A stretch of DNA of 64,000 bases from Synechococcus sp. PROS-9-1 (GTDB taxonomy: Bacteria; Cyanobacteriota; Cyanobacteriia; PCC-6307; Cyanobiaceae). Where the stretch lies: assembly GCF_014279775.1 (NCBI RefSeq), contig NZ_CP047961.1, positions 2,108,001 through 2,172,000 on the forward strand. The letters run 5' to 3'. Both the position numbers and the translations under genes were made by a program. A model generated the notes under the pieces. It was not told the origin of the DNA and made no database searches. It saw only the letters and a program-made list of their open reading frames with translations. This document shows, piece by piece, positions 1-64,000 of the stretch; position 1 is the first letter of the stretch, and every line of letters begins with the position of its first letter.

Positions 1-200
1 CCGCTGCCGTGATCGTGCATCAACACGACCCCAGCGAGACGACCCTTCGTGACACGGTCTGGCGCCTGCTTGGATCAAGGCTTCAAGGAGGCGATCCAGG
101 CGCCGACCCACTGCCCGAGATGGGGCAGGCCATGCGGGAGCTGGGCGTGGATGATGCGGATCAGAAGCTCGTGGCCCTGCTCCAAGGACTGTTGGCTTGA
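1..200 (+). CDS. C-terminal end of an unidentified protein (5' end outside window)
   Basis: An open frame enters from the left edge (first whole codon at base 3) and ends with TGA at 198-200. About 65 residues are visible and include an acidic, leucine-rich tail (GVDDADQKLVALLQGLLA). A GTG at base 9 could serve as a start, but the open frame upstream of it makes a truncated longer gene more likely. Its last 40 bases overlap the convergent PLP-enzyme gene. I do not recognise the family. Confidence 0.5.
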   Translation, partial: AAVIVHQHDPSETTLRDTVWRLLGSRLQGGDPGADPLPEMGQAMRELGVDDADQKLVALLQGLLA

Positions 201-1333
201 GCACGCTGAAGCGCGCTAAGGATGCGTTGATTCCCCCGCCGATCTTGCAGACCAATGCGCAACCAACGCTCACCCAACCCTGCGAAAGAACGGCAATCCC
301 TGAGTAAAACTCCCTGGTGTGCAAGCTGCTCGCGCAGCTCGAGTAAGGACTGCTCGCCTTGGATCAGCAGATAATTAGCAGCCGAGGGGTAGGCCTTGAA
401 TCCAGGAATGGCATCAAGTTGTGCCCGAAACCACGAGCCTTCCTGTTGCACCCACTGCTGAACGCGCCATTGCCAACGCTGCAAGCCAACCGCGTCGTTC
501 ATCACAGCCACTCCAGCAGCAATCGCCAAACCATTCACAGGCCAAGGATCTCTCCATCCATGCCATCGCTGCAGACGATCGGGTGCCGCAACGGCATAGC
601 CAAGACGCAACCCCGCAATCGCAAACAATTTCGTGAGACTGCGGATCACCACAAGATTGGGATGGTCTGCCACCAAGGGCAGTAACGACTGATCTTCGCC
701 GCCTGGAACCAGAGGCAGGAAAGCCTCATCACAGATCACCAGCGCGAATCGAGCCAGCAAGGGTTCCAAAGAACAACGGCTCCAAAGCTGACCGGTGGGG
801 TTGTGGGGATTGGTGATCCACACCACATCGGTCGTCGCCTTCAACGCGCCCAACGGAAAAGGTTGCGGCCAGCCATCGCCCCACTCCAAGGGCAAAGTCA
901 GCTCCTCAATCGCGCCACCCCAACAAGCCAAAGCTCGGGAATAGTCGGCAAATCCAGGCTGAGGGAGAGCATTGAGACCAGCGGCGGTCGCATCGCGAGC
1001 CGCCCATGTGAACAACTCCGCGGCCCCATTCCCTCCCAGCACCTGATCAGGATCCAGCCCATGCCATGACGCGATCGCAGAGCGAAAATCAGCCTGAGCG
1101 CGGTCGGGATAATCACGCAGCGCCTGGCCCTGAATGGCAACGGCGAGAGCCCTGCGCAGAGCACGAGGCGGACGAAACGGCACCAACGAGGCGCTGGCAT
1201 CGAGCACCTGGGAAGGCTTCATCCCCAGCCGCCGGGCTTCCTGGCTGAGATTGCCTCCATGGGGAGGAAGGCCGTTGCTCACGCCTACTGGTGCTGGATT
1301 CACCCATCCTGCCCAGGCATCGGTCACGGCCAA
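161..1333 (-). CDS. cobD: PLP-dependent aminotransferase-like enzyme, CobC/CobD (threonine-phosphate decarboxylase) type
   Basis: A fold-type I PLP enzyme of about 390 residues. The N-terminal HGGN motif (about residue 25) followed by LDAS is typical of the CobC/CobD branch of the histidinol-phosphate aminotransferase superfamily. ITNPHNPTG (about 172), VICDEAF (about 198) and the PLP lysine in SLTKLFAIAGLRLGY (about 234) are all present. CobD makes the aminopropanol phosphate arm of cobalamin; picocyanobacteria make pseudocobalamin, so a corrin role is plausible, but no other cob gene lies nearby and a HisC-like role cannot be excluded. The first codon is TTG; in-frame GTG codons at 1327, 1303 and 1282 are alternatives. 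The 3' end overlaps the partial gene on the other strand. Confidence 0.75.
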   Translation of the reverse strand: MAVTDAWAGWVNPAPVGVSNGLPPHGGNLSQEARRLGMKPSQVLDASASLVPFRPPRALRRALAVAIQGQALRDYPDRAQADFRSAIASWHGLDPDQVLGGNGAAELFTWAARDATAAGLNALPQPGFADYSRALACWGGAIEELTLPLEWGDGWPQPFPLGALKATTDVVWITNPHNPTGQLWSRCSLEPLLARFALVICDEAFLPLVPGGEDQSLLPLVADHPNLVVIRSLTKLFAIAGLRLGYAVAAPDRLQRWHGWRDPWPVNGLAIAAGVAVMNDAVGLQRWQWRVQQWVQQEGSWFRAQLDAIPGFKAYPSAANYLLIQGEQSLLELREQLAHQGVLLRDCRSFAGLGERWLRIGLQDRRGNQRILSALQRAQANSPWSRATSF

Positions 1334-1404
1334 CCTTCTTCTCCATGGTCGACGCAGACAGAGAAGGCCGATAAAACGCCCTTACAACCAAGCAAGCCCA
1401 CGTT

Positions 1405-2211
1405 TTGAATCCTTCCCGTTGGTTGCCCTTGCTCGGTTTATTGCTGATCGCCAGCCCGGCGCAAGCCGAGAGCATGGATGACCTCATCAAGGTGCTCCAG
1501 GAGGGTGATTGCCGCAACTGCCGGCTGGCCGATGCCGACCTTGTGCATGCCGATCTACGCGATGCCGATCTACGCGATGCGCGCTTGCAGCGAGCCAATC
1601 TCGGCGAAGCGCAATTGGATGGGGCTGACTTGCGAGGGGCCAATCTCAGTTTCACAAGCTTGCACGGGGCTTCACTCCGTGGCGCCAATCTCGAAGGCAG
1701 CGTCTTGCATGGCACCGACCTGCGCGATGCCGATCTCAGTGGCGCTCGTCTGAGCCCAAACGCCCTGGAAGAGGCGCATTGGCAAGGCGCCAAGGGCATC
1801 AGAAGTGGCATTCAAAGCCATGCCGCAATACACAATGCAGGGGTAGAAGCTGCTCAAACTGCTCGTTGGTCTCAAGCCGAACAACTATTTAGCGCCGCAA
1901 TCCTTCGTTCGCCGGAAGAGCCTTTGAGCTGGATTGCTCGAGGGATCAGTCGCAGCGAACAAGCCAAAGACGATATTGCAGCAGCTGATTTCCGATATGC
2001 AGCCTCTCTTTACCTAAAGAGCGGCCAAACGGAGGTGGTTGAACAACTCCAAACAGCAGCCGAAGCAGTTCAGAAACGGCGCAAGAAAGCTTCCCAAACA
2101 GTCTCAGGGAAAGGATGGGGAGGGCAAATTCTCAATGGAATGACCTCCTTAGCTCAAACTCTTGCCCCCCTCGCCATGAAGGCCTTAATCCCAATGGGGT
2201 TAGGACTCTGA
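1405..2211 (+). CDS. secreted pentapeptide-repeat protein with TPR-like C-terminus
   Basis: A TTG start gives a clear signal peptide (WLPLLGLLLIASPAQA, cleavage near residue 22), so the product is probably periplasmic or thylakoid-lumenal. Residues about 38-115 are tandem A(D/N)LXX pentapeptides (ADLVH ADLRD ADLRD ARLQR ANLGE and so on), which form a right-handed quadrilateral beta helix. Residues about 145-220 look like one or two TPR-type helical hairpins. Two cysteines (CRNC) lie just before the repeats. A 15-bp unit is exactly duplicated at 1549-1563 and 1564-1578, showing recent repeat growth. Pentapeptide lumenal proteins are frequent in cyanobacteria and mostly of unknown function; none is assigned here. 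Confidence 0.8.
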   Translation: MNPSRWLPLLGLLLIASPAQAESMDDLIKVLQEGDCRNCRLADADLVHADLRDADLRDARLQRANLGEAQLDGADLRGANLSFTSLHGASLRGANLEGSVLHGTDLRDADLSGARLSPNALEEAHWQGAKGIRSGIQSHAAIHNAGVEAAQTARWSQAEQLFSAAILRSPEEPLSWIARGISRSEQAKDDIAAADFRYAASLYLKSGQTEVVEQLQTAAEAVQKRRKKASQTVSGKGWGGQILNGMTSLAQTLAPLAMKALIPMGLGL

Positions 2212-2222
2212 TTTGCAGGACA

Positions 2223-4445
2223 TTAAATACCCAAGCCAGTGAGTTGACGCGCAGCAGGCAAAGAAGGCTGATAGCCATAGCCATACGTTCCTCCCTCATG
2301 ATCATTAATAATTCGAGGAGACACAAGAATCACTAATTCTCGCTTTTCCCTTCGGCCCGATGATTGTCTAAAGAACTGACCAATCAAGGGAATATCGCCA
2401 AGAATTGGCCATTTTCTTACTACTTCAGCATCTCCATCTGAGATGACGCCAGTCAAAACAAGAGTTTGACCATCTCTCACCCTAAGACTTCCAGTATCCA
2501 ACCTTCGAATACTTAGAACACTTCTTGGCCCACAATTTTCAATCAGCCCTGTAGAAGTCACGGCAGAAATTGCCGGAGAAAGCGAAAAAGTGACAAAGCC
2601 ATTATCATCTATTTTCGACACCCTTGCGCCAAACGTTAAACCAGCAGTTGACTCTTCGGGTTGACAGCTGTTGGGAGCGCCATTCTGCCCAGGAGAAACA
2701 CTGTAATTAGTAATCACCTGCGTTCCAACAGTGACAAAGCTTTCGTTAGCGAATGGCCTCCCGATTGACGCAGACCTAAACGCATCTTCGCCACCCGACA
2801 CTGCAACCTCTCTGCCAAGCAACTTGTCGGGATTTTCCCCCAAAATCAAAGTAGGCGAAGCTAGAGTTTTTGTATTTGAAGATGTTATCAACGACTTAAG
2901 CAAGTTAAAAAAATTGTCCCTAGGATAAAGATTACCTGGATTTATAGGAACAGGGTCCAATGGTGGCTTGGTGATTTCCTGAGAAGCTGCATCGAGCTCC
3001 TTGTATTCGCTTTTACCACTTGATGCTCCCCCAGATATAGTGTCAAAAGTACCGTTATTGGGTGGCAGCAAGCCTCCAAATGCTCCGATCAATTCGCCGC
3101 GATCGCTGACAATAAAATTATTGCCATATCGGAAAGCGAAGCTATTCTCGATAACCGAATCATTCGTTAAATTAACGTCAAGAATTCTGACAGACAAAGC
3201 TACCTGTCTTTGCCTAATATCAATCTGACGCAAATAGCCTTCTGCGATGACAACCAACTTGGAGTCGCCAACAAGCGTGACTGACTGAAGCCGAGAATCT
3301 GTCGTGACTATTAAGCCTTTCAACGGACCAACAGAGGCTCCATAGGTTTCAACATTCGTCAAAGACGATTGCTGCGCAGTCGTAGAGGCAGAGTTATTAG
3401 CAGGAGTACCTGTTGAATTCGTCTCACTAGAAGTTATGCTTGTTGTCATAACTTTATTGACATCTGCTCCCAAGCTCCCCAAATAATTTGCGGCGGAGAC
3501 TGCCGAAGATTGATTGAGTCGATACACCTTCGACATCTGTGGGCCGAAGGTCTTGGCGGAAACTTTCGAGCCCACCATCAGGGTGCGACCATCCAATTTC
3601 CCCTGAAGACCGGAGGCGAGCAGAACCCCATTGAGAGCTCTCGCATAGGACTCGTTCTGAAAAGCAATTGAAACTGGACGATCAGTGGTCTTAGCTGAAA
3701 CAACACCATCTCGTCCTACGCCCTCAGCTCCACCATCCTGTTCACCGACAAACACAAAGCCATAGCCACCTAAGCGAGCCAAAGCCATCAGCGCATCCTT
3801 GGCAGGGGCGTTATTAAGAGTGAGGGTGACTGGCGGCCCGCTCACATTCACATAACTGCGGTTCTGAAGCACCATGGTTCCCACTGCCATATCGCCCAGT
3901 GGCGGTGCAACAGCACGCGGACGCAATGGTGGGGCGTACTGCGTTTGGGGGACACGCCCTGGCGTATTCAGATTGAGGCGTCCTGTTTGCAGGGTGGGAG
4001 CAGCAACCAACCCTGGAAATTTGAGGATGAGATCACGCCCATTGGCACTGACCACAGGGTCTTGCAAGGGCTGGCCTGGACTCGGCGTGACCTTCAACGC
4101 ATAGGAGCTGCCGCTACCAACCAACGTGGCGGACTGAATTCCAGTAACTGGATCGGTGAGCCGCACCTGGCCATTACGAACCCCCGGTGCCCCCTGGGTC
4201 TGCAAACTCCCCTCCCAAACCTTGCCGTTCATGCGCTGCTGCAGAAGGGGCTGATCGCCGACTCCCTCAATCACAAGTTCCACGCCTTCGTTGCTGCGGC
4301 GCAAGCGCAAGTTCATGGAGCCCTGACTTTGAGCCCTGATTGCTCCAGCACCTCCGAGCCCGAACATCACATCGCACTCAACAAGTGCAAGGCTGCCAAT
4401 CAACACCAATGGAATCAGCCGGGAGGGTCTCGAGGGGATTCCCAC
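2223..4445 (-). CDS. pilQ: type IV pilus secretin PilQ
   Basis: The outer-membrane secretin through which type IV pili pass. The 740-residue protein starts with GTG and has a signal-like hydrophobic N-terminus (LIPLVLIGSLALVEC). An AMIN-like region lies at about 40-150, a secretin N-terminal (STN-like) domain at about 205-290, N-domain repeats at about 300-440 and the secretin core at about 520-725. The core ends in the diagnostic VLTGVISDGDAEVVRKWPILGDIPLIGQFF followed by ELVILVSPRI. It is the last gene of a pilM-pilN-pilO-pilQ run with an 81-bp gap from pilO. The central domain contains a low-complexity Ser/Thr/Asn stretch and its DNA is more AT-rich than its neighbours. Confidence 0.93.
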   Translation of the reverse strand: MGIPSRPSRLIPLVLIGSLALVECDVMFGLGGAGAIRAQSQGSMNLRLRRSNEGVELVIEGVGDQPLLQQRMNGKVWEGSLQTQGAPGVRNGQVRLTDPVTGIQSATLVGSGSSYALKVTPSPGQPLQDPVVSANGRDLILKFPGLVAAPTLQTGRLNLNTPGRVPQTQYAPPLRPRAVAPPLGDMAVGTMVLQNRSYVNVSGPPVTLTLNNAPAKDALMALARLGGYGFVFVGEQDGGAEGVGRDGVVSAKTTDRPVSIAFQNESYARALNGVLLASGLQGKLDGRTLMVGSKVSAKTFGPQMSKVYRLNQSSAVSAANYLGSLGADVNKVMTTSITSSETNSTGTPANNSASTTAQQSSLTNVETYGASVGPLKGLIVTTDSRLQSVTLVGDSKLVVIAEGYLRQIDIRQRQVALSVRILDVNLTNDSVIENSFAFRYGNNFIVSDRGELIGAFGGLLPPNNGTFDTISGGASSGKSEYKELDAASQEITKPPLDPVPINPGNLYPRDNFFNLLKSLITSSNTKTLASPTLILGENPDKLLGREVAVSGGEDAFRSASIGRPFANESFVTVGTQVITNYSVSPGQNGAPNSCQPEESTAGLTFGARVSKIDDNGFVTFSLSPAISAVTSTGLIENCGPRSVLSIRRLDTGSLRVRDGQTLVLTGVISDGDAEVVRKWPILGDIPLIGQFFRQSSGRREKRELVILVSPRIINDHEGGTYGYGYQPSLPAARQLTGLGI

Positions 4446-4526
4446 GCCTGATTCACAAACACTATGGGCGGATGGTATCGAGCCAAACTCTCAGGAGCCA
4501 GCCCTAAAACCCAGCATGTGGACGAT

Positions 4527-5273
4527 TCAGGATGGCGCCCTGACCCTGGACTGAGGCACGGATTCCATAGGTTCCTTCGCGTCCTGATCCCCATCCATTG
4601 TCTTGTCAAAAAAGCTAAGTCTGAGCTTGAGCTCGGTTAGCGGTGGGCCCGTAGGGGCCCCGTCAGCATTGGTCTCTGGCGAGACTGCCTTGAGCTCTAG
4701 ATCACTGGGCTGCACCAGGAGTTCCAGTGTCTCCATGGCCCGCAAGAACTGCAGCACTGCCACATAGGGGCCACGCACCTGAAGCAGCACCGCTGTTTTC
4801 TCATATCCCTGCATCTCTGGAGGGGCTTGGCCCTTGTCCTCGCCTGCCTCGTTCTGATTGTTGGTTCCTGGCGAGGGAGACTCCGTGACGCCAGGAGCCG
4901 CGGCAGCGGGTTCATACCGCTCGATCACCACACCACTCTCAGTCGCGGTACGACTCAACTGGGTAAGGAAGGTCTCGATCTGGCCGCGGCCAGCCACCAA
5001 GTTCACCACAAGATCTTGCTGTTGTTGGGCCGCCACATGCTTTTGCTGCTCTTGCTTCACCCGAGCCTCGATCAACGGCAGGGACTGTTCCTGCACTTTG
5101 AGCTCAGCGATTCGACGCGTCCGTTCCCCTGATGCCAACCAATGGGGAAGTCCGGCAATTGCAAACAAACCAGCACCGATCAGCACACCAATGAGGAGTG
5201 GGACACCGACCAACAGCCGCTGACGGGTTAGATAGTTCTGCCAAGAGCTCCCTGTGCCGTTCAGGTTCGTCAT
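4527..5273 (-). CDS. pilO: type IV pilus assembly protein PilO
   Basis: An inner-membrane alignment-complex protein that pairs with PilN and links PilM to the secretin. One transmembrane helix at about residues 20-42 (LLVGVPLLIGVLIGAGLFAIAGL) is followed by a long coiled coil (about 50-95, with a QQQQ-rich stretch) and a periplasmic ferredoxin-like domain (VLLQVRGPYVAVLQFLRAMETLELLVQPSDLEL, about 155-195). The ATG overlaps the pilN stop by 4 nt (ATGA), indicating translational coupling. Identification rests on topology plus position; sequence conservation of PilO is low in general. Confidence 0.88.
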   Translation of the reverse strand: MTNLNGTGSSWQNYLTRQRLLVGVPLLIGVLIGAGLFAIAGLPHWLASGERTRRIAELKVQEQSLPLIEARVKQEQQKHVAAQQQQDLVVNLVAGRGQIETFLTQLSRTATESGVVIERYEPAAAAPGVTESPSPGTNNQNEAGEDKGQAPPEMQGYEKTAVLLQVRGPYVAVLQFLRAMETLELLVQPSDLELKAVSPETNADGAPTGPPLTELKLRLSFFDKTMDGDQDAKEPMESVPQSRVRAPS

Positions 5274-5962
5274 AACTGCACCCCACGCTGCTCGAGCAAG
5301 CGGTAGCGCTCTGCCAGGCCGATGGCTCCCAGCTCCTGAAGTTGGATCAGGGATAAGCGCAGCTTTGGATTCAGCGCCCAGTCCACGCTGAAAATCACAG
5401 CAGGATCATCCCCGTCCTCCCTCGTGATCTTGATCACCTTGACGCCCTGTTCACGGGTGATGGGCAATTGAGACAGGGAGATCACAAGGGCATTGATCCG
5501 TTCCAAAGGCCCTGGAGTTTCTCCGATCTGCACCCGGCCAGACAGTTGAATTTGCGCCTGACCAACCGATAAATCCTGCAATTGCACGCCAACAGGAGTG
5601 ATGCGTCGGAGCTGCTCCAACAGGGGAGAGCCACCGGGGAAAGCCACCAGCTGTTGCGCAATCCTGATGGTCTCCTTGTTCACTGCGGCGGTCTTCGTTC
5701 TCAACCGCCGCGACCGTGCTTCTGCCGCGGTGAGGCGTTGTGCCAGCGGTGCCAGCGACTCCAACTGTTGCTGCTGTTGTTGTCCCCGCCAGTTCAAAGC
5801 TGCAGTGATGGCGCAAGCAATCAACAGCGCAGCCCCACCCAGCAACGCACCTCGCCTGAGCAAAAGGCGGACAGGAACAAACGGGGCGGGCTGAGCAGGC
5901 AAACCCAACTCGATGCGCCGCTCCCGGAGCAAATCGACGGGGGCTTCTGTACTTTCCCTCAC
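5270..5962 (-). CDS. pilN: type IV pilus assembly protein PilN
   Basis: A bitopic inner-membrane protein. The short cytoplasmic N-terminus contains VDLLRERR, a recognisable variant of the INLLPWRE motif with which PilN binds PilM. A membrane helix follows at about 34-54 (GALLGGAALLIACAITAALNW), then a Gln-rich coiled coil and a PilN-type periplasmic domain (LLEQLRRITPVGVQLQDLSVGQAQIQLSGRV, about 120-150). The start is GTG, overlapping the pilM stop by 4 nt. The downstream pilO also overlaps by 4 nt, so pilM-N-O behave as one unit. Confidence 0.88.
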   Translation of the reverse strand: MRESTEAPVDLLRERRIELGLPAQPAPFVPVRLLLRRGALLGGAALLIACAITAALNWRGQQQQQQLESLAPLAQRLTAAEARSRRLRTKTAAVNKETIRIAQQLVAFPGGSPLLEQLRRITPVGVQLQDLSVGQAQIQLSGRVQIGETPGPLERINALVISLSQLPITREQGVKVIKITREDGDDPAVIFSVDWALNPKLRLSLIQLQELGAIGLAERYRLLEQRGVQL

Positions 5963-6858
5963 GGCTTGCTCTCCGCGGGAGGAGCCTTCAAGGCCAACTG
6001 CAGCAGTGACATCTCACCATCGGAAACAAGCGAGCCATGGAGACCAGCACCATGACCTTCCTGCCAACGACCCTTCCAGCTTGGCCCCGCTGTAATCCAC
6101 CAGCTGCGCCTTACACCGACCTGGCGTTGTTTCTGGTCCCATGCATCGAGAAGGAACAGCACCTCATCTCTAACGGTCGGGAGCTGCGTGGCTTTCAACC
6201 CAACATCCAATTCAGGCAGTCCTTCGCACAGCACCACAAGACGCCAAATCCCTTCGGACTCAATCAACCAAACCCACTCTCCCTCAAGTGGTGCGTTGAG
6301 AGCATGCAGTGCTCGCCAAGCAGCAACCAACAGCCACTCCGCTTGGCAGAGATTGAGATCTGCTAATGCCACCGTGTCAATCCAGGCCTGCAGGATCAAG
6401 CGATCGGCGCCCACCACCAACGCCATCTCCCTCTCGTTCATCGCGGTCAAAGCGACATAGGACTCCTGCCATTGCAGCGGCCAGGTCATCTCGGGCGCAA
6501 GCACTCGGAGGGAGGTGGCATCAGCCAGGCCAGCAGCACCCTCCAGCAGTCGCCAATCGCAAATCGGCAGAGGCAGCAACAGTTCCAACTCCACAGACAC
6601 AGAGGAAATACCCTGTTCGATCAGCAGATCCGCAACCAGCTCAGCCAGCACCTCGCGTTGGAGCGGCACCCCTCCCTGACAAAGATCCGGAGGAAGATCG
6701 GTGTTGATGATGCGCTGCTCACCCCGTTCCCACCAGGCCAAACTCAGAACACGATCAGAAGCAGCAAGAAGCACACGCCGCCGAGTGAGCAAGCCGCTGA
6801 TCTGAACCAGCAGGCCATCGAGGGCAGGGAAGCGATCACGCAGATCAGCCAGCTCCAA
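5959..6858 (-). CDS. pilM: PilM-like protein, strongly divergent (by position)
   Basis: First gene of the pilus run, 299 residues, and the place where the actin-like cytoplasmic PilM normally lies. The usual PilM N-terminal nucleotide-binding signature (GLDIGSSSVK type) is not visible; the segment LLAASDRVLSLAWWERGEQRI could correspond to it structurally. The rest is Leu/Trp-rich with an E/D-rich middle section. No membrane helix is evident, consistent with a cytoplasmic protein. The TTG start is supported by a GAGGAG ribosome-binding site at about 6866-6871. The assignment rests on gene order and on the PilM-binding motif in the adjacent PilN; nucleotide binding is doubtful. Confidence 0.65.
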   Translation of the reverse strand: MELADLRDRFPALDGLLVQISGLLTRRRVLLAASDRVLSLAWWERGEQRIINTDLPPDLCQGGVPLQREVLAELVADLLIEQGISSVSVELELLLPLPICDWRLLEGAAGLADATSLRVLAPEMTWPLQWQESYVALTAMNEREMALVVGADRLILQAWIDTVALADLNLCQAEWLLVAAWRALHALNAPLEGEWVWLIESEGIWRLVVLCEGLPELDVGLKATQLPTVRDEVLFLLDAWDQKQRQVGVRRSWWITAGPSWKGRWQEGHGAGLHGSLVSDGEMSLLQLALKAPPAESKP

Positions 6859-6905
6859 GGTCTGCTCCTCGATGCGTCATGAAGGATGTGCTGGAAGCGT
6901 ATCGA

Positions 6906-8084
6906 CTACTTCCAGGGCGCGCCGCTTCCGATCGCCTCACTCAGATGGCGAAAGCCATGGAGATCGAGCTGACTGATCAAACCTTCAAGGATGCGTGGAA
7001 CCAAATCGGGACCTTCAAAAATCCAACCGGTGTAGAGCTGCACGAGGGATGCGCCAGCAGCAATGCGTTCCCAGGCCGCCTCGGCAGATGAGATTCCCCC
7101 CACTCCAATCAACGGCAAAGCCGGACCGGCGCTGGCGCGCAGTCGCCGAATCACCTCTACAGCGCGATGGCGCAGAGGGTCGCCGCTGAGGCCACCAGCC
7201 TCTTCCGCAAGGGTTCGGCCGGTCTGCACGATCAGCCGCTGTCCTAGACCCAGTCGATCCAGGCTGGTATTGACGGCGATGACGCCAGCCAAACCCTCCT
7301 CGTAGGCCAATCGAGCGATGCCATCAATGGCATCATCTTCAAGATCAGGCGCGATCTTCACCAGAAGTGGTGGGCAAGCTGGTAGGCGACGCAACCGCTC
7401 GACCAAACGACGCAATTGGGTTGAATCCTGCAGATCTCGCAAGCCAGGAGTATTGGGAGAGCTCACATTGATCACGGCGTAGTCCGCCCAGGGCGCAAGA
7501 CAGTCCAATGACGCGGCGTAGTCATCAGGGGCCTGGTCGAGAGGAGTGAGTTTCGACTTCCCGAAATTGATCCCAAGCACCGCCGGACGATGGCCTGGAG
7601 CCGGCAACGCCTGCCGCTCAAGGGTGCGTTGCATCGCCTCAGCACCGTTGTTGTTAAACCCCATTCGGTTGAGAGCAGCCCGTTCAGCAGCAAGACGAAA
7701 CAGACGGGGCCTGGGGTTGCCTGGTTGTGCATGCCAAGTGACGGTGCCCACTTCTGCAAATCCGAACCCAAAGCAATCCCACACCCCAGCGGCAACTCCG
7801 TTTTTATCAAACCCCGCTGCCAAACCCACTGGATTGCTGAATCGACAACCAAACAGAACTTGCTCCAGCCGCAGATCCCGTCGCTGAAGCTCGGTGGTTA
7901 TGCCCTCCAGCACGGAGGAGATCCCAGGCCAACCTCGTCGCAAGCTCACCTGAGCGAGGGCCTGCAACGCCGACTGGCTGAGTTGTTCTGCATCCACCCC
8001 CTCATCCCGCGCCAATTGCGGGCCCAACCATCGCCGATAAAAGCCGGCGGTGGATAACACCCCGGGGGATGACGCATCAGCCAT
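6906..8084 (-). CDS. pyrD: dihydroorotate dehydrogenase (quinone), class 2
   Basis: Oxidises dihydroorotate to orotate in pyrimidine synthesis, passing electrons to the quinone pool at the membrane. The FMN/orotate-site motifs are visible: [34 protein letters not shown] with the class-2 catalytic serine, KIAPDL, VNTSLDR and IGVGGISS. The N-terminal helical extension ([12 protein letters not shown]) marks the membrane-associated quinone-dependent class. The open frame extends to 8135, but the ATG at 8084 ([10 protein letters not shown]) is preferred because it avoids overlap with rnhA, which ends at 8093, and gives the normal length of about 392 residues. Confidence 0.95.
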
Positions 8085-8092
8085 CTGGGCTC

Positions 8093-8860
8093 CTAGGTCT
8101 GTTTCGATCCTGCCGGGTCGCGTCGCAACCGCCAACGATCATTCTCCACAGGCTCCACCATCCAGTCACGCCAACGCCAAGAACCTTGACGTTCTGACAA
8201 ACGATTGAGGGGCTGCTCCACCAACTGCGCCAACTCCACAGCCGACAACGCATAGCCTCCGGATGCCAAGCGATCAGCCAATTCCATGCGTGTGAGGAGC
8301 TTCTGCAGGGAAACTGGTGCCGAATCCACCAAGGGCTGACGTTGGGAAGCTGGACGTAGGGCAGCTGAAGCTGGAGGCGTTTGCTTCCGTCCTTTGGAGT
8401 AAGCCACCGCAATTTGATCCACCCTGTCGTTGTCAGGGTCTCCGCTGTGACCTTTCACATAACTGAGCGGCACCTCGGCCAACCGAGCTTGATCAAGCGC
8501 CTGCCAGAGATCCTGATTGAGCACTGGCTTGCCTGCCGCAGTGCGCCAGCCCTTGCGCTTCCAACCAGCCATCCAACTGCCGAGCCCGTCGATCAAGTAT
8601 TTGCTGTCGGTGCGGAGCGTGAGATCCGGATGCAGTGGCAATTCAGCCAAGCGTTGCAAGGTGGCAAGCGCAGCCTGTAACTCCATACGGTTGTTGGTCG
8701 TCGCTGGATCCGCACCGCCAAATTCTTCCACGCTGCCGTCTTCGAAGCGAATCAACGCACCCCAGCCGCCCGGCCCTGGATTGCCGCTGCAGGCACCATC
8801 CGTCGCTGCAGCCACGACGCGACCACGTTCATCAGGTTGATCAGCCATTGATTCCACCAC
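8093..8860 (-). CDS. rnhA: ribonuclease HI with C-terminal extra domain
   Basis: Removes RNA from RNA/DNA hybrids. The catalytic carboxylates are in place: D in [16 protein letters not shown] (about residue 20), E in NNRMELQA (about 60), D in [10 protein letters not shown] (about 86) and D in NDRVDQIA (about 148). The canonical domain ends near residue 155; a further 100 residues follow, with a Pro/Ala linker and a compact Trp-rich segment ([17 protein letters not shown], then [21 protein letters not shown]). ATG at 8848 (MADQPDERG) is an alternative to the first start. pyrD follows after about 8 bp, suggesting co-transcription. Confidence 0.93.
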
Positions 8861-8910
8861 CGGATGTTCGGTACAACAGGTCGTTGTTCTCCAATTTGGA
8901 GCCCCCGTTT

Positions 8911-9609
8911 ATGCGGCGAACCTACCTCCGGCGGCTCCTTCTGACTGGAACAGCACTGATGTTGGTGGGCAGTTCCTCGGCGCTGCCTGGGTGGACCCGT
9001 TCGTTGTTCGACAGCAAGCCACTCAAGCAAGACCAGTTTGCGATCCTGGCCCACGCCGTTGGCCATAACCGTTGGAAACTGTTGGTCCTTGAGCAGATCA
9101 AAGCCCGTCCTCTTTGTTGGAAAGAACAAGCCGATGGACTGGTTGAACCATCGCTGAACAGCTTTGATTTCACCGGTATTTGCAGCCGATATCTCGACAG
9201 CAATGGCTATTCACTGCGTACGGCAGGAGACGACACAAAAAAATCTGTTCGTTTACGCCTTCGGCAAAGGCGAAATGGGCTTGAGCTTCAAGCACTAGAC
9301 CCCAACCGCAGCACGGCAGTCGTGGTGGCCAAGGCCAGACAAACCAGACGCAACAAAGATGCTTTCGTGAGACTCAAACTGGAGCCGGGTTGGCAACTTG
9401 AGCGTCGGGCCTATCAAGGACGAACCCTGAGCCACGTGTATTTCGCCAACAGTGAATCGTTGAATCAATTGAGAGCGAAGGCCTCAAAGCGTCCAAGCCA
9501 TTCGTTTCGGATGTCGACAATGGCCAAACTGCCAAGGGCACCTAGACCCCCATCTTTGTATGCCGGCAAGGGACCCATCCAACTCGAAGTAATTCCATTC
9601 CGTCCGTGA
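8911..9609 (+). CDS. DUF3747 family secreted protein
   Basis: A cyanobacteria-typical exported protein of 232 residues. It has a basic start and hydrophobic core (RRTYLRRLLLTGTALMLVGSSSALPGW), giving a signal peptide with cleavage near residue 25. The conserved block follows: F(A)ILAHAVGHNRWKLLVLEQIKARPLCWKEQADGLVEPSLNSFDFTGICSRYLDSNGYSLR. Two cysteines in this block could form a disulfide. The frame is open upstream to 8635, but that part is antisense to rnhA, and the ATG at 8911 places the signal peptide correctly. Function is unknown. A strong terminator follows at 9752-9778. Confidence 0.85.
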   Translation: MRRTYLRRLLLTGTALMLVGSSSALPGWTRSLFDSKPLKQDQFAILAHAVGHNRWKLLVLEQIKARPLCWKEQADGLVEPSLNSFDFTGICSRYLDSNGYSLRTAGDDTKKSVRLRLRQRRNGLELQALDPNRSTAVVVAKARQTRRNKDAFVRLKLEPGWQLERRAYQGRTLSHVYFANSESLNQLRAKASKRPSHSFRMSTMAKLPRAPRPPSLYAGKGPIQLEVIPFRP

Positions 9610-9751
9610 ACAACGCGTCAAGGACAGTTGAATGAGCGACAACTGCAACCACCCCAACCAAGCCAATCTGCCTACATTCATTTGGTGAGGAGTGCTTTGC
9701 GCCTCTTCAGGGTCGAAACAAGGAAAGACTCCTGAATGCCTTGTTCTTCAA

Positions 9752-9778
9752 AGACTCTGCCTTTGGCAGGGTCTTTTT
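9752..9778 (+). terminator. Rho-independent terminator after the DUF3747 gene
   Basis: A 10-bp stem (9752-9761 with 9765-9774, one G-U pair), a 3-nt loop and a run of T directly after. It points along the plus strand, 140 bp beyond the DUF3747 stop codon. Confidence 0.85.
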
Positions 9779-9806
9779 ATTGGCGAAAGGCAGCGCATAA
9801 CGCCAT

Positions 9807-9832
9807 AAAAAAGCCGGCTCAGAGAACCGGCT
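9807..9832 (-). terminator. Rho-independent terminator of the ribosomal-protein run
   Basis: Read on the minus strand: an 8-bp stem (9832-9825 with 9819-9812), a 5-nt loop and a run of six T (9812-9807). It ends transcription after rplL and is back to back with the plus-strand terminator at 9752. Confidence 0.85.
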
Positions 9833-9857
9833 CAAGACGATTGAAGGGGGATAGAAG

Positions 9858-9885
9858 AGCCCCGTTGCTTAGAAGCAGGGGCTCA
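9858..9885 (-). terminator. stem-loop immediately after rplL
   Basis: A 7-bp GC-rich stem (9858-9864 with 9879-9885) continues inward through a 5-bp TGCTT/AAGCA stem. It lies 6 bp after the rplL stop codon and has only a weak T-rich tail. It may stabilise the mRNA 3' end or act in tandem with the stronger terminator at 9807-9832. Confidence 0.55.
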
Positions 9886-9891
9886 CAAAGA

Positions 9892-10281
9892 TCACTTGAT
9901 TGTGACCTTGCCACCCACCTCTTCGATGGCCTTTTTCAAGGCTTCAGCGTCATCCTTGGAGACGCCTTCCTTGATGGTCTTTGGAGCAGCCTCGACCATG
10001 GCCTTGGCATCGCCCAGGCCAAGACCTGTGGCTTCGCGAACAGCCTTGAGAACTTTGATCTTGGCGGCAGCATCAAAGCTTTCCAGCACAACATCAAATT
10101 CGGTCTTCTCTTCAGCCGCTTCACCACCACCAGCAGCAGCGCCAGGGGCAGCCATCACTACACCAGCAGATGCAGCAGCAGACACACCAAAAGCATCCTC
10201 AATTTGCTTCACAAGCTCGGAAGCTTCAAGCAATGAGAGCTTTTTCAGTGATTCAAGAATTTCGTCAGTTTTTGGAGACAT
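9892..10281 (-). CDS. rplL: 50S ribosomal protein L7/L12
   Basis: The acidic stalk protein that recruits translation GTPases. At 129 residues it shows the N-terminal dimerisation helices ([26 protein letters not shown]), an Ala/Gly-rich hinge ([14 protein letters not shown], about 44-58) and the C-terminal domain with [16 protein letters not shown]-type sequence ([43 protein letters not shown]). It follows rplJ by 49 bp and is the last gene of the run, with two stem-loops downstream. Confidence 0.98.
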
Positions 10282-10330
10282 GATTGGGAATCAGCAACAG
10301 ATCAGGAAAAAAAAGTGAGGTCGAAGACGT

Positions 10331-10858
10331 TCAGCTTTCGCCGCTATCGGCGTGCTGCTTGAGCGCTCTTGCAAGACCGGAGGGAACCTCGTTGACACCC
10401 ACAGCAACCTTTGTGGTAACTGCGTTGATGGCGCCGGCGATCTGGGCCATGAGCACTTCCTTGGAAGGAAGCTCCCCAATAGCTTTGATCTCGTCCTGAG
10501 ACAGAAGCTTGCCTTCAAAGAGGCCGCCCTTGGTCTCGGATTTTTTTGTCTCTTTCTGAAAAGCTTGAACCGCTTTACAAGCACCGCCAACATCACCCTT
10601 AATCAGGATGAAAGCGTTGGTGCCACTCAGAAGAGAGTCGAGGCTTGACCAGACACTGTCACCATCGATGGCACGACGCATCAAGGTGTTTTTAGTCACC
10701 TTGCAAACGCCGTTGCTGGCCTGCAGACGAGTCCGCAGATCAGACATTTCCTTGATGGAGAGGCCCTGATAATCCAGGACCAGTGCCATTTCGGCCTCGC
10801 CAAGAAGCTGTTTAAGCTCCTCGACGATCTGTTGCTTGCTCTCCAGAGTGCGGCCCAT
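10331..10858 (-). CDS. rplJ: 50S ribosomal protein L10
   Basis: The base of the ribosomal stalk; binds 23S rRNA and the L7/L12 dimers. The 175-residue product begins [46 protein letters not shown], typical of L10, and has the C-terminal helix used to bind L7/L12. It is preceded by a 224-bp spacer that carries a recognisable L10 leader RNA, so autoregulation by L10 or L10(L12) is expected. Confidence 0.98.
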
Positions 10859-10962
10859 AGGGATTAGATCGGAGGAACAAGCTGGACACGCGGCGTTTCA
10901 GGGCTCCCGAGGGAGACGAGGCCGCGTGTCGATCCAACCCAATGGGAAAAAATCGTCGCATT

Positions 10963-11028
10963 TTCCTCGGCAGGACTTATGAAACATGCTCAACGCTGTT
11001 GAGATGGAACAACCTGCTGTCTTAGGCC
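10963..11028 (-). promoter_or_regulatory. L10 leader (ribosomal protein autoregulatory RNA) upstream of rplJ
   Basis: The minus-strand transcript between rplA and rplJ contains the two conserved arms of the L10 leader: CCTAAGACAGCAGG (11026-11013) and CCTGCCGAGG (10974-10965), in which CAGG/CCTG can pair and the flanking purines form the kink-turn-like internal loop. These motifs match the known L10 leader of Firmicutes and cyanobacteria. A stem of 10 bp (10885-10894 with 10921-10930) lies between it and the rplJ start and may be the expression platform. Recognised by eye; a covariance-model scan would settle the boundaries. Confidence 0.75.
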
Positions 11029-11040
11029 GGGCGCGTGCCC

Positions 11041-11064
11041 GTGGACTGGCAATAGCCAGTCCAC
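11041..11064 (-). other. perfect stem-loop between rplA and the L10 leader
   Basis: A 10-bp perfect inverted repeat (11041-11050 with 11055-11064) with an AATA loop, 18 bp after the rplA stop codon. There is no T run, so it is more likely a processing or mRNA-stabilising hairpin, or an inefficient terminator separating rplK-rplA from rplJ-rplL. Confidence 0.6.
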
Positions 11065-11082
11065 AAATTTACATCACTGAGT

Positions 11083-11790
11083 TCAACCTTCCTGCTCGAT
11101 GTCCTGCAGCACAGAGATATCGACTTCGACAGAAGGTCCCATCGTGGATGTGACGTACAGACTTTTCCAGTAACGACCTTTGGCGCCACTGGGCTTGTTG
11201 CGATCAATGGTTTCCTGCAAGGTCTTGAGGTTTTCCAGCAAGGCCTCAGCAGTGAAACTCGCTTTACCAAAGCGAACATGCACGATTCCGGTGCGGTCCG
11301 CACGAAACTCAAGCTTGCCTGCCTTGAATTCCTGAATCGCAGACGCCAAATCGGTGGTGACCGTTCCGGCTTTGGGATTTGGCATTAAGCCACGTGGACC
11401 AAGAACCCGACCCAACTTGGCAACCTTCGGCATCATGTCCGGGGTCGCGATCAGAAGGTCGAAATTCATTTCGCCCTTGGAGATGGCCTCAACAAGGTCC
11501 TCATCACCAGAAAGTTCAGCGCCTGCGGCCTTGGCCTCAGCAACTTTTTCACCGCGGGTAATCACCGCGATACGAACGGTCTGACCTGTTCCCTGAGGAA
11601 GAGCAACCGTCGTACGCAGTTGCTGGTCGGTGTATTTGGGATCGATACCAAGGCGAATGTGCGCCTCCATGGTTTCGTCAAATTTGGCGTTGGCGTTCTC
11701 TTTGACCAACTGAATGGCTTCAAGAGGCTGATAGGCACGGTCCTCGATTTTGGTAACGAGGCTGGCCAGGCGTTTGGAAAGTTTTGGCAT
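11083..11790 (-). CDS. rplA: 50S ribosomal protein L1
   Basis: Binds 23S rRNA at the L1 stalk and commonly represses its own operon. From the ATG at 11790 ([59 protein letters not shown]) the protein is 235 residues, the family norm; the open frame runs six codons further to a TTG. The signature [16 protein letters not shown] is present at about residue 125. It follows rplK by 76 bp. Confidence 0.97.
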
Positions 11791-11866
11791 GACAGGTGTG
11801 GGGTTCAAGCGGCATTGAGGCCTCCCCCGAAATCAGTGAACGGAACAAACAACGAACGCAGTGCGT

Positions 11867-12292
11867 TCAGTCGCTAACGGCAACACCCATGTTGCGGGCG
11901 GTGCCTTCAATGATGCGCATCGCCGACTCAACACTGGTGCAGTTGAGGTCGGGGAGTTTGGTCTTGGCGATCTCCTCAAGTTGGGATCGATTGATGGAGC
12001 CAACACTGCCCTTAGCGGACTCACCGGAACCCTTTTGAATTCCAGCGGCCTTGGTAATCAGAACCGAGGCAGGCGGGGTTTTAGTGATGAAGGTGAAACT
12101 GCGGTCTTCGAAAACCGAAATTTCAACCGGAATCACGTATCCGGCCTTGTCCTGGGTGCGAGCGTTGTACTCCTTGCAGAACGCCATGATGTTGACCCCG
12201 TGCTGACCGAGGGCAGGACCCACCGGTGGTGCGGGGTTGGCTTTGCCGGCCTGAAGGGCCAGCTTGATCACAGCTACGACTTTCTTGGCCAT
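11867..12292 (-). CDS. rplK: 50S ribosomal protein L11
   Basis: Binds the GTPase-associated centre of 23S rRNA with L10/L12. The ATG at 12292 gives 141 residues beginning [47 protein letters not shown], the standard N-terminus; an upstream in-frame TTG is rejected. The C-terminal RNA-binding domain ends [12 protein letters not shown]. It lies between nusG and rplA in the usual order. Confidence 0.98.
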
Positions 12293-12366
12293 CGGCAAGC
12301 GGAGTTAAACATCTGCGGATCACCAACCCCGAGGGGCGGTGCGGCGAAATGGCGAACCATCTCTAA

Positions 12367-12390
12367 GGCCGTCCTCCGCAGGAGACGGCC
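12367..12390 (-). other. GC-rich stem-loop between nusG and rplK
   Basis: An inverted repeat of about 10 bp with a one-base bulge (12367-12377 with 12381-12390), just after the nusG stop codon and without a T run. It is likely a processing or stabilising hairpin in the nusG-rplK spacer rather than a full terminator. Confidence 0.45.
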
Positions 12391-12400
12391 GCCGAATCAA

Positions 12401-13069
12401 TCAGTTCTGTTTACTGATTTGAGAAAACTCAAGTTCAACTGGGGTTTCTCGAACAAAGATCGACAACAACGCTTTGAGCTTGCTGCGTTCCCCAGACACC
12501 TCGATGACCTCGCCTTGGAAGTCTTTGAAGGGACCTGCGGTTACAAGGATTTGATCGCCCTCTGTGAGATCGACTTTGACAACGGTCTTCTTCTCGGCGG
12601 CGCGCTTGAAAATCCGATCCACCTCCTGACGACTCAGGGGACGGGGCTTGATATGACCACGGGCCTTACCTGTGGCACGCCGGTCTTCCGCGCCAACAAA
12701 ATTGATGACATTTGGCGTGCTTCTCACCGCCATCATCGTGTCTTCATCAAGGACCATCCTGACCAAGACGTAACCCGGGAACACCTTCTCCTCGGTGGAT
12801 TGACGACTGCCGTCTTTTTTAACTTTTATCGCCGGTGTCTCGGGGATTTCAATCTCAAGAATTCGGGTACTCACCCCAAGCGTGACGGCGCGCTGCTCGA
12901 GGGTGGCCTTGACCTTTTTCTCACAGCTTGAGGCCACCTGCACCGCGTACCAACGGGCGATCGATGTGCGTGCAGGCATCGACTCAAGCGTGCCTTCCTC
13001 TCCCTCATTGGGTGCTGGCAGTTCAAGCACCTCGGTGCTCTCCTGCTGGGTGGTTTCGAGGTCAGACAC
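12401..13069 (-). CDS. nusG: transcription termination/antitermination factor NusG
   Basis: Binds RNA polymerase and couples it to the ribosome or to Rho. The 222-residue protein starts with GTG. After an acidic N-terminal tail of about 35 residues comes the NGN domain (RWYAVQVASSCEKKVKATLEQRAV, ending with FPGYVLVRMVLDEDTMMAVRSTPNVINFVG). The KOW domain (EGDQILVTAGPFKDFQGEVIEVSGERSKLKALLSIFVRETPVELEFSQI) ends the protein. secE lies 51 bp upstream, the common order. Confidence 0.97.
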   Translation of the reverse strand: MSDLETTQQESTEVLELPAPNEGEEGTLESMPARTSIARWYAVQVASSCEKKVKATLEQRAVTLGVSTRILEIEIPETPAIKVKKDGSRQSTEEKVFPGYVLVRMVLDEDTMMAVRSTPNVINFVGAEDRRATGKARGHIKPRPLSRQEVDRIFKRAAEKKTVVKVDLTEGDQILVTAGPFKDFQGEVIEVSGERSKLKALLSIFVRETPVELEFSQISKQN

Positions 13070-13120
13070 GGATGCGGACGAACAATTGGGACAAAGGCGA
13101 TCTGCTGTAAAAGCAACAGA

Positions 13121-13360
13121 TCAACGGAACACCTGAGAGGCGGCCCAACCGTAGAAACGGCTGAGGGCTGAAATAGCCGCGGCCGAAAGGCTCACCATCA
13201 AGATCACAGCCACGGATTCACTGAACAGCTGCTGACGACTGGGCCAGACCACCAGCTTCAGCTCTTCGAAAGTGGCAGCTAAAAAACCACCCCTCCGGCC
13301 TGTTTCAGCCGGTGTTTGCGGGGAAGCTGTTTCGGTGTCCTCAGAAGTAGGGCTGGTCAC
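13121..13360 (-). CDS. secE: preprotein translocase subunit SecE
   Basis: A small single-span subunit of the SecYEG channel. FEELKLVVWPSRQQLFSESVAVILMVSLSAAAISALSRFYGW holds the conserved (E)LKKVxWPSRxE-like amphipathic segment and the single membrane helix. The GTG at 13360 (VTSPTSEDTE) gives 79 residues, normal for short SecE proteins; the open frame reaches back to a TTG at 13411 with a less likely sequence. It sits between clpB and nusG on the same strand. Confidence 0.93.
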   Translation of the reverse strand: MTSPTSEDTETASPQTPAETGRRGGFLAATFEELKLVVWPSRQQLFSESVAVILMVSLSAAAISALSRFYGWAASQVFR

Positions 13361-13443
13361 GAATCTTGCGAAGCCGGAACTGACGCCGGTGCCTTGGGCA
13401 CGTGACGGCAAACAAGCATCCTACTGGACGCTTACTCAAGCCT

Positions 13444-16302
13444 TTATTCAGCTTCGAATCGAAACGGTTCGGTCGAGGTGTCTCCGGAGTAAACCCGAAC
13501 CGCCTGAGCCCCATTGAATCGCTCTTCCAACAATTCGGTCGCCAGTGGATTTTCAACGCGACGGCGCAGCACCCGACGCAACGGCCTGGCGCCATATTCA
13601 GGCTCGTAGCCCAGGGTCGCCAACTCATGCGCCACCGCATCATCCACCCGCAGTTCAAGTCCTTGTTCAGCGAGCAAGCGGGCTAGATCGGCAAGCTGCA
13701 AACGCACAATCCGTTCCAGGTCTTCCACACCAAGCGGACGGAAGCGAATCACTTCATCGATCCGATTCAAAAACTCCGGCCTGAAATGGTGGGCCAACGC
13801 ATCGTCCACGGCGGTATTGAGCGCCTGAGCGGCACCGGCCTCATCCCCCGATTGGGCTTGTCGCGATGAATCAAGAATGGCCCTGCTGGCCAAATTGCTG
13901 GTCATCACCACCACGGTGTGGCGGAAGTCAACGGTCCGGCCCTGCGAGTCGGTGAGCCGTCCATCGTCAAGAACTTGGAGCAGCACATTGAACACATCCG
14001 GATGGGCTTTCTCCACCTCATCCAGGAGCAACAGCGCATAGGGGCGACGCCGAACAGCCTCGGTGAGTTGGCCACCCTCCTCGTAGCCCACATACCCAGG
14101 AGGGGCACCAAGCAAACGAGCCACTGCATTGCGCTCCATGAATTCACTCATATCGAGGCGAACGAGAGCCTCCTCCTCGTCGAACAACAAAGCTCCAAGC
14201 GCTTTCGCCAGCTCCGTCTTGCCCACTCCTGTCGGTCCTAAAAACAAAAATGAGCCCACCGGACGGCGTGGATCTTTCATGCCAGCACGGGCACGACGAA
14301 TCGCCGCGGCCACAGCCTGCACCGCCTCCGGCTGGCCAATCACCCGTTCAGCAAGACGCTGCTCCAGTTCCAACAGCTTTTGACGCTCACCAGCGAGAAG
14401 ACGCTGGATCGGAATCCCAGTCCAACGGGCCACCACATCGGCAATATCAGCCGCCTCCACCTGTTCTCGCAACAGGGCAGATCCTTCCTCCTGTGCCTCA
14501 TTCAGCAACTGTTCAAGATCGGCGCGGCGTTGCTGGACGCGATGCAATTGGTCGTATTGAAGGCGGGCAGCCTCTTCCAAATTTCCGTCACGCTCTGCTT
14601 CAGCCATGGCATGGCGGAGATCTTCATCCTCCTGAAGCAACTGACGCAACTCCTCCAGCTGCTCTCGTTCCGCCTGCCAACGCTCCCGGAGCTGACTCAG
14701 GCGGTTAGACGCTTCAAGACGATTGCGCTGGAGCTGAACCCGTTCCCCTTCCGGTGCCTGCTCCGCAGCGAGAACCGCCAACTCCACTCGGCGTAATTCA
14801 GTCTCTGCATCCTCCACCACCTGAGGCTTGGAGGTCACATCCATTTTCAATTGAGCGGCAGCTTCATCGATCAAATCGATCGCCTTATCCGGCAAACAGC
14901 GGTCACTGATGTAGCGATCCGCCAACCGTGCTGCCGCCAGCACGGCCTCATCCGTGATCGTCACCCCGTGATGCAACTCGTAGCGCTCCTTCAATCCACG
15001 GAGGATGTCCACGCTGAGTTCAATCGATGGCTCCTGAATCGGCACTTTCTGAAAGCGCCTGTTCAAAGCCGGATCCTTCTCCACGGTGCGGCGATAGTCC
15101 TCTGGAGTGGTGGCGGCGATGCAACGCAACTCACCGCGTGCCAGGGCTGGTTTCAGCAAACTGGCTGCATCAGCACTGGAGCGATCACTGTTCACCATGG
15201 TGTGGAGTTCATCAATGAACAGCACAACGGCCGCTTCCGGATCGCTCACCTCATCGAGAACGGCCCGAAGACGTTCCTCGAACTGACCGCGAAACTTGGC
15301 TCCGGCGATCAAGGCACCTCCATCCAGGGCAACAAGCCGCAAGCCCTGCAGTGATTCAGGGACCTCCCCAGCAACGATCCGTTGGGCCAGGAGCTCTGCC
15401 ACCGCGGTTTTACCCACGCCAGGCGCACCAATCAGCACAGGGTTGTTTTTGCCGCGTCGCGACAGCACCTTGATCAAGCTGCGAATCTCGCCATCCCTGC
15501 CGATCACTGGGTCAAGCAGTCCAGCGGCAGCAGCAGCGGTGAGGTCGCGGCCGTAGCTCTCCAGCGCGGTCGGCTCGCTGATCAGCTCATCAGACCGATC
15601 CATTCCATCGCCCTGAAGCGGAGGCGATGCAGCCGTTTGCCCGCGCTGCAGCTGCGTTGAAGGCTGTTGCGTTGAAGGCTGTTGCGTTGAAGGCTGTTGC
15701 GTTGAAGGCTGTTGAACTGGCGTCATCTGCGCAGGAGGCATCTGCGCTGGAGGCATTGACGCAGGGGCAGGGGAGGCTGCGGGAGGACGAGGTCTTGGGG
15801 GAGGAGACGCGACAACGCTTGAAGCTGAGCGATCGGGCGCACGGGTCAGTTCTGCTTCAAGCCGATCGGCGGGCAGCCCAAATTGAGCAAATAACTCTGC
15901 TCCCACGCGTGGGTCACGCCCCATCGCAATCAAGAGATGGGAAACATCGATCAAGCGGGAGCCCCAGAGCGAGCGCACCCGATCCGCCTCCTCCAGCAAG
16001 GATTCGAGATCCTCTCCCACGAACAGATCCTCACCCCGAGCCATGGGCTGCTCAGCCAGAAAGCCCTCGAGTCGATCGAGCAGCCGGTCAAGCGGCAAAG
16101 GCAAGGCCCCAGCGATACGCCGGTAGCGCTCATCGCTAAAGAGCACCTGCAGAAGATGCTCAACATCGAGATCTGCATGACGCCAACGACGGGCCACATC
16201 CTGGCCAGACAGCAAGAGCTCCCAAGCGTCGTCACTGAAACGATCAGGCTCTGAGGTCAGGCTGCTTGGAGGCTCAAGGCTGGTGCGGGAGGGGGAAGTC
16301 AT
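13444..16302 (-). CDS. clpB: ClpB-family chaperone (ClpB2-like paralogue)
   Basis: An AAA+ disaggregase of 952 residues, longer than typical ClpB because of a Pro/Gln-rich linker. A Clp-N domain lies at about 20-165 and the linker at about 170-235, containing four QPSTQ repeats encoded by 15-bp units at 15651-15710. AAA-1 has Walker A GAPGVGKT (about 290) and Walker [11 protein letters not shown]. The coiled M-domain (about 430-555) is present, which separates ClpB from ClpC. AAA-2 has [15 protein letters not shown] and [16 protein letters not shown]. Cyanobacteria usually carry two ClpBs; the divergent linker suggests the second, non-heat-inducible type, but that is inference. Gene order gloA-clpB-secE-nusG suggests co-transcription with translation genes. 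Confidence 0.92.
15651..15710. repeat. four tandem 15-bp repeats inside the clpB linker
   Basis: Units at 15651-15665, 15666-15680, 15681-15695 and 15696-15710; the last three are identical (GTTGCGTTGAAGGCT) and the first differs by one base. The length is a multiple of three, so copy-number change alters only the number of QPSTQ pentapeptides in the linker between the N domain and AAA-1. Confidence 0.95.
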
Positions 16303-16317
16303 TGGGTTGGGGCGTGA

Positions 16318-18111
<1,794 letters not shown>

Positions 18112-18679
18112 GGCTTGCCTTCTCTGGCCTCGGTCAAGGAGCTCCAACCGGTCGCTGATTGCAGGGTCATGGCTTGCGCTGATGACCCCCCTGACCCTGA
18201 GCGGTTCAAGAGAGTTGATCGTCTCGGTTGCCTGAAGATCCAAACAGGCACTCACGCTCCAATCACCAACTTAAATGACACTTAGCATCTCAAACTTCTA
18301 GCAATTAGAAGAGCAGCTATTCATAGCAGAATCAGCAAAAAAGTAACGAGTTCTTCCCTATTTCAGCCGCAGTAAAGAACAAAAAGAAGCTCGGGCACTA
18401 CCAGCCTTGTCAATACGGTGATCGTCACAGCAGGACTTGCACGTCTCATTATTGAGAACCAGGAAAGCAAACATTCCCTAGGCTTGACAGAACAGGTTAA
18501 AAAGTTGATAGAACCTCGCAGGAATCACTCACTTTCGAACATTTTTTCGAGTCGAGGACGATCAAAGAAGCACGAAAAGATTTCCAGGGTGGCTCATCAA
18601 AGTCAGTCAGCTCAAACAATTGCCAAGGACATTAAAAGGGACCAACGAAAACAATGCGCACTTAAAAAAAGAATTCCCT
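18112..18679. other. 568-bp intergenic region between eno and the AarF-type kinase
   Basis: A convergent gap, AT-rich in its right half. Open frames here (for example a GTG-started plus-strand frame from 18418) run into the antisense of the kinase gene and show no domain-like sequence. No clear terminator hairpin, tRNA-like element or repeat was found. It may hold a degraded gene or a small RNA; nothing specific can be supported. Confidence 0.5.
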
Positions 18680-20368
18680 TCAGGATGAAGGCTCACTTCC
18701 TGACAACGTCTCAATCCGTCCATCCCTGCGCAATTTTACTTGCAGCTTCAGCCAACCCATGCCTACAGGTAAAGCCGCTCCTAAGGGAAGCAAAGCCCAA
18801 AGTGGCCTTGAGCTCGCACCCATCAAAGCGGCGGCGACGGCAAGGCCACCAAGCAAAACCGATTGACCGATCGAATTCTGGGCCGTGACCATTCTCCGGA
18901 ACTGACGGTCTGATTCACCCATACGGATCTGGAGTTGCAGATCCCCTTGCTCCAGGCGCTCCAGGCTTTCATCCAACCGACGAGGAAGGCCAACAGCCCT
19001 TGAACTGATGGCACCGACCTGACGGCCAAATTCATTTAAAAGATCGTTGGAGCCAGATCCACTGGAAGTCATGAGCGGCAGCAGATAGGGCTTAGCAATC
19101 GCCACAAGGCTAAAGCCGGGATCAAGACTTTTGCCGACCCCTTCAAAGGTGGACAGGGCACGCATCACAAAGATCAGCTCCACTGGCAAGCGAAACGGCT
19201 GCCCATACACCAGTTCGTAAAGGTCGCCCGATAGTTTTTGAATCACGGAGCTACTGAACGGAGGAGTGAGTGCCTCCTTCAGCATGAGACGCACCAAGCG
19301 GCGAACCGGGCCCACATCAACACCAGTGGCGATCACTCCAGCCGCTTGCATCTCATCCACAAGCGACGCAGCATCCCTAGCAGCGGCAGCCCTCACCATC
19401 CCTCCCAAACGCCTACGTAGGCGCTCGGAGAGTTGCCCCATCATCCCGAAGTCGTAGTAAATCAGCGCTCCATCGGCCGCAACCGCCAAATTCCCTGGAT
19501 GGGGATCGGCATGGAAAAAGCCGTAGCGCACAAGCTGCTGTAGGTAGCTAGCCGAGCCGATCTCCGCCACCTTGGACGGATCAATCCCAGCATCGAGAAG
19601 AGCCTGACGATCATTGATTTTGATCCCTGGCAAGTAGTCAAGACAAAGCACGCGTCTGGTGCTGAGCTCCCAGACCACCCCAGGCACCCGGATGTTCGGA
19701 TCATCGAGAAACTGCTGTCGAAACCGTGCGGCATGCTGCGCTTCAAGACGGAAATCAAGCTCTCGGAGCAACACACGCCTGCACTCCTGTGCAATCGCAA
19801 CCCAATCGCGCCCACGCCCCCATTTGGGATGACGCTGAAGCACAGCTGCCACCTGCTGCATCACTTCAAGATCCAGCCGAAACAAACTCTCCAATCCGGG
19901 GCGCTGAATCTTCAGCACCACCTGACGACCACTGCGAAGACTCGCCCGATGCACCTGGGCCAAGGAAGCCGCCGCAATCGGCTGCTCATCTAAATCAATG
20001 ATTTCTGCGCAGCGGGCACCAAGCTCTTCCTCAAGAACAGACTGGGCACGGTCAAAGGAAAAGGAGGGAACACGATCCTGCAGTGCCGCCAATTCAGTGA
20101 CCCAACCAGCTGGCAACACATCAGGCCGAGCCGACAGCAACTGACCAAGCTTGATAAATGCCGATCCAAGGCGAAGCAGCTCTTGCGTCAGCCAGCGTGC
20201 ACGCCCTTGCTGGCGGGCCTCACGACGTTCTTGCGTTAGACCGCCAGGATAGCTAAAGGCTCTGGCATCCCACCACAGGAAAAACAGCAGGGTCAGAACA
20301 GCACGCCAAATACGCAGTCCCCGGAACGCTCGACGCAGCAGGGACTTCAGGCGACTGAACAGGATCAC
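18680..20368 (-). CDS. AarF/ABC1/UbiB family atypical kinase
   Basis: A 562-residue ABC1-type kinase-like ATPase. Family signatures are present: the KxGQ element FIKLGQLLSARPDVLPAGWVTELAALQDRVP (about 70-100), an Ala-rich nucleotide loop AAASLAQVHRASLRSGRQVVLKIQRPG (about 130-157), the catalytic FFHADPHPGNLAV (about 275) and the metal-binding YYDFGMMGQL (about 295). C-terminal hydrophobic segments (SVLLGGLAVAAALMGASSRPLWALLPLGAALPVGMGW) may anchor it to a membrane. In bacteria and plastids these proteins support quinone or prenyl-lipid metabolism. The GTG start overlaps the preceding gene by 4 nt. Confidence 0.92.
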   Translation of the reverse strand: MILFSRLKSLLRRAFRGLRIWRAVLTLLFFLWWDARAFSYPGGLTQERREARQQGRARWLTQELLRLGSAFIKLGQLLSARPDVLPAGWVTELAALQDRVPSFSFDRAQSVLEEELGARCAEIIDLDEQPIAAASLAQVHRASLRSGRQVVLKIQRPGLESLFRLDLEVMQQVAAVLQRHPKWGRGRDWVAIAQECRRVLLRELDFRLEAQHAARFRQQFLDDPNIRVPGVVWELSTRRVLCLDYLPGIKINDRQALLDAGIDPSKVAEIGSASYLQQLVRYGFFHADPHPGNLAVAADGALIYYDFGMMGQLSERLRRRLGGMVRAAAARDAASLVDEMQAAGVIATGVDVGPVRRLVRLMLKEALTPPFSSSVIQKLSGDLYELVYGQPFRLPVELIFVMRALSTFEGVGKSLDPGFSLVAIAKPYLLPLMTSSGSGSNDLLNEFGRQVGAISSRAVGLPRRLDESLERLEQGDLQLQIRMGESDRQFRRMVTAQNSIGQSVLLGGLAVAAALMGASSRPLWALLPLGAALPVGMGWLKLQVKLRRDGRIETLSGSEPSS

Positions 20369-20703
20369 GACCGCTCCTCGATGCGCAGCCCTAGTTCAGC
20401 GACCCGGGCTCGCAGCTGATCAATCTTGACCTGCAAGCTCTCCTCTTCCACGGCTGAAGCAGGCGAGGCTGAAGCAGGCGAGGACGTTGCATCCACGCCA
20501 CTTCCGTCCTCTTCACGGTCAAGTCTCTCTGCTTCAGCCTTCACTTCTTCCTGAAACAAGTCCCATTCCTGGCGAACGCGATCGGGCGCGTCTTGCACCA
20601 ACACCGCCAATCCAGCGGCAGCATCGGCCACGCCGTGACCCATCCGAGCGATCACACGATGCATAGCCGCTCTGAGCAGAGCATCTCGGGAGGTCATGGC
20701 CAT
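20365..20703 (-). CDS. conserved small hypothetical protein with coiled-coil end
   Basis: A protein of 112 residues (from MAMTSRDALLRAAMHRVIARMGHGVADAAAGLAVLV) with an amphipathic N-terminal helix, an acidic middle and a C-terminal coiled coil (LQVKIDQLRARVAELGLRIEE). A short tandem duplication in the DNA (CTGAAGCAGGCGAGG-like unit near 20454-20483) encodes ASPAS-ASPAS. It overlaps the kinase gene by 4 nt (GTGA), implying the two proteins are made together. ATG 20697 is an alternative start. Function unknown. Confidence 0.7.
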   Translation of the reverse strand: MAMTSRDALLRAAMHRVIARMGHGVADAAAGLAVLVQDAPDRVRQEWDLFQEEVKAEAERLDREEDGSGVDATSSPASASPASAVEEESLQVKIDQLRARVAELGLRIEERS

Positions 20704-20756
20704 TCGTCTCAACCCTTGAACTGTGGCAGATTCAGACCCCGATCAGCGAGGTTCGA

Positions 20757-21371
20757 TCAAGGAGCGGGAGGCGCCTCGATTGGCGTGAAGAAGAGATCTG
20801 TTGCCGCCGACGCAGGTTCAATGGCGGTGGGGGTTGGCTGTGCCAACTCGGGGCCCTCATTCTGCAAAGGATTTGGGGCTTCTAAAAGAAGCTCTGAGTC
20901 CAGCAACTCAGTGGGAGCGTCGGTCTCAAACAGAGTCGTTTCGTTCAGCGATGGCATGCCCTCGAAAGGAAGGGGCGTGTTCAGCGCGGCTTGCTGGCTG
21001 CGATCATCCTCAATCGCTGCCGCAGCGATGCGCTCAGCCTCCTCTTTGGCTTTGCGCTGCTCCAGTTCCTTAGCGAGCTTGGCCTGTTTGGATGCCTTCG
21101 CATCAATCAATTCTTTAGCGGCTACATCCGCCTCAAGAGTCCCGGTCTCTCCATGGCGAAGCCGAAGTGCCTCGAGGCTTTCCCCTGGAAATGCACGTGC
21201 TTTAAATGACTGAGGTTCAGCTTGCTCCAAGCCAGATCGGATCAAAACAACGCGCTGTGTAATGCCGTAACCAAGCGCGAAGCACGCCCCTGCAACCAGG
21301 GGACCAACCCAGAAGCGCGGACGAGCCGGACCCTTTGGCTTTGCCGTGGAGGCATTGGTCTCAGCGGGCAT
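20757..21371 (-). CDS. hypothetical single-pass membrane protein with charged coiled coil
   Basis: About 204 residues. A Pro/Lys-rich N-terminus is followed by one membrane helix at about 20-40 (FWVGPLVAGACFALGYGITQRVVLI). Next comes an Ala/Lys/Glu-rich helical stretch at about 80-125 (KELIDAKASKQAKLAKELEQRKAKEEAERIAAAAI) and a Pro/Ala/Glu-rich C-terminus. ATG 21371 is preferred over the TTG one codon upstream. It lies between argJ and the kinase pair on the same strand. No family recognised. Confidence 0.65.
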   Translation of the reverse strand: MPAETNASTAKPKGPARPRFWVGPLVAGACFALGYGITQRVVLIRSGLEQAEPQSFKARAFPGESLEALRLRHGETGTLEADVAAKELIDAKASKQAKLAKELEQRKAKEEAERIAAAAIEDDRSQQAALNTPLPFEGMPSLNETTLFETDAPTELLDSELLLEAPNPLQNEGPELAQPTPTAIEPASAATDLFFTPIEAPPAP

Positions 21372-21418
21372 CAACAGGTCCTACTCAGCCCAACCATCTT
21401 TGCAGTGGTGTCCAGACC

Positions 21419-22654
21419 TCAGGTGGTGTAGTCGGCGTTAATGCGGACGTACTGATCAGAAAGATCGCAACCCCAAGCAATGCCACAGCCTGAGCCGCCC
21501 CCAACAGTCAGCCTGATCTGCACCGTGTCATCCACGAGATAGCGACCGCGCGCGCGGTCGCTGAGATACGCCGAAGCGGCAGGACGGTCGAATGACAACG
21601 GCTGCCCCGCTGACATCAACTGGTGAGGTCCAATCCAAAGAGCTACAGCATCGGCAGAAAAATCCACCCCAGCCCGACCAGCAGCCGCCACAATCCTCCC
21701 CCAGTTGGGATCCCTTCCATGAACGGCCGTCTTGACCAACGACGACCCACAAATGGTGCGCGCAATCTGTCGCGCCTCCGTCTCTGAGTCGGTGCCATCC
21801 ACCTGCACTTCCATCAGGCAAGTAGCGCCCTCACCATCCCGAGCAATCGAGCGAGCCAAATGCTGGGCGACCAACGTCACCCCCTCCTCCAATACCCCGA
21901 GCTGATCCGCTGGAAGCACATCACCTGCCGCAAAGGCCAGGAAGGTGTCGTTGGTGCTGGTGTCACCATCCACGGTGATGGAATTAAACGAACGTTCCAC
22001 AGCCCGCCGCACCATGTCTTGCCACAGGTCACAGGGCACGGCGACATCACAGCTGAGATAGCCAAGCATCGTGGCCATGTTGGGGTGAATCATCCCGGAC
22101 CCCTTTGCCATCCCGCCAATCCGCACCCTGCGCCCAGCTATCACAGCCTCTAAGGCGATCTCCTTCTCCACTAAATCAGTGGTGAGGATGGCCTGAGCCG
22201 CTGCAGCACCACCATCAGGGGCCAAGGCACTCACCAGAGGATCCACCGCAGCAAGAAGGGGAACAATCACGATCGGCACACCGATCACCCCGGTAGAGCA
22301 AATCAAAACTTGGTCCTCTGAGAGGCCCAGACGATCGGCCACTGCTTGCGTGATCCGGAGGCTGTCGACCAAACCTCGATCGCCGGTACAGGCATTGGCC
22401 TGTCCGGAATTGGTCACCACGGCACGAACGCGACCGGAAGCAGCCTGCAGACGATCAGCACAAAGATCCACACAGGCGGCGCGGACAACGGATGTTGTGA
22501 AGGTGCCAGCACACACAGATCCTTCTGGTGCCAACAGAAGAGAGAGGTCAGCTTTTCTGGATGGCTTGAGGCCAGCGCTTAAGCCCGCCGCCTCAAAGCC
22601 AGTGGGTGCAGTGATTCCTCCAGAGATTGGTGACCAGATCACAGATTGAGTCAT
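21419..22654 (-). CDS. argJ: bifunctional ornithine acetyltransferase / N-acetylglutamate synthase
   Basis: Recycles the acetyl group in the cyclic arginine pathway. The protein (411 residues) shows FTTSVVRAACV, VTNSGQANACTG, CSTGVIG and the self-cleavage site GMAKGSGMIHPNMATMLGYLSCDV, where the precursor is cut before the Thr of ATM to give alpha and beta chains. SITVDGDTSTNDT and GRDPNWGRIVAAAGRAGVDF are also typical. It is divergent from coaE with a 112-bp spacer. Because the pathway recycles acetate, this enzyme may also provide the first acetylation. Confidence 0.96.
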   Translation of the reverse strand: MTQSVIWSPISGGITAPTGFEAAGLSAGLKPSRKADLSLLLAPEGSVCAGTFTTSVVRAACVDLCADRLQAASGRVRAVVTNSGQANACTGDRGLVDSLRITQAVADRLGLSEDQVLICSTGVIGVPIVIVPLLAAVDPLVSALAPDGGAAAAQAILTTDLVEKEIALEAVIAGRRVRIGGMAKGSGMIHPNMATMLGYLSCDVAVPCDLWQDMVRRAVERSFNSITVDGDTSTNDTFLAFAAGDVLPADQLGVLEEGVTLVAQHLARSIARDGEGATCLMEVQVDGTDSETEARQIARTICGSSLVKTAVHGRDPNWGRIVAAAGRAGVDFSADAVALWIGPHQLMSAGQPLSFDRPAASAYLSDRARGRYLVDDTVQIRLTVGGGSGCGIAWGCDLSDQYVRINADYTT

Positions 22655-22766
22655 GGATCAGGGTGCAAGGCCAACCAAGCCGCTCTTTCTATGCTTCTAA
22701 GGATGGCATCGCCAAGCTCTGAGAAAGACTGCAAGGTCATAATTTCTAGAGAGGTAGCCCAATTCC

Positions 22767-23393
22767 TTGAGTGGAGTACACCGCTGGCAAGGACTGCAAC
22801 GGCGCATCGGCCTAACGGGTGGGATCGCTAGTGGCAAAAGCAGTGTTGGCCGTTTTCTAGAACAACAGGGCATTGCCGTTCTGGATGCAGATCTCTATGC
22901 CCATGAAGCTTTAGCTCCGGGCACTCCGGCAACTCGTGCGGTGCTGGAGCGCTACGGCGCAAAAGTACAGAGCGAGCTCAGCGAAGGCCTGGACCGCGCG
23001 GCACTCGGCTCCATCGTGTTCAGTGATCCACAAGAACGGACTTGGCTGGAAGCTCAACTGCACCCGTTGGTGCGACAACGTTTCGACCAGGAGCTGCAGA
23101 CGCATGTTGGCGAGAGAGTCGTGGCATTGATGATCCCTCTGCTGTTTGAAGCTGGGCTGGAGAGTCTTTGCTCGGAGATCTGGGTGGTGCACTGCTCGCC
23201 AACACAGCAAAGACAGCGACTCATGACGCGTAATCGGCTCTCTCTTGAGGCGGCCGAGCAACGCATCAGAACCCAATGGCCTATGGATCGCAAAACTGAA
23301 CTTGCCGACTGTGTCATCAAAAACGGGGGCGTGCCGCGCAGCTGGACGTCACAGGTCCGTGAACTCCTCAGTGAAACTCCACCACTTGATTGA
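22767..23393 (+). CDS. coaE: dephospho-CoA kinase
   Basis: Last step of coenzyme A synthesis, phosphorylating the ribose 3' hydroxyl. P-loop GLTGGIASGKSSVGRFL (about residue 15), VLDADLYAHEALAPGTPATRAVLERYG, the lid HPLVRQRF and PLLFEAGLESLCSEIWVVHCSPTQQRQRLMTRN are diagnostic. The start appears to be TTG 22767; no in-frame ATG lies before the P-loop. The 208-residue length is normal. Confidence 0.94.
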   Translation: MSGVHRWQGLQRRIGLTGGIASGKSSVGRFLEQQGIAVLDADLYAHEALAPGTPATRAVLERYGAKVQSELSEGLDRAALGSIVFSDPQERTWLEAQLHPLVRQRFDQELQTHVGERVVALMIPLLFEAGLESLCSEIWVVHCSPTQQRQRLMTRNRLSLEAAEQRIRTQWPMDRKTELADCVIKNGGVPRSWTSQVRELLSETPPLD

Positions 23394-23600
23394 TCAGATC
23401 CGTTCAACGAAAACCAAATTCCAGACAACGACCGAAGCGGCGGCGAACGCCAGGCAACAGGAGGCGCAGAGATCAAGCCGACCTATTGGCAAAGCATGAA
23501 CATCGCGCGTGACTCCTCAGTCGGAACCTGTCACATCAGACGCCTTGACCAATCGACAAAAAGCTCACTACGTTCCAAGGCCTTAATGCACCAGGTGCCC

Positions 23601-24164
23601 ATGAAACGGTTGGCTTGCTCACTGGGATGGACAACGCTGCTAGTGCTCACAGCGCAGTCTGCAAAGAGCGACCCCATCGAATATCAATGTTTTGAGCGGA
23701 GCACGCGACGTCCGGTGGCGGCAAGCCTTGTCGACCTCAGCACGCCCGAGGTGAGCTGCGAGCCCACCACACTGAAACCCCCAAGCGTTGCAACCCCGGA
23801 GCCAGAGGTCAGCACCGGCCCCAGCCCTTACGTCGACATCACACCCGACCCGGAGTCCGTGAATCTGTTTGTCCGCAACAATCCTCTTTCGGCAAGACGT
23901 GCCCTGAATCTGGCCCGCGGGGCCGCAACTCGGCGTAATGGCGGCCTGCGGGTCTATCGCCCGGGGACCTGCATGTTTGGGAGTGCGACTAACAATCCTT
24001 GCCTCGTCCATGCAGGTCCAGAAGGCTTTGAATTCAAGATTCCTGGCGGTACACCCGGCTGGGAACAGGCCGGAGATCCTCCATCCCTGACAACGCGGAT
24101 CCTGGTCGCAGCCGATGGCCGCGCATTACTGCAGAGCGACCAATCAGAAGCCGTTATCCCTTGA
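23601..24164 (+). CDS. secreted hypothetical protein
   Basis: ATG 23601 opens a signal peptide (MKRLACSLGWTTLLVLTAQSAKSD), giving an exported protein of 187 residues. The open frame goes back to 23496, but the residues before Met36 are unlike a leader. The mature part has a Pro/Thr-rich region (about 55-85) and a compact domain with SVNLFVRNNPLSARRALNLARGAATRRNGGLRVYRPGTCMFGSATNNPCLVHAGPEGFEFKIPGGTPGWEQAG. Cys pairs (about 40/70 and 145/155) could be disulfides. The end overlaps gatB by 11 bp. No function assigned. Confidence 0.75.
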   Translation: MKRLACSLGWTTLLVLTAQSAKSDPIEYQCFERSTRRPVAASLVDLSTPEVSCEPTTLKPPSVATPEPEVSTGPSPYVDITPDPESVNLFVRNNPLSARRALNLARGAATRRNGGLRVYRPGTCMFGSATNNPCLVHAGPEGFEFKIPGGTPGWEQAGDPPSLTTRILVAADGRALLQSDQSEAVIP

Positions 24165-25638
24165 GCTTTTGACTAAGGATCTGATTGGCCAATTTGGGAT
24201 CAGCCTTGCCGCCGGTTTTCTTCATCAGCTGGCCCACAAAGAAGCCCTGCAGTTTGTTTTTTCCGCCACGGAATGCCTCTACCTCATCAGGGTGAGCAGC
24301 CAGAAGCTCTTCCACGATCGCGGTGATCGCTGCCGGATCACTGATCATCCCCAGTCCACGTTCATCCACAATCGCCTTAGGGGAACCACCCTTCTCAAGA
24401 AGCTCGGGGAGAATTTCCTTGGCAATCTTTCCGCTGATCTTGCCGCCATCAATCAGCTTGACCATCTCCGCCAGCTGTTCAGGTCGAAAGGCCAATTCAA
24501 CGAAGTTCAAACGATTGCTATTCACATAAGCAGCGATATCACCGGTAATCCAATTCGCTGAAAGCTTGGCGTCTGCCCCAGCAGCAACAACGGTTTCGAA
24601 ATACTGCGCCATCGAACGTTCGTCCGTCAGCACACGCGCGTCGTACTGAGAGAGCCCAAGGGCATCGGCATAACGATGACGCTTGGCCGATGGCAGTTCA
24701 GGTAGATCACTCCTCCAGGCTTCGCGCTGCTCAACGCTCACCTCAATCGGGCCAAGATCCGGATCAGGGAAATAGCGGTAGTCGCTCGCTCCCTCCTTGC
24801 TGCGCATGCTCTTGGTGAGCTGCTTGCTCTCGTCCCAAAGGCGCGTTTCCTGAACGATCGGTTCACCGGTTTCATAGGCCTTGATCTGACGCTGAATCTC
24901 GTATTCGCAAGCCTTCTGGATGGCCGAAAACGAGTTCATGTTCTTGATCTCCACCTTCGTGCCAAAGGGTGCATCGGGGCCGCGACGCACGGAGATGTTG
25001 ACGTCGCAGCGCAGGGAGCCCTCCTGCATATTTCCATCACTTACGCCTAAGTAGCGCATGATCCGGCGGATCTCAGAGGCGTATTCCGCCGCTTCCCGGC
25101 CGTTGCGCAAATCGGGCTTGCTCACGATCTCGGCTAGGGCCACACCCGCTCGGTTGTAATCCACGAGCGAATGCGTCGAGCCCGCCAGGCGATCGCTTCC
25201 GGCGTGCACCAACTTGCCAGCGTCTTCCTCCATGTGCAGGCGCTCGATTCCGATCTTTTTCAGATAGGTGTCTTTTCCTTTTTCAGCAACTTCCACCTCG
25301 ATCCAACCCTCCTCTGCGATCGGCTCATCGAATTGAGAGATCTGATAGTTCTTCGGAAGGTCTGGATAAAAATATTGCTTGCGATCGAATTTGCTGTGTT
25401 CAGCAATATTCAGGTTCAGCGCCATCGCAGCCTTAACGGCGTACTCGAGCACTTTTTGATTCAAAACCGGAAGCGTGCCTGGGAGGCCACACACCACCGG
25501 ATCGATATGAGTGTTGGGGTCATCCCCGTAAGTCGTGGAAGCGGACGTGAAAATCTTGCTGTTGGTGCCCAACTGCACATGGGTCTCAAGACCGATCACG
25601 GCCTCCCAAGGCAAAAGGGTTGCTGCAGTTGCCGCCAT
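24154..25638 (-). CDS. gatB: Asp-tRNA(Asn)/Glu-tRNA(Gln) amidotransferase subunit B
   Basis: The kinase/tRNA-recognition subunit of GatCAB, which converts Glu-tRNA(Gln) to Gln-tRNA(Gln) in organisms lacking glutaminyl-tRNA synthetase. The 494-residue protein starts LPWEAVIGLETHVQLGTNSKIF and contains YFYPDLPKNYQISQFDEPI, MEEDAGKLVHAGSDRLAGSTHSLVDYNRAGVALAEIVS and RCDVNISVRRGPDAPFGTKVEIKNMNSF. The C-terminal YqeY-like tail is present (LVGQLMKKTGGKADPKLANQIL-type). gatA and gatC are not in the window. Confidence 0.97.
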   Translation of the reverse strand: MAATAATLLPWEAVIGLETHVQLGTNSKIFTSASTTYGDDPNTHIDPVVCGLPGTLPVLNQKVLEYAVKAAMALNLNIAEHSKFDRKQYFYPDLPKNYQISQFDEPIAEEGWIEVEVAEKGKDTYLKKIGIERLHMEEDAGKLVHAGSDRLAGSTHSLVDYNRAGVALAEIVSKPDLRNGREAAEYASEIRRIMRYLGVSDGNMQEGSLRCDVNISVRRGPDAPFGTKVEIKNMNSFSAIQKACEYEIQRQIKAYETGEPIVQETRLWDESKQLTKSMRSKEGASDYRYFPDPDLGPIEVSVEQREAWRSDLPELPSAKRHRYADALGLSQYDARVLTDERSMAQYFETVVAAGADAKLSANWITGDIAAYVNSNRLNFVELAFRPEQLAEMVKLIDGGKISGKIAKEILPELLEKGGSPKAIVDERGLGMISDPAAITAIVEELLAAHPDEVEAFRGGKNKLQGFFVGQLMKKTGGKADPKLANQILSQKLKG

Positions 25639-25737
25639 CAGCTTTGAACGTCGTTAAACCATCTCAATCCTATGGAAGAGAAGGAAGACGCCATCCTGTT
25701 GCAAGAATTTCAGCGTGGTGGAGCTGCGGAATCAACC

Positions 25738-26838
25738 ATGAGCAACCAGCAAGTGCTGATCCTTGGCGGCGGACTGATGGGCCTCGCCATTGCCCATCAG
25801 CTCGCCCGACGCGGCCGTGCTGTCACCGTGCTGAGCAGGCGTAGAAACGAAGCCGCTGGTTTTGTCGCAGCTGGCATGCTGGCCCCTCACGCCGAAGGGT
25901 TGACTGGCGATCTCTTGCGACTTGGCCAACTGAGCCTGGAGCGCATTCCCCGCTGGGTTGCCCAGATTGAAGCCGATAGCGGACTGCCCTGCGGACTTCG
26001 CGCCACAGGAATTGTGGTTCCCTTCAAAGATGCGAATGAAAGGGATCGGTATCCAACCACCGCCTTTGGAGTAGCCCTGAACCGTCAACGACTTGAGCAA
26101 CTACTGCCAGGTATCGCACCGGCCTGGCAGGCCGGTCTCCTTTTCGACCAGGACGGGCAAATTGATAATCGCCGTCAACTCATGCGCGCCTTAGAAAGTG
26201 CCTGTGTGGATCGGGGTGTGCACTTCCAGGAAGGCGTGGAAGTTCTCGAGCTACTGAAACAAGACGGACAGCTCACAGGGGTTCGAACCCGAGATTCAGA
26301 GGGAATCCTTTCGACTCTTAACTGCGATACAGCTGTCCTCTGCAGCGGAGCATGGAGCGCTCAGTTGCTTCCTGAGTTGCCGGTGTTTCCAGTTAAAGGA
26401 CAGATGGTGTCACTACAAACCCCACGTGGCGCACTCAGGCACATCATTTTTGGACCGGGCACCTATTTGGTCCCTAGGGAAGATGGTCTCGTCGTCGTAG
26501 GAGCGACCTCAGAACCAGAGGCTGGCTTCAAAGAAGGGTTGACGCCCCAAGGACAACAAAGTCTCAACCAAGGGATCGCCTCCCTGCTTCCCGATGCTGT
26601 GAACTGGCCGCCGATGGAGCGTTGGTGGGGATTTCGTCCCTGCACTCCGGACGAGGGCCCACTGCTGGGGCAAGGCCCAATCCCTGGGCTTTGGCTGGCC
26701 TGCGGCCATCACCGCAATGGCGTGTTGCTAGCAGCAATCACAACAGAATTGTTGGCAGACACGATCACCGGCCATGCCACAAGTTCTGAAGCCATGAGGC
26801 TGCTCAGAGCCTTCCGCTGGGACCGATTCAGTGACTGA
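25738..26838 (+). CDS. thiO: glycine oxidase ThiO-like FAD enzyme
   Basis: An FAD-dependent amine oxidase of the DAO family; ThiO makes iminoglycine for the thiazole of thiamine. The dinucleotide-binding VLILGGGLMGLAIAHQLARRGRAVTVL lies at the start, followed by AAGFVAAGMLAPHAEGLTGDLLRLGQLSLERIPRWV. The C-terminal part has FPVKGQMVSLQ, YLVPREDGLVVVGATSE, WGFRPCTPDEGPLLGQGPIPGLWLACGHHRNGVLLA. ATG 25738 (MSNQQVLI) is preferred; the frame is open to an ATG at 25672. It is not fused to thiG as in some cyanobacteria. Confidence 0.9.
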   Translation: MSNQQVLILGGGLMGLAIAHQLARRGRAVTVLSRRRNEAAGFVAAGMLAPHAEGLTGDLLRLGQLSLERIPRWVAQIEADSGLPCGLRATGIVVPFKDANERDRYPTTAFGVALNRQRLEQLLPGIAPAWQAGLLFDQDGQIDNRRQLMRALESACVDRGVHFQEGVEVLELLKQDGQLTGVRTRDSEGILSTLNCDTAVLCSGAWSAQLLPELPVFPVKGQMVSLQTPRGALRHIIFGPGTYLVPREDGLVVVGATSEPEAGFKEGLTPQGQQSLNQGIASLLPDAVNWPPMERWWGFRPCTPDEGPLLGQGPIPGLWLACGHHRNGVLLAAITTELLADTITGHATSSEAMRLLRAFRWDRFSD

Positions 26839-26844
26839 ATCTCT

Positions 26845-26877
26845 AAAAAAAAGCCCTCGAGGATGAATCCCGAGGGC
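26845..26877 (-). terminator. Rho-independent terminator after ndk
   Basis: On the minus strand: a 7-bp stem (26877-26871 with 26859-26853) around an 11-nt loop, followed by eight T (26852-26845). It lies between the convergent thiO and ndk genes; the T run assigns it to ndk. Confidence 0.85.
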
Positions 26878-26911
26878 AAGCAGGCAAGAAACCTATGGGA
26901 ACGAAGAGCGA

Positions 26912-27370
26912 TCAGCCCTCGACACGCCAGCTTTGATCGGAAGGTGTCCAATCGCTCAATTCCGAAGGCTGGAACCAAAGCCCAATTTCAAACACAGCTG
27001 TTTCTGGTGCATCAGAGCCATGGATCACGTTGCGACCGATGTTGACCGCCAAATCGCCACGGATCGTTCCAGGCTCTGCTTCCAGAGGCTTTGTGGCACC
27101 AATCAGCTTGCGAGCACTGGCGATCACTCCATCGCCCTCCCACACCATGGCCACCACTGGGCCTGAGGTAATGAAGTCCACCAAACCAGGAAAGAAGGGA
27201 CGTTCTTTGTGCACTCCGTAGTGCTGTTCAGCCAGCTCACGGCTTGGGGTGAGCTGCTTCAGCCCCACCAACTTGAAGCCCTTGCGCTCAAAGCGACCCA
27301 GGATCTCGCCTACAAGACCGCGTTGAACGCCGTCGGGCTTGATAGCAATGAAAGAGCGTTCGGCAGCCAT
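26912..27370 (-). CDS. ndk: nucleoside diphosphate kinase
   Basis: Equilibrates nucleoside di- and triphosphates through a phosphohistidine. ATG 27370 gives 152 residues starting [40 protein letters not shown]. The catalytic histidine motif [12 protein letters not shown] is at about 115. A longer in-frame start at 27436 is rejected because the extra residues overlap the divergent speA promoter region. Confidence 0.97.
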
Positions 27371-27473
27371 AACGTTGAAAAAACCGTCGTCATCGTCAAC
27401 GCCAGATGCCCTAATTGGCAAGCACCGGTGTGGCAATGGGGGTGAAGCTCCTTAGATTCCCCCCATCTGATCG

Positions 27474-29420
27474 ATGTCCGTTTCCATGGTGCTCGCCGAT
27501 TCCATCACCTGGACGGGGAGCTATAGCGCCCAGCTTTATGGGCTGGAACGCTGGGGTGATCCTTACTTCTCCATCAACCCACGCGGGCATGTGAGCGTGC
27601 AACCACGCGGAGACCGGGGCGGCAGTCTTGACCTGATGGAGCTGGTGGCTGGCCTGCAGGACCGCAGCCTTGGGCTGCCCCTCCTGATCCGCTTCGACGA
27701 CATTCTCGAAGACAGGTTGGAACGGCTGCACGCCGCATTCGAACGGGCCATTACTACCTACGACTACGACGGTCGCTACCAGGGAGTCTTCCCTGTGAAA
27801 TGCAACCAACAGCGCCACGTGGTGGAAGAACTAGTGACTTGCGGGAGGCGTTGGCATTTCGGACTAGAGGCAGGCAGCAAAGCCGAACTTCTGATCGCTC
27901 TTTCATTGATGGATGACCCTGAGGCCCTTCTGATCTGCAACGGCTACAAAGATCAGCGGTACATCGAAACCGCCATCCTCGCCAGACGTCTTGGCCGAAG
28001 GCCAGTCGTGGTGATCGAACAACCGGACGAAGTTCAGCGCATCATCGATGCCAGCCAGGAGCTCGGAGCCGCACCGCTCATCGGCATTCGCGCTCGACTC
28101 TCCAGCCGCAGCACCGGGCGTTGGGGTAGCTCCGTAGGAGATAAAGCGAAATTTGGGCTCCCCGCCCCCGAAATCATTAGCGCAGTTGAGGCCCTGCGTG
28201 ACGCCAACCTGCTCAGTGAGCTGCGCCTTCTGCATTTCCATGTGGGCAGCCAAATCAACGACATCGCCGTTGTGAAAGATGCCTTGCAAGAGGCCTCGCG
28301 TTTGTATGTGGAACTGCACGCCCTTGGCGCGCCGATGGGCTACTTGGATGTAGGCGGTGGTCTTGGGATCGACTACGACGGCAGTCGCACCGCCACGGCG
28401 GCCTCAACCAACTACTCCCTGCAGAACTACGCCAACGACGTTGTTGCCACCGTGAAAGAAGGGTGTGAACCCAACAACATTCCCGTACCAACGCTGGTGA
28501 GCGAAAGCGGGCGAGCGATCGCGAGTCATTTCTCAGTGCTCGTGTTCAACGTTCTCGGTAGCGGTGGCCTGCAGCAACCTGCACCGCCAGTTGAACAGGA
28601 TGAACCTCTGATCGTTCGCAATCTGCGCGACACCTTTCAAGGCATCGAAGCCTTACCCACCGACACTCCTGTTGACCCATCTCGCCTACAGGAAGCCTGG
28701 AACGATGCGCTCAAGTTCAAAGAAGACGCTTTAGCCGCATTCCGGCTCGGCTATCTGAGCTTGAAAGAACGGAGCATGGCGGAACAACTCACCTGGGCGT
28801 GTGCCAGAGCATTGCTCGACCGTTTATCTGATGACACAAAACTGCCCGACGACCTCAAAGCACTTCCAGCTGTCTTAGCGGAAACCTATTACGCCAACCT
28901 GTCGATCTTCCGCTCTGCTCCAGACACCTGGGCGATCCAGCAACTCTTTCCCTTGATGCCGCTGCATCGTCTCAACGAAAAGCCCACAAGACTTGGCCAT
29001 TTCGCCGATTTGACGTGCGACTCCGATGGCAAGCTCAACCGATTCATCAACGACGGCCAGCACAAGCCCCTGCTGGAACTACATCCACTCAAGCCAAATG
29101 AGCCCTATCTGATCGGAATGTTTCTCGGTGGTGCGTATCAAGAAGTAATGGGCAACTTGCATAACCTGTTCGGAAGCACCGATGCCGCTCACATCCGCCT
29201 AGCCCCAGGCGGTGAATACCAAGTGGATCATGTTGTTCGTGGCGACACCAACGCCGACGTGCTGGAAATGATGGAACACGACCCAGATCAACTCCTGGAA
29301 CGGTTGCGCATGGCCAGTGAGAAAGCAATCAGCAGTGGACAGCTGCGTATCAGCGAAGCAAGGCGATTAATGGATCACCTTGAAAGCAGCTTGCGCCAAA
29401 GCACCTATTTGCAAAGTTAA
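27474..29420 (+). CDS. speA: biosynthetic arginine decarboxylase
   Basis: Makes agmatine from arginine, the first step of plant/bacterial-type polyamine synthesis. The 648-residue fold-type III PLP enzyme has DILEDRLERLHAAFERAI, the PLP lysine in YQGVFPVKCNQQRHVVEE (about residue 108), FGLEAGSKAELLIAL, LLHFHVGSQI, YLDVGGGLGIDYDG and PTLVSESGRAIASHF. The C-terminal LFGSTDAAHI and YQVDHVVRGDTNADVLEMMEHDP are diagnostic of SpeA. ATG 27486 is an alternative start. Confidence 0.96.
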   Translation: MSVSMVLADSITWTGSYSAQLYGLERWGDPYFSINPRGHVSVQPRGDRGGSLDLMELVAGLQDRSLGLPLLIRFDDILEDRLERLHAAFERAITTYDYDGRYQGVFPVKCNQQRHVVEELVTCGRRWHFGLEAGSKAELLIALSLMDDPEALLICNGYKDQRYIETAILARRLGRRPVVVIEQPDEVQRIIDASQELGAAPLIGIRARLSSRSTGRWGSSVGDKAKFGLPAPEIISAVEALRDANLLSELRLLHFHVGSQINDIAVVKDALQEASRLYVELHALGAPMGYLDVGGGLGIDYDGSRTATAASTNYSLQNYANDVVATVKEGCEPNNIPVPTLVSESGRAIASHFSVLVFNVLGSGGLQQPAPPVEQDEPLIVRNLRDTFQGIEALPTDTPVDPSRLQEAWNDALKFKEDALAAFRLGYLSLKERSMAEQLTWACARALLDRLSDDTKLPDDLKALPAVLAETYYANLSIFRSAPDTWAIQQLFPLMPLHRLNEKPTRLGHFADLTCDSDGKLNRFINDGQHKPLLELHPLKPNEPYLIGMFLGGAYQEVMGNLHNLFGSTDAAHIRLAPGGEYQVDHVVRGDTNADVLEMMEHDPDQLLERLRMASEKAISSGQLRISEARRLMDHLESSLRQSTYLQS

Positions 29421-29583
29421 AATTATGCACACACGAGACGAAAATGAGCACTTGCTAATACTTATTGGATCCAATTCGAGATCTAAATGCGACTGACAGA
29501 GCAAAACGATTGTCAACCCTGAAGGCAATTCTTAGGTGAACACACAAGTTTCGGGTTCATAATGACGAAACCGCATTTTTAGA

Positions 29584-30246
29584 ATGCAACTCAAATTGCA
29601 CGAACGTCTTCAGAATTTGAAGATGGTGGCCAGCCTCGCCACATTTCTAAAAAATCCAGGCTCCCTCGACAGCATCTTTGCCATATCCAACAGCGTCAAA
29701 GATGGACCACTGGGCGAGCAAACCGTCCGCCACCTTCTCTCGAATCCCCAGTTCAAAGCCCTCGTCGACGAGGGCTGGCGACCCAATCAGATTGACCTAC
29801 AAAAGCTGAAAACCCTGCCGGAGGGCAGCCTCGGACGTTGCTATGCCAATCAGTTAATCAGCATGGGCATCACACCCGACACCCTGATCGATCCCTCGCC
29901 TGTGACGAACGCAAACGAGTTCGTGATTCACCGGCTCAAGGAAACCCATGACATTGTTCATGTACTGACAGGGTTTGGCATTGATGGCATCAGCGAAATA
30001 GGACTTCAGGGCTTCAACCTGGCTCAGAACCGCTCGCCTCTTGCGGTCATGCTGATTTTCGGATCGATGCTCAGCAGCCTGCAAGACGATGCACCACTCG
30101 AGCCCCTACTGCGCGCACTCGCCCATGGATTCCAGATGGGACTTGATGCAGAACTCGTTGTGAGCCGAAAACTAGAAGAAGGCTGGGAGCGGCCACTGAA
30201 AGAGTGGCGCGAGGAGTTAAAGCTTCCCTTAGACACTGAAGATTGA
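29584..30246 (+). CDS. Coq4 family protein
   Basis: 220 residues matching the Coq4 family: alpha-helical protein with the metal-binding motif HDIVHVLTGFGIDGISE (HDxxH with a downstream Glu, about residues 120-136). The surrounding PEGSLGRCYANQLISMGI and DDAPLEPLLRALAHGFQMGLDAE are also family-typical. In eukaryotes Coq4 is needed for ubiquinone head-group modification, recently tied to C1 oxidative decarboxylation. Cyanobacteria make plastoquinone from 4-hydroxybenzoate, so a related step is possible; see findings. It stands alone, followed by a hairpin before the convergent alaS. Confidence 0.88.
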   Translation: MQLKLHERLQNLKMVASLATFLKNPGSLDSIFAISNSVKDGPLGEQTVRHLLSNPQFKALVDEGWRPNQIDLQKLKTLPEGSLGRCYANQLISMGITPDTLIDPSPVTNANEFVIHRLKETHDIVHVLTGFGIDGISEIGLQGFNLAQNRSPLAVMLIFGSMLSSLQDDAPLEPLLRALAHGFQMGLDAELVVSRKLEEGWERPLKEWREELKLPLDTED

Positions 30247-30321
30247 ACGGCATCAACAAGGGCAACTGTTAGGCCCCTGCAGCATGCATTTTGATCGCAG
30301 AAATATCGAAGAAATAAGGCA

Positions 30322-30343
30322 GCTCTCACCAGGTGGTGAGAGC
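30322..30343 (-). terminator. stem-loop between coq4-like gene and alaS
   Basis: A perfect 9-bp stem (30322-30330 with 30335-30343) and a 4-nt loop, 9 bp beyond the alaS stop codon. On the minus strand a T-rich tract (CCTTATTTCTTC) follows, so it most likely terminates alaS; the plus-strand side is not T-rich. Confidence 0.65.
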
Positions 30344-30351
30344 CATCAAAG

Positions 30352-33033
30352 TCATCCCAAATGATGTTTTAAATCGTCGCTAGCCGCCTCTAGCGCCCCA
30401 TCCAGAGCGGCTCCATCGCGTCCGCCCGCCTGAGCCAGATTCGGCCGACCGCCGCCACCGCCGCCGCAGAGCTTGGCAATCGAACCAATGAACTTGCCCG
30501 CCTGCTGACCTTGAGCGATCACGGCTTTCCCAAACGCTGCCACCAAAATCACCTTGCCTTGGTCGCTCGGATCAGGCAAACCTCCCAACACAACAGCAGT
30601 GGAATCACCCAACTGATCCAGCAATCCCAAAGCGGCGCCCTGTAAGCCATCACCATCCACACCATCAAGACGGGCCACCAACAACTGATAGTCACCAACA
30701 GCAATGGCTTGGGTTGCCAAGGCCGCTGACTTCGCGACCGCTAATTCAGCCCGTGCTGCAGTCAACGCTTTTTGGTTGCTCTTCAGTTCCTCCTGCAACG
30801 CCGACACGCGCTCGACGATCTCACCAGGCTGCGCCTTAAAGCGATCACCGAGCTGCTTGACCACAACCTCACGCTCATTGAGATACGCCAGCACAGAAGC
30901 ACCAGCCACCGCTTCAATCCTGCGGATCCCAGCAGCAACACCGCTCTCGCTCACGATCTTGAACAAACCAATCTCGGCTGTGTTGCTCACATGCGTGCCA
31001 CCACACAGCTCCATCGACACACCAGGAACGTCAACCACGCGCACCACATCGGCATACTTCTCGCCAAACATCGCGACGGCACCAGCAGCCTTGGCTTGTT
31101 CAATCGCCATCTCATTGACGTCAAGACGGTGCGCATCGCTGATCCAGTCGTTAATCAAGGTTTCGATCTGCTCAAGCTCCGCTGGCTTCACCGCCCGCGG
31201 ACAGTGGAAGTCGAAGCGCAGCCGCTCGAAATTGACCAGTGAGCCAGCCTGGCCAATGCCTGCATCCACCACCTGTTTGAGTGCCGCTTGAAGCAAGTGA
31301 GTGGCCGTGTGATTCGCTTGAGCACGGCGTCGGCAGGCGCGGTCGACTTGACCATGCACCACATCACCAACTCCGAGACGGCCACGTTGAACCCTGCCGC
31401 TATGCACAAACACCCCGCGGTTGCGGCTGACGCCCTCAATCACGACGATCAAACCGTTGCCATCAGGGCCATCACCCACCAAAAGACCGCGATCACCCAC
31501 CTGTCCACCGCCCTCTCCATAAAACGGTGTGCTGTCCAGCAGCACCTGCACCGCATCGCCATCCGCGGCTGATGCAGCGGCTTCACCGTTGACCAATAAG
31601 GCCTGCACGGTGCTGCTGGACAGGGCTATCAGTTCATATCCCTCAAACGCCGTGGCATTGAGATCGGCCGCCACTTGATCGATCGCATCCTGCAGCGTGA
31701 GGTCAATACTGACCGCTGCAGCCTTGGCCCGCTGACGCTGTTGCTCCATCGCTTGCTCGAATCCGGCCAGATCCACATCAAGGCCCTGCTCTTCAGCAAT
31801 TTCCTGGGTGAGCTCCAGGGGGAAGCCGTAGGTGTCATAGAGCTCAAATGCTTGTGCTCCACTGATCTGTTTGGGCTTGCTTTCGAGAACGTCTGCCAGC
31901 AGCTTCTCCCCGCGCTCCAAGGTTTCCAAAAAGCGCGACTCCTCCCTCTGAAGCTCAGCCAAGATCACCTCTTGCCGCTCAAGCACCGACGGATGAGCGT
32001 CCTGGAGGAGCGCGATCGAAGCCTGTCCCATCGTGACAAGGAAAGGCTTGTGAATGCCCAACAAACGGCCGTGCCGCACCACCCGGCGCAAGAGACGACG
32101 CAGGATGTACCCCCGTCCCAAGTTGCTCGCCGTAACGCCATCACAAATCAGCTGCGTCACAGCACGGCTGTGATCACCAATCACCTTGAGAGACGTTTGT
32201 TTTGCATCGTCGAGCTGGTGGTAGTCGACCCCAGCAAGATCAGCAGCCACTTGAAGCAGCGGAAAAATCAGGTCTGTTTCATAGTTGTTGGGAACCCTCT
32301 GCAGGATCTGAGCCATCCGCTCCAGGCCCAGACCGGTGTCGATGTTCCGGTTCGCGAGCGGCGTGAGGGTGCCCTCAGCGTCGCGGTTGTATTGCATGAA
32401 CACCAAGTTGTAGAACTCGATGAAGCGGTCGTCGTCCTCGAGATCAATGCCTTGATCACCAAGTTCAGGCTTGAAGTCGTAGTAGATCTCCGAACAGGGA
32501 CCGCAGGGACCGGTCGGGCCAGACGCCCAAAAATTGTCGGCTTCGTCCATGCGGATGATCCGCTTGGGGTTCACCCCCACCACATCACGCCAAATCTGTT
32601 CAGCCTCATCGTCTTCTCGGAAGACACTCACCACCAAATGCTTGGGGTCGATACCAAAGACATCCGTACTCAGCTCCCAGGCCCACTCAATCGCCTGCTG
32701 CTTGAAGTAATCGCCGAAGGAAAAGTTGCCGAGCATCTCGAAAAACGTGTGATGCCTCGCCGTACGGCCCACGTTCTCGATGTCGTTGGTGCGAATGCAC
32801 TTTTGGCTACTGGTGGCCCGCGGCGCTGGCCGCTTTTGCTGCCCGAGAAAGACCGGCTTAAACGGCAACATCCCCGCAATCGTGAGCAAGACCGTGGGAT
32901 CCTCAGGAATCAAGGAGGCGCTTGCCATCACCTTGTGGCCCCGCTCTTCGTAGAAGCTCAGGAATGCCGCCCGAATTTCAGCACCTGTGCGAGGGGTGGC
33001 AGCAGCGGATCGCGACGAACGTGCAACAGCCAT
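30352..33033 (-). CDS. alaS: alanyl-tRNA synthetase
   Basis: Charges tRNA(Ala). ATG 33033 gives 893 residues beginning MAVARSSRSAAATPRTGAEIRAAFLSFYEERGHKVMASASLIPEDPTVLLTIAGMLPFKPVFLG. Class II motifs RATSSQKCIRTNDIENVGRTARHHTFFEMLGNFSFGDYFK and GLGLERMAQIL are present. The editing domain carries HTATHLL and CGGTHVSNTAEIG zinc ligands. The oligomerisation domain ends with a Gly-rich CGGGGGGRPNLAQAGGRDG. The open frame upstream to 33117 is antisense to the divergent membrane-protein gene. Confidence 0.97.
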   Translation of the reverse strand: MAVARSSRSAAATPRTGAEIRAAFLSFYEERGHKVMASASLIPEDPTVLLTIAGMLPFKPVFLGQQKRPAPRATSSQKCIRTNDIENVGRTARHHTFFEMLGNFSFGDYFKQQAIEWAWELSTDVFGIDPKHLVVSVFREDDEAEQIWRDVVGVNPKRIIRMDEADNFWASGPTGPCGPCSEIYYDFKPELGDQGIDLEDDDRFIEFYNLVFMQYNRDAEGTLTPLANRNIDTGLGLERMAQILQRVPNNYETDLIFPLLQVAADLAGVDYHQLDDAKQTSLKVIGDHSRAVTQLICDGVTASNLGRGYILRRLLRRVVRHGRLLGIHKPFLVTMGQASIALLQDAHPSVLERQEVILAELQREESRFLETLERGEKLLADVLESKPKQISGAQAFELYDTYGFPLELTQEIAEEQGLDVDLAGFEQAMEQQRQRAKAAAVSIDLTLQDAIDQVAADLNATAFEGYELIALSSSTVQALLVNGEAAASAADGDAVQVLLDSTPFYGEGGGQVGDRGLLVGDGPDGNGLIVVIEGVSRNRGVFVHSGRVQRGRLGVGDVVHGQVDRACRRRAQANHTATHLLQAALKQVVDAGIGQAGSLVNFERLRFDFHCPRAVKPAELEQIETLINDWISDAHRLDVNEMAIEQAKAAGAVAMFGEKYADVVRVVDVPGVSMELCGGTHVSNTAEIGLFKIVSESGVAAGIRRIEAVAGASVLAYLNEREVVVKQLGDRFKAQPGEIVERVSALQEELKSNQKALTAARAELAVAKSAALATQAIAVGDYQLLVARLDGVDGDGLQGAALGLLDQLGDSTAVVLGGLPDPSDQGKVILVAAFGKAVIAQGQQAGKFIGSIAKLCGGGGGGRPNLAQAGGRDGAALDGALEAASDDLKHHLG

Positions 33034-33067
33034 GGCGGATTCCGCTTCAACAACAGATCGAAAGGCC

Positions 33068-33480
33068 ATGATCGCCCCTGAGCCGCCGCGCCCCGTCGTC
33101 GCACCGTCTCCTGCCACCGACAGCCGTGATCGCCTGCGCCGCCTCTCCGTGGGCTGGGCCTGCCTTGCTGGCCTAACAGCAGGCCTTTGCAGCCTTCCAT
33201 TTGGCCTTGAAATGGCGGTCCGATCCTGTGGCTGCGGATTGTTTTATGGCCTTCTGGCCTTCCATCTGGAGCGGGTGGACTCCAACGACTCCCACCTACG
33301 CGCAGGTCTCGTGGGAGCGGTCTGTGGGTTACGAAGCCTGGGGATGTCGTTACCTTCCCCCTTGGCAGGGGCCGATGCCCTGGCAGTATTGGTATTGGAT
33401 CTCCTCATTGGGTGGTTGCCGTTGATCGGCAGTGCACTCGTGCTTTACGGAACCCAACGCATGTTCTCAGCGTCGCGGCC

Positions 33481-33484
<4 letters not shown>
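33068..33484 (+). CDS. hypothetical small membrane protein
   Basis: 138 residues from ATG 33068 (MIAPEPPRPVVAPSP). After a Pro-rich start come three to four hydrophobic segments: LSVGWACLAGLTAGLCSLPFGL (about 28-49), AVRSCGCGLFYGLLAFHL, LRAGLVGAVCGLRSLGMSL and ALAVLVLDLLIGWLPLIGSALVLYG. ATG 33032 is an alternative start that would overlap the alaS start codon on the other strand. It overlaps the SNF2 helicase gene by 4 nt (ATGA). Function unknown. Confidence 0.7.
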
Positions 33485-36671
<3,187 letters not shown>

Positions 36672-36675
<4 letters not shown>

Positions 36676-37559
36676 GCATCACCCCACCAGGCGGCATCAA
36701 CACCTCGATCAGTGACGACGGTCTCTCCCAGCAACCCTGGTGGGTTGAGCAGTGGATGGAGCTCATCAATTCCTACCGCTTCAAAAAGCGCTTGGAGCGG
36801 GCCTGGGCCTACGCGCGAGAAGGTCATGTGAACTCGATTCGCTTTGAAGGCAGGCGGGTGCATGCCCGCGTGCAAGGCACCGACGAAGACCCTTACAAGG
36901 TGAAGCTCTGGCTCGACGTTCTGAAAGATGAGGACTGGCGCTACGTGCTCGAAGCGCTCACGATGAAGGCCCGCTGGTCCGCTCAACTGTTGGCCGGGAT
37001 CATGCCTGCCGACATCGAGCGGGCCTTCGCTGCCAGTGGTCGTCGCCTGTTCCCCTTCAAGCTTCAAGAGGTGAGGAGCGAATGCAGCTGTCCAGACAAA
37101 GCCAACCCTTGTAAACACATCAGCGCCGTTTACTTCTTGATGGGAGAACGGTTCAGCGAAGATCCATTTGTGTTGTTTCAGCTGCGTGGTCGCACCCGAG
37201 CGAAGTTGCTGGAAGACCTGGCGGCGTATCGCCTACAAGCCATTGCTGAGAGCGCAAACCAGCACGACAACGCAGAAGCGCTTGCGATCGACGTCACCAG
37301 TAGCGAACTCAATCCCCCCCATCCCGCGGTTCTCGATCCAACGCTTTGGTGGCGCTACGACGCTGGCCTCGACGGAGACCTGGTGGTGATCACTCCAGCG
37401 ATGGAAGGGGACACGGGACTGGACGCGGCAGGTGAACTGCCTCTGGCCGAAGAGCCTCGCTTCCCGGAGGCCCGCCCCCGTTTCTTGCAGCACCTGCGCG
37501 ACCAGGGACAAGCCATGGCGCAACAGGCCATGTTGGAGGCGATGGCAGCGGGGAATTAA
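36672..37559 (+). CDS. SWIM zinc-finger protein
   Basis: 295 residues with a SWIM-type zinc finger CSCPDKANPCKHISAVYF (CxCx(n)CxH, about residues 137-154). Upstream is the repeat-like block RLERAWAYAREGHVNSIRFEGRRVHARVQGTDEDPYKVKLWLDVL. SWIM domains bind DNA or proteins and are repeatedly found beside or fused to bacterial SNF2 ATPases. The 4-nt overlap with the SNF2 gene suggests the two work together. No catalytic domain is visible; the C-terminus is acidic. Confidence 0.9.
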
Positions 37560-37562
37560 GCC

Positions 37563-38057
37563 ATGACGGGCATGATTCCAAGCACCAGCGCTCCCTGGTT
37601 GAGAGCCGATACCCAGGCATTAATCAACCGCTTGCTGATCTCCTACCAAAAGGCCTTTGCTCACCCCCTACTGGTGTGTGATCAGGGCATCCAGTTCGAT
37701 CGAACCGCAGCGCAAGAGCTTTTCGCGAGCCCCATTGCCGTGTTGGCTCATGACCACAGCGCTGATCCCTTGCTGACCTATGCCAACGGCGCAGCCCTGC
37801 GGATCTGGGGGCACAACTGGGCAACCATGGTGGGCATGCCCTCCAGGCTGACTGCTGAAGAAAGTGCGCGAGGCGAGCGTGCAAGCGCCCTTCAACAAGC
37901 CCATCAAAATGCTGGCTTTAAAGGCTATTGCGGGATTCGAATCAATCAAGCGGGTAGGCGTTTCATGATCCACAACGCTCGAATCTGGCCCCTATGGAAT
38001 GAAAGCAATGCGGTCTGTGGTCAGGCCGCTGCTTTTTCCAGCTGGTGGTGGCTTTAA
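37563..38057 (+). CDS. MEKHLA-domain (PAS-related) protein
   Basis: 164 residues that match the MEKHLA domain: LLISYQKAFAHPLL, VLAHDHSADPLLTYANGAALRIWGHNWATMVGMPSRLTAEESARGERASALQQA and GFKGYCGIRINQAGRRFMIHNARIWPLWNE. The domain is related to PAS folds and found in cyanobacterial proteins and plant HD-ZIP III factors; small-ligand or redox sensing is supposed but unproven. It begins 3 bp after the SWIM gene stop, so it belongs to the same transcript. Confidence 0.88.
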   Translation: MTGMIPSTSAPWLRADTQALINRLLISYQKAFAHPLLVCDQGIQFDRTAAQELFASPIAVLAHDHSADPLLTYANGAALRIWGHNWATMVGMPSRLTAEESARGERASALQQAHQNAGFKGYCGIRINQAGRRFMIHNARIWPLWNESNAVCGQAAAFSSWWWL

Positions 38058-38086
38058 TCACTGAAGTGAACAGATTGACTGCTGAT

Positions 38087-39400
38087 TCAGGCACCCCAAC
38101 CGAAAGCCGACCAACCGATAAACAGCAGGCTGAAGCCTGTCAAAAAGGCCAAACCAAACCAAGTAAGCACTCGCATGGCAGGACCATCGCGATGCTCCAC
38201 AGCCACCAAGTCACTGTTCATCGTGTCCATCGCCATCCAGGCAAATAAGGGAGCAGTCAGAAAGCTTCCTGTCATCGCACCGAAGACAAAATCTTTCACT
38301 CCAATCACTCCACTGAACGCAAACAGCAGGGCCACCAAGGCGGCCAGTAGATGCAGCACCAACCACACAGACAGCCGACGCTGCTGAGAAGCTGAGGCCA
38401 AATCACCTCGATCGGACCCCTGCAGCAAGCCTTGGATCGCTGAAATACTGCGTGGGTATGCATCTAAACAGGTGAGCGTGGTACTAAACATTGCTGCGAA
38501 TGCCGCCGGGACAATCACCCATGCAGCCCAGCCACCCATCGCTTCGGTGTAGAGGCGAATGAGGTTCTGAGCAAACGACACCCCACTGCCCGCAAACATT
38601 CCCTCACCGGTGCCATACATCGTGTAAGCGCCCAGAATCACAAAGAAAACAGCCGTCACAACAGTGACCGCATAGCCAAGGTTGAAATCAAATTCGGCCT
38701 CCTTCAAAGACGCCGAATGCTTGCTGTCTTGGGCGCGAGAGAACATCCACAACGACGGCCACACGCACATCTCCACCGGACCGGGCATCCAGCCCATAAG
38801 GGGAATCAGGAATGCCAAGTTTGCCGCTGTCCAGGGAGAGGGAGTCGTGCCCACCCAGGTGGCTGCCACATCCCCAACAGAGCCGCGGAACAACAAAGTC
38901 AACGCTGCCACTCCGGAAAGAATGGTCAACAGAACCACCAGCACTTTCGAAAGACGATCCAGCGCCCGGTAGTGCCCCAGCAGAAGGATCAAGCCACTCA
39001 CTGCCAGCACGGCGATGGCCAAGCCGAACGTATTGAAATTCGCCAAAAGCGGCACATTGGTCAGCAAGAGCCCCGCCACAAAGCTGACCGCCGCGATTGT
39101 GAGCGTTCCGGTCACCAGACTGACCAGGAGATAAAGCGGGAGGTAGAAGCGATTACGGCGCTGAAACCCCTCCAATAACGTCAATCCAGTGACTGCGGTA
39201 AAGCGTGTGCCCACTCGCAGGAATGGATACTTCACCAAATTGGTGAGCAGGATCAGGCCCAACAACGCAAAGCCAAACCTGGCCCCAGCCGTTGTGGACG
39301 ACATCAAGTGAGACCCGCCAATACAGGCCCCCGCCATCAAAATCCCCGGCCCTAGGCTCTGCCTGAGACCAGCTGCCGAACGTGAGGCGGAGGTAGCCAT
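38087..39400 (-). CDS. Nramp-like membrane transporter with non-canonical binding site
   Basis: 437 residues with about eleven hydrophobic helices and LeuT-fold Nramp spacing. TM1 reads LGPGILMAGACIGGSHLMSSTTAGARFGF, aligning with Nramp TM1 but with the DPGN metal motif replaced by GGSH. TM6 reads IPLMGWMPGPVEMCVWPSLWMF where Nramp has MPH. Both key ligands (Asp and His) are therefore lost, so ordinary Mn/Fe transport is doubtful. ATG 39400 (MATSASRSAAGLRQSLGPG) is preferred over an upstream start at 39436. It ends convergently 29 bp from the MEKHLA gene. Confidence 0.8.
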   Translation of the reverse strand: MATSASRSAAGLRQSLGPGILMAGACIGGSHLMSSTTAGARFGFALLGLILLTNLVKYPFLRVGTRFTAVTGLTLLEGFQRRNRFYLPLYLLVSLVTGTLTIAAVSFVAGLLLTNVPLLANFNTFGLAIAVLAVSGLILLLGHYRALDRLSKVLVVLLTILSGVAALTLLFRGSVGDVAATWVGTTPSPWTAANLAFLIPLMGWMPGPVEMCVWPSLWMFSRAQDSKHSASLKEAEFDFNLGYAVTVVTAVFFVILGAYTMYGTGEGMFAGSGVSFAQNLIRLYTEAMGGWAAWVIVPAAFAAMFSTTLTCLDAYPRSISAIQGLLQGSDRGDLASASQQRRLSVWLVLHLLAALVALLFAFSGVIGVKDFVFGAMTGSFLTAPLFAWMAMDTMNSDLVAVEHRDGPAMRVLTWFGLAFLTGFSLLFIGWSAFGWGA

Positions 39401-39825
39401 AGAAAGACGAATGGTTGCTAGACATCCTCCTGCCAAGCCTCACGCAATGGACCATCCGTTCATCGGTCGAGATCAAAATGCTGCACAATCTGAATGCGCA
39501 TCCGTAGCGGTCGAACACGAATGAAGCCAGAAAGCCAAGCTTGCCTTATGAACAAGGCCTCAATCTTCTTCGTTTGCAATGTCCTTTGCGATGAGATCTA
39601 AGCAGTTTGCAGGCGAGACAGTTCGCTTTTCAATGAGAGGCGATTTGAGCCATCTCCATCACAGTTCGGCTCTCACGACTTCTCAGTAGCAGCAACCGAA
39701 CCTGGTGGTCTAGGCCGTACCGAAAAGGGCGGTTCTTACACTCCCAGTTGAGATCAATTCAGCGCAGATTGACGTTGCGGGAAACACAAACCTCCTGAAT
39801 TTCACAGCCAATTTGAGATTGACCC
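39401..39825. other. 425-bp divergent intergenic region, Nramp-like gene / hsp20
   Basis: This spacer must carry promoters for both flanking genes. No CIRCE-type inverted repeat (TTAGCACTC-N9-GAGTGCTAA) is visible, and open frames here look like chance. No terminator, repeat or RNA gene could be recognised. Confidence 0.5.
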
Positions 39826-40254
39826 ATGATCACCCTTCGTACATCACCCTTTGATTTGCTGGATCGCCTTGAACAGCAAGTTTCACAAGCTGAACGCGTT
39901 CCTGCTGCTGAAGTGATCGAAACCAACACCAGCTACACCGTGCGACTGGAACTCCCAGGCGTCGACCACGAGTCCATTGATGTCAAAGCCACAGATCGAT
40001 CGCTTGTGATCAGTGCTGAACGACAACCCACCATCCCCGTTGAAGACAACACAACCCCAACCGAAGTAGACGCAGAAGCCAATGCGCAGCAGCTGCTCAG
40101 CGAGTTCCGGACGGGCACATGGAGTCGCAGTTTTCGCTTCGCCAAGCCGCTCGATCGCGACCAACTGGAAGCTTCCTATCGCGACGGCATTCTTGAGATC
40201 AGGGCTGCAAAAAGCGACAACCGCACCACCGTGTCGGTGAAGGTGGAAAGCTGA
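39826..40254 (+). CDS. hspA: small heat-shock protein, Hsp20/alpha-crystallin family
   Basis: An ATP-independent holdase of 142 residues. The alpha-crystallin domain (about 30-130) has TNTSYTVRLELPGVDHESIDVKATDRSLVISAERQ and the end block RSFRFAKPLDRDQLEASYRDGILEIRAAK, with a GILEI-type motif. The N-terminus (MITLRTSPFDLLDRLEQQV) is typical of cyanobacterial HspA; the usual C-terminal I-x-I motif is replaced by VSVKVES. A terminator follows at 40310-40339. Confidence 0.95.
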   Translation: MITLRTSPFDLLDRLEQQVSQAERVPAAEVIETNTSYTVRLELPGVDHESIDVKATDRSLVISAERQPTIPVEDNTTPTEVDAEANAQQLLSEFRTGTWSRSFRFAKPLDRDQLEASYRDGILEIRAAKSDNRTTVSVKVES

Positions 40255-40309
40255 AACACCCTGGTGAACACCAGTTCAAGACAACGAATACAACGGAAAA
40301 GAGGTACTG

Positions 40310-40339
40310 GGCTCCTCGCCATGGCGGGGGGCCTTTTTT
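40310..40339 (+). terminator. Rho-independent terminator after hsp20
   Basis: A stem of up to 11 bp with G-U pairs (40310-40320 with 40323-40333) followed by six T (40334-40339), 55 bp past the hsp20 stop. The inner pairs must open to form the loop. Confidence 0.85.
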
Positions 40340-40547
40340 AAGGCAGCGACGGCAACTGCTGGGCCCTGATGCTCTGATCTGGTTTGGCCTGGGGTCCTTG
40401 CCTTTCGTTGGCTTGCAGGTGGCCGTTTTGGCTTTAATCATCGCCGTACCTGACCTGGTGGACTGGTTCCCGCGTCTTGCCGCAGCAATGACACCCAAGC
40501 CGCAGACCTGATCTTCTCCGTAGAGTTCAGGTCAGCGAGTAATTGCT

Positions 40548-42323
40548 ATGGCCACCTCAAGCTTGAAGCCATCAGTGACTGCGTCAAGCACCAGTCCGAG
40601 GCTCTCCCTTCAATCGGAAGTGATTGCGGCTGACAGCAGCACGATTCGTTCCCTCGACTGGGAGCGAAGCCGTTTCGATATTGAATTTGGCCTGCGCAAC
40701 GGCACCACTTACAACGCCTTTCTAGTGCGGGGTGACCGCACCGCCCTGATTGACACGAGTCACGCCAAATTTCGCGACACCTGGCTGCCGCTTCTGAAAG
40801 AGCAAGTCGATCCGCAACAGATCGATTACCTGATCGTGAGCCATACCGAACCGGACCACTCAGGACTGATTGGAGACCTGATTGACCTGAACCCTGAGAT
40901 CGAAATTGTTGGATCCAAGGTGGCGATTCAATTCCTCAAAGACCAGGTCCATCGGCCGTTCCGCTCCCGAGCCGTCAAAAGCGGAGAAGAGCTTGATCTC
41001 GGCATCAATCCTGAGAGCGGCGTGCAGCATCGCTTTGAGTTTTTAAGTGCACCCAACCTGCACTGGCCGGACACAATTTTTTCGTTTGATCACGGCAGCG
41101 GAATCCTCTACACCTGCGATGCCTTTGGGCTGCACTACTGCTCAGAAGACGTTTTTGATAGCGATCCTGGCGCGATTGCACCGGATTTCCGCTTCTACTA
41201 CGACTGCTTGATGGGGCCCAATGCCCGCAGCGTGCTTCAAGCCCTTAAGCGTATGGATGGTCTGCCCGAGATCAACACGATCGCGGTAGGTCATGGCCCT
41301 TTGCTTCGCCATCACCTCAGCCACTGGATCAACGATTACCGCGAATGGAGCGGGCAACGCAATAAAGGCGAGAGTTACGCAGCCGTTTGTTATTTGAGTC
41401 AATACGGCTTCTGTGATCGGCTCAGTCAGGCGATCGCCCACGGCATCGGCAAAACCGAGGCCCAGGTTCAACTTGTTGATCTACGTGCCACCGATGCCCA
41501 AGAGCTCACAGCCCTGATCAGCGAAGCCAAGGCCGTGGTGGTTCCCACCTGGCCAGCGAACGCAGATGCTGAGCTGCAAAGCAGCATTGGAACCTTGTTG
41601 GCTGCCTTAAATGGCAAACAGCTGGTGGGCGTTTACGACGCCTTTGGTGGAGATGACGAGCCGATCGATTCCGTGGCCGTACAACTACGCAGCCAAGGAC
41701 AGAAGGAGGCCTTTTCACCCCTGCGCATTCGCCAGCTTCCTTCAGGTGGCGACTATCAGCGCTGCGAAGAATCAGGCACCGACCTAGGCCAACTCTTAAC
41801 GCGCGACAAAACGATCGCAGCAATGAAGAGCTTGGATGGCGATCTCGACAAAGCCCTAGGCCGTCTCAGTGGCGGGCTTTATGTGGTCACGGCCAGCCAA
41901 GGCGACGGTGAAAGCCTGCGCCGTAGCGCGATGGTGGCGAGCTGGGTCAGTCAGGCCAGTTTCAGTCCACCAGGCATCACCGTGGCCGTGGCCAAAGACA
42001 GGGCGATCGAGGCTCTGATGCAGGTTGGCGACAAATTTGTGCTGAATATTCTCCGAGAGGACAACCATCAACAACTTCTCAGGCATTTTCTTAAACGCTT
42101 CCCGCCCGGCGCCGACCGTTTCGCTGGCATCAATGTGCTGGAGGCGGAAGCCGAGGGTGGCCCCGTTCTCGGAGATGCACTGGCCTACCTGGGCTGCCGC
42201 GTGGAACAACGCATGGAAGGCCCCGATCACTGGGTGATCTATGCCGTGGTGGAACAGGGGAACGTGGCCGATGCAAACGCCATGACCGCCGTCCATCACC
42301 GCAAAGTGGGGAATCACTATTAA
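40548..42323 (+). CDS. flv3: flavodiiron protein Flv3
   Basis: Reduces O2 to water with electrons from the photosynthetic chain (Mehler-like reaction), as a heterodimer with Flv1. 591 residues: a metallo-beta-lactamase-like diiron domain (about 30-270) with the full ligand set in SHTEPDHSG, APNLHWPDT, YTCDAFGLH and VGHGP; a flavodoxin domain (about 280-425); and the cyanobacteria-specific NAD(P)H:flavin oxidoreductase module (about 440-591, MVASWVSQASFSPPGITVAVAKDRAIEAL). Intact ligands assign it to the Flv3/Flv2 class; pairing with the Flv1-type gene next door makes Flv3 the better name. Its stop codon shares one base with the flv1 start. Confidence 0.94.
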   Translation: MATSSLKPSVTASSTSPRLSLQSEVIAADSSTIRSLDWERSRFDIEFGLRNGTTYNAFLVRGDRTALIDTSHAKFRDTWLPLLKEQVDPQQIDYLIVSHTEPDHSGLIGDLIDLNPEIEIVGSKVAIQFLKDQVHRPFRSRAVKSGEELDLGINPESGVQHRFEFLSAPNLHWPDTIFSFDHGSGILYTCDAFGLHYCSEDVFDSDPGAIAPDFRFYYDCLMGPNARSVLQALKRMDGLPEINTIAVGHGPLLRHHLSHWINDYREWSGQRNKGESYAAVCYLSQYGFCDRLSQAIAHGIGKTEAQVQLVDLRATDAQELTALISEAKAVVVPTWPANADAELQSSIGTLLAALNGKQLVGVYDAFGGDDEPIDSVAVQLRSQGQKEAFSPLRIRQLPSGGDYQRCEESGTDLGQLLTRDKTIAAMKSLDGDLDKALGRLSGGLYVVTASQGDGESLRRSAMVASWVSQASFSPPGITVAVAKDRAIEALMQVGDKFVLNILREDNHQQLLRHFLKRFPPGADRFAGINVLEAEAEGGPVLGDALAYLGCRVEQRMEGPDHWVIYAVVEQGNVADANAMTAVHHRKVGNHY

Positions 42324-44152
42324 TGGCGACATCCAACCTCGAGGCCCCTGCAGCAGCGACCCGGCAAGTGATCAGCCTGCCCATCGATGAAGGACTCACT
42401 TGCCTGCGGGGGCTGAGTCCCCAACGGCTCCGATTCGAATTGGAATATGCGCTGGAACGGGGCAGCACCGCCAACAGTTTTCTGTTTGATGCCGGCACGG
42501 ATCGCGAAGGTCAGCACCAGGCCGCACTGCTCGTGCATCCTCCCGGCAAGGCTTACGACAAGGCCTTCCTCACGGCTCTTGCTGGTCTCCTTCCAGCCCA
42601 AACCACTGCACTCAAGGTTGTCGTTGGCCACGTCAACCCCAACAGGGTGGCACTACTGCGTGATCTTGCAGGCCTGTATCCCGAGCTCGAACTGATTGCC
42701 TCCAACGCTGGAGCCAAGCTCCTGGGGGAACTCTGGTCACAACGCAAACCTGCAGCGCCAGGACAGGAGAGCGAACAGCCAGCCATCCCCGACCTGCCGC
42801 CCATCCAGGTGATCCGCCAAGAGCAAACCCTGTCTCTCAGTCGTCACCACCAGCTTCAACTCGTTCCCGCTCCCACCCCCCGATGGCCCGGGGGCCTGCT
42901 CGCGTTTGAAGAGTCCATCGGACTTCTGATGAGCGGCAAGCTGTTTTCGGCGCACATCTGCACTCATGAATGGGCTGAGTCCGGACGCAGTGCAACGGAA
43001 GAAGAGCGGCGTCACTTTTATGACTGCCTGATGGCACCGATGGCGGGCCAAGTGGACTCGCTTGTGGAGCGTCTGGAAGAGCTGGACATCACCACGGTGG
43101 CGCCCGGCCACGGTCCAGCCATCGACACCAGCTGGCGCAGTTTGTTCAATGACTACCGCCGCTGGGGAGAAAGCCAACAGCAAGCCAGCTTGTCTGTTGC
43201 ACTGCTCTTTGCCAGTGCTTACGGAAACACGGCTGCCATTGCTGATGCCTTAGCTCAAGGTGTTGGTCGTACTGGGATTCGCATTACCAGCCTCAATTGT
43301 GAATTCACACCTCCTGACGAACTCATCAACACGATCAACCAAGCAGACGGCATTTTGATCGGCTCACCAACGCTTGGTGGCCATGCGCCAACGCCAATCG
43401 TCTCGGCTTTGGGGACGCTTCTTGCCGAAGGAGACCGCAGTAAACCCGTGGGCGTGTTTGGCAGCTTTGGCTGGAGCGGTGAAGCCATCGACCTGCTGGA
43501 GAACAAGCTTCGAGACGGCGGATTTCACTTTGCGTTCGAGCCGATCCGAGTGAAATTCAGCCCCGATGCAGCGATGATTCAAACCCTCGAAGAAACCGGC
43601 ACCCGATTTGGTCGCGAGTTGCATCGAGAGCAACGCAAACAGCAACGTCGCAGCGGCGGTGGACTCAGTGAAAGCCGCAGTGACCCTGCCGTGCTGGCCC
43701 TGGGTCGGGTCGTGGGATCTCTCTGCGTTCTCACCGCCCGAAAGGGTGAGCTCTCCGGCGCCATGATTGCAAGCTGGGTCACCCAAGCCAGTTTCACTCC
43801 TCCGGGATTCACCGTGGCAGTCGCCAAGGATCGAGCCGTTGAGGCCCTCCTGCATATCGGCGATTGCTTCGCCTTGAACGTGCTCGCCGAAGGGCGCGAG
43901 AGCGGGCCCATGAAGCAATTCCTCCAACCGTTTGAGCCGGGAGCTGATCGCTTTGCCGGCCTGGAATTGAAGGCCACTCCAAGTGAACAGCCCTTACTCC
44001 CAGACGCCTTGGCGTGGATGGAAGCAACGGTGAAGCAACGCATGGAATGCGGGGATCACTGGCTGATTTACGCCGAGGTCTCCCATGGAGGCGTGCTCGA
44101 TTCCGAAGGCGGTACCGCAGTGCATCAGCGCCGCAGTGGCGCGAATTACTAA
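42323..44152 (+). CDS. flv1: flavodiiron protein Flv1
   Basis: Partner of Flv3 in light-driven O2 photoreduction. The same three modules are present in 609 residues, but the diiron ligands are mostly replaced: GHVNPNRVA stands for HTEPDHSG, APTPRWPGG for the His loop and MSGKLFSAH for the Asp loop, with only APGHGP retained. Such substitution is the hallmark of Flv1/Flv4. The flavodoxin domain (SVALLFASAYGNTAAIADALAQGV) and reductase module (MIASWVTQASFTPPGFTVAVAKDRAVEAL) are intact. TAATG overlap with flv3 implies coupled translation. Confidence 0.94.
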   Translation: MATSNLEAPAAATRQVISLPIDEGLTCLRGLSPQRLRFELEYALERGSTANSFLFDAGTDREGQHQAALLVHPPGKAYDKAFLTALAGLLPAQTTALKVVVGHVNPNRVALLRDLAGLYPELELIASNAGAKLLGELWSQRKPAAPGQESEQPAIPDLPPIQVIRQEQTLSLSRHHQLQLVPAPTPRWPGGLLAFEESIGLLMSGKLFSAHICTHEWAESGRSATEEERRHFYDCLMAPMAGQVDSLVERLEELDITTVAPGHGPAIDTSWRSLFNDYRRWGESQQQASLSVALLFASAYGNTAAIADALAQGVGRTGIRITSLNCEFTPPDELINTINQADGILIGSPTLGGHAPTPIVSALGTLLAEGDRSKPVGVFGSFGWSGEAIDLLENKLRDGGFHFAFEPIRVKFSPDAAMIQTLEETGTRFGRELHREQRKQQRRSGGGLSESRSDPAVLALGRVVGSLCVLTARKGELSGAMIASWVTQASFTPPGFTVAVAKDRAVEALLHIGDCFALNVLAEGRESGPMKQFLQPFEPGADRFAGLELKATPSEQPLLPDALAWMEATVKQRMECGDHWLIYAEVSHGGVLDSEGGTAVHQRRSGANY

Positions 44153-44181
44153 CGGACTGCACCAATCAACCCCATCGACCC

Positions 44182-44218
44182 CTAGCGCTAACTCATAGCG
44201 AGTATGAGATAGCGCTAG
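44182..44218. promoter_or_regulatory. 37-bp dyad (candidate operator) upstream of rubrerythrin
   Basis: Arms 44182-44197 and 44203-44218 pair at 15 of 16 positions around a 5-nt centre; the only mismatch is 44191/44209. Each outer arm contains TAGCGCTA, itself an 8-bp palindrome, and the inner arms are CTCATA/TATGAG. It ends 25 bp before the rubrerythrin ATG and 29 bp after the flv1 stop. No T run follows, so a protein-binding operator is more likely than a terminator. I do not match it to a known regulator box. Confidence 0.75.
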
Positions 44219-44243
44219 TATCAAATGATCGACCAAGGAGCCA

Positions 44244-44957
44244 ATGGATCTTTCCAAGCCGTACACCCAGGCCAACATCGAAGCTGCCTTTGGCGGCGAA
44301 AGCATGGCCAATCGCAAATACCTGTTCTTTGCCGATGTCGCCAAGAAACTCGGTCGCACCGATCTCGCCAAGCTCTTCCGCGACACCGCCGCCCAAGAAA
44401 CAGAGCACGCGTTTGCTCACTTCCGCCTGCTCCATCCGGAGCTCGTGTTCAGCGACCCCAGTGCACTCAGCGACGACGACAAACAGGCCTTGCTCACGCG
44501 CTGCCTTGAGCTTGCCATCGAAGGCGAAACCTACGAATACACCACCATGTATCCGGAGTTTGCTGAGCAAGCCCGCAACGATCGCGATCACGGAGCTGAA
44601 GCTGAGTTCAACGAACAGACCAGCGAATCCAAAGATCACGCGGGCATCTTTAAAACAGCTGCCAAGAACTTCGGCCTACTCACGCCCATCGAACAGCACC
44701 ATGCCGAGTCGTATGGCGTTGCCCTTGAAGCACTTCAAGGCAAGGGTCAAGCGGGACAGGCCGATGAGCCGGTAGCCGGCAAATGGATCTGCAAGGTGTG
44801 CTCGATGATTTATGACCCTGCTGAGGGCGATCCCGACTCCGGAATTGAGCCAGGCACACCTTTCGAAGCGATTCCAGATGATTGGTCCTGCCCCATTTGC
44901 GGTGTTCGTAAAGCCAGCTTTGTGCCCTATCGAGAAGCGGAATTGAAGTCGGCCTAA
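44244..44957 (+). CDS. rbr: rubrerythrin with C-terminal rubredoxin domain
   Basis: A peroxide-scavenging diiron protein, 237 residues. The ferritin-like part (about 1-165) holds the metal Glu/His motifs [46 protein letters not shown] and [11 protein letters not shown] rubredoxin domain follows at about 178-228 with both knuckles, [38 protein letters not shown], giving its own Fe(Cys)4 electron relay. An AAGGAG ribosome-binding site lies at 44235-44240. It follows flv1 by 91 bp, with a large dyad in the gap suggesting separate control. Confidence 0.95.
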
Positions 44958-44963
44958 CGCTCG

Positions 44964-45008
44964 CCCGAGGTCCGTCAACGGGTAGTCCACCCGTGGCGGC
45001 ACCTCGGG
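44964..45008 (+). other. long stem-loop after rubrerythrin
   Basis: A nested inverted repeat: outer 8-bp stem (44964-44971 with 45001-45008) and inner 6-bp stem (44978-44983 with 44989-44994) closing a 5-nt loop. It starts 6 bp after the stop codon and lacks a T run; probably a mRNA 3'-end structure or Rho-independent terminator of atypical type. Confidence 0.6.
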
Positions 45009-45118
45009 ATCAATCGTTCGCACCACCTATCCAGCGGCAGCGAGCTCAGCAGAAACGGGCAGGTCTGCGACGGCAGCCATGACAAGGATGCAGAGACATC
45101 AGGCAAAATTCAGCGGGC

Positions 45119-45661
45119 ATGGTGGAAATTCTGGGCATGAACAGAGCAAACACGCGCGATGTGTTGGTGATCACCGCAAGCAATGGCGAAAACCTCAAGC
45201 TGGCCCAGCGCTTCGTTGAGACAGCAGGGACCCTGGGCCAATCAGCCCACCTGCTCGATCTCACGACCATCGATCTGCCCTTGTTCACCCCCAGGGCTCA
45301 AACGCAAGGAACGCCGGAGGCGCTCGCCCCACTCGAGGCTCAGCTGATGGCCTCTCCCCGTTGGGTGATCTGCGCACCCGAATACAACGGCTCGATTCCA
45401 CCCTGCCTCACCAATGCCATTGCCTGGCTGTCTGTACAAGGCGACGACTTCCGGACGCTCTTCAATGGTCGGCCGATCGCAATCGCCACCTTCTCAGGAG
45501 GCGGAGGTATGGAACTCCTTTTGTCTCTTCGCATCCAGCTCACGCACCTCGGTGCTGAAGTGGTGGGTCGTCAATTACTCAGCAATCACTCCAAACCAGC
45601 CAAAGACGAGAGCATCCAGGACCTGCTGCAACGTTTAGGACAAAAACAACCGATTCAATGA
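45119..45661 (+). CDS. NADPH-dependent FMN reductase family protein
   Basis: A flavodoxin-like oxidoreductase of 180 residues. VLVITASNGENLKLAQRFVETAGTLG is the FMN phosphate-binding region, and WVICAPEYNGSIPPCLTNAIAWLS is the signature that contacts the flavin in the NADPH_dep_FMN_red family (azo/quinone/chromate reductases). It lies downstream of the flavodiiron and rubrerythrin genes and may act in redox defence, but that is inferred from position. ATG 45137 (MNRANTRDVL) is an alternative start. Confidence 0.9.
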   Translation: MVEILGMNRANTRDVLVITASNGENLKLAQRFVETAGTLGQSAHLLDLTTIDLPLFTPRAQTQGTPEALAPLEAQLMASPRWVICAPEYNGSIPPCLTNAIAWLSVQGDDFRTLFNGRPIAIATFSGGGGMELLLSLRIQLTHLGAEVVGRQLLSNHSKPAKDESIQDLLQRLGQKQPIQ

Positions 45662-46048
45662 CTCCGCCCACACGGCACGATCTCAATCTCGGGCGACACC
45701 GCAGCGTCCCAATCAGATCTTTCTAGCGGCGGATGGGCTTGAATTTCATGCAAGTCAAGCAGGCAGACATCAAAACCATGCCTCGAACGATCAAACAGAC
45801 TCACTCCTGCTTGGGTTGAGCTAAACGAGTGATTATTAATACAACAAGCTCAAAGCCTTTGTTGTAACAAATGCCATCAAAATGAATTTCATTCAACGCT
45901 TAACAGGCCAGATATCTGACCGAGCCATCAAAAACATTCAAACACTGACAATTAAAAAGCGAAACCTAAAGAAAACAAGCTGATGGCACTTAAACCTGCT
46001 TTTTTGCCTTGAAATAACTCACATAACCACCCATTAACCCCAGCATCC
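45662..46048. other. 387-bp AT-rich intergenic region
   Basis: Lower in G+C than the surroundings. It contains a possible 33-codon ORF (45882-45983) with a basic C-terminus, and a palindrome CAGATATCTG near 45910. No terminator with a T run directly after a stem was found; a possible sRNA cannot be judged from sequence alone. Confidence 0.45.
45882..45983 (+). CDS. possible 33-residue small protein
   Basis: ATG to TGA frame encoding MNFIQRLTGQISDRAIKNIQ followed by a Lys/Arg-rich tail. The N-terminal half could form an amphipathic helix. There is no clear ribosome-binding site and no family match, so it could be chance in AT-rich DNA. Confidence 0.25.
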   Translation: MNFIQRLTGQISDRAIKNIQTLTIKKRNLKKTS

Positions 46049-46255
46049 ATGGGATTTCTTGGCGAGCCGCAATTCGCTGTGCGCTACCGCGGATTCATTC
46101 TTTTGCAACAGCCGAATCAGAGCTGGTTGGTTCGGCCAGAACGGAGTCCCATGCAGCTTCTTCCATTTAGGACAACGATTTGTTCACTTGAAGATGCAAA
46201 ATCACTCGTGGACTGGAAGCTCAGAACCAGCCCAGACTTAATAGAAGTTGCCTAA
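46049..46255 (+). CDS. small conserved-looking hypothetical protein
   Basis: 68 residues starting with ATG: MGFLGEPQFAVRYRGFILLQQPNQSWLVRPERSPMQLLPFRTTICSLEDAKSLVDWKL. The sequence has the balance of a small folded domain (alternating strands followed by a helix) and no membrane span. It is the only substantial frame in this stretch. Function unknown; convergent with the next small gene. Confidence 0.6.
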   Translation: MGFLGEPQFAVRYRGFILLQQPNQSWLVRPERSPMQLLPFRTTICSLEDAKSLVDWKLRTSPDLIEVA

Positions 46256-46267
46256 TTAAAAACTGTT

Positions 46268-46537
46268 TTAAGCCGCTTGTGGAGGCGTGGGTGATCCATG
46301 AGGCTGCAATGGCAACACCAAGGTTGCCCAACGTTCTGGACGCTGGGGGCGTTCACGACGGGGACGACGCACTCCAAAAGGAACGCGCACCACGTTGGTG
46401 CCCTCAATAGCAAGCGTATGCCCCCTGCCCAACGCTGCCTGCAGGCACTCGGGGAGATCAGGCAGCTGAAGAGAATCGCCTGATGCAGTTGGAGTTACCG
46501 CTCCTTGACCATGAATGTTGGAAATGTCGCTGCTCAT
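46268..46537 (-). CDS. small hypothetical protein
   Basis: 89 residues from ATG 46537 with a Ser/Gly-rich start (MSSDISNIHGQGAVTPTASGDSLQ), a leucine-rich middle (LPDLPECLQAALGRGHTLAIEGTNVVRVPFGV) and an Arg/Pro-rich block (RRPRRERPQRPERWATLVLPL). No known domain and no membrane span. It ends 12 bp from the convergent small gene and starts 94 bp from the gcvP stop. Confidence 0.5.
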   Translation of the reverse strand: MSSDISNIHGQGAVTPTASGDSLQLPDLPECLQAALGRGHTLAIEGTNVVRVPFGVRRPRRERPQRPERWATLVLPLQPHGSPTPPQAA

Positions 46538-46631
46538 GTTGTCTCCTAGGACGGAGCAATTGCCGATCAGTGTGCAAACAGGTCAGCATGCGTGATTGAA
46601 ATCGAAACGTTTATTTCCGATTTCCGTGAAG

Positions 46632-49625
46632 TTAACGCATTGCAACGGGTTCTGCCATCTCTTCAACGCTTGGACAGGTGCAAATCAAATTGCGATCGCC
46701 AAAGGCATTGTCGATGCGTGCCACTGAAGGCCAAAACTTGTTGCTGACTTGTTCAGGAAGCGGAAATGCAGCCTGCTGCCGGCTGTAGGGACGGTCCCAG
46801 TTGTCCGCTGTGACCGCAGCCAAGGTGTGCGGTGCACGGCGCAGAGGGTTGTTCTCCCGATCACTGGATCCATCTTCGATCGCAGCGGCTTCAGCACGGA
46901 TCGCAATCATCGCGTCACAGAACCGATCCAGCTCTTCCAAGCTCTCGCTCTCCGTGGGTTCCACCATCACCGTGCCGGCCACAGGCCAACTCACCGTTGG
47001 GGCATGAAAGCCAAAGTCCATCAAGCGTTTGGCCAGATCATCCACTTCCAATCCGGCGGTTCGCTTCAGGCTCCGCAGATCAAGGATGCATTCATGGGCC
47101 ACCAGCCCACTCTCCCCTCGAAACAGCACTGGGTAGTGCGCATCCAAGCGACTCGCTAAGTAGTTGGCGGAGAGGAGGGCGATCGCCGTGGCCTGACGCA
47201 GTCCAAAAGGACCCATCAAACGCAAATACATCCAGCTGATTGGCAAGATGCCTGCACTTCCCCAAGGGGCAGCAGACACAGCCTGGATGGCCTGCTCTCC
47301 ACCACAGGCCATCAGGGGATGTCCGGGTAAAAACGGCAGCAGATGAGCTGCCACCCCAATCGGACCGACCCCTGGCCCACCTCCACCGTGAGGGATGCAG
47401 AAGGTCTTGTGCAAATTCAGATGGCAGACATCAGCCCCAAAGGAGCCAGGCCTGCAAAGCCCAACCTGCGCATTCAAATTGGCTCCATCGAGATACACCT
47501 GCCCTCCATGCTCATGAACGAGCGCACAGATTTCACGAATACGAACCTCAAACACTCCGTGCGTTGAGGGATAGGTCACCATCAAGGCCGCGAGCGATGC
47601 ACTGTGCTGCTCTGCTTTAGAGCGCAGATCCTCCACATCCACATTGCCCTCGTCATCGCAGGCCACCGCCACCACACGCATGCCCGCCATCACGGCGCTG
47701 GCTGGATTGGTGCCGTGGGCACTCGTTGGGATCAAGCAAACATTTCTAGAAGCCTCGCCACGGGAGCGATGCCAGGCACGAATCACGAGCAGCCCTGCGT
47801 ATTCGCCCTGCGATCCGGCATTGGGCTGGAGCGACACACCGGCAAACCCGGTGAGTGCCGCCAACCAGGTTGCGAGGTCCTGAACCATCCGCTGGGAACC
47901 CTGCTGCTGATCCAAAGGAGCGAAGGGATGCATCGCCGCAAACTCCCGCCAACTCACAGGCACAAGCTCTGAAGCCGCATTGAGCTTCATGGTGCAACTC
48001 CCTAGGGGAATCATTCCATGCACCAAGGACAGATCCTTACTCACCAATCGCTGGATGTAGCGCATCAGCTCGGTTTCACTGTGGTAGCGGTGAAAGACCG
48101 ACTGTTGAAGCCAGGGCGCTTGGCGACAGGGAACACCACTCAAATGAGCGTCAGTGCTCTGCTCACCGAGATCCGTTGGGACAGGAGCCTCCACCGCTTG
48201 CGCCAAAACCGCGATGAGACGCTTGATCTCGTCGGAATCCGAGAGTTCATCCAGGCTGATTCCAAATCCCTGAGCCGTCTCCACTGAGGCTCCATCTGGC
48301 AAGACACGGAGATTGATGCCTTCGAGTGCTGCCAGGCGATGCACCTGCGGAGCCATCGATCCATAAACATCAAAACTGTCAAAGCGAGGCTTCGCCTCAA
48401 GCGAATAGCCCAACTGACGCACCGCCTCCTCGAGCTGAAGCCGAAGGGCCACAAGCCTGTGCGCCATCGCCTCCAGCCCTTTAGGGCCGTGATGGATGGC
48501 ATAAAACGAGGCCATCACAGCGAGCAGCACTTGGGCCGTACAAATATTGCTCGTGGCTTTGTCGCGTCGGATGTGCTGCTCGCGGGTCTGCAAGGCCAAC
48601 CGAAACGCTGGCTGGCCATCCGCATCTCGAGACTGGCCGACAATCCGGCCAGGCACCTGGCGGCGAAACGCATCGCGGGTGGCAAAGAAGGCGGCATGGG
48701 GGCCGCCACCGCCCATCGGCACACCAAAACGCTGGGTGCTGCCAACAGCGATGTCGGCACCGAGCTCACCAACCGGAGCAAGCAACACCTGGGCAAGGGG
48801 GTCGACCGCCACCGTGACAAGGGCAGCGCTGTCATGGGCAGAAGCGATGCAGGCGGACGGATCCCAAAGCCGCCCACAACGGCCTGGCAGTTGGAGCAAA
48901 ACCCCAAAGACATCGTCACCCCAGCGGAACGCCTCGGGCTCCGCCACATCCAGCTCCACCCCAATGGGTAGGGCCCTGGTTTGCAACACGGCCAATGTCT
49001 GGGGCAACACAGCTGCGTCCACCAAAAAGCGCTTGGCCTCTGGCCGGCGACAGGTGGCCAAGCTCAGGCCCATCGCTTCTGCTGCGGCAGTGCCTTCATC
49101 GAGCAGTGAAGCGTTGGCGATTGGTAAGCCAGTGAGCTCGCTGATCAGGGTCTGAAAATTGAACAACGCTTCCAGGCGGCCCTGCGCAATCTCAGCTTGA
49201 TAAGGCGTGTAGGCCGTGTACCAAGAGGGGTTTTCCAGCACCTGACGCTGAATGACCGCTGGCGTCACGGTGTCGTAGTAGCCAAGACCAATCAGCGATC
49301 GCCTCACCTGATTGGCGTCAGCCAAGCCACGCAGCTCCGCCAGAGCACTGGCTTCGGTGCAGCCACGGGGAAGGTCCTCAACAGGAGGAAGTGCATCAAA
49401 AATATTGGCCGGAACAACCGCACGCAAAAAAGAATCGAGATCCTCAAATCCCAGCGCCTTCAACATCCGTTGTTGCGCCTGATCTCCGGGTCCGATATGC
49501 CGGCCTACGAACGGAGACAGTGTCTGAGCCACCGACGCGTCAGACACACGCTGTTCAAGCAAGGTCAAAAGGTCGGGTGCGGGGAGAGTGACTGTAAGGA
49601 AGTCCCCGCCGCATTGACGGGCCAA
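46632..49625 (-). CDS. gcvP: glycine dehydrogenase (aminomethyl-transferring), P protein
   Basis: Decarboxylates glycine and passes the aminomethyl group to lipoylated GcvH; in cyanobacteria this handles photorespiratory glycine. 997 residues with [21 protein letters not shown] near the start, [38 protein letters not shown] and the PLP lysine in [25 protein letters not shown] (about residue 740). No ATG lies before the conserved start; TTG 49625 is used, 11 bp after the gcvH stop. The gcvT gene is not in the window. Confidence 0.96.
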
Positions 49626-49636
49626 TCAAGCTTCGG

Positions 49637-50026
49637 TTAGGCAGCCGCCACCTTGGCGGAGTAGGTCGCTGAATCCATCAATTCCTCAATCTGGGATGGC
49701 TCTGAAGGGCGAATCAACAAGAGCCAACCCTCCCCGTGAGGATCGTTCTGAAGCTCCTCAGGATTGGCCAACACCGCTTCATTGCGCTGAACCACTTCAC
49801 CCGTAATCGGCGCGTACATCTCCTCAACGGCCTTCACCGATTCCACGGTTCCAAAGCTGGTTCCGCGGCTGAGCGCAGACCCCAGCTCAGGCAAATCCAC
49901 AAACACAATGTCTCCGAGCTGATCCACGGCATAGGCGCTTAGGCCAACCCGCACGAACTCCGCTTCCTGCCGGACATATTCATGACTGTCGGCGAACCGA
50001 AACTGGTCGGGAAAGTCAAAGGCCAT
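49637..50026 (-). CDS. gcvH: glycine cleavage system H protein
   Basis: The lipoyl carrier between the P, T and L proteins. 129 residues with HEYVR at the start, GLSAYAVDQLGDIVFVDLPELG and the lipoylated lysine in GTVESVKAVEEMYAPITGEV (about residue 65). It lies 20 bp after the upstream PLP lyase gene and 11 bp before gcvP, so the three form a transcription unit. Confidence 0.97.
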   Translation of the reverse strand: MAFDFPDQFRFADSHEYVRQEAEFVRVGLSAYAVDQLGDIVFVDLPELGSALSRGTSFGTVESVKAVEEMYAPITGEVVQRNEAVLANPEELQNDPHGEGWLLLIRPSEPSQIEELMDSATYSAKVAAA

Positions 50027-50046
50027 CGGGCCAGGAGATGCGGTTG

Positions 50047-51351
50047 TTACCCAGTCTGCGCCAGATCAACCCAACCTGCCGTCAGCAAAGCGCAAAGGGC
50101 CCTGATCAGAGCCAATTCCACATGGGCGCGATGGGTTCCACCTTGCACGTAGAGATTGAAGGGCTCTCGCAGGGGAGCATCCGCAGAAAATTCACTGGTG
50201 CTGCCATCGATGAAGGTGCCGCCGGCCATCACCAAATCACTGGCATAACCAGGCATCGGCGCTGGCACCGGGTCGAGATAGGACCCTATTGGCGAGATTC
50301 CCTGGAAGGCCCGACAAATCAATTTCAAGGCGTCTGGGTCTCCGATCTGCACCGCCTGGATGAGATCACTGCGTGGCTCCCCTGCAGACGGTTGCACCGG
50401 ATAACCAAGATCAGCAAACACAGCCGCCACCAAATCAGCACCAATCAAGGCTTCCGCCACCATCTGCGGAGCGAGAAACAAGCCCTGCAACAGCAGGCGA
50501 TGCAGGTCAAAACCACTGCCGCCCTCGCTCCCAATCCCTGGAGCAGTCAGCCTGCAACAAGCCTGTTCCACCAACGAGGCTCGACCTGCTACGTAGCCGC
50601 CAGCGGGGGCGATCGTGCCACCGAGATTCTTGATTAACGAACCGGCCACCAGATCGGCACCGACCTCAGGGGGTTCTCGCTCCTCCACCAGCTCGCCATA
50701 ACAGTTGTCTACGAAACAAACGCAATCGGGCTGCCGCTGATGAATGCGCTCACAGAGGCGTTCGATCGTGTTGATGGACAGCGATGGCCGCCAGCTGTAC
50801 CCACAGCTGCGCTGCATCAACACCAGCCGGCGGGGGATCTCTAAAGCAGCATCCAAAGCCGCCTCATCAACCGCTCCAGAGTCGAGCAGGGGAAGTTCTT
50901 CGTACTGCACTCCGAAGTCACGAAGAGACCCCTGCCCCTCTCCCCTTAAACCAATCACCTCTTCAAGGGTGTCGTAAGGGCGACCCGTAATCGAGAGCAT
51001 CCGCTCACCAGGGCGCAACACCCCGAACAAAGCTGCAGCAATCGCATGGGTGCCACTCACAAACTGGAGTCGCACAGCCGCGGCTTCAGCACCCAGCACC
51101 CTGGCAAAGACGCGATCCAGCACCTCTCTCCCCTGATCGCCATGGCCATAGCCGCTCACAGACGCGAAATGCTGGGTCCCAACGCGCTCAGCTGCGAAGG
51201 CATTCAGCACCTTTTCCAAGCGAACCGAGACGCCCGCAGTGCGTTGCTCTGCCATGGGCCTGAGTCGATCTTTCGCTTGCCGAATGCGTGCTCGCGCCCA
51301 CTGCTCAGCGCTCGCAGCATCCGTTGCGCCATCCCCAGAATTTGAATCCAT
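50047..51351 (-). CDS. methionine gamma-lyase family / aluminium-resistance-type PLP protein
   Basis: 434 residues of the PLP family annotated as aluminium resistance or methionine gamma-lyase-like. Motifs: HFASVSGYGHGDQGREVLDRVFARVLGAEAAAVRLQFVSGTHAIAAALFGVLRPGE, VLMQRSCGYSWRPSLSI, CVCFVDNCYGELVEEREP and the PLP lysine in VAGSLIKNLGGTIAPAGGYVAG (about 236). The true substrate is unknown. It is the first gene of a unit with gcvH and gcvP and diverges from the desaturase gene across 116 bp. Confidence 0.88.
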   Translation of the reverse strand: MDSNSGDGATDAASAEQWARARIRQAKDRLRPMAEQRTAGVSVRLEKVLNAFAAERVGTQHFASVSGYGHGDQGREVLDRVFARVLGAEAAAVRLQFVSGTHAIAAALFGVLRPGERMLSITGRPYDTLEEVIGLRGEGQGSLRDFGVQYEELPLLDSGAVDEAALDAALEIPRRLVLMQRSCGYSWRPSLSINTIERLCERIHQRQPDCVCFVDNCYGELVEEREPPEVGADLVAGSLIKNLGGTIAPAGGYVAGRASLVEQACCRLTAPGIGSEGGSGFDLHRLLLQGLFLAPQMVAEALIGADLVAAVFADLGYPVQPSAGEPRSDLIQAVQIGDPDALKLICRAFQGISPIGSYLDPVPAPMPGYASDLVMAGGTFIDGSTSEFSADAPLREPFNLYVQGGTHRAHVELALIRALCALLTAGWVDLAQTG

Positions 51352-51467
51352 CTCTGCTTATTCGCACTTTTTGTGCTCAGTTCTTTTACATTCGCATCTT
51401 CTAGCCGTCTCAAGATTCGCCGATTTCTCGTCGTCTGAATCTCTAGATCCGGTGCAAGGAGACTCTC

Positions 51468-52366
<899 letters not shown>

Positions 52367-52379
<13 letters not shown>

Positions 52380-53119
52380 TCGTCCTGGGTTGCCTTGAAG
52401 GGGAGAAGACGTCGCAATTCATCAAGGAATGCCGCTGGCGTCTCCCCCTTTTGACCATCCAAGGAGAGATAGGTGGAGTGGAGATCGAGAAACTCCCCAT
52501 CAAGTTCCTCGGCTGAGTAATCACGCAGACCCGCCATCACGGCAGCGAATCGTTCACGGCGTTGCGTTTTCCCGACTGGATACGCGCTCATCAACTGATC
52601 GCGACAATGACGCCAAGGCTGCCCTCGGCAGAGACAATCCGCGAGCGCTGCACTCAAAGGGGCTGCTTCTATTGGATCAATGCGCCAATCGAAACCTGGT
52701 GGCAAAGGGGCAAGGCCTACAAAGATCTCCAATAACTGGCCTGCTCCCAACGGCTTGCCGTTGGCGCTGATCACAGGCACAGCGCTCACCTTGAGCACCT
52801 TGAGCAGATCGGGATGCACCTCAGCGAGATGCTCTTGGATCGGATCCAACCCTGCCTCGAGGATCGCATTGGCCTGCCCGAGAGCCAGGAACACCTCGGG
52901 ACCGGGAGAGGCGAGCTTGCCGTTGCGCAAGTTCGAGATTTGGGAGTTGTGCACACGACCGAGATCGAGGGCATCGGCGAGGGCAGGCAACACCTTGTGG
53001 GACCAGCCATTGCGCTCGTGCCAGACATGGATCAAGTGCGCCATCGCCCGACGGCCTTCATCGAGCCGATCCCGGTAACCCTTGGGCAGATGATCAGGAA
53101 TGCCTTCCTCCTTCATCAC
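52367..53119 (-). CDS. hypothetical protein with helix-turn-helix-like N-terminus
   Basis: 250 residues. Near the N-terminus, WSHKVLPALADALDLGRVHNSQISNLRNGKLASPGPEVFLALGQAN (about 39-84) resembles a Cro/C1-type HTH. The rest has EHLAEVHPDLLKVLKVSAVPVISANGKPLGAGQLLEIFVGLAPLPPGFDWRI and a Leu-rich C-terminus. It starts with GTG 53119 (ATG 53116 also possible). It shares a 51-bp divergent promoter region with the second desaturase and overlaps the first desaturase's 3' end by 13 bp, so a role in desaturase control is possible but inferred. Confidence 0.7.
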
Positions 53120-53140
53120 TTGATACGGATCCTTATTGGG

Positions 53141-53151
53141 TATAGTCTATA
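53141..53151. promoter_or_regulatory. palindrome TATAGTCTATA between HTH-like gene and desaturase
   Basis: A perfect 5-bp arm palindrome around one central base, in the middle of the 51-bp divergent spacer and 19 bp before the desaturase ATG. It resembles both a -10 element and a small operator; either is plausible. Confidence 0.4.
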
Positions 53152-53170
53152 AACATCAAGCGGATTAGCC

Positions 53171-54103
53171 ATGGTTGCAAGCACGATCAGAACTCCGTCG
53201 CCGCCCAGTCGGCCAGCAGCTTCGCACCTGGCAGCAGCTCAAGCAAGACTTCTTTATCGCCCACGCAAGGGCCAGCCTGCGCCCAACCCTAAAAATCACC
53301 AGCATTCCATCACGATTGGATTCATGATCGTGATCCACGCCCTCGCGGTGGTGGCCCTACTGCCGAGCTTCTGGAGCTGGCCTGCTGTCACCAGCCTGCT
53401 GGTTCTGTACTGGGTCACGGCCTGCCTCGGCGTCACCCTTGGCTATCACCGCCTACTGACGCACCGATCCTTCCGCCTACCCCGTTGGCTGGAGCGCTTT
53501 TTCGCAACCTGCGGCGCCCTGAGCTGCCAACACGGCCCCATCGACTGGGTGGGGCTGCACCGGCATCACCACAAGTTTTCTGATACGGATCCCGATCACC
53601 ACAACAGCCATCGCGGATTTTGGTGGAGCCACATGGGTTGGATGTTCCACCCGATCGAAGCCATGCCTGCGGTGCCCCGTCTCACCGGCGATCTCGTGGG
53701 CGATCCCTATTACCGCTGGCTGAATGCCCACTTCCTCTGGCTCCAGCTCCCTCTTGGCTTGCTGTTGTTCTGGATCGGTACCGCCACAGGTGCTGGCGGT
53801 TGGGCCCTGGTGTTGTGGGGGATTCCCTTGCGCTTAGTGGTCGTGTATCACATCACCTGGCTTGTGAACTCCGCCACGCATTGCTGGGGCAACGTTGTCT
53901 TCGACAGCGGTGACGCATCACGCAACAACAAATGGGTCGCGGCGCTCACCTTCGGCGAGGGCTGGCACAACAATCACCACGCCTTCCCCCATTCCGCACG
54001 CCACGGCATGCAACCGGGACAGATCGATCTCACCTGGGAACACATCCGCCTGATGCGCGCATTAGGGCTCGCAACCAAGGTGCGCCTACCGGTCACGTCG
54101 TAA
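53171..54103 (+). CDS. desC: acyl-lipid fatty acid desaturase (delta-9 type), copy 2
   Basis: A 310-residue paralogue of the desaturase at 51468, similar along most of its length. His boxes: GYHRLLTHRSF (about 90), GLHRHHHKFSDTDPDHHN (about 128) and EGWHNNHHAFP (about 269). The N-terminal extension (about 45 residues, basic and Ser/Pro-rich) differs from copy 1. Marine Synechococcus often carry several such desaturases with different position or temperature response; which regiospecificity this one has cannot be read from sequence. Confidence 0.92.
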   Translation: MVASTIRTPSPPSRPAASHLAAAQARLLYRPRKGQPAPNPKNHQHSITIGFMIVIHALAVVALLPSFWSWPAVTSLLVLYWVTACLGVTLGYHRLLTHRSFRLPRWLERFFATCGALSCQHGPIDWVGLHRHHHKFSDTDPDHHNSHRGFWWSHMGWMFHPIEAMPAVPRLTGDLVGDPYYRWLNAHFLWLQLPLGLLLFWIGTATGAGGWALVLWGIPLRLVVVYHITWLVNSATHCWGNVVFDSGDASRNNKWVAALTFGEGWHNNHHAFPHSARHGMQPGQIDLTWEHIRLMRALGLATKVRLPVTS

Positions 54104-54145
54104 ACTTCGCAATCGCTTCTCATCGTCAACCCCTTCTAAATCGCC

Positions 54146-54604
54146 ATGGCCAAGCGCGTACAAGTCGTACTCAATGAGGACATCCTCAGCCTGGGCCGCA
54201 ATGGCGATCTGGTTGACGTTGCACCCGGGTACGCCCGCAACTTCTTGCTTCCCTTCGGTAAAGCTGTTCCCGTCACCCCAGCGGTGATGAAGCAGGTGGA
54301 GCACCGCAGGGCTAAAGAGGCAGAACGCCAAGCCACCCTGAAGCAAGATGCTGTGGCTTTCCGCACCGCTCTCGACACGATCGGGCGGTTCACCGTGAAG
54401 AAACAAACCGGTGGAGACGACGTGCTGTTTGGCACCGTGACCAATGGCGATGTCGCCGAAGTGATCGAAGCGGCAACAAAGAAAGAAGTGGATCGCCGCG
54501 ACATCACTGTTCCCGATATCCACCGCACTGGCTCCTACAAGGTGCAGGTGAAGTTGCACAGCGAAGTCACAGCAGAAATCAACCTCGAAGTCGTCAGTTA
54601 TTGA
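54146..54604 (+). CDS. rplI: 50S ribosomal protein L9
   Basis: 152 residues: [53 protein letters not shown] is the RNA-binding N-domain with the L9 signature, followed by the long connecting helix and the C-domain ([45 protein letters not shown]). It is followed by dnaB after 62 bp, the common order. Confidence 0.98.
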
Positions 54605-54666
54605 TTCTTGGCATCGCCGTCACGGCCAGCCAGAGTGTGATCACTTAACGGCGCCAGTTCACTGCC

Positions 54667-56082
54667 ATGGCGAGTGTCTCCCAACCTGATCACAGCGCGA
54701 GCCAAGGTGGGGGACAGCGTGGTTACGGCAAAGGCCGTCAACGCGATGAGCCCAATTTCGAAGCCCTGCCCGACTCACTTCCGCCCCAAAACCTTGAGGC
54801 GGAAGAAGCGGTTCTTGGGGGGGTTTTGTTGGATCCCGACGCCATCGGACGGGTTGCGGACGTGCTCCAACCAGAGGCCTTTTATCTAGGTGCCCACCGC
54901 GAGATCTTTCGCACCGCGGTGATGCTCCATAGCCAGGGCAAACCCACAGATCTCACCGCGATGACCGCCTGGTTGGCGGATACAGGATCGCTCGACAAGG
55001 TTGGCGGTAGTGGCCGCTTAGTGGAGCTGGTGGAGCGGGTGGCCTCCACGGCCTCGATCGAACAGGTGGCCCGTCTGGTGATGGATAAGTTCCTGCGCCG
55101 GCAGCTGATCCGCTCCGGCAATGAAGTGATTCAGCTGGGCTTTGACCAAAGTCTGCCGATGGATCAGGTGCTGGATGAAGCCGAACAGAAAATTTTCGCC
55201 ATCAGCCAAGAGAAACCCTCCAAAGGACTCACGCCCACAGCTGAAATCCTCACCAGCACGTTCAACGAAATCGAAAGCCGATCACTCGGCACCTCGGTGG
55301 CGGGCATTCCGGTGAATTTCTACGACCTGGATGCGATGACCCAAGGCCTGCAGCGCAGTGACCTGATCATCGTGGCGGGCCGTCCAGCAATGGGCAAAAC
55401 CTCGATCGTGCTCAACCTGGCCAAAAACGTGGCTCAATTGCACAACCTTCCGGTGTGCATCTTTAGCTTGGAGATGAGCAAAGAACAACTCACCTATCGC
55501 CTGCTCTCGATGGAGGTTGGCATCGAAGCGGGGCGTTTACGCACCGGCAGGCTGCAACAGGAGGAATGGCCCTTGCTGGGCCAAGGCATCAACACCCTGG
55601 GGCAATTACCGATGTACATCGATGACAAACCCAACTCCAGCGTGCTGGAGATGCGCTCGCTCTGCCGCCGGCTGATGGCCGAACAAGGCAAGGATCTAGG
55701 CCTGGTGGTGATTGATTACCTGCAGCTGATGGAAGGATCAACCCCCGACAATCGCGTCCAGGAAATCTCACGGATCACCCGAGGGCTCAAGGGCATGGCC
55801 CGCGAGCTGAACGTGCCGGTGATCGCCCTGTCCCAGCTCAGCCGTGGCGTGGAATCACGCACCAACAAACGGCCCATGCTCAGTGACCTGAGGGAATCGG
55901 GCTCGATTGAGCAGGACGCTGATCTGGTGTTGATGATCTACCGCGATGAGTACTACAACCCCGAAACCCCAGACCGGGGCATCACCGAAGTGATCGTGAC
56001 CAAGCACCGCAATGGGCCCGTGGGCACCGTGAAACTCCTGTTCGAGCCCCAGTTCACGCGCTTCCGCAACCTGGCGGCCTGA
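54667..56082 (+). CDS. dnaB: replicative DNA helicase DnaB
   Basis: The hexameric fork helicase, 471 residues. N-terminal domain LPPQNLEAEEAVLGGVLLDPDAIGRVADVLQPEAFYLGAHREIF; linker; RecA-type core with Walker A VAGRPAMGKTSIVLNLAKN (about 240), FSLEMSKEQLTYRLLSME, Walker B LVVIDYLQLM and LSQLSRGVESRTNKRPMLSDLRESGSIEQDADLV. Many cyanobacterial DnaBs carry inteins; the core here is continuous, with none inserted. Confidence 0.98.
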   Translation: MASVSQPDHSASQGGGQRGYGKGRQRDEPNFEALPDSLPPQNLEAEEAVLGGVLLDPDAIGRVADVLQPEAFYLGAHREIFRTAVMLHSQGKPTDLTAMTAWLADTGSLDKVGGSGRLVELVERVASTASIEQVARLVMDKFLRRQLIRSGNEVIQLGFDQSLPMDQVLDEAEQKIFAISQEKPSKGLTPTAEILTSTFNEIESRSLGTSVAGIPVNFYDLDAMTQGLQRSDLIIVAGRPAMGKTSIVLNLAKNVAQLHNLPVCIFSLEMSKEQLTYRLLSMEVGIEAGRLRTGRLQQEEWPLLGQGINTLGQLPMYIDDKPNSSVLEMRSLCRRLMAEQGKDLGLVVIDYLQLMEGSTPDNRVQEISRITRGLKGMARELNVPVIALSQLSRGVESRTNKRPMLSDLRESGSIEQDADLVLMIYRDEYYNPETPDRGITEVIVTKHRNGPVGTVKLLFEPQFTRFRNLAA

Positions 56083-56117
56083 GCGAGGAGCCGTCTTAGG
56101 AACTAGACAATAAAGAT

Positions 56118-58067
56118 ATGAGCTTCAGCCCTGCCCCCACAGAACGTTTTGACCTGATCGTCGTGGGAGGCGGCCATGCCGGTTGCGAGGCTGCGATCAC
56201 GGCTGCTCGTTTGGGGCTGAATACCGCCCTGTTCACCCTCAATCTCGACCGGATCGCCTGGCAGCCCTGTAATCCTGCTGTTGGCGGACCAGCCAAAAGC
56301 CAGCTTGTCCATGAAGTGGATGCCCTCGGTGGCGTGATTGGCCGCCTCGCCGATGCCACCGCCATCCAAAAGCGGGTCTTAAATGCCAGCCGCGGCCCTG
56401 CGGTTTGGGCCCTGCGCGCCCAGACCGACAAACGTCATTACTCCCGGGAGATGCTGAAGCTGCTGCATCACACCCCCAACCTGGCCCTGCGCGAAGCGAT
56501 GGTGACGGGCCTCGAAGTGGATGGAGATCCCAATCAACCAGGCAGTGCCCGGATCAAAGGCATCCGCACTTACTTCGGCAGTGTCTACGGCGCCCAAGCC
56601 GTGGTGCTCACCGCTGGCACCTTCCTTGGCGGTCGCATCTGGGTGGGCCATCAATCGATGTCTGCCGGGCGCGCTGGCGAGCAGGCCGCGGAAGGCCTAA
56701 CCGACGCCTTGAAGCAGCTGGGCTTCCACACCGATCGGCTCAAAACCGGCACCCCTGCCCGCGTTGATCGGCGCAGCATTGCGCTCGACCAATTGGAAGC
56801 ACAACCAAGCGATGCCGCTGATCGCTTCTTTTCGTTTGACCCAACGGCCTGGGCCAGCGGAGAACAGATGAGCTGCCACATCACCCGCACCACAGCAGCA
56901 ACGCATCAACTGATCAAAGACAACCTCCATCTCACGGCTATTTACGGCGGTGTGATCGATAGCAAGGGCCCGCGCTATTGCCCCTCGATCGAAGACAAGA
57001 TCGTGCGCTTTGCCGACAAAGACTCCCACCAAATTTTCCTGGAACCAGAAGGACGCGACACCCCAGAGATTTACGTGCAGGGCTTCTCAACAGGGTTGCC
57101 AGAAACGATCCAACTGGAACTGCTGCGCACCCTCCCTGGCTTGGAGCACTGCGTCATGCTTCGGCCGGCCTATTCAGTGGATTACGACTACCTTCCCGCC
57201 ACCCAACTCAAACCCTCCCTAGAAACCAAGCGCGTGCGGGGTCTGTTTAGTGCCGGGCAACTCAACGGCACAACGGGCTACGAGGAGGCCGCGGCCCAAG
57301 GCCTTGTCGCTGGCCTGAACGCCGCCCGCCTGATCGGAGGCCAAGAGCCCGTGCACTTCCCCAGGGAAAACAGCTACATCGGCACGATGATCGACGATCT
57401 CGTGAGCCAAGACTTACGCGAGCCTTACCGGGTCTTGACCAGTCGCAGTGAATACCGCTTGGTGTTGCGTGGTGATAACGCCGACCGGCGCCTCACCCCT
57501 CTCGGCCGTGAGCTTGGACTGATTGACGACCGGCGTTGGCAACTGTTCAACGACAAGCTCCAGGCTATGGAGGAAGAAAAACAGCGCCTCGAAACAATTC
57601 GCCTCAAGGTCAGCGACCCTGTCGCACCAGCCATTGAGCAAGAAAGCGGAGCTCCGATCAGAGGCTCGATCACGCTTGCGGATCTGTTGCGTCGATCAGG
57701 GGTCCACAGCTCTGATCTCGTGCGCCATGGCCTGGCCGATCCCGAACTTCCCCTAGCGGTGAGAGAGGGCGCGGAAATCGACATTAAATACAGCGGATAC
57801 CTGCAGCGCCAGCAACAACAGATCGATCAGGTCAAACGCCAAAGTCTGCGCAAACTCCCCGCCGATCTTGATTACGCCAGCATCGGCACCTTGTCGCGAG
57901 AAGCGCGCGAAAAGCTCACTGCCATTCAACCCACAACATTGGGCCAGGCCACCCACATCCCTGGCGTCAGCCCAGCAGATCTCACGGCTCTGTTGCTTTG
58001 GCTGGAGCTACAAAAGCGCCGATCCAAAAAAAGTGAAGGCCTCGCCAGCAGCGCCAACTCTCGATAA
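56118..58067 (+). CDS. mnmG: tRNA uridine-5-carboxymethylaminomethyl modification enzyme MnmG (GidA)
   Basis: FAD-dependent partner of MnmE in wobble-uridine modification. 649 residues: [23 protein letters not shown] (FAD fold), [97 protein letters not shown] and [27 protein letters not shown]. The C-terminal helical domain that binds MnmE is complete. ATG 56118 lies 35 bp after dnaB. Confidence 0.97.
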
Positions 58068-58091
58068 CTTTGGCCCAACCAAAGGTTTGCA

Positions 58092-58733
58092 GTGCCCTCT
58101 CGCCTCTCCACATCCACGGCGTATTGGAATCTGCGCGCTGAACAGGTGATGGACCAGGTGTTCCAAGCAGCGGAACCCTCGCTGAAGGCCGTTGAGATTC
58201 GAGTGGAACCAGCCCCAGATCCAGCCAACAACCAAGTTGCGGATCCGCTTGCAACATCGCAGCGCAGCACTCAGCAGTGGCAGCAGCTCACCCTGATCGG
58301 CATGACGCTCGGCGCCCTGCTCTGTAGTGCTTGGTTGGCTCGCAGCTGGCAGCTCTCCGAACAAGCCCTCTATCGCGAGCGCAATATGGCTCTCACTGAA
58401 AAGCTCAAAGCACGCGCCACCCCCTCTCCCTCTGCATCTCCCAAACCAGCTGAACCTGAGACGGTCGCCAGCCTGCCCAGCCTCGAACCGCTCACGCTGC
58501 CGCTCAGTGCAGCGATTGCCCCAGCTCCCTTGAGCCAGCCAGCTCTCGTGGGAGTTGTCCACGCCGAAGTGGGGGGATCGGCGATCTTCCAAATAGACAA
58601 TCAATCGCTCTCTGCCACTCCTGGCGAAAGCATCGGCAACAGTGGCTGGTCCTTGCTGAGCCTTTCCAGCACCGGTGCGGTAATTGAACGCAACGGCAAG
58701 CGCCAGTCCCTTTCGATCGGAGGTGCCTTCTAG
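58092..58733 (+). CDS. single-pass protein with PilP/GspC-like C-terminal domain
   Basis: 213 residues from GTG 58092. A cytoplasmic N-terminus (1-65) precedes one membrane helix (LTLIGMTLGALLCSAWLARSW, about 66-86). A coiled/proline-rich linker with SPSASPKPAEPE leads to a small beta domain, ALVGVVHAEVGGSAIFQIDNQSLSATPGESIGNSGWSLLSLSSTGAVIERNGKRQSLSIGG. This end resembles the HR domain of GspC/PilP (xxGVxxxxxGGxAIxxxxGxxxxxxxGxxIG). The pilMNOQ run at the left of the window has no pilP. It begins 24 bp after mnmG. Confidence 0.65.
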   Translation: MPSRLSTSTAYWNLRAEQVMDQVFQAAEPSLKAVEIRVEPAPDPANNQVADPLATSQRSTQQWQQLTLIGMTLGALLCSAWLARSWQLSEQALYRERNMALTEKLKARATPSPSASPKPAEPETVASLPSLEPLTLPLSAAIAPAPLSQPALVGVVHAEVGGSAIFQIDNQSLSATPGESIGNSGWSLLSLSSTGAVIERNGKRQSLSIGGAF

Positions 58734-58914
58734 CTAGAGAGATCCAATCAAATAGCTACCAACATATAGTTTTTGACTAAAAAGAAAAGACACTAAAAGG
58801 AAGAGTGACTCTAGATAGAGAGTCTTTGAAAGAGCACTTTTAGCTGCTCATTAAGCGTCCCATCAACTGGTTTGCAGAGTTGCATTCGCTCGAAGGAGAG
58901 ATACAACGAATTCA

Positions 58915-59532
58915 TTGTGCCTGCAGCCGGTGCCTCGACAGATCTTCGCGGTATTGCTGATCGCAATGATTGCAGGCACCCATGCCGATGCCAAGCCTTC
59001 ACGGCCAAGGGATACACCAATCCTGACGAGCGTCTCCGACCTTGCACTTCTAGGCCCAAAAGTGAGACCGCTATCTCAACGCTTGTGGCCAATCAGGCGT
59101 GGAGAGAGGATCAGACTCGAATACCCGCTTCCCTATCTTGCCCAGGAAGTGAGCCCTTACGGTTGGCGATTTTCAGACCATAGAGGCAAGTGGCGCTTAC
59201 ATACAGGACATGATTTGATCGCACCCGCTGGAACAGGAGTCTTGGCTGCACTCTCAGGAAAAGCCTTGATGGTGCAACCCATTTCTGGATACGGACTGAC
59301 CGTCGTACTCGATCATGGCAATGGCTGGCAAACGCTTTACGCTCATTTACTTCGTGCTCGAATCAGGCCCGGCCAACTCATCCAAACCGGTGACCTAATC
59401 GGGAATGTAGGGAAAAGCGGCCATGCCAGCACCGCTCATCTTCATTTCGAGCTCCGTCGCTTCAAGAATGGGCAGATGATGGCGATTGACCCTGCCCCGC
59501 TTCTTCAGCTACGCAAGACATCGAGACGCTGA
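58915..59532 (+). CDS. secreted M23 (LytM-type) peptidase-like protein
   Basis: 205 residues with a signal peptide (IFAVLLIAMIAGTHADA, cleavage about residue 26). The LytM domain at about 85-195 keeps all the zinc and catalytic histidines: HTGHDLIAPAGTGVLAALSGKA (HxxxD), YGLTVVLDHGNGWQTLYAHL and HLHFELRRF (HxH). It therefore probably cleaves peptidoglycan cross-links or stem peptides in the periplasm. TTG 58915 is the likely start, with GAAGGAGAG about 15 bp upstream; GTG 58930 is possible. Confidence 0.88.
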   Translation: MCLQPVPRQIFAVLLIAMIAGTHADAKPSRPRDTPILTSVSDLALLGPKVRPLSQRLWPIRRGERIRLEYPLPYLAQEVSPYGWRFSDHRGKWRLHTGHDLIAPAGTGVLAALSGKALMVQPISGYGLTVVLDHGNGWQTLYAHLLRARIRPGQLIQTGDLIGNVGKSGHASTAHLHFELRRFKNGQMMAIDPAPLLQLRKTSRR

Positions 59533-59752
59533 GAGAGAGAAATCAAGCGAAAGCCTGACTAGACGTGAGTCAATGTACCCAGAGAAAAACGTGCCCTTGA
59601 TCTTTAATTAGACATTTATAAATTTAGATCGGTAAATCAAAGTGTAGAAACGTTGCCTTTCGCCCGACAAAGCTGGGGGATTCAGCCTTTCTGCCACGAA
59701 CTTCATGAAGTTGAGTGAAATCAGTGCAGCAAAGGCGCCTGATGATTGATTC

Positions 59753-59929
59753 ATGAAACACGTCTCAATATTGGAGCTCGAGATTCCATTTAGATTTTTT
59801 GGAGCGTTAGTCGTGGGTTCTGCCCTAATGATCATGGCTCGTTCTTTTAAAGAAGCTGCACTACTTGGCGGAACCTTTCTCTGCGGGCTTGGAGCCCTTG
59901 AGCTAGCCCTTCGTTTCAGTGGTTACTGA
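59753..59929 (+). CDS. small membrane protein of 58 residues
   Basis: ATG 59753 to TGA 59929. The sequence MKHVSILELEIPFRFFGALV continues through two hydrophobic stretches (GALVVGSALMIMA and EAALLGGTFLCGLGALELAL) linked by RSFK, consistent with a two-helix hairpin membrane protein. It fills most of an otherwise empty 550-bp interval between the M23 peptidase and chorismate lyase genes. No family recognised. Confidence 0.5.
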   Translation: MKHVSILELEIPFRFFGALVVGSALMIMARSFKEAALLGGTFLCGLGALELALRFSGY

Positions 59930-60044
59930 TCAAGGCCAGCCCCAGTTGCGAGCCAGGACAACAAGGCTGGTTAGGGTGCGCCAAATTTCACTGATGCAAC
60001 AGGATTTGCTAAGCACAGCTTCCAACTTCCATCGCCAATCCGTC

Positions 60045-60065
60045 TCAGTGGGAGGTACCCACTGA
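60045..60065 (+). other. 8-bp stem-loop ahead of chorismate lyase
   Basis: Perfect arms 60045-60052 and 60058-60065 around a 5-nt loop, 14 bp upstream of the TTG start. A GGAGG sits in the structure (60051-60055), so folding could hide a ribosome-binding-like sequence, although its spacing to the start is long. Confidence 0.4.
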
Positions 60066-60079
60066 CATCACCTTCAGAG

Positions 60080-60685
60080 TTGGCATTGTCTTCTGGGCTA
60101 TTGCCCTCTCCCAGCTGTTTATGGGAAGCACCTGCCGACACGGTTGTGGCCGGGGATGATCCAGGGGAATTACCGGGCCCCTGGAGACTGATGCTCCTAG
60201 GAGACGGCAGCCCAACCCGTCATCTCCGTCTGCTCACAGGACATCCAGTGGCCGTGCAATTAATTGCCATGGCAGAAGAACCAGGAGGACAGCCTTCCGT
60301 CCGCTGCCCACGCGAAGTGCAGGAGCTCAAACCTCCTTTGCTACGCCGGCAAGTCTGGTTGAACTGTGACGGACAAACCTTGGCTTGGGCTGAAAGCTGG
60401 TGGAATCAGGATGAAGCCAACGAGCACCTACAAGACCGAAACCTGCCGATCTGGCTCAGCCTCACGCAGGGTCGCTCTGAGCTCTTTCGCGAAGTGGATG
60501 GTTTAGCGCTCGTGCAAGAACCCTGGCTTGAGGAACGGTTTGGCTGCTCAGGACCGTTTTGGAGTCGCCACTATCGATTTTTTCGTCAAGGACGAGAGCT
60601 CACGGTGATTCGTGAGGTGTTCAGCCCTGCCTTGGAGCAATGGCTAGGAGCCACTCCGCGCCAACCTCTTCATCTTTCTAGATGA
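60080..60685 (+). CDS. chorismate lyase (cyanobacterial type)
   Basis: Cleaves chorismate to 4-hydroxybenzoate and pyruvate, the entry to plastoquinone synthesis. 201 residues matching the cyanobacterial/DUF98 chorismate lyase family: PWRLMLLGDGSPTRHLRLLTG, LRRQVWLNCDGQTLAWAESWWN, LPIWLSLTQGRSELFREVDGLA and GPFWSRHYRFFRQGRELTVIREVFSPALEQWLG. The start is TTG 60080 with another TTG two codons downstream. The gene stands alone. Confidence 0.88.
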   Translation: MALSSGLLPSPSCLWEAPADTVVAGDDPGELPGPWRLMLLGDGSPTRHLRLLTGHPVAVQLIAMAEEPGGQPSVRCPREVQELKPPLLRRQVWLNCDGQTLAWAESWWNQDEANEHLQDRNLPIWLSLTQGRSELFREVDGLALVQEPWLEERFGCSGPFWSRHYRFFRQGRELTVIREVFSPALEQWLGATPRQPLHLSR

Positions 60686-60772
60686 AGAAAGCCAGCGTTT
60701 TCGCGTAATACGTGCTTGTGATCTTGCAGTAGGTCATGCGATCGGGATCATGTCGCTAGTTGCGATGGTTTC

Positions 60773-61219
60773 ATGACAACGTCCCAGTGGCTAAACCTGT
60801 CCGACCTCGGTCGCAGATTTGGGCTTTCTGCCAGACATTGCGGCCACGCTCTCGACCATCAAGGCTGGCGCGACGGCAACGGAGATCCAACGCCAGCTGC
60901 GATCGCAGCCGGTGCAGGCCAGCGCCACAACAGCCATCACCACAGACACTCAAACCGCTGGAACGTGGACATTTGCGCCGCCGTGCTCTCCACCCACAGC
61001 CAGCGCCCCATCAATCGCAGTGAACAGGTTTCACAGTGGGTGACATTGCTCGAGGCCATGGAAGAAGGGTCGGCCTCGGTCTCCACGAGCACCGATCAAA
61101 TGGCCGAAGATCTGCCCTTTGATCTGATCAAAGACGTGAACCATCAGCTGAGTCATCGAGGCTGTCGCTATCAGGTCCAACGTCTCCAGGAGAAACAGCC
61201 TTTAGTCAGCCCAACCTGA
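60773..61219 (+). CDS. hypothetical protein
   Basis: 148 residues from ATG 60773. The N-terminal WLNLSDLGRRFGLSARHCGHALDHQGWRDGNGDPTPAAIAAG looks like a small winged-helix or HTH module. A His-rich segment (QRHNSHHHRHSNRWNV) follows, and the C-terminus is helical and acidic. The gene overlaps the convergent DUF1269 gene by 14 bp. It could be a DNA-binding protein; no family match is claimed. Confidence 0.6.
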   Translation: MTTSQWLNLSDLGRRFGLSARHCGHALDHQGWRDGNGDPTPAAIAAGAGQRHNSHHHRHSNRWNVDICAAVLSTHSQRPINRSEQVSQWVTLLEAMEEGSASVSTSTDQMAEDLPFDLIKDVNHQLSHRGCRYQVQRLQEKQPLVSPT

Positions 61220-61727
61220 GACCTTCCGCCTGGCGTCGTGCCTTTTCGAGTTGCTCTTTCAGTAGGTCTTCATCGGTATGGCTGAGGTTGGTGTGAATCA
61301 ACCGGGCATGAGGCGCATGGCGACGCAAGCGCTCGATCACGCGATCGGGCGTGGCATCCCTCACTAACAACGCCAAAGCAGCACTGCCCTTCGGCAGGGT
61401 TTCCGCGAGTTCTCTCAAAAAGTTGTCGTTGATTCCCACGTCATTGAGTGATCCCGAGGCAGCACCGGCACCGGCACCAACGGCGAGACCCAACAAAGGA
61501 TTGGCAAACAACAATCCGATCAACAATCCCCAGAAGCTCCCGCCCATCGCTCCAGCCGCCGTCATGTTGATCGCCTGACGCAAGTGCACATGGCCGTCTT
61601 CTCCATGCTCAAGCACCACCGCATCCTCAAGCGCAATCAAATGCTCTTGCTGGATGGTGACCAACTCGCGACGGACCTCCTCCGCTTCTTGAGCCTTTGG
61701 AAAGCCCACAACCACCAAATTGCTCAT
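61206..61727 (-). CDS. DUF1269 family membrane protein
   Basis: 173 residues. Typical N-terminus NLVVVGFPKAQEAEEVRRELVTIQQEHLIALEDAVVLEHGEDGHVHLRQAIN, then a Gly-rich glycine-zipper-like hydrophobic hairpin GAMGGSFWGLLIGLLFANPLLGLAVGAGAGAASGSLNDVGI (about 58-98), then GSAALALLVRDATPDRVIERLRRH. The family is widespread and of unknown function, sometimes stress-linked. Confidence 0.88.
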   Translation of the reverse strand: MSNLVVVGFPKAQEAEEVRRELVTIQQEHLIALEDAVVLEHGEDGHVHLRQAINMTAAGAMGGSFWGLLIGLLFANPLLGLAVGAGAGAASGSLNDVGINDNFLRELAETLPKGSAALALLVRDATPDRVIERLRRHAPHARLIHTNLSHTDEDLLKEQLEKARRQAEGLRLG

Positions 61728-61773
61728 ACAACCAGAGTGTTTTTAAAAGAGTAGAGATCAATCGATCTAACGA

Positions 61774-62286
61774 TCAGTCCCGTCTCCTACTGGAGCGAGG
61801 CAATGGTCGCCTGGAGGAGCCACGGGATAAAGGCTGGGTGGACGCCGCAGCTGATGGGGGCGACGAGGAGCGGGACCAGCGCTCTACACGGAAGCTTTCG
61901 TCATCAGGCCAGCTGTTGTCATCCTCGCCATAGGTGGACTGATGCTCAGGCACGGGGTCCATAACCTGCCGCCGTGAGATCGCATCGAGAGGCCGCTTGC
62001 GGCTTGATACCGCAGGCGATTCAGCTTGCAGGGACGGCTCAACAGGATCTCTCCAGCCTTCTTCTTCGTCCATCAGCCAATCGATCTTGTCGCCGACCCA
62101 GCGACCCATTCTTTCGAGATCCCTTGAAGGACGCATACCACCGGCAGAACGTCGACCAGGTCGCGTGCCAGCAACACCATCCACCAGCTGGCGACCGGTT
62201 TCAATCCACTGATCCAATCGCCGATCACCAGAGTCCTGACTGCGCTGCCCCTGACTGCGCTGCCGCGGTTGAAAACGTCCATCCAT
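61774..62286 (-). CDS. hypothetical Arg/Ser-rich protein
   Basis: 170 residues. A conserved-looking core, DRRLDQWIETGRQLVDGVAGTRPGRR then LERMGRWVGDKIDWLMDEEEGWRDP (about 20-80), lies between an Arg/Gln-rich start and a long low-complexity Ser/Arg/Asp tail ending SSRRPLPRSSRRRD. It has no membrane span. The C-terminal basic tail could bind nucleic acid or lipid, which is only inference. It is the third gene of a tight minus-strand trio with the SprT-like gene and a 31-codon ORF. Confidence 0.65.
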   Translation of the reverse strand: MDGRFQPRQRSQGQRSQDSGDRRLDQWIETGRQLVDGVAGTRPGRRSAGGMRPSRDLERMGRWVGDKIDWLMDEEEGWRDPVEPSLQAESPAVSSRKRPLDAISRRQVMDPVPEHQSTYGEDDNSWPDDESFRVERWSRSSSPPSAAASTQPLSRGSSRRPLPRSSRRRD

Positions 62287-62295
62287 CCCTTGACC

Positions 62296-62391
62296 TTAAC
62301 GACGCCGCTGCTGCAGCCAACGCTCCCTTTGCCAACCGATTAACGCGATCGACACCCCACCAGCTTCTAAGACCCAAAGAAACAAATCCAT
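62296..62391 (-). CDS. possible 31-residue single-pass membrane protein
   Basis: ATG 62391 to TAA 62296 encodes MDLFLWVLEAGGVSIALIGW followed by a strongly basic tail (QRERWLQQRRR). The ATG lies one base after the SprT-like stop and the stop is 9 bp before the next gene's ATG, so it fits exactly between two genes and is positioned for translational coupling. One hydrophobic helix plus a positive tail suggests a small inner- or thylakoid-membrane protein. Confidence 0.45.
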   Translation of the reverse strand: MDLFLWVLEAGGVSIALIGWQRERWLQQRRR

Positions 62392-62392
62392 C

Positions 62393-62941
62393 TCAATCCT
62401 GAGCGGGGGCAGATACATAGCTGAGCAGACAACTCACATCCCAGTGACCGTCATGATGCCGATCACAGCACAACCTGCAAGCCGCTTGCCTGACCCGTCG
62501 CCGATACGGAGTCCGCTGCCCACAGATGGGGCAGATGGCAATCCAACGAGGGGAACTCTGCTGAACAGGAAAACGATGGCGGATGCTCACCTTGAATCGG
62601 GTTTGTGAGGCATTAATCACCTCCATCTGAGCCCGAAAGCAAGGGCCATGACTCTCGCTCTGACCCAACACCAGATCCACCCAGGCATGAATCATTTCAT
62701 GGCAGAGGGTGCTCTCGGTGGCGCAGCGAGGCAAGGGATCCAGCAAGGGTTTTGAGAGCACAATCTCCCGTCCAAGCGGGGGAGCCACCGCCGGCCCGCG
62801 GCGATAAAAGCCTGCCGTCTTTCGCATCCGCCCATCACTCCAGCGCAAGGCAACCAGGGGTCCCGTGCCCCGCACCAGGCAGCCATCAAAGTGTTCTCGA
62901 TTGAGCCTGTGAAACAACGGCAGCAGTGGCTCGAGGGGCAT
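62393..62941 (-). CDS. SprT-like zinc metalloprotein
   Basis: 182 residues from ATG 62941 (MPLEPLLPLFHRLNREHFDG). The metallopeptidase motif HEMIHAWVDLVLGQSESHG (HExxH plus a third His) lies at about 82-100. A zinc-ribbon-like Cys set follows (CPICG at about 140 and CRLCCDRHH at about 158). This matches the SprT/Spartan fold, whose members cleave DNA-crosslinked proteins in some organisms. The frame extends to 63022, but the upstream residues are not conserved-looking. Confidence 0.88.
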   Translation of the reverse strand: MPLEPLLPLFHRLNREHFDGCLVRGTGPLVALRWSDGRMRKTAGFYRRGPAVAPPLGREIVLSKPLLDPLPRCATESTLCHEMIHAWVDLVLGQSESHGPCFRAQMEVINASQTRFKVSIRHRFPVQQSSPRWIAICPICGQRTPYRRRVRQAACRLCCDRHHDGHWDVSCLLSYVSAPAQD

Positions 62942-63039
62942 GGGGACTGCGAAAAAAGCCAAACAGGACGAAAGCCGGCCCAGTCTGCCTCGTTCCTGCA
63001 TCCAGTCAGTCAGAATCTGCACTCATTCGGATACACCCG

Positions 63040-63459
63040 ATGGAACTGGGCTTGGTTCGCGAGATCGGTAGCAAGGCTTTATTAGCCGGTGGTGGAGCGC
63101 TGCTCCTCTACTGGACATTCACGGCGGTGAAGCTCGTGCTGAGCGCCCGTGGGATCAATCCGCTAATTAAGCAGTTCTTCACGCAAGTGGCAGCGGGCAG
63201 GATCGATGCCGCTTACTTGCTCACCACCAAGAACTATCGCCAGCATGTGAACCGTCAACAGTTCATTCGCTACCTGGCGGGTTTGAAGCTGAATCGCTTC
63301 CGCAATCTCAAATCTGGTCGCCCGAGGCTGCAGGAAGGCAACATCATCCTGACCGTGAAATTGATCGCAGAAGACAAAGAGGAGATGCCTCTGGATTTCA
63401 CGTTTATCAAGACGGATGATTCCTGGAAGATCGAGCGAATCGTCGCCGTGAACAGCTGA
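63040..63459 (+). CDS. hypothetical membrane-anchored protein
   Basis: 139 residues from ATG 63040 (MELGLVREIGSKALLAGGGALLLYWTFTAVKLVL). One N-terminal membrane helix (about 12-33) is followed by a domain with INPLIKQFFTQVAAGRIDAAYLLTTKNYRQHVNRQQFIRYLAGLKL and a beta-rich end (GNIILTVKLIAEDKEEMPLDFTFIKTDDSWKIERIVA). The layout resembles NTF2-like/DUF4878-type domains. It diverges from the SprT-like gene and ends 9 bp before ligA. Confidence 0.7.
   Translation: MELGLVREIGSKALLAGGGALLLYWTFTAVKLVLSARGINPLIKQFFTQVAAGRIDAAYLLTTKNYRQHVNRQQFIRYLAGLKLNRFRNLKSGRPRLQEGNIILTVKLIAEDKEEMPLDFTFIKTDDSWKIERIVAVNS

Positions 63460-64000
<541 letters not shown>

Follow-up and report, generated by a model that had tools for sequence, protein, structure and literature searches.

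The Slr1738-type PerR of Synechocystis 6803 and Synechococcus 7002 has a Cys4 zinc site. In Anabaena sp. PCC 7120, PerR is FurC (alr0957), and the FurC study gives its box consensus as CAAAATCATAACGACTTTG, names prxA, srxA and ntrC among its targets, with CGAACTCATAACGACTACG as the ntrC box, and reports 47 predicted boxes and EMSA binding at 22 of 28 tested promoters (PMC10406281). Previous work on classic Fur and PerR proteins has described overlapping operators built of 7-1-7 heptamers with dimers 6 bp apart, and this shift has been discussed as an arrangement that places two Fur-family dimers on both faces of the helix (PMC3293774). In marine Synechococcus, the role of the third Fur-family protein has been called only 'probably PerR' (PMC9337993).

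We analyzed a stretch of 64 kb from Synechococcus sp. PROS-9-1, referred to here as the window. Within it, an flv3-type flavodiiron gene (40548..42323, + strand) and an flv1-type flavodiiron gene (42323..44152, + strand) precede rbr (44244..44957, + strand), the proposed regulated gene, which encodes a rubrerythrin of 237 aa with a C-terminal rubredoxin domain. The match of this product to the NCBIfam rubrerythrin and rubredoxin models gave clear E-values, with scores under the curated cut-offs. An FMN-reductase gene lies beyond rbr. The gap between the flv1 stop (44152) and the rbr ATG (44244) is 91 bp, and much of it consists of a near-perfect dyad of 37 bp that starts 30 bp after the stop (44182..44218), CTAGCGCTAACTCATA-GCGAG-TATGAGATAGCGCTAG. 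Its arms of 16 nt each pair at 15 of 16 positions around a centre of 5 nt, exactly as the preliminary description of this DNA had reported. We found no second inverted repeat of equal quality elsewhere in the 64-kb window, and when the window was resampled 100 times under a Markov-1 model, a repeat of this quality appeared in 1 resample. The motif of the outer arms, TAGCGCTA, is found twice in the window, both times inside the dyad; a search for further TAGCGCTA dyads, which had been suggested, returned none, the spaced pair being present a single time in the 2.27-Mb genome. The dyad is real and unique in the genome, and it is unlikely to have arisen by chance.

To compare the dyad with FurC boxes, we built a matrix on the 47 boxes listed in Table 1 of PMC10406281, none of which comes from picocyanobacteria and all of which derive from a single AT-rich species (Anabaena 7120) that is distant from the host. 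With this matrix, positions 44188-44206 ranked first among 127,964 window positions, at 12.3 bits; when the matrix was restricted to the top 12 boxes, they ranked second. The published FurC consensus, allowing up to 5 mismatches, matched the + strand of the 64 kb solely at 44188-44206. Thus, the earlier statement that the dyad matched no known cyanobacterial Fur, PerR or SufR box was wrong, since it matches the Anabaena 7120 FurC (PerR) box. In particular, the core of the dyad agrees with the consensus at 14 of 19 positions and with the ntrC box at 15 of 19.

This core, CTAACTCATAGCGAGTATGAGATAG (44188..44212, + strand), is a predicted double FurC/PerR operator of 25 bp, in which two 19-bp FurC boxes overlap with an offset of 6 bp. 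Box A, CTAACTCATAGCGAGTATG, is the top-ranked site just described (44188..44206, + strand), and box B, CTATCTCATACTCGCTATG, lies on the - strand (44194..44212). Box B is weak in PROS-9-1, at 3.7 bits, and is stronger in many relatives, reaching, for example, 21.2 bits at locus L112. The idea of two stacked operators therefore stands as far as their number is concerned, but they are not an outer TAGCGCTA pair and an inner CTCATA/TATGAG pair; they are the two shifted 19-bp boxes within the 25 bp. Like the Anabaena 7120 boxes, the predicted sites are associated with peroxide-defence targets and lie near a start codon. Unlike them, they form an overlapping pair, shifted by 6 bp, within a longer dyad in a picocyanobacterial host, and the target is rbr, a gene that is not named among the FurC targets in the text of PMC10406281 available to us. 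The classic Fur/PerR overlapping operators share with this locus the two sites, the 6-bp shift and an inferred Fur-family protein, whereas their half-sites, TGATAAT or TTATAAT, differ from the CTAACTC/CGAAGTC seen here.

The core ends ~3 bp before a conserved TANNNT, which in most relatives lies 2-4 nt downstream of the core and resembles a -10 element. In PROS-9-1 this is TAGTAT (44216..44221, + strand), the predicted -10 element of a putative rbr promoter at which no TTGACA-type -35 was found. Because the two boxes are shifted by 6 bp, two dimers may cover the rbr promoter, and we infer two-dimer binding of FurC at the core. Furthermore, the boxes would span the -35/spacer region of this putative promoter, which fits repression by exclusion of RNA polymerase.

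We located rbr in 49 of 149 related genomes and at 80 named loci. We scored 101 regions upstream of rbr; their best box averaged 9.3 bits, compared to -4.8 in shuffles, and in 83 of them it scored above every one of 40 shuffles of the region itself. The two-box arrangement scored above the 99th percentile of shuffles in 66 of 88 non-redundant regions. The core, with the consensus CTAACTCATAnTCAnTCCGACTTAG across relatives, was seen before rbr in marine Synechococcus, Prochlorococcus (MIT 0701 and AG-412-I05), Cyanobium, Vulcanococcus and others, usually ~27-63 bp from the rbr ATG. Even in a distant cyanobacterial family (L220 and L221), a double box precedes rbr, with 22.8 and 17.7 bits. About a quarter of the rbr upstream regions have no recognisable double box, for example that of Synechococcus RCC307 (L160); mis-set starts or other regulators may account for some of these. 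We consider it highly likely that the inner 25 bp serve as an operator through which a FurC-type PerR controls rbr.

The same type of box is found at other genes. A core query (the marine motif with 3 mismatches allowed) was run against 89 relatives. In distant families, its matches adjoin sulfiredoxin genes (L048, L049, L050 and L071), named by eye from their GCHR signature since NCBIfam gave just weak ParB-fold matches; a dps gene is next to the site at L049, L050 and L071, while at L048 sulfiredoxin alone was seen. Other matches lie upstream of a gene for NADPH-thioredoxin reductase C (NTRC; L047), at a distance of 8 bp, and of an FMN reductase gene (L046), at ~110 bp. The genes at these distant matches are peroxide-defence genes. 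In Anabaena, both sulfiredoxin (srxA) and NTRC (ntrC) have been established as targets of FurC. In PROS-9-1 itself, a second site, AGAAGTCGGACCGACTTTG (7.1 bits), precedes the 2-Cys peroxiredoxin gene (prxA) by 49 bp; prxA, too, is an established target of FurC in Anabaena. Related sites at this gene were read directly in two genomes of the same genus (L278 and L299), and in L298 and L300 the peroxiredoxin-gene site is in the opposite orientation. The PROS-9-1 genome as a whole was scored by pattern search only. In a loose genome-wide scan, matches to the true pattern and to a reversed control were equally frequent, and for this reason we put forward only the rbr and prxA sites and leave weaker genome-wide matches uninterpreted. 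The preliminary description had proposed a dedicated redox or peroxide regulator: peroxide or redox control is indeed the best fit, but 'dedicated' has to be dropped given the box at prxA here and at srx and NTRC elsewhere.

To see whether the box belongs to flv1 or to rbr, we can compare loci in which the two genes are apart. At 11 flv1 loci without an adjacent rbr, no box was found after flv1 (best score 4.5 bits), whereas 3 rbr-bearing loci scored alongside them gave 12.3-18.8 bits. In 10 of the 11, the gene after flv1 is the FMN-reductase gene, which in the window stands on the far side of rbr. We conclude that it is rbr, and not flv1, that the box accompanies.

Of the three FUR proteins in the genome, Fur and Zur account for two. 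The third is encoded outside the window, on the minus strand (G000:C1:1336662-1337006); it has no CxxC and groups with FurC-type proteins from across the class (clade support 100/99). Members of this clade likewise lack CxxC and carry the metal histidines His45 and His98 in agreement with the published numbering of Anabaena FurC, and it is on this numbering that the orthology is anchored, the Anabaena protein itself being absent from the tree. Judged by these sequence features, the third protein is the one FurC orthologue of the genome. In PROS-9-1 FurC (L103), the motif SDPHSH of nearly all relatives reads SAPHSH, placing Ala where the conserved Asp stands two residues before His98; given this replacement, the sensor metal site may differ. 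Several clade members have FurC boxes before their own gene (15.0 bits in L227, 14.7 in L234 and 13.6 in L232). A search upstream of PROS-9-1 furC found no FurC box, and we rejected autoregulation of furC in this genome. A Slr1738-type PerR was also considered as the rbr regulator. The PROS-9-1 candidate resembles it in being a predicted Fur-family peroxide sensor, but it lacks CxxC and falls into a separate clade. The Cys4 FUR clade in the tree, which we take to be the Slr1738-type PerR, was not found in the genome, and this candidate was rejected.

It is conceivable that the operator serves another regulator whose site resembles a FurC box, such as SufR, RexT, Zur, Fur, NtcA or an unknown redox repressor. 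Fur and Zur are both present in this genome, and motif matching alone does not reach the identity of a protein. Nevertheless, we regard this as improbable. When the flv1-rbr gap was compared, at tolerant settings, with motifs of RexT, SufR, NtcA, LexA, RpaB, B. subtilis PerR, Zur and Fur taken from publications or textbooks, there were 0 matches, whereas the FurC consensus finds the dyad site, and the other genes at which the motif occurs are FurC regulon members. The rbr operator very probably represents a known class of switch, FurC/PerR, as far as its sequence can tell, and not an unknown regulatory system.

It had been proposed that the reading of the dyad as an operator be checked by its conservation before rbr in relatives. 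The inner 25 bp came through this comparison; the whole dyad and its outer arms did not. In relatives, the outer arms pair at a mean of 1.6 of 6 positions, which is near chance, and the outer TAGCGCTA arms are confined to a close clade and partly broken even there. We therefore rejected the outer TAGCGCTA pair, unconserved in relatives and single in the genome, as an operator. These arms look like a lineage-specific embellishment whose functional role is only putative. At one locus before rbr (L011, ~1431-1474, in G027), we observed a longer, perfect dyad with arms of 19 bp and a centre of 5 nt, which reads as three overlapping FurC boxes in steps of 6 bp.

The pairing pattern also bears on whether the dyad acts as RNA, that is, as a hairpin that ends the flv3-flv1 transcript as a terminator, a stabiliser or an attenuator. 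The dyad strand does fold as RNA (-24.6 kcal/mol, z -3.4), and its position 30 bp past the flv1 stop would suit such a role. However, it has no T tract, which together with a GC-rich stem defines an intrinsic terminator, and the base pairing is not kept: all 10 inner pairs are intact in just 8 of 66 non-redundant relatives, and the outer arms pair at the near-chance level given above. In many relatives, the core is asymmetric, so that the hairpin pairing is broken, yet the half-site sequence is retained (e.g., AACTCATA...CGACTTCG). Half-sites that are kept despite the loss of pairing favour recognition of DNA by a protein and argue against an RNA structure. In addition, the hairpin is missing after flv1 where rbr is absent, and the motif recurs before unrelated genes. 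We consider an RNA role very unlikely. That the palindrome is a functionless product of chance or a mobile, REP-like element scarcely deserves credence: the exact 37-bp form is limited to one clade, but the palindrome is unique in the genome and rare by chance, and the core occupies the same place before rbr across genera.

If FurC controls rbr through the core, one or two metal-loaded FurC dimers would bind there in unstressed cells, on opposite faces of the helix, and FurC bound over the -35/spacer region would keep rbr expression low. H2O2 would then oxidise Fe-loaded FurC by the His45/His98 chemistry proposed for Anabaena FurC, and FurC would leave the DNA. Upon this release, rubrerythrin would be made and peroxide reduced. 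A further suggestion, which we offer tentatively and think rather doubtful, is that the picocyanobacterial two-dimer operator (apparently a three-box one at L011) gives rbr, by its spacing and outer arms, a peroxide threshold unlike that of the single-box prxA, with TAGCGCTA adding a binding or structural element.

With these predictions, rbr and the 2-Cys peroxiredoxin gene become a candidate regulon for the third FUR protein in marine Synechococcus, and the FurC box of the filamentous Anabaena becomes recognisable in picocyanobacteria and in other cyanobacterial families. One gel shift could now test whether rubrerythrin is under peroxide control in this abundant group of the ocean. In the literature searched, which covered few subscription journals, we found no paper describing control of rubrerythrin by FurC, and this is weak evidence that FurC-rbr regulation is novel.

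Several further observations were made in the related genomes. In L276, L284 and L293 (~1501), which are of the same genus and have no full rbr, a strong FurC box of the CGAACTCATAACGACTACG type precedes a PsbQ-like lipoprotein gene that is divergent from a formyltetrahydrofolate deformylase-like gene. Two contigs labelled as Gammaproteobacteria and Bifidobacterium breve MAGs (L108 and L145) bear a picocyanobacterial rbr, and these records are probably mis-binned or mislabelled. Finally, in four distant cyanobacterial genomes (L215, L216, L217 and L218), a gene for a Cys4-type, PerR-like FUR protein adjoins rbr, and no FurC box is found there; judging from gene neighbourhood and boxes, it seems that two different peroxide sensors have come to control rbr across cyanobacteria.
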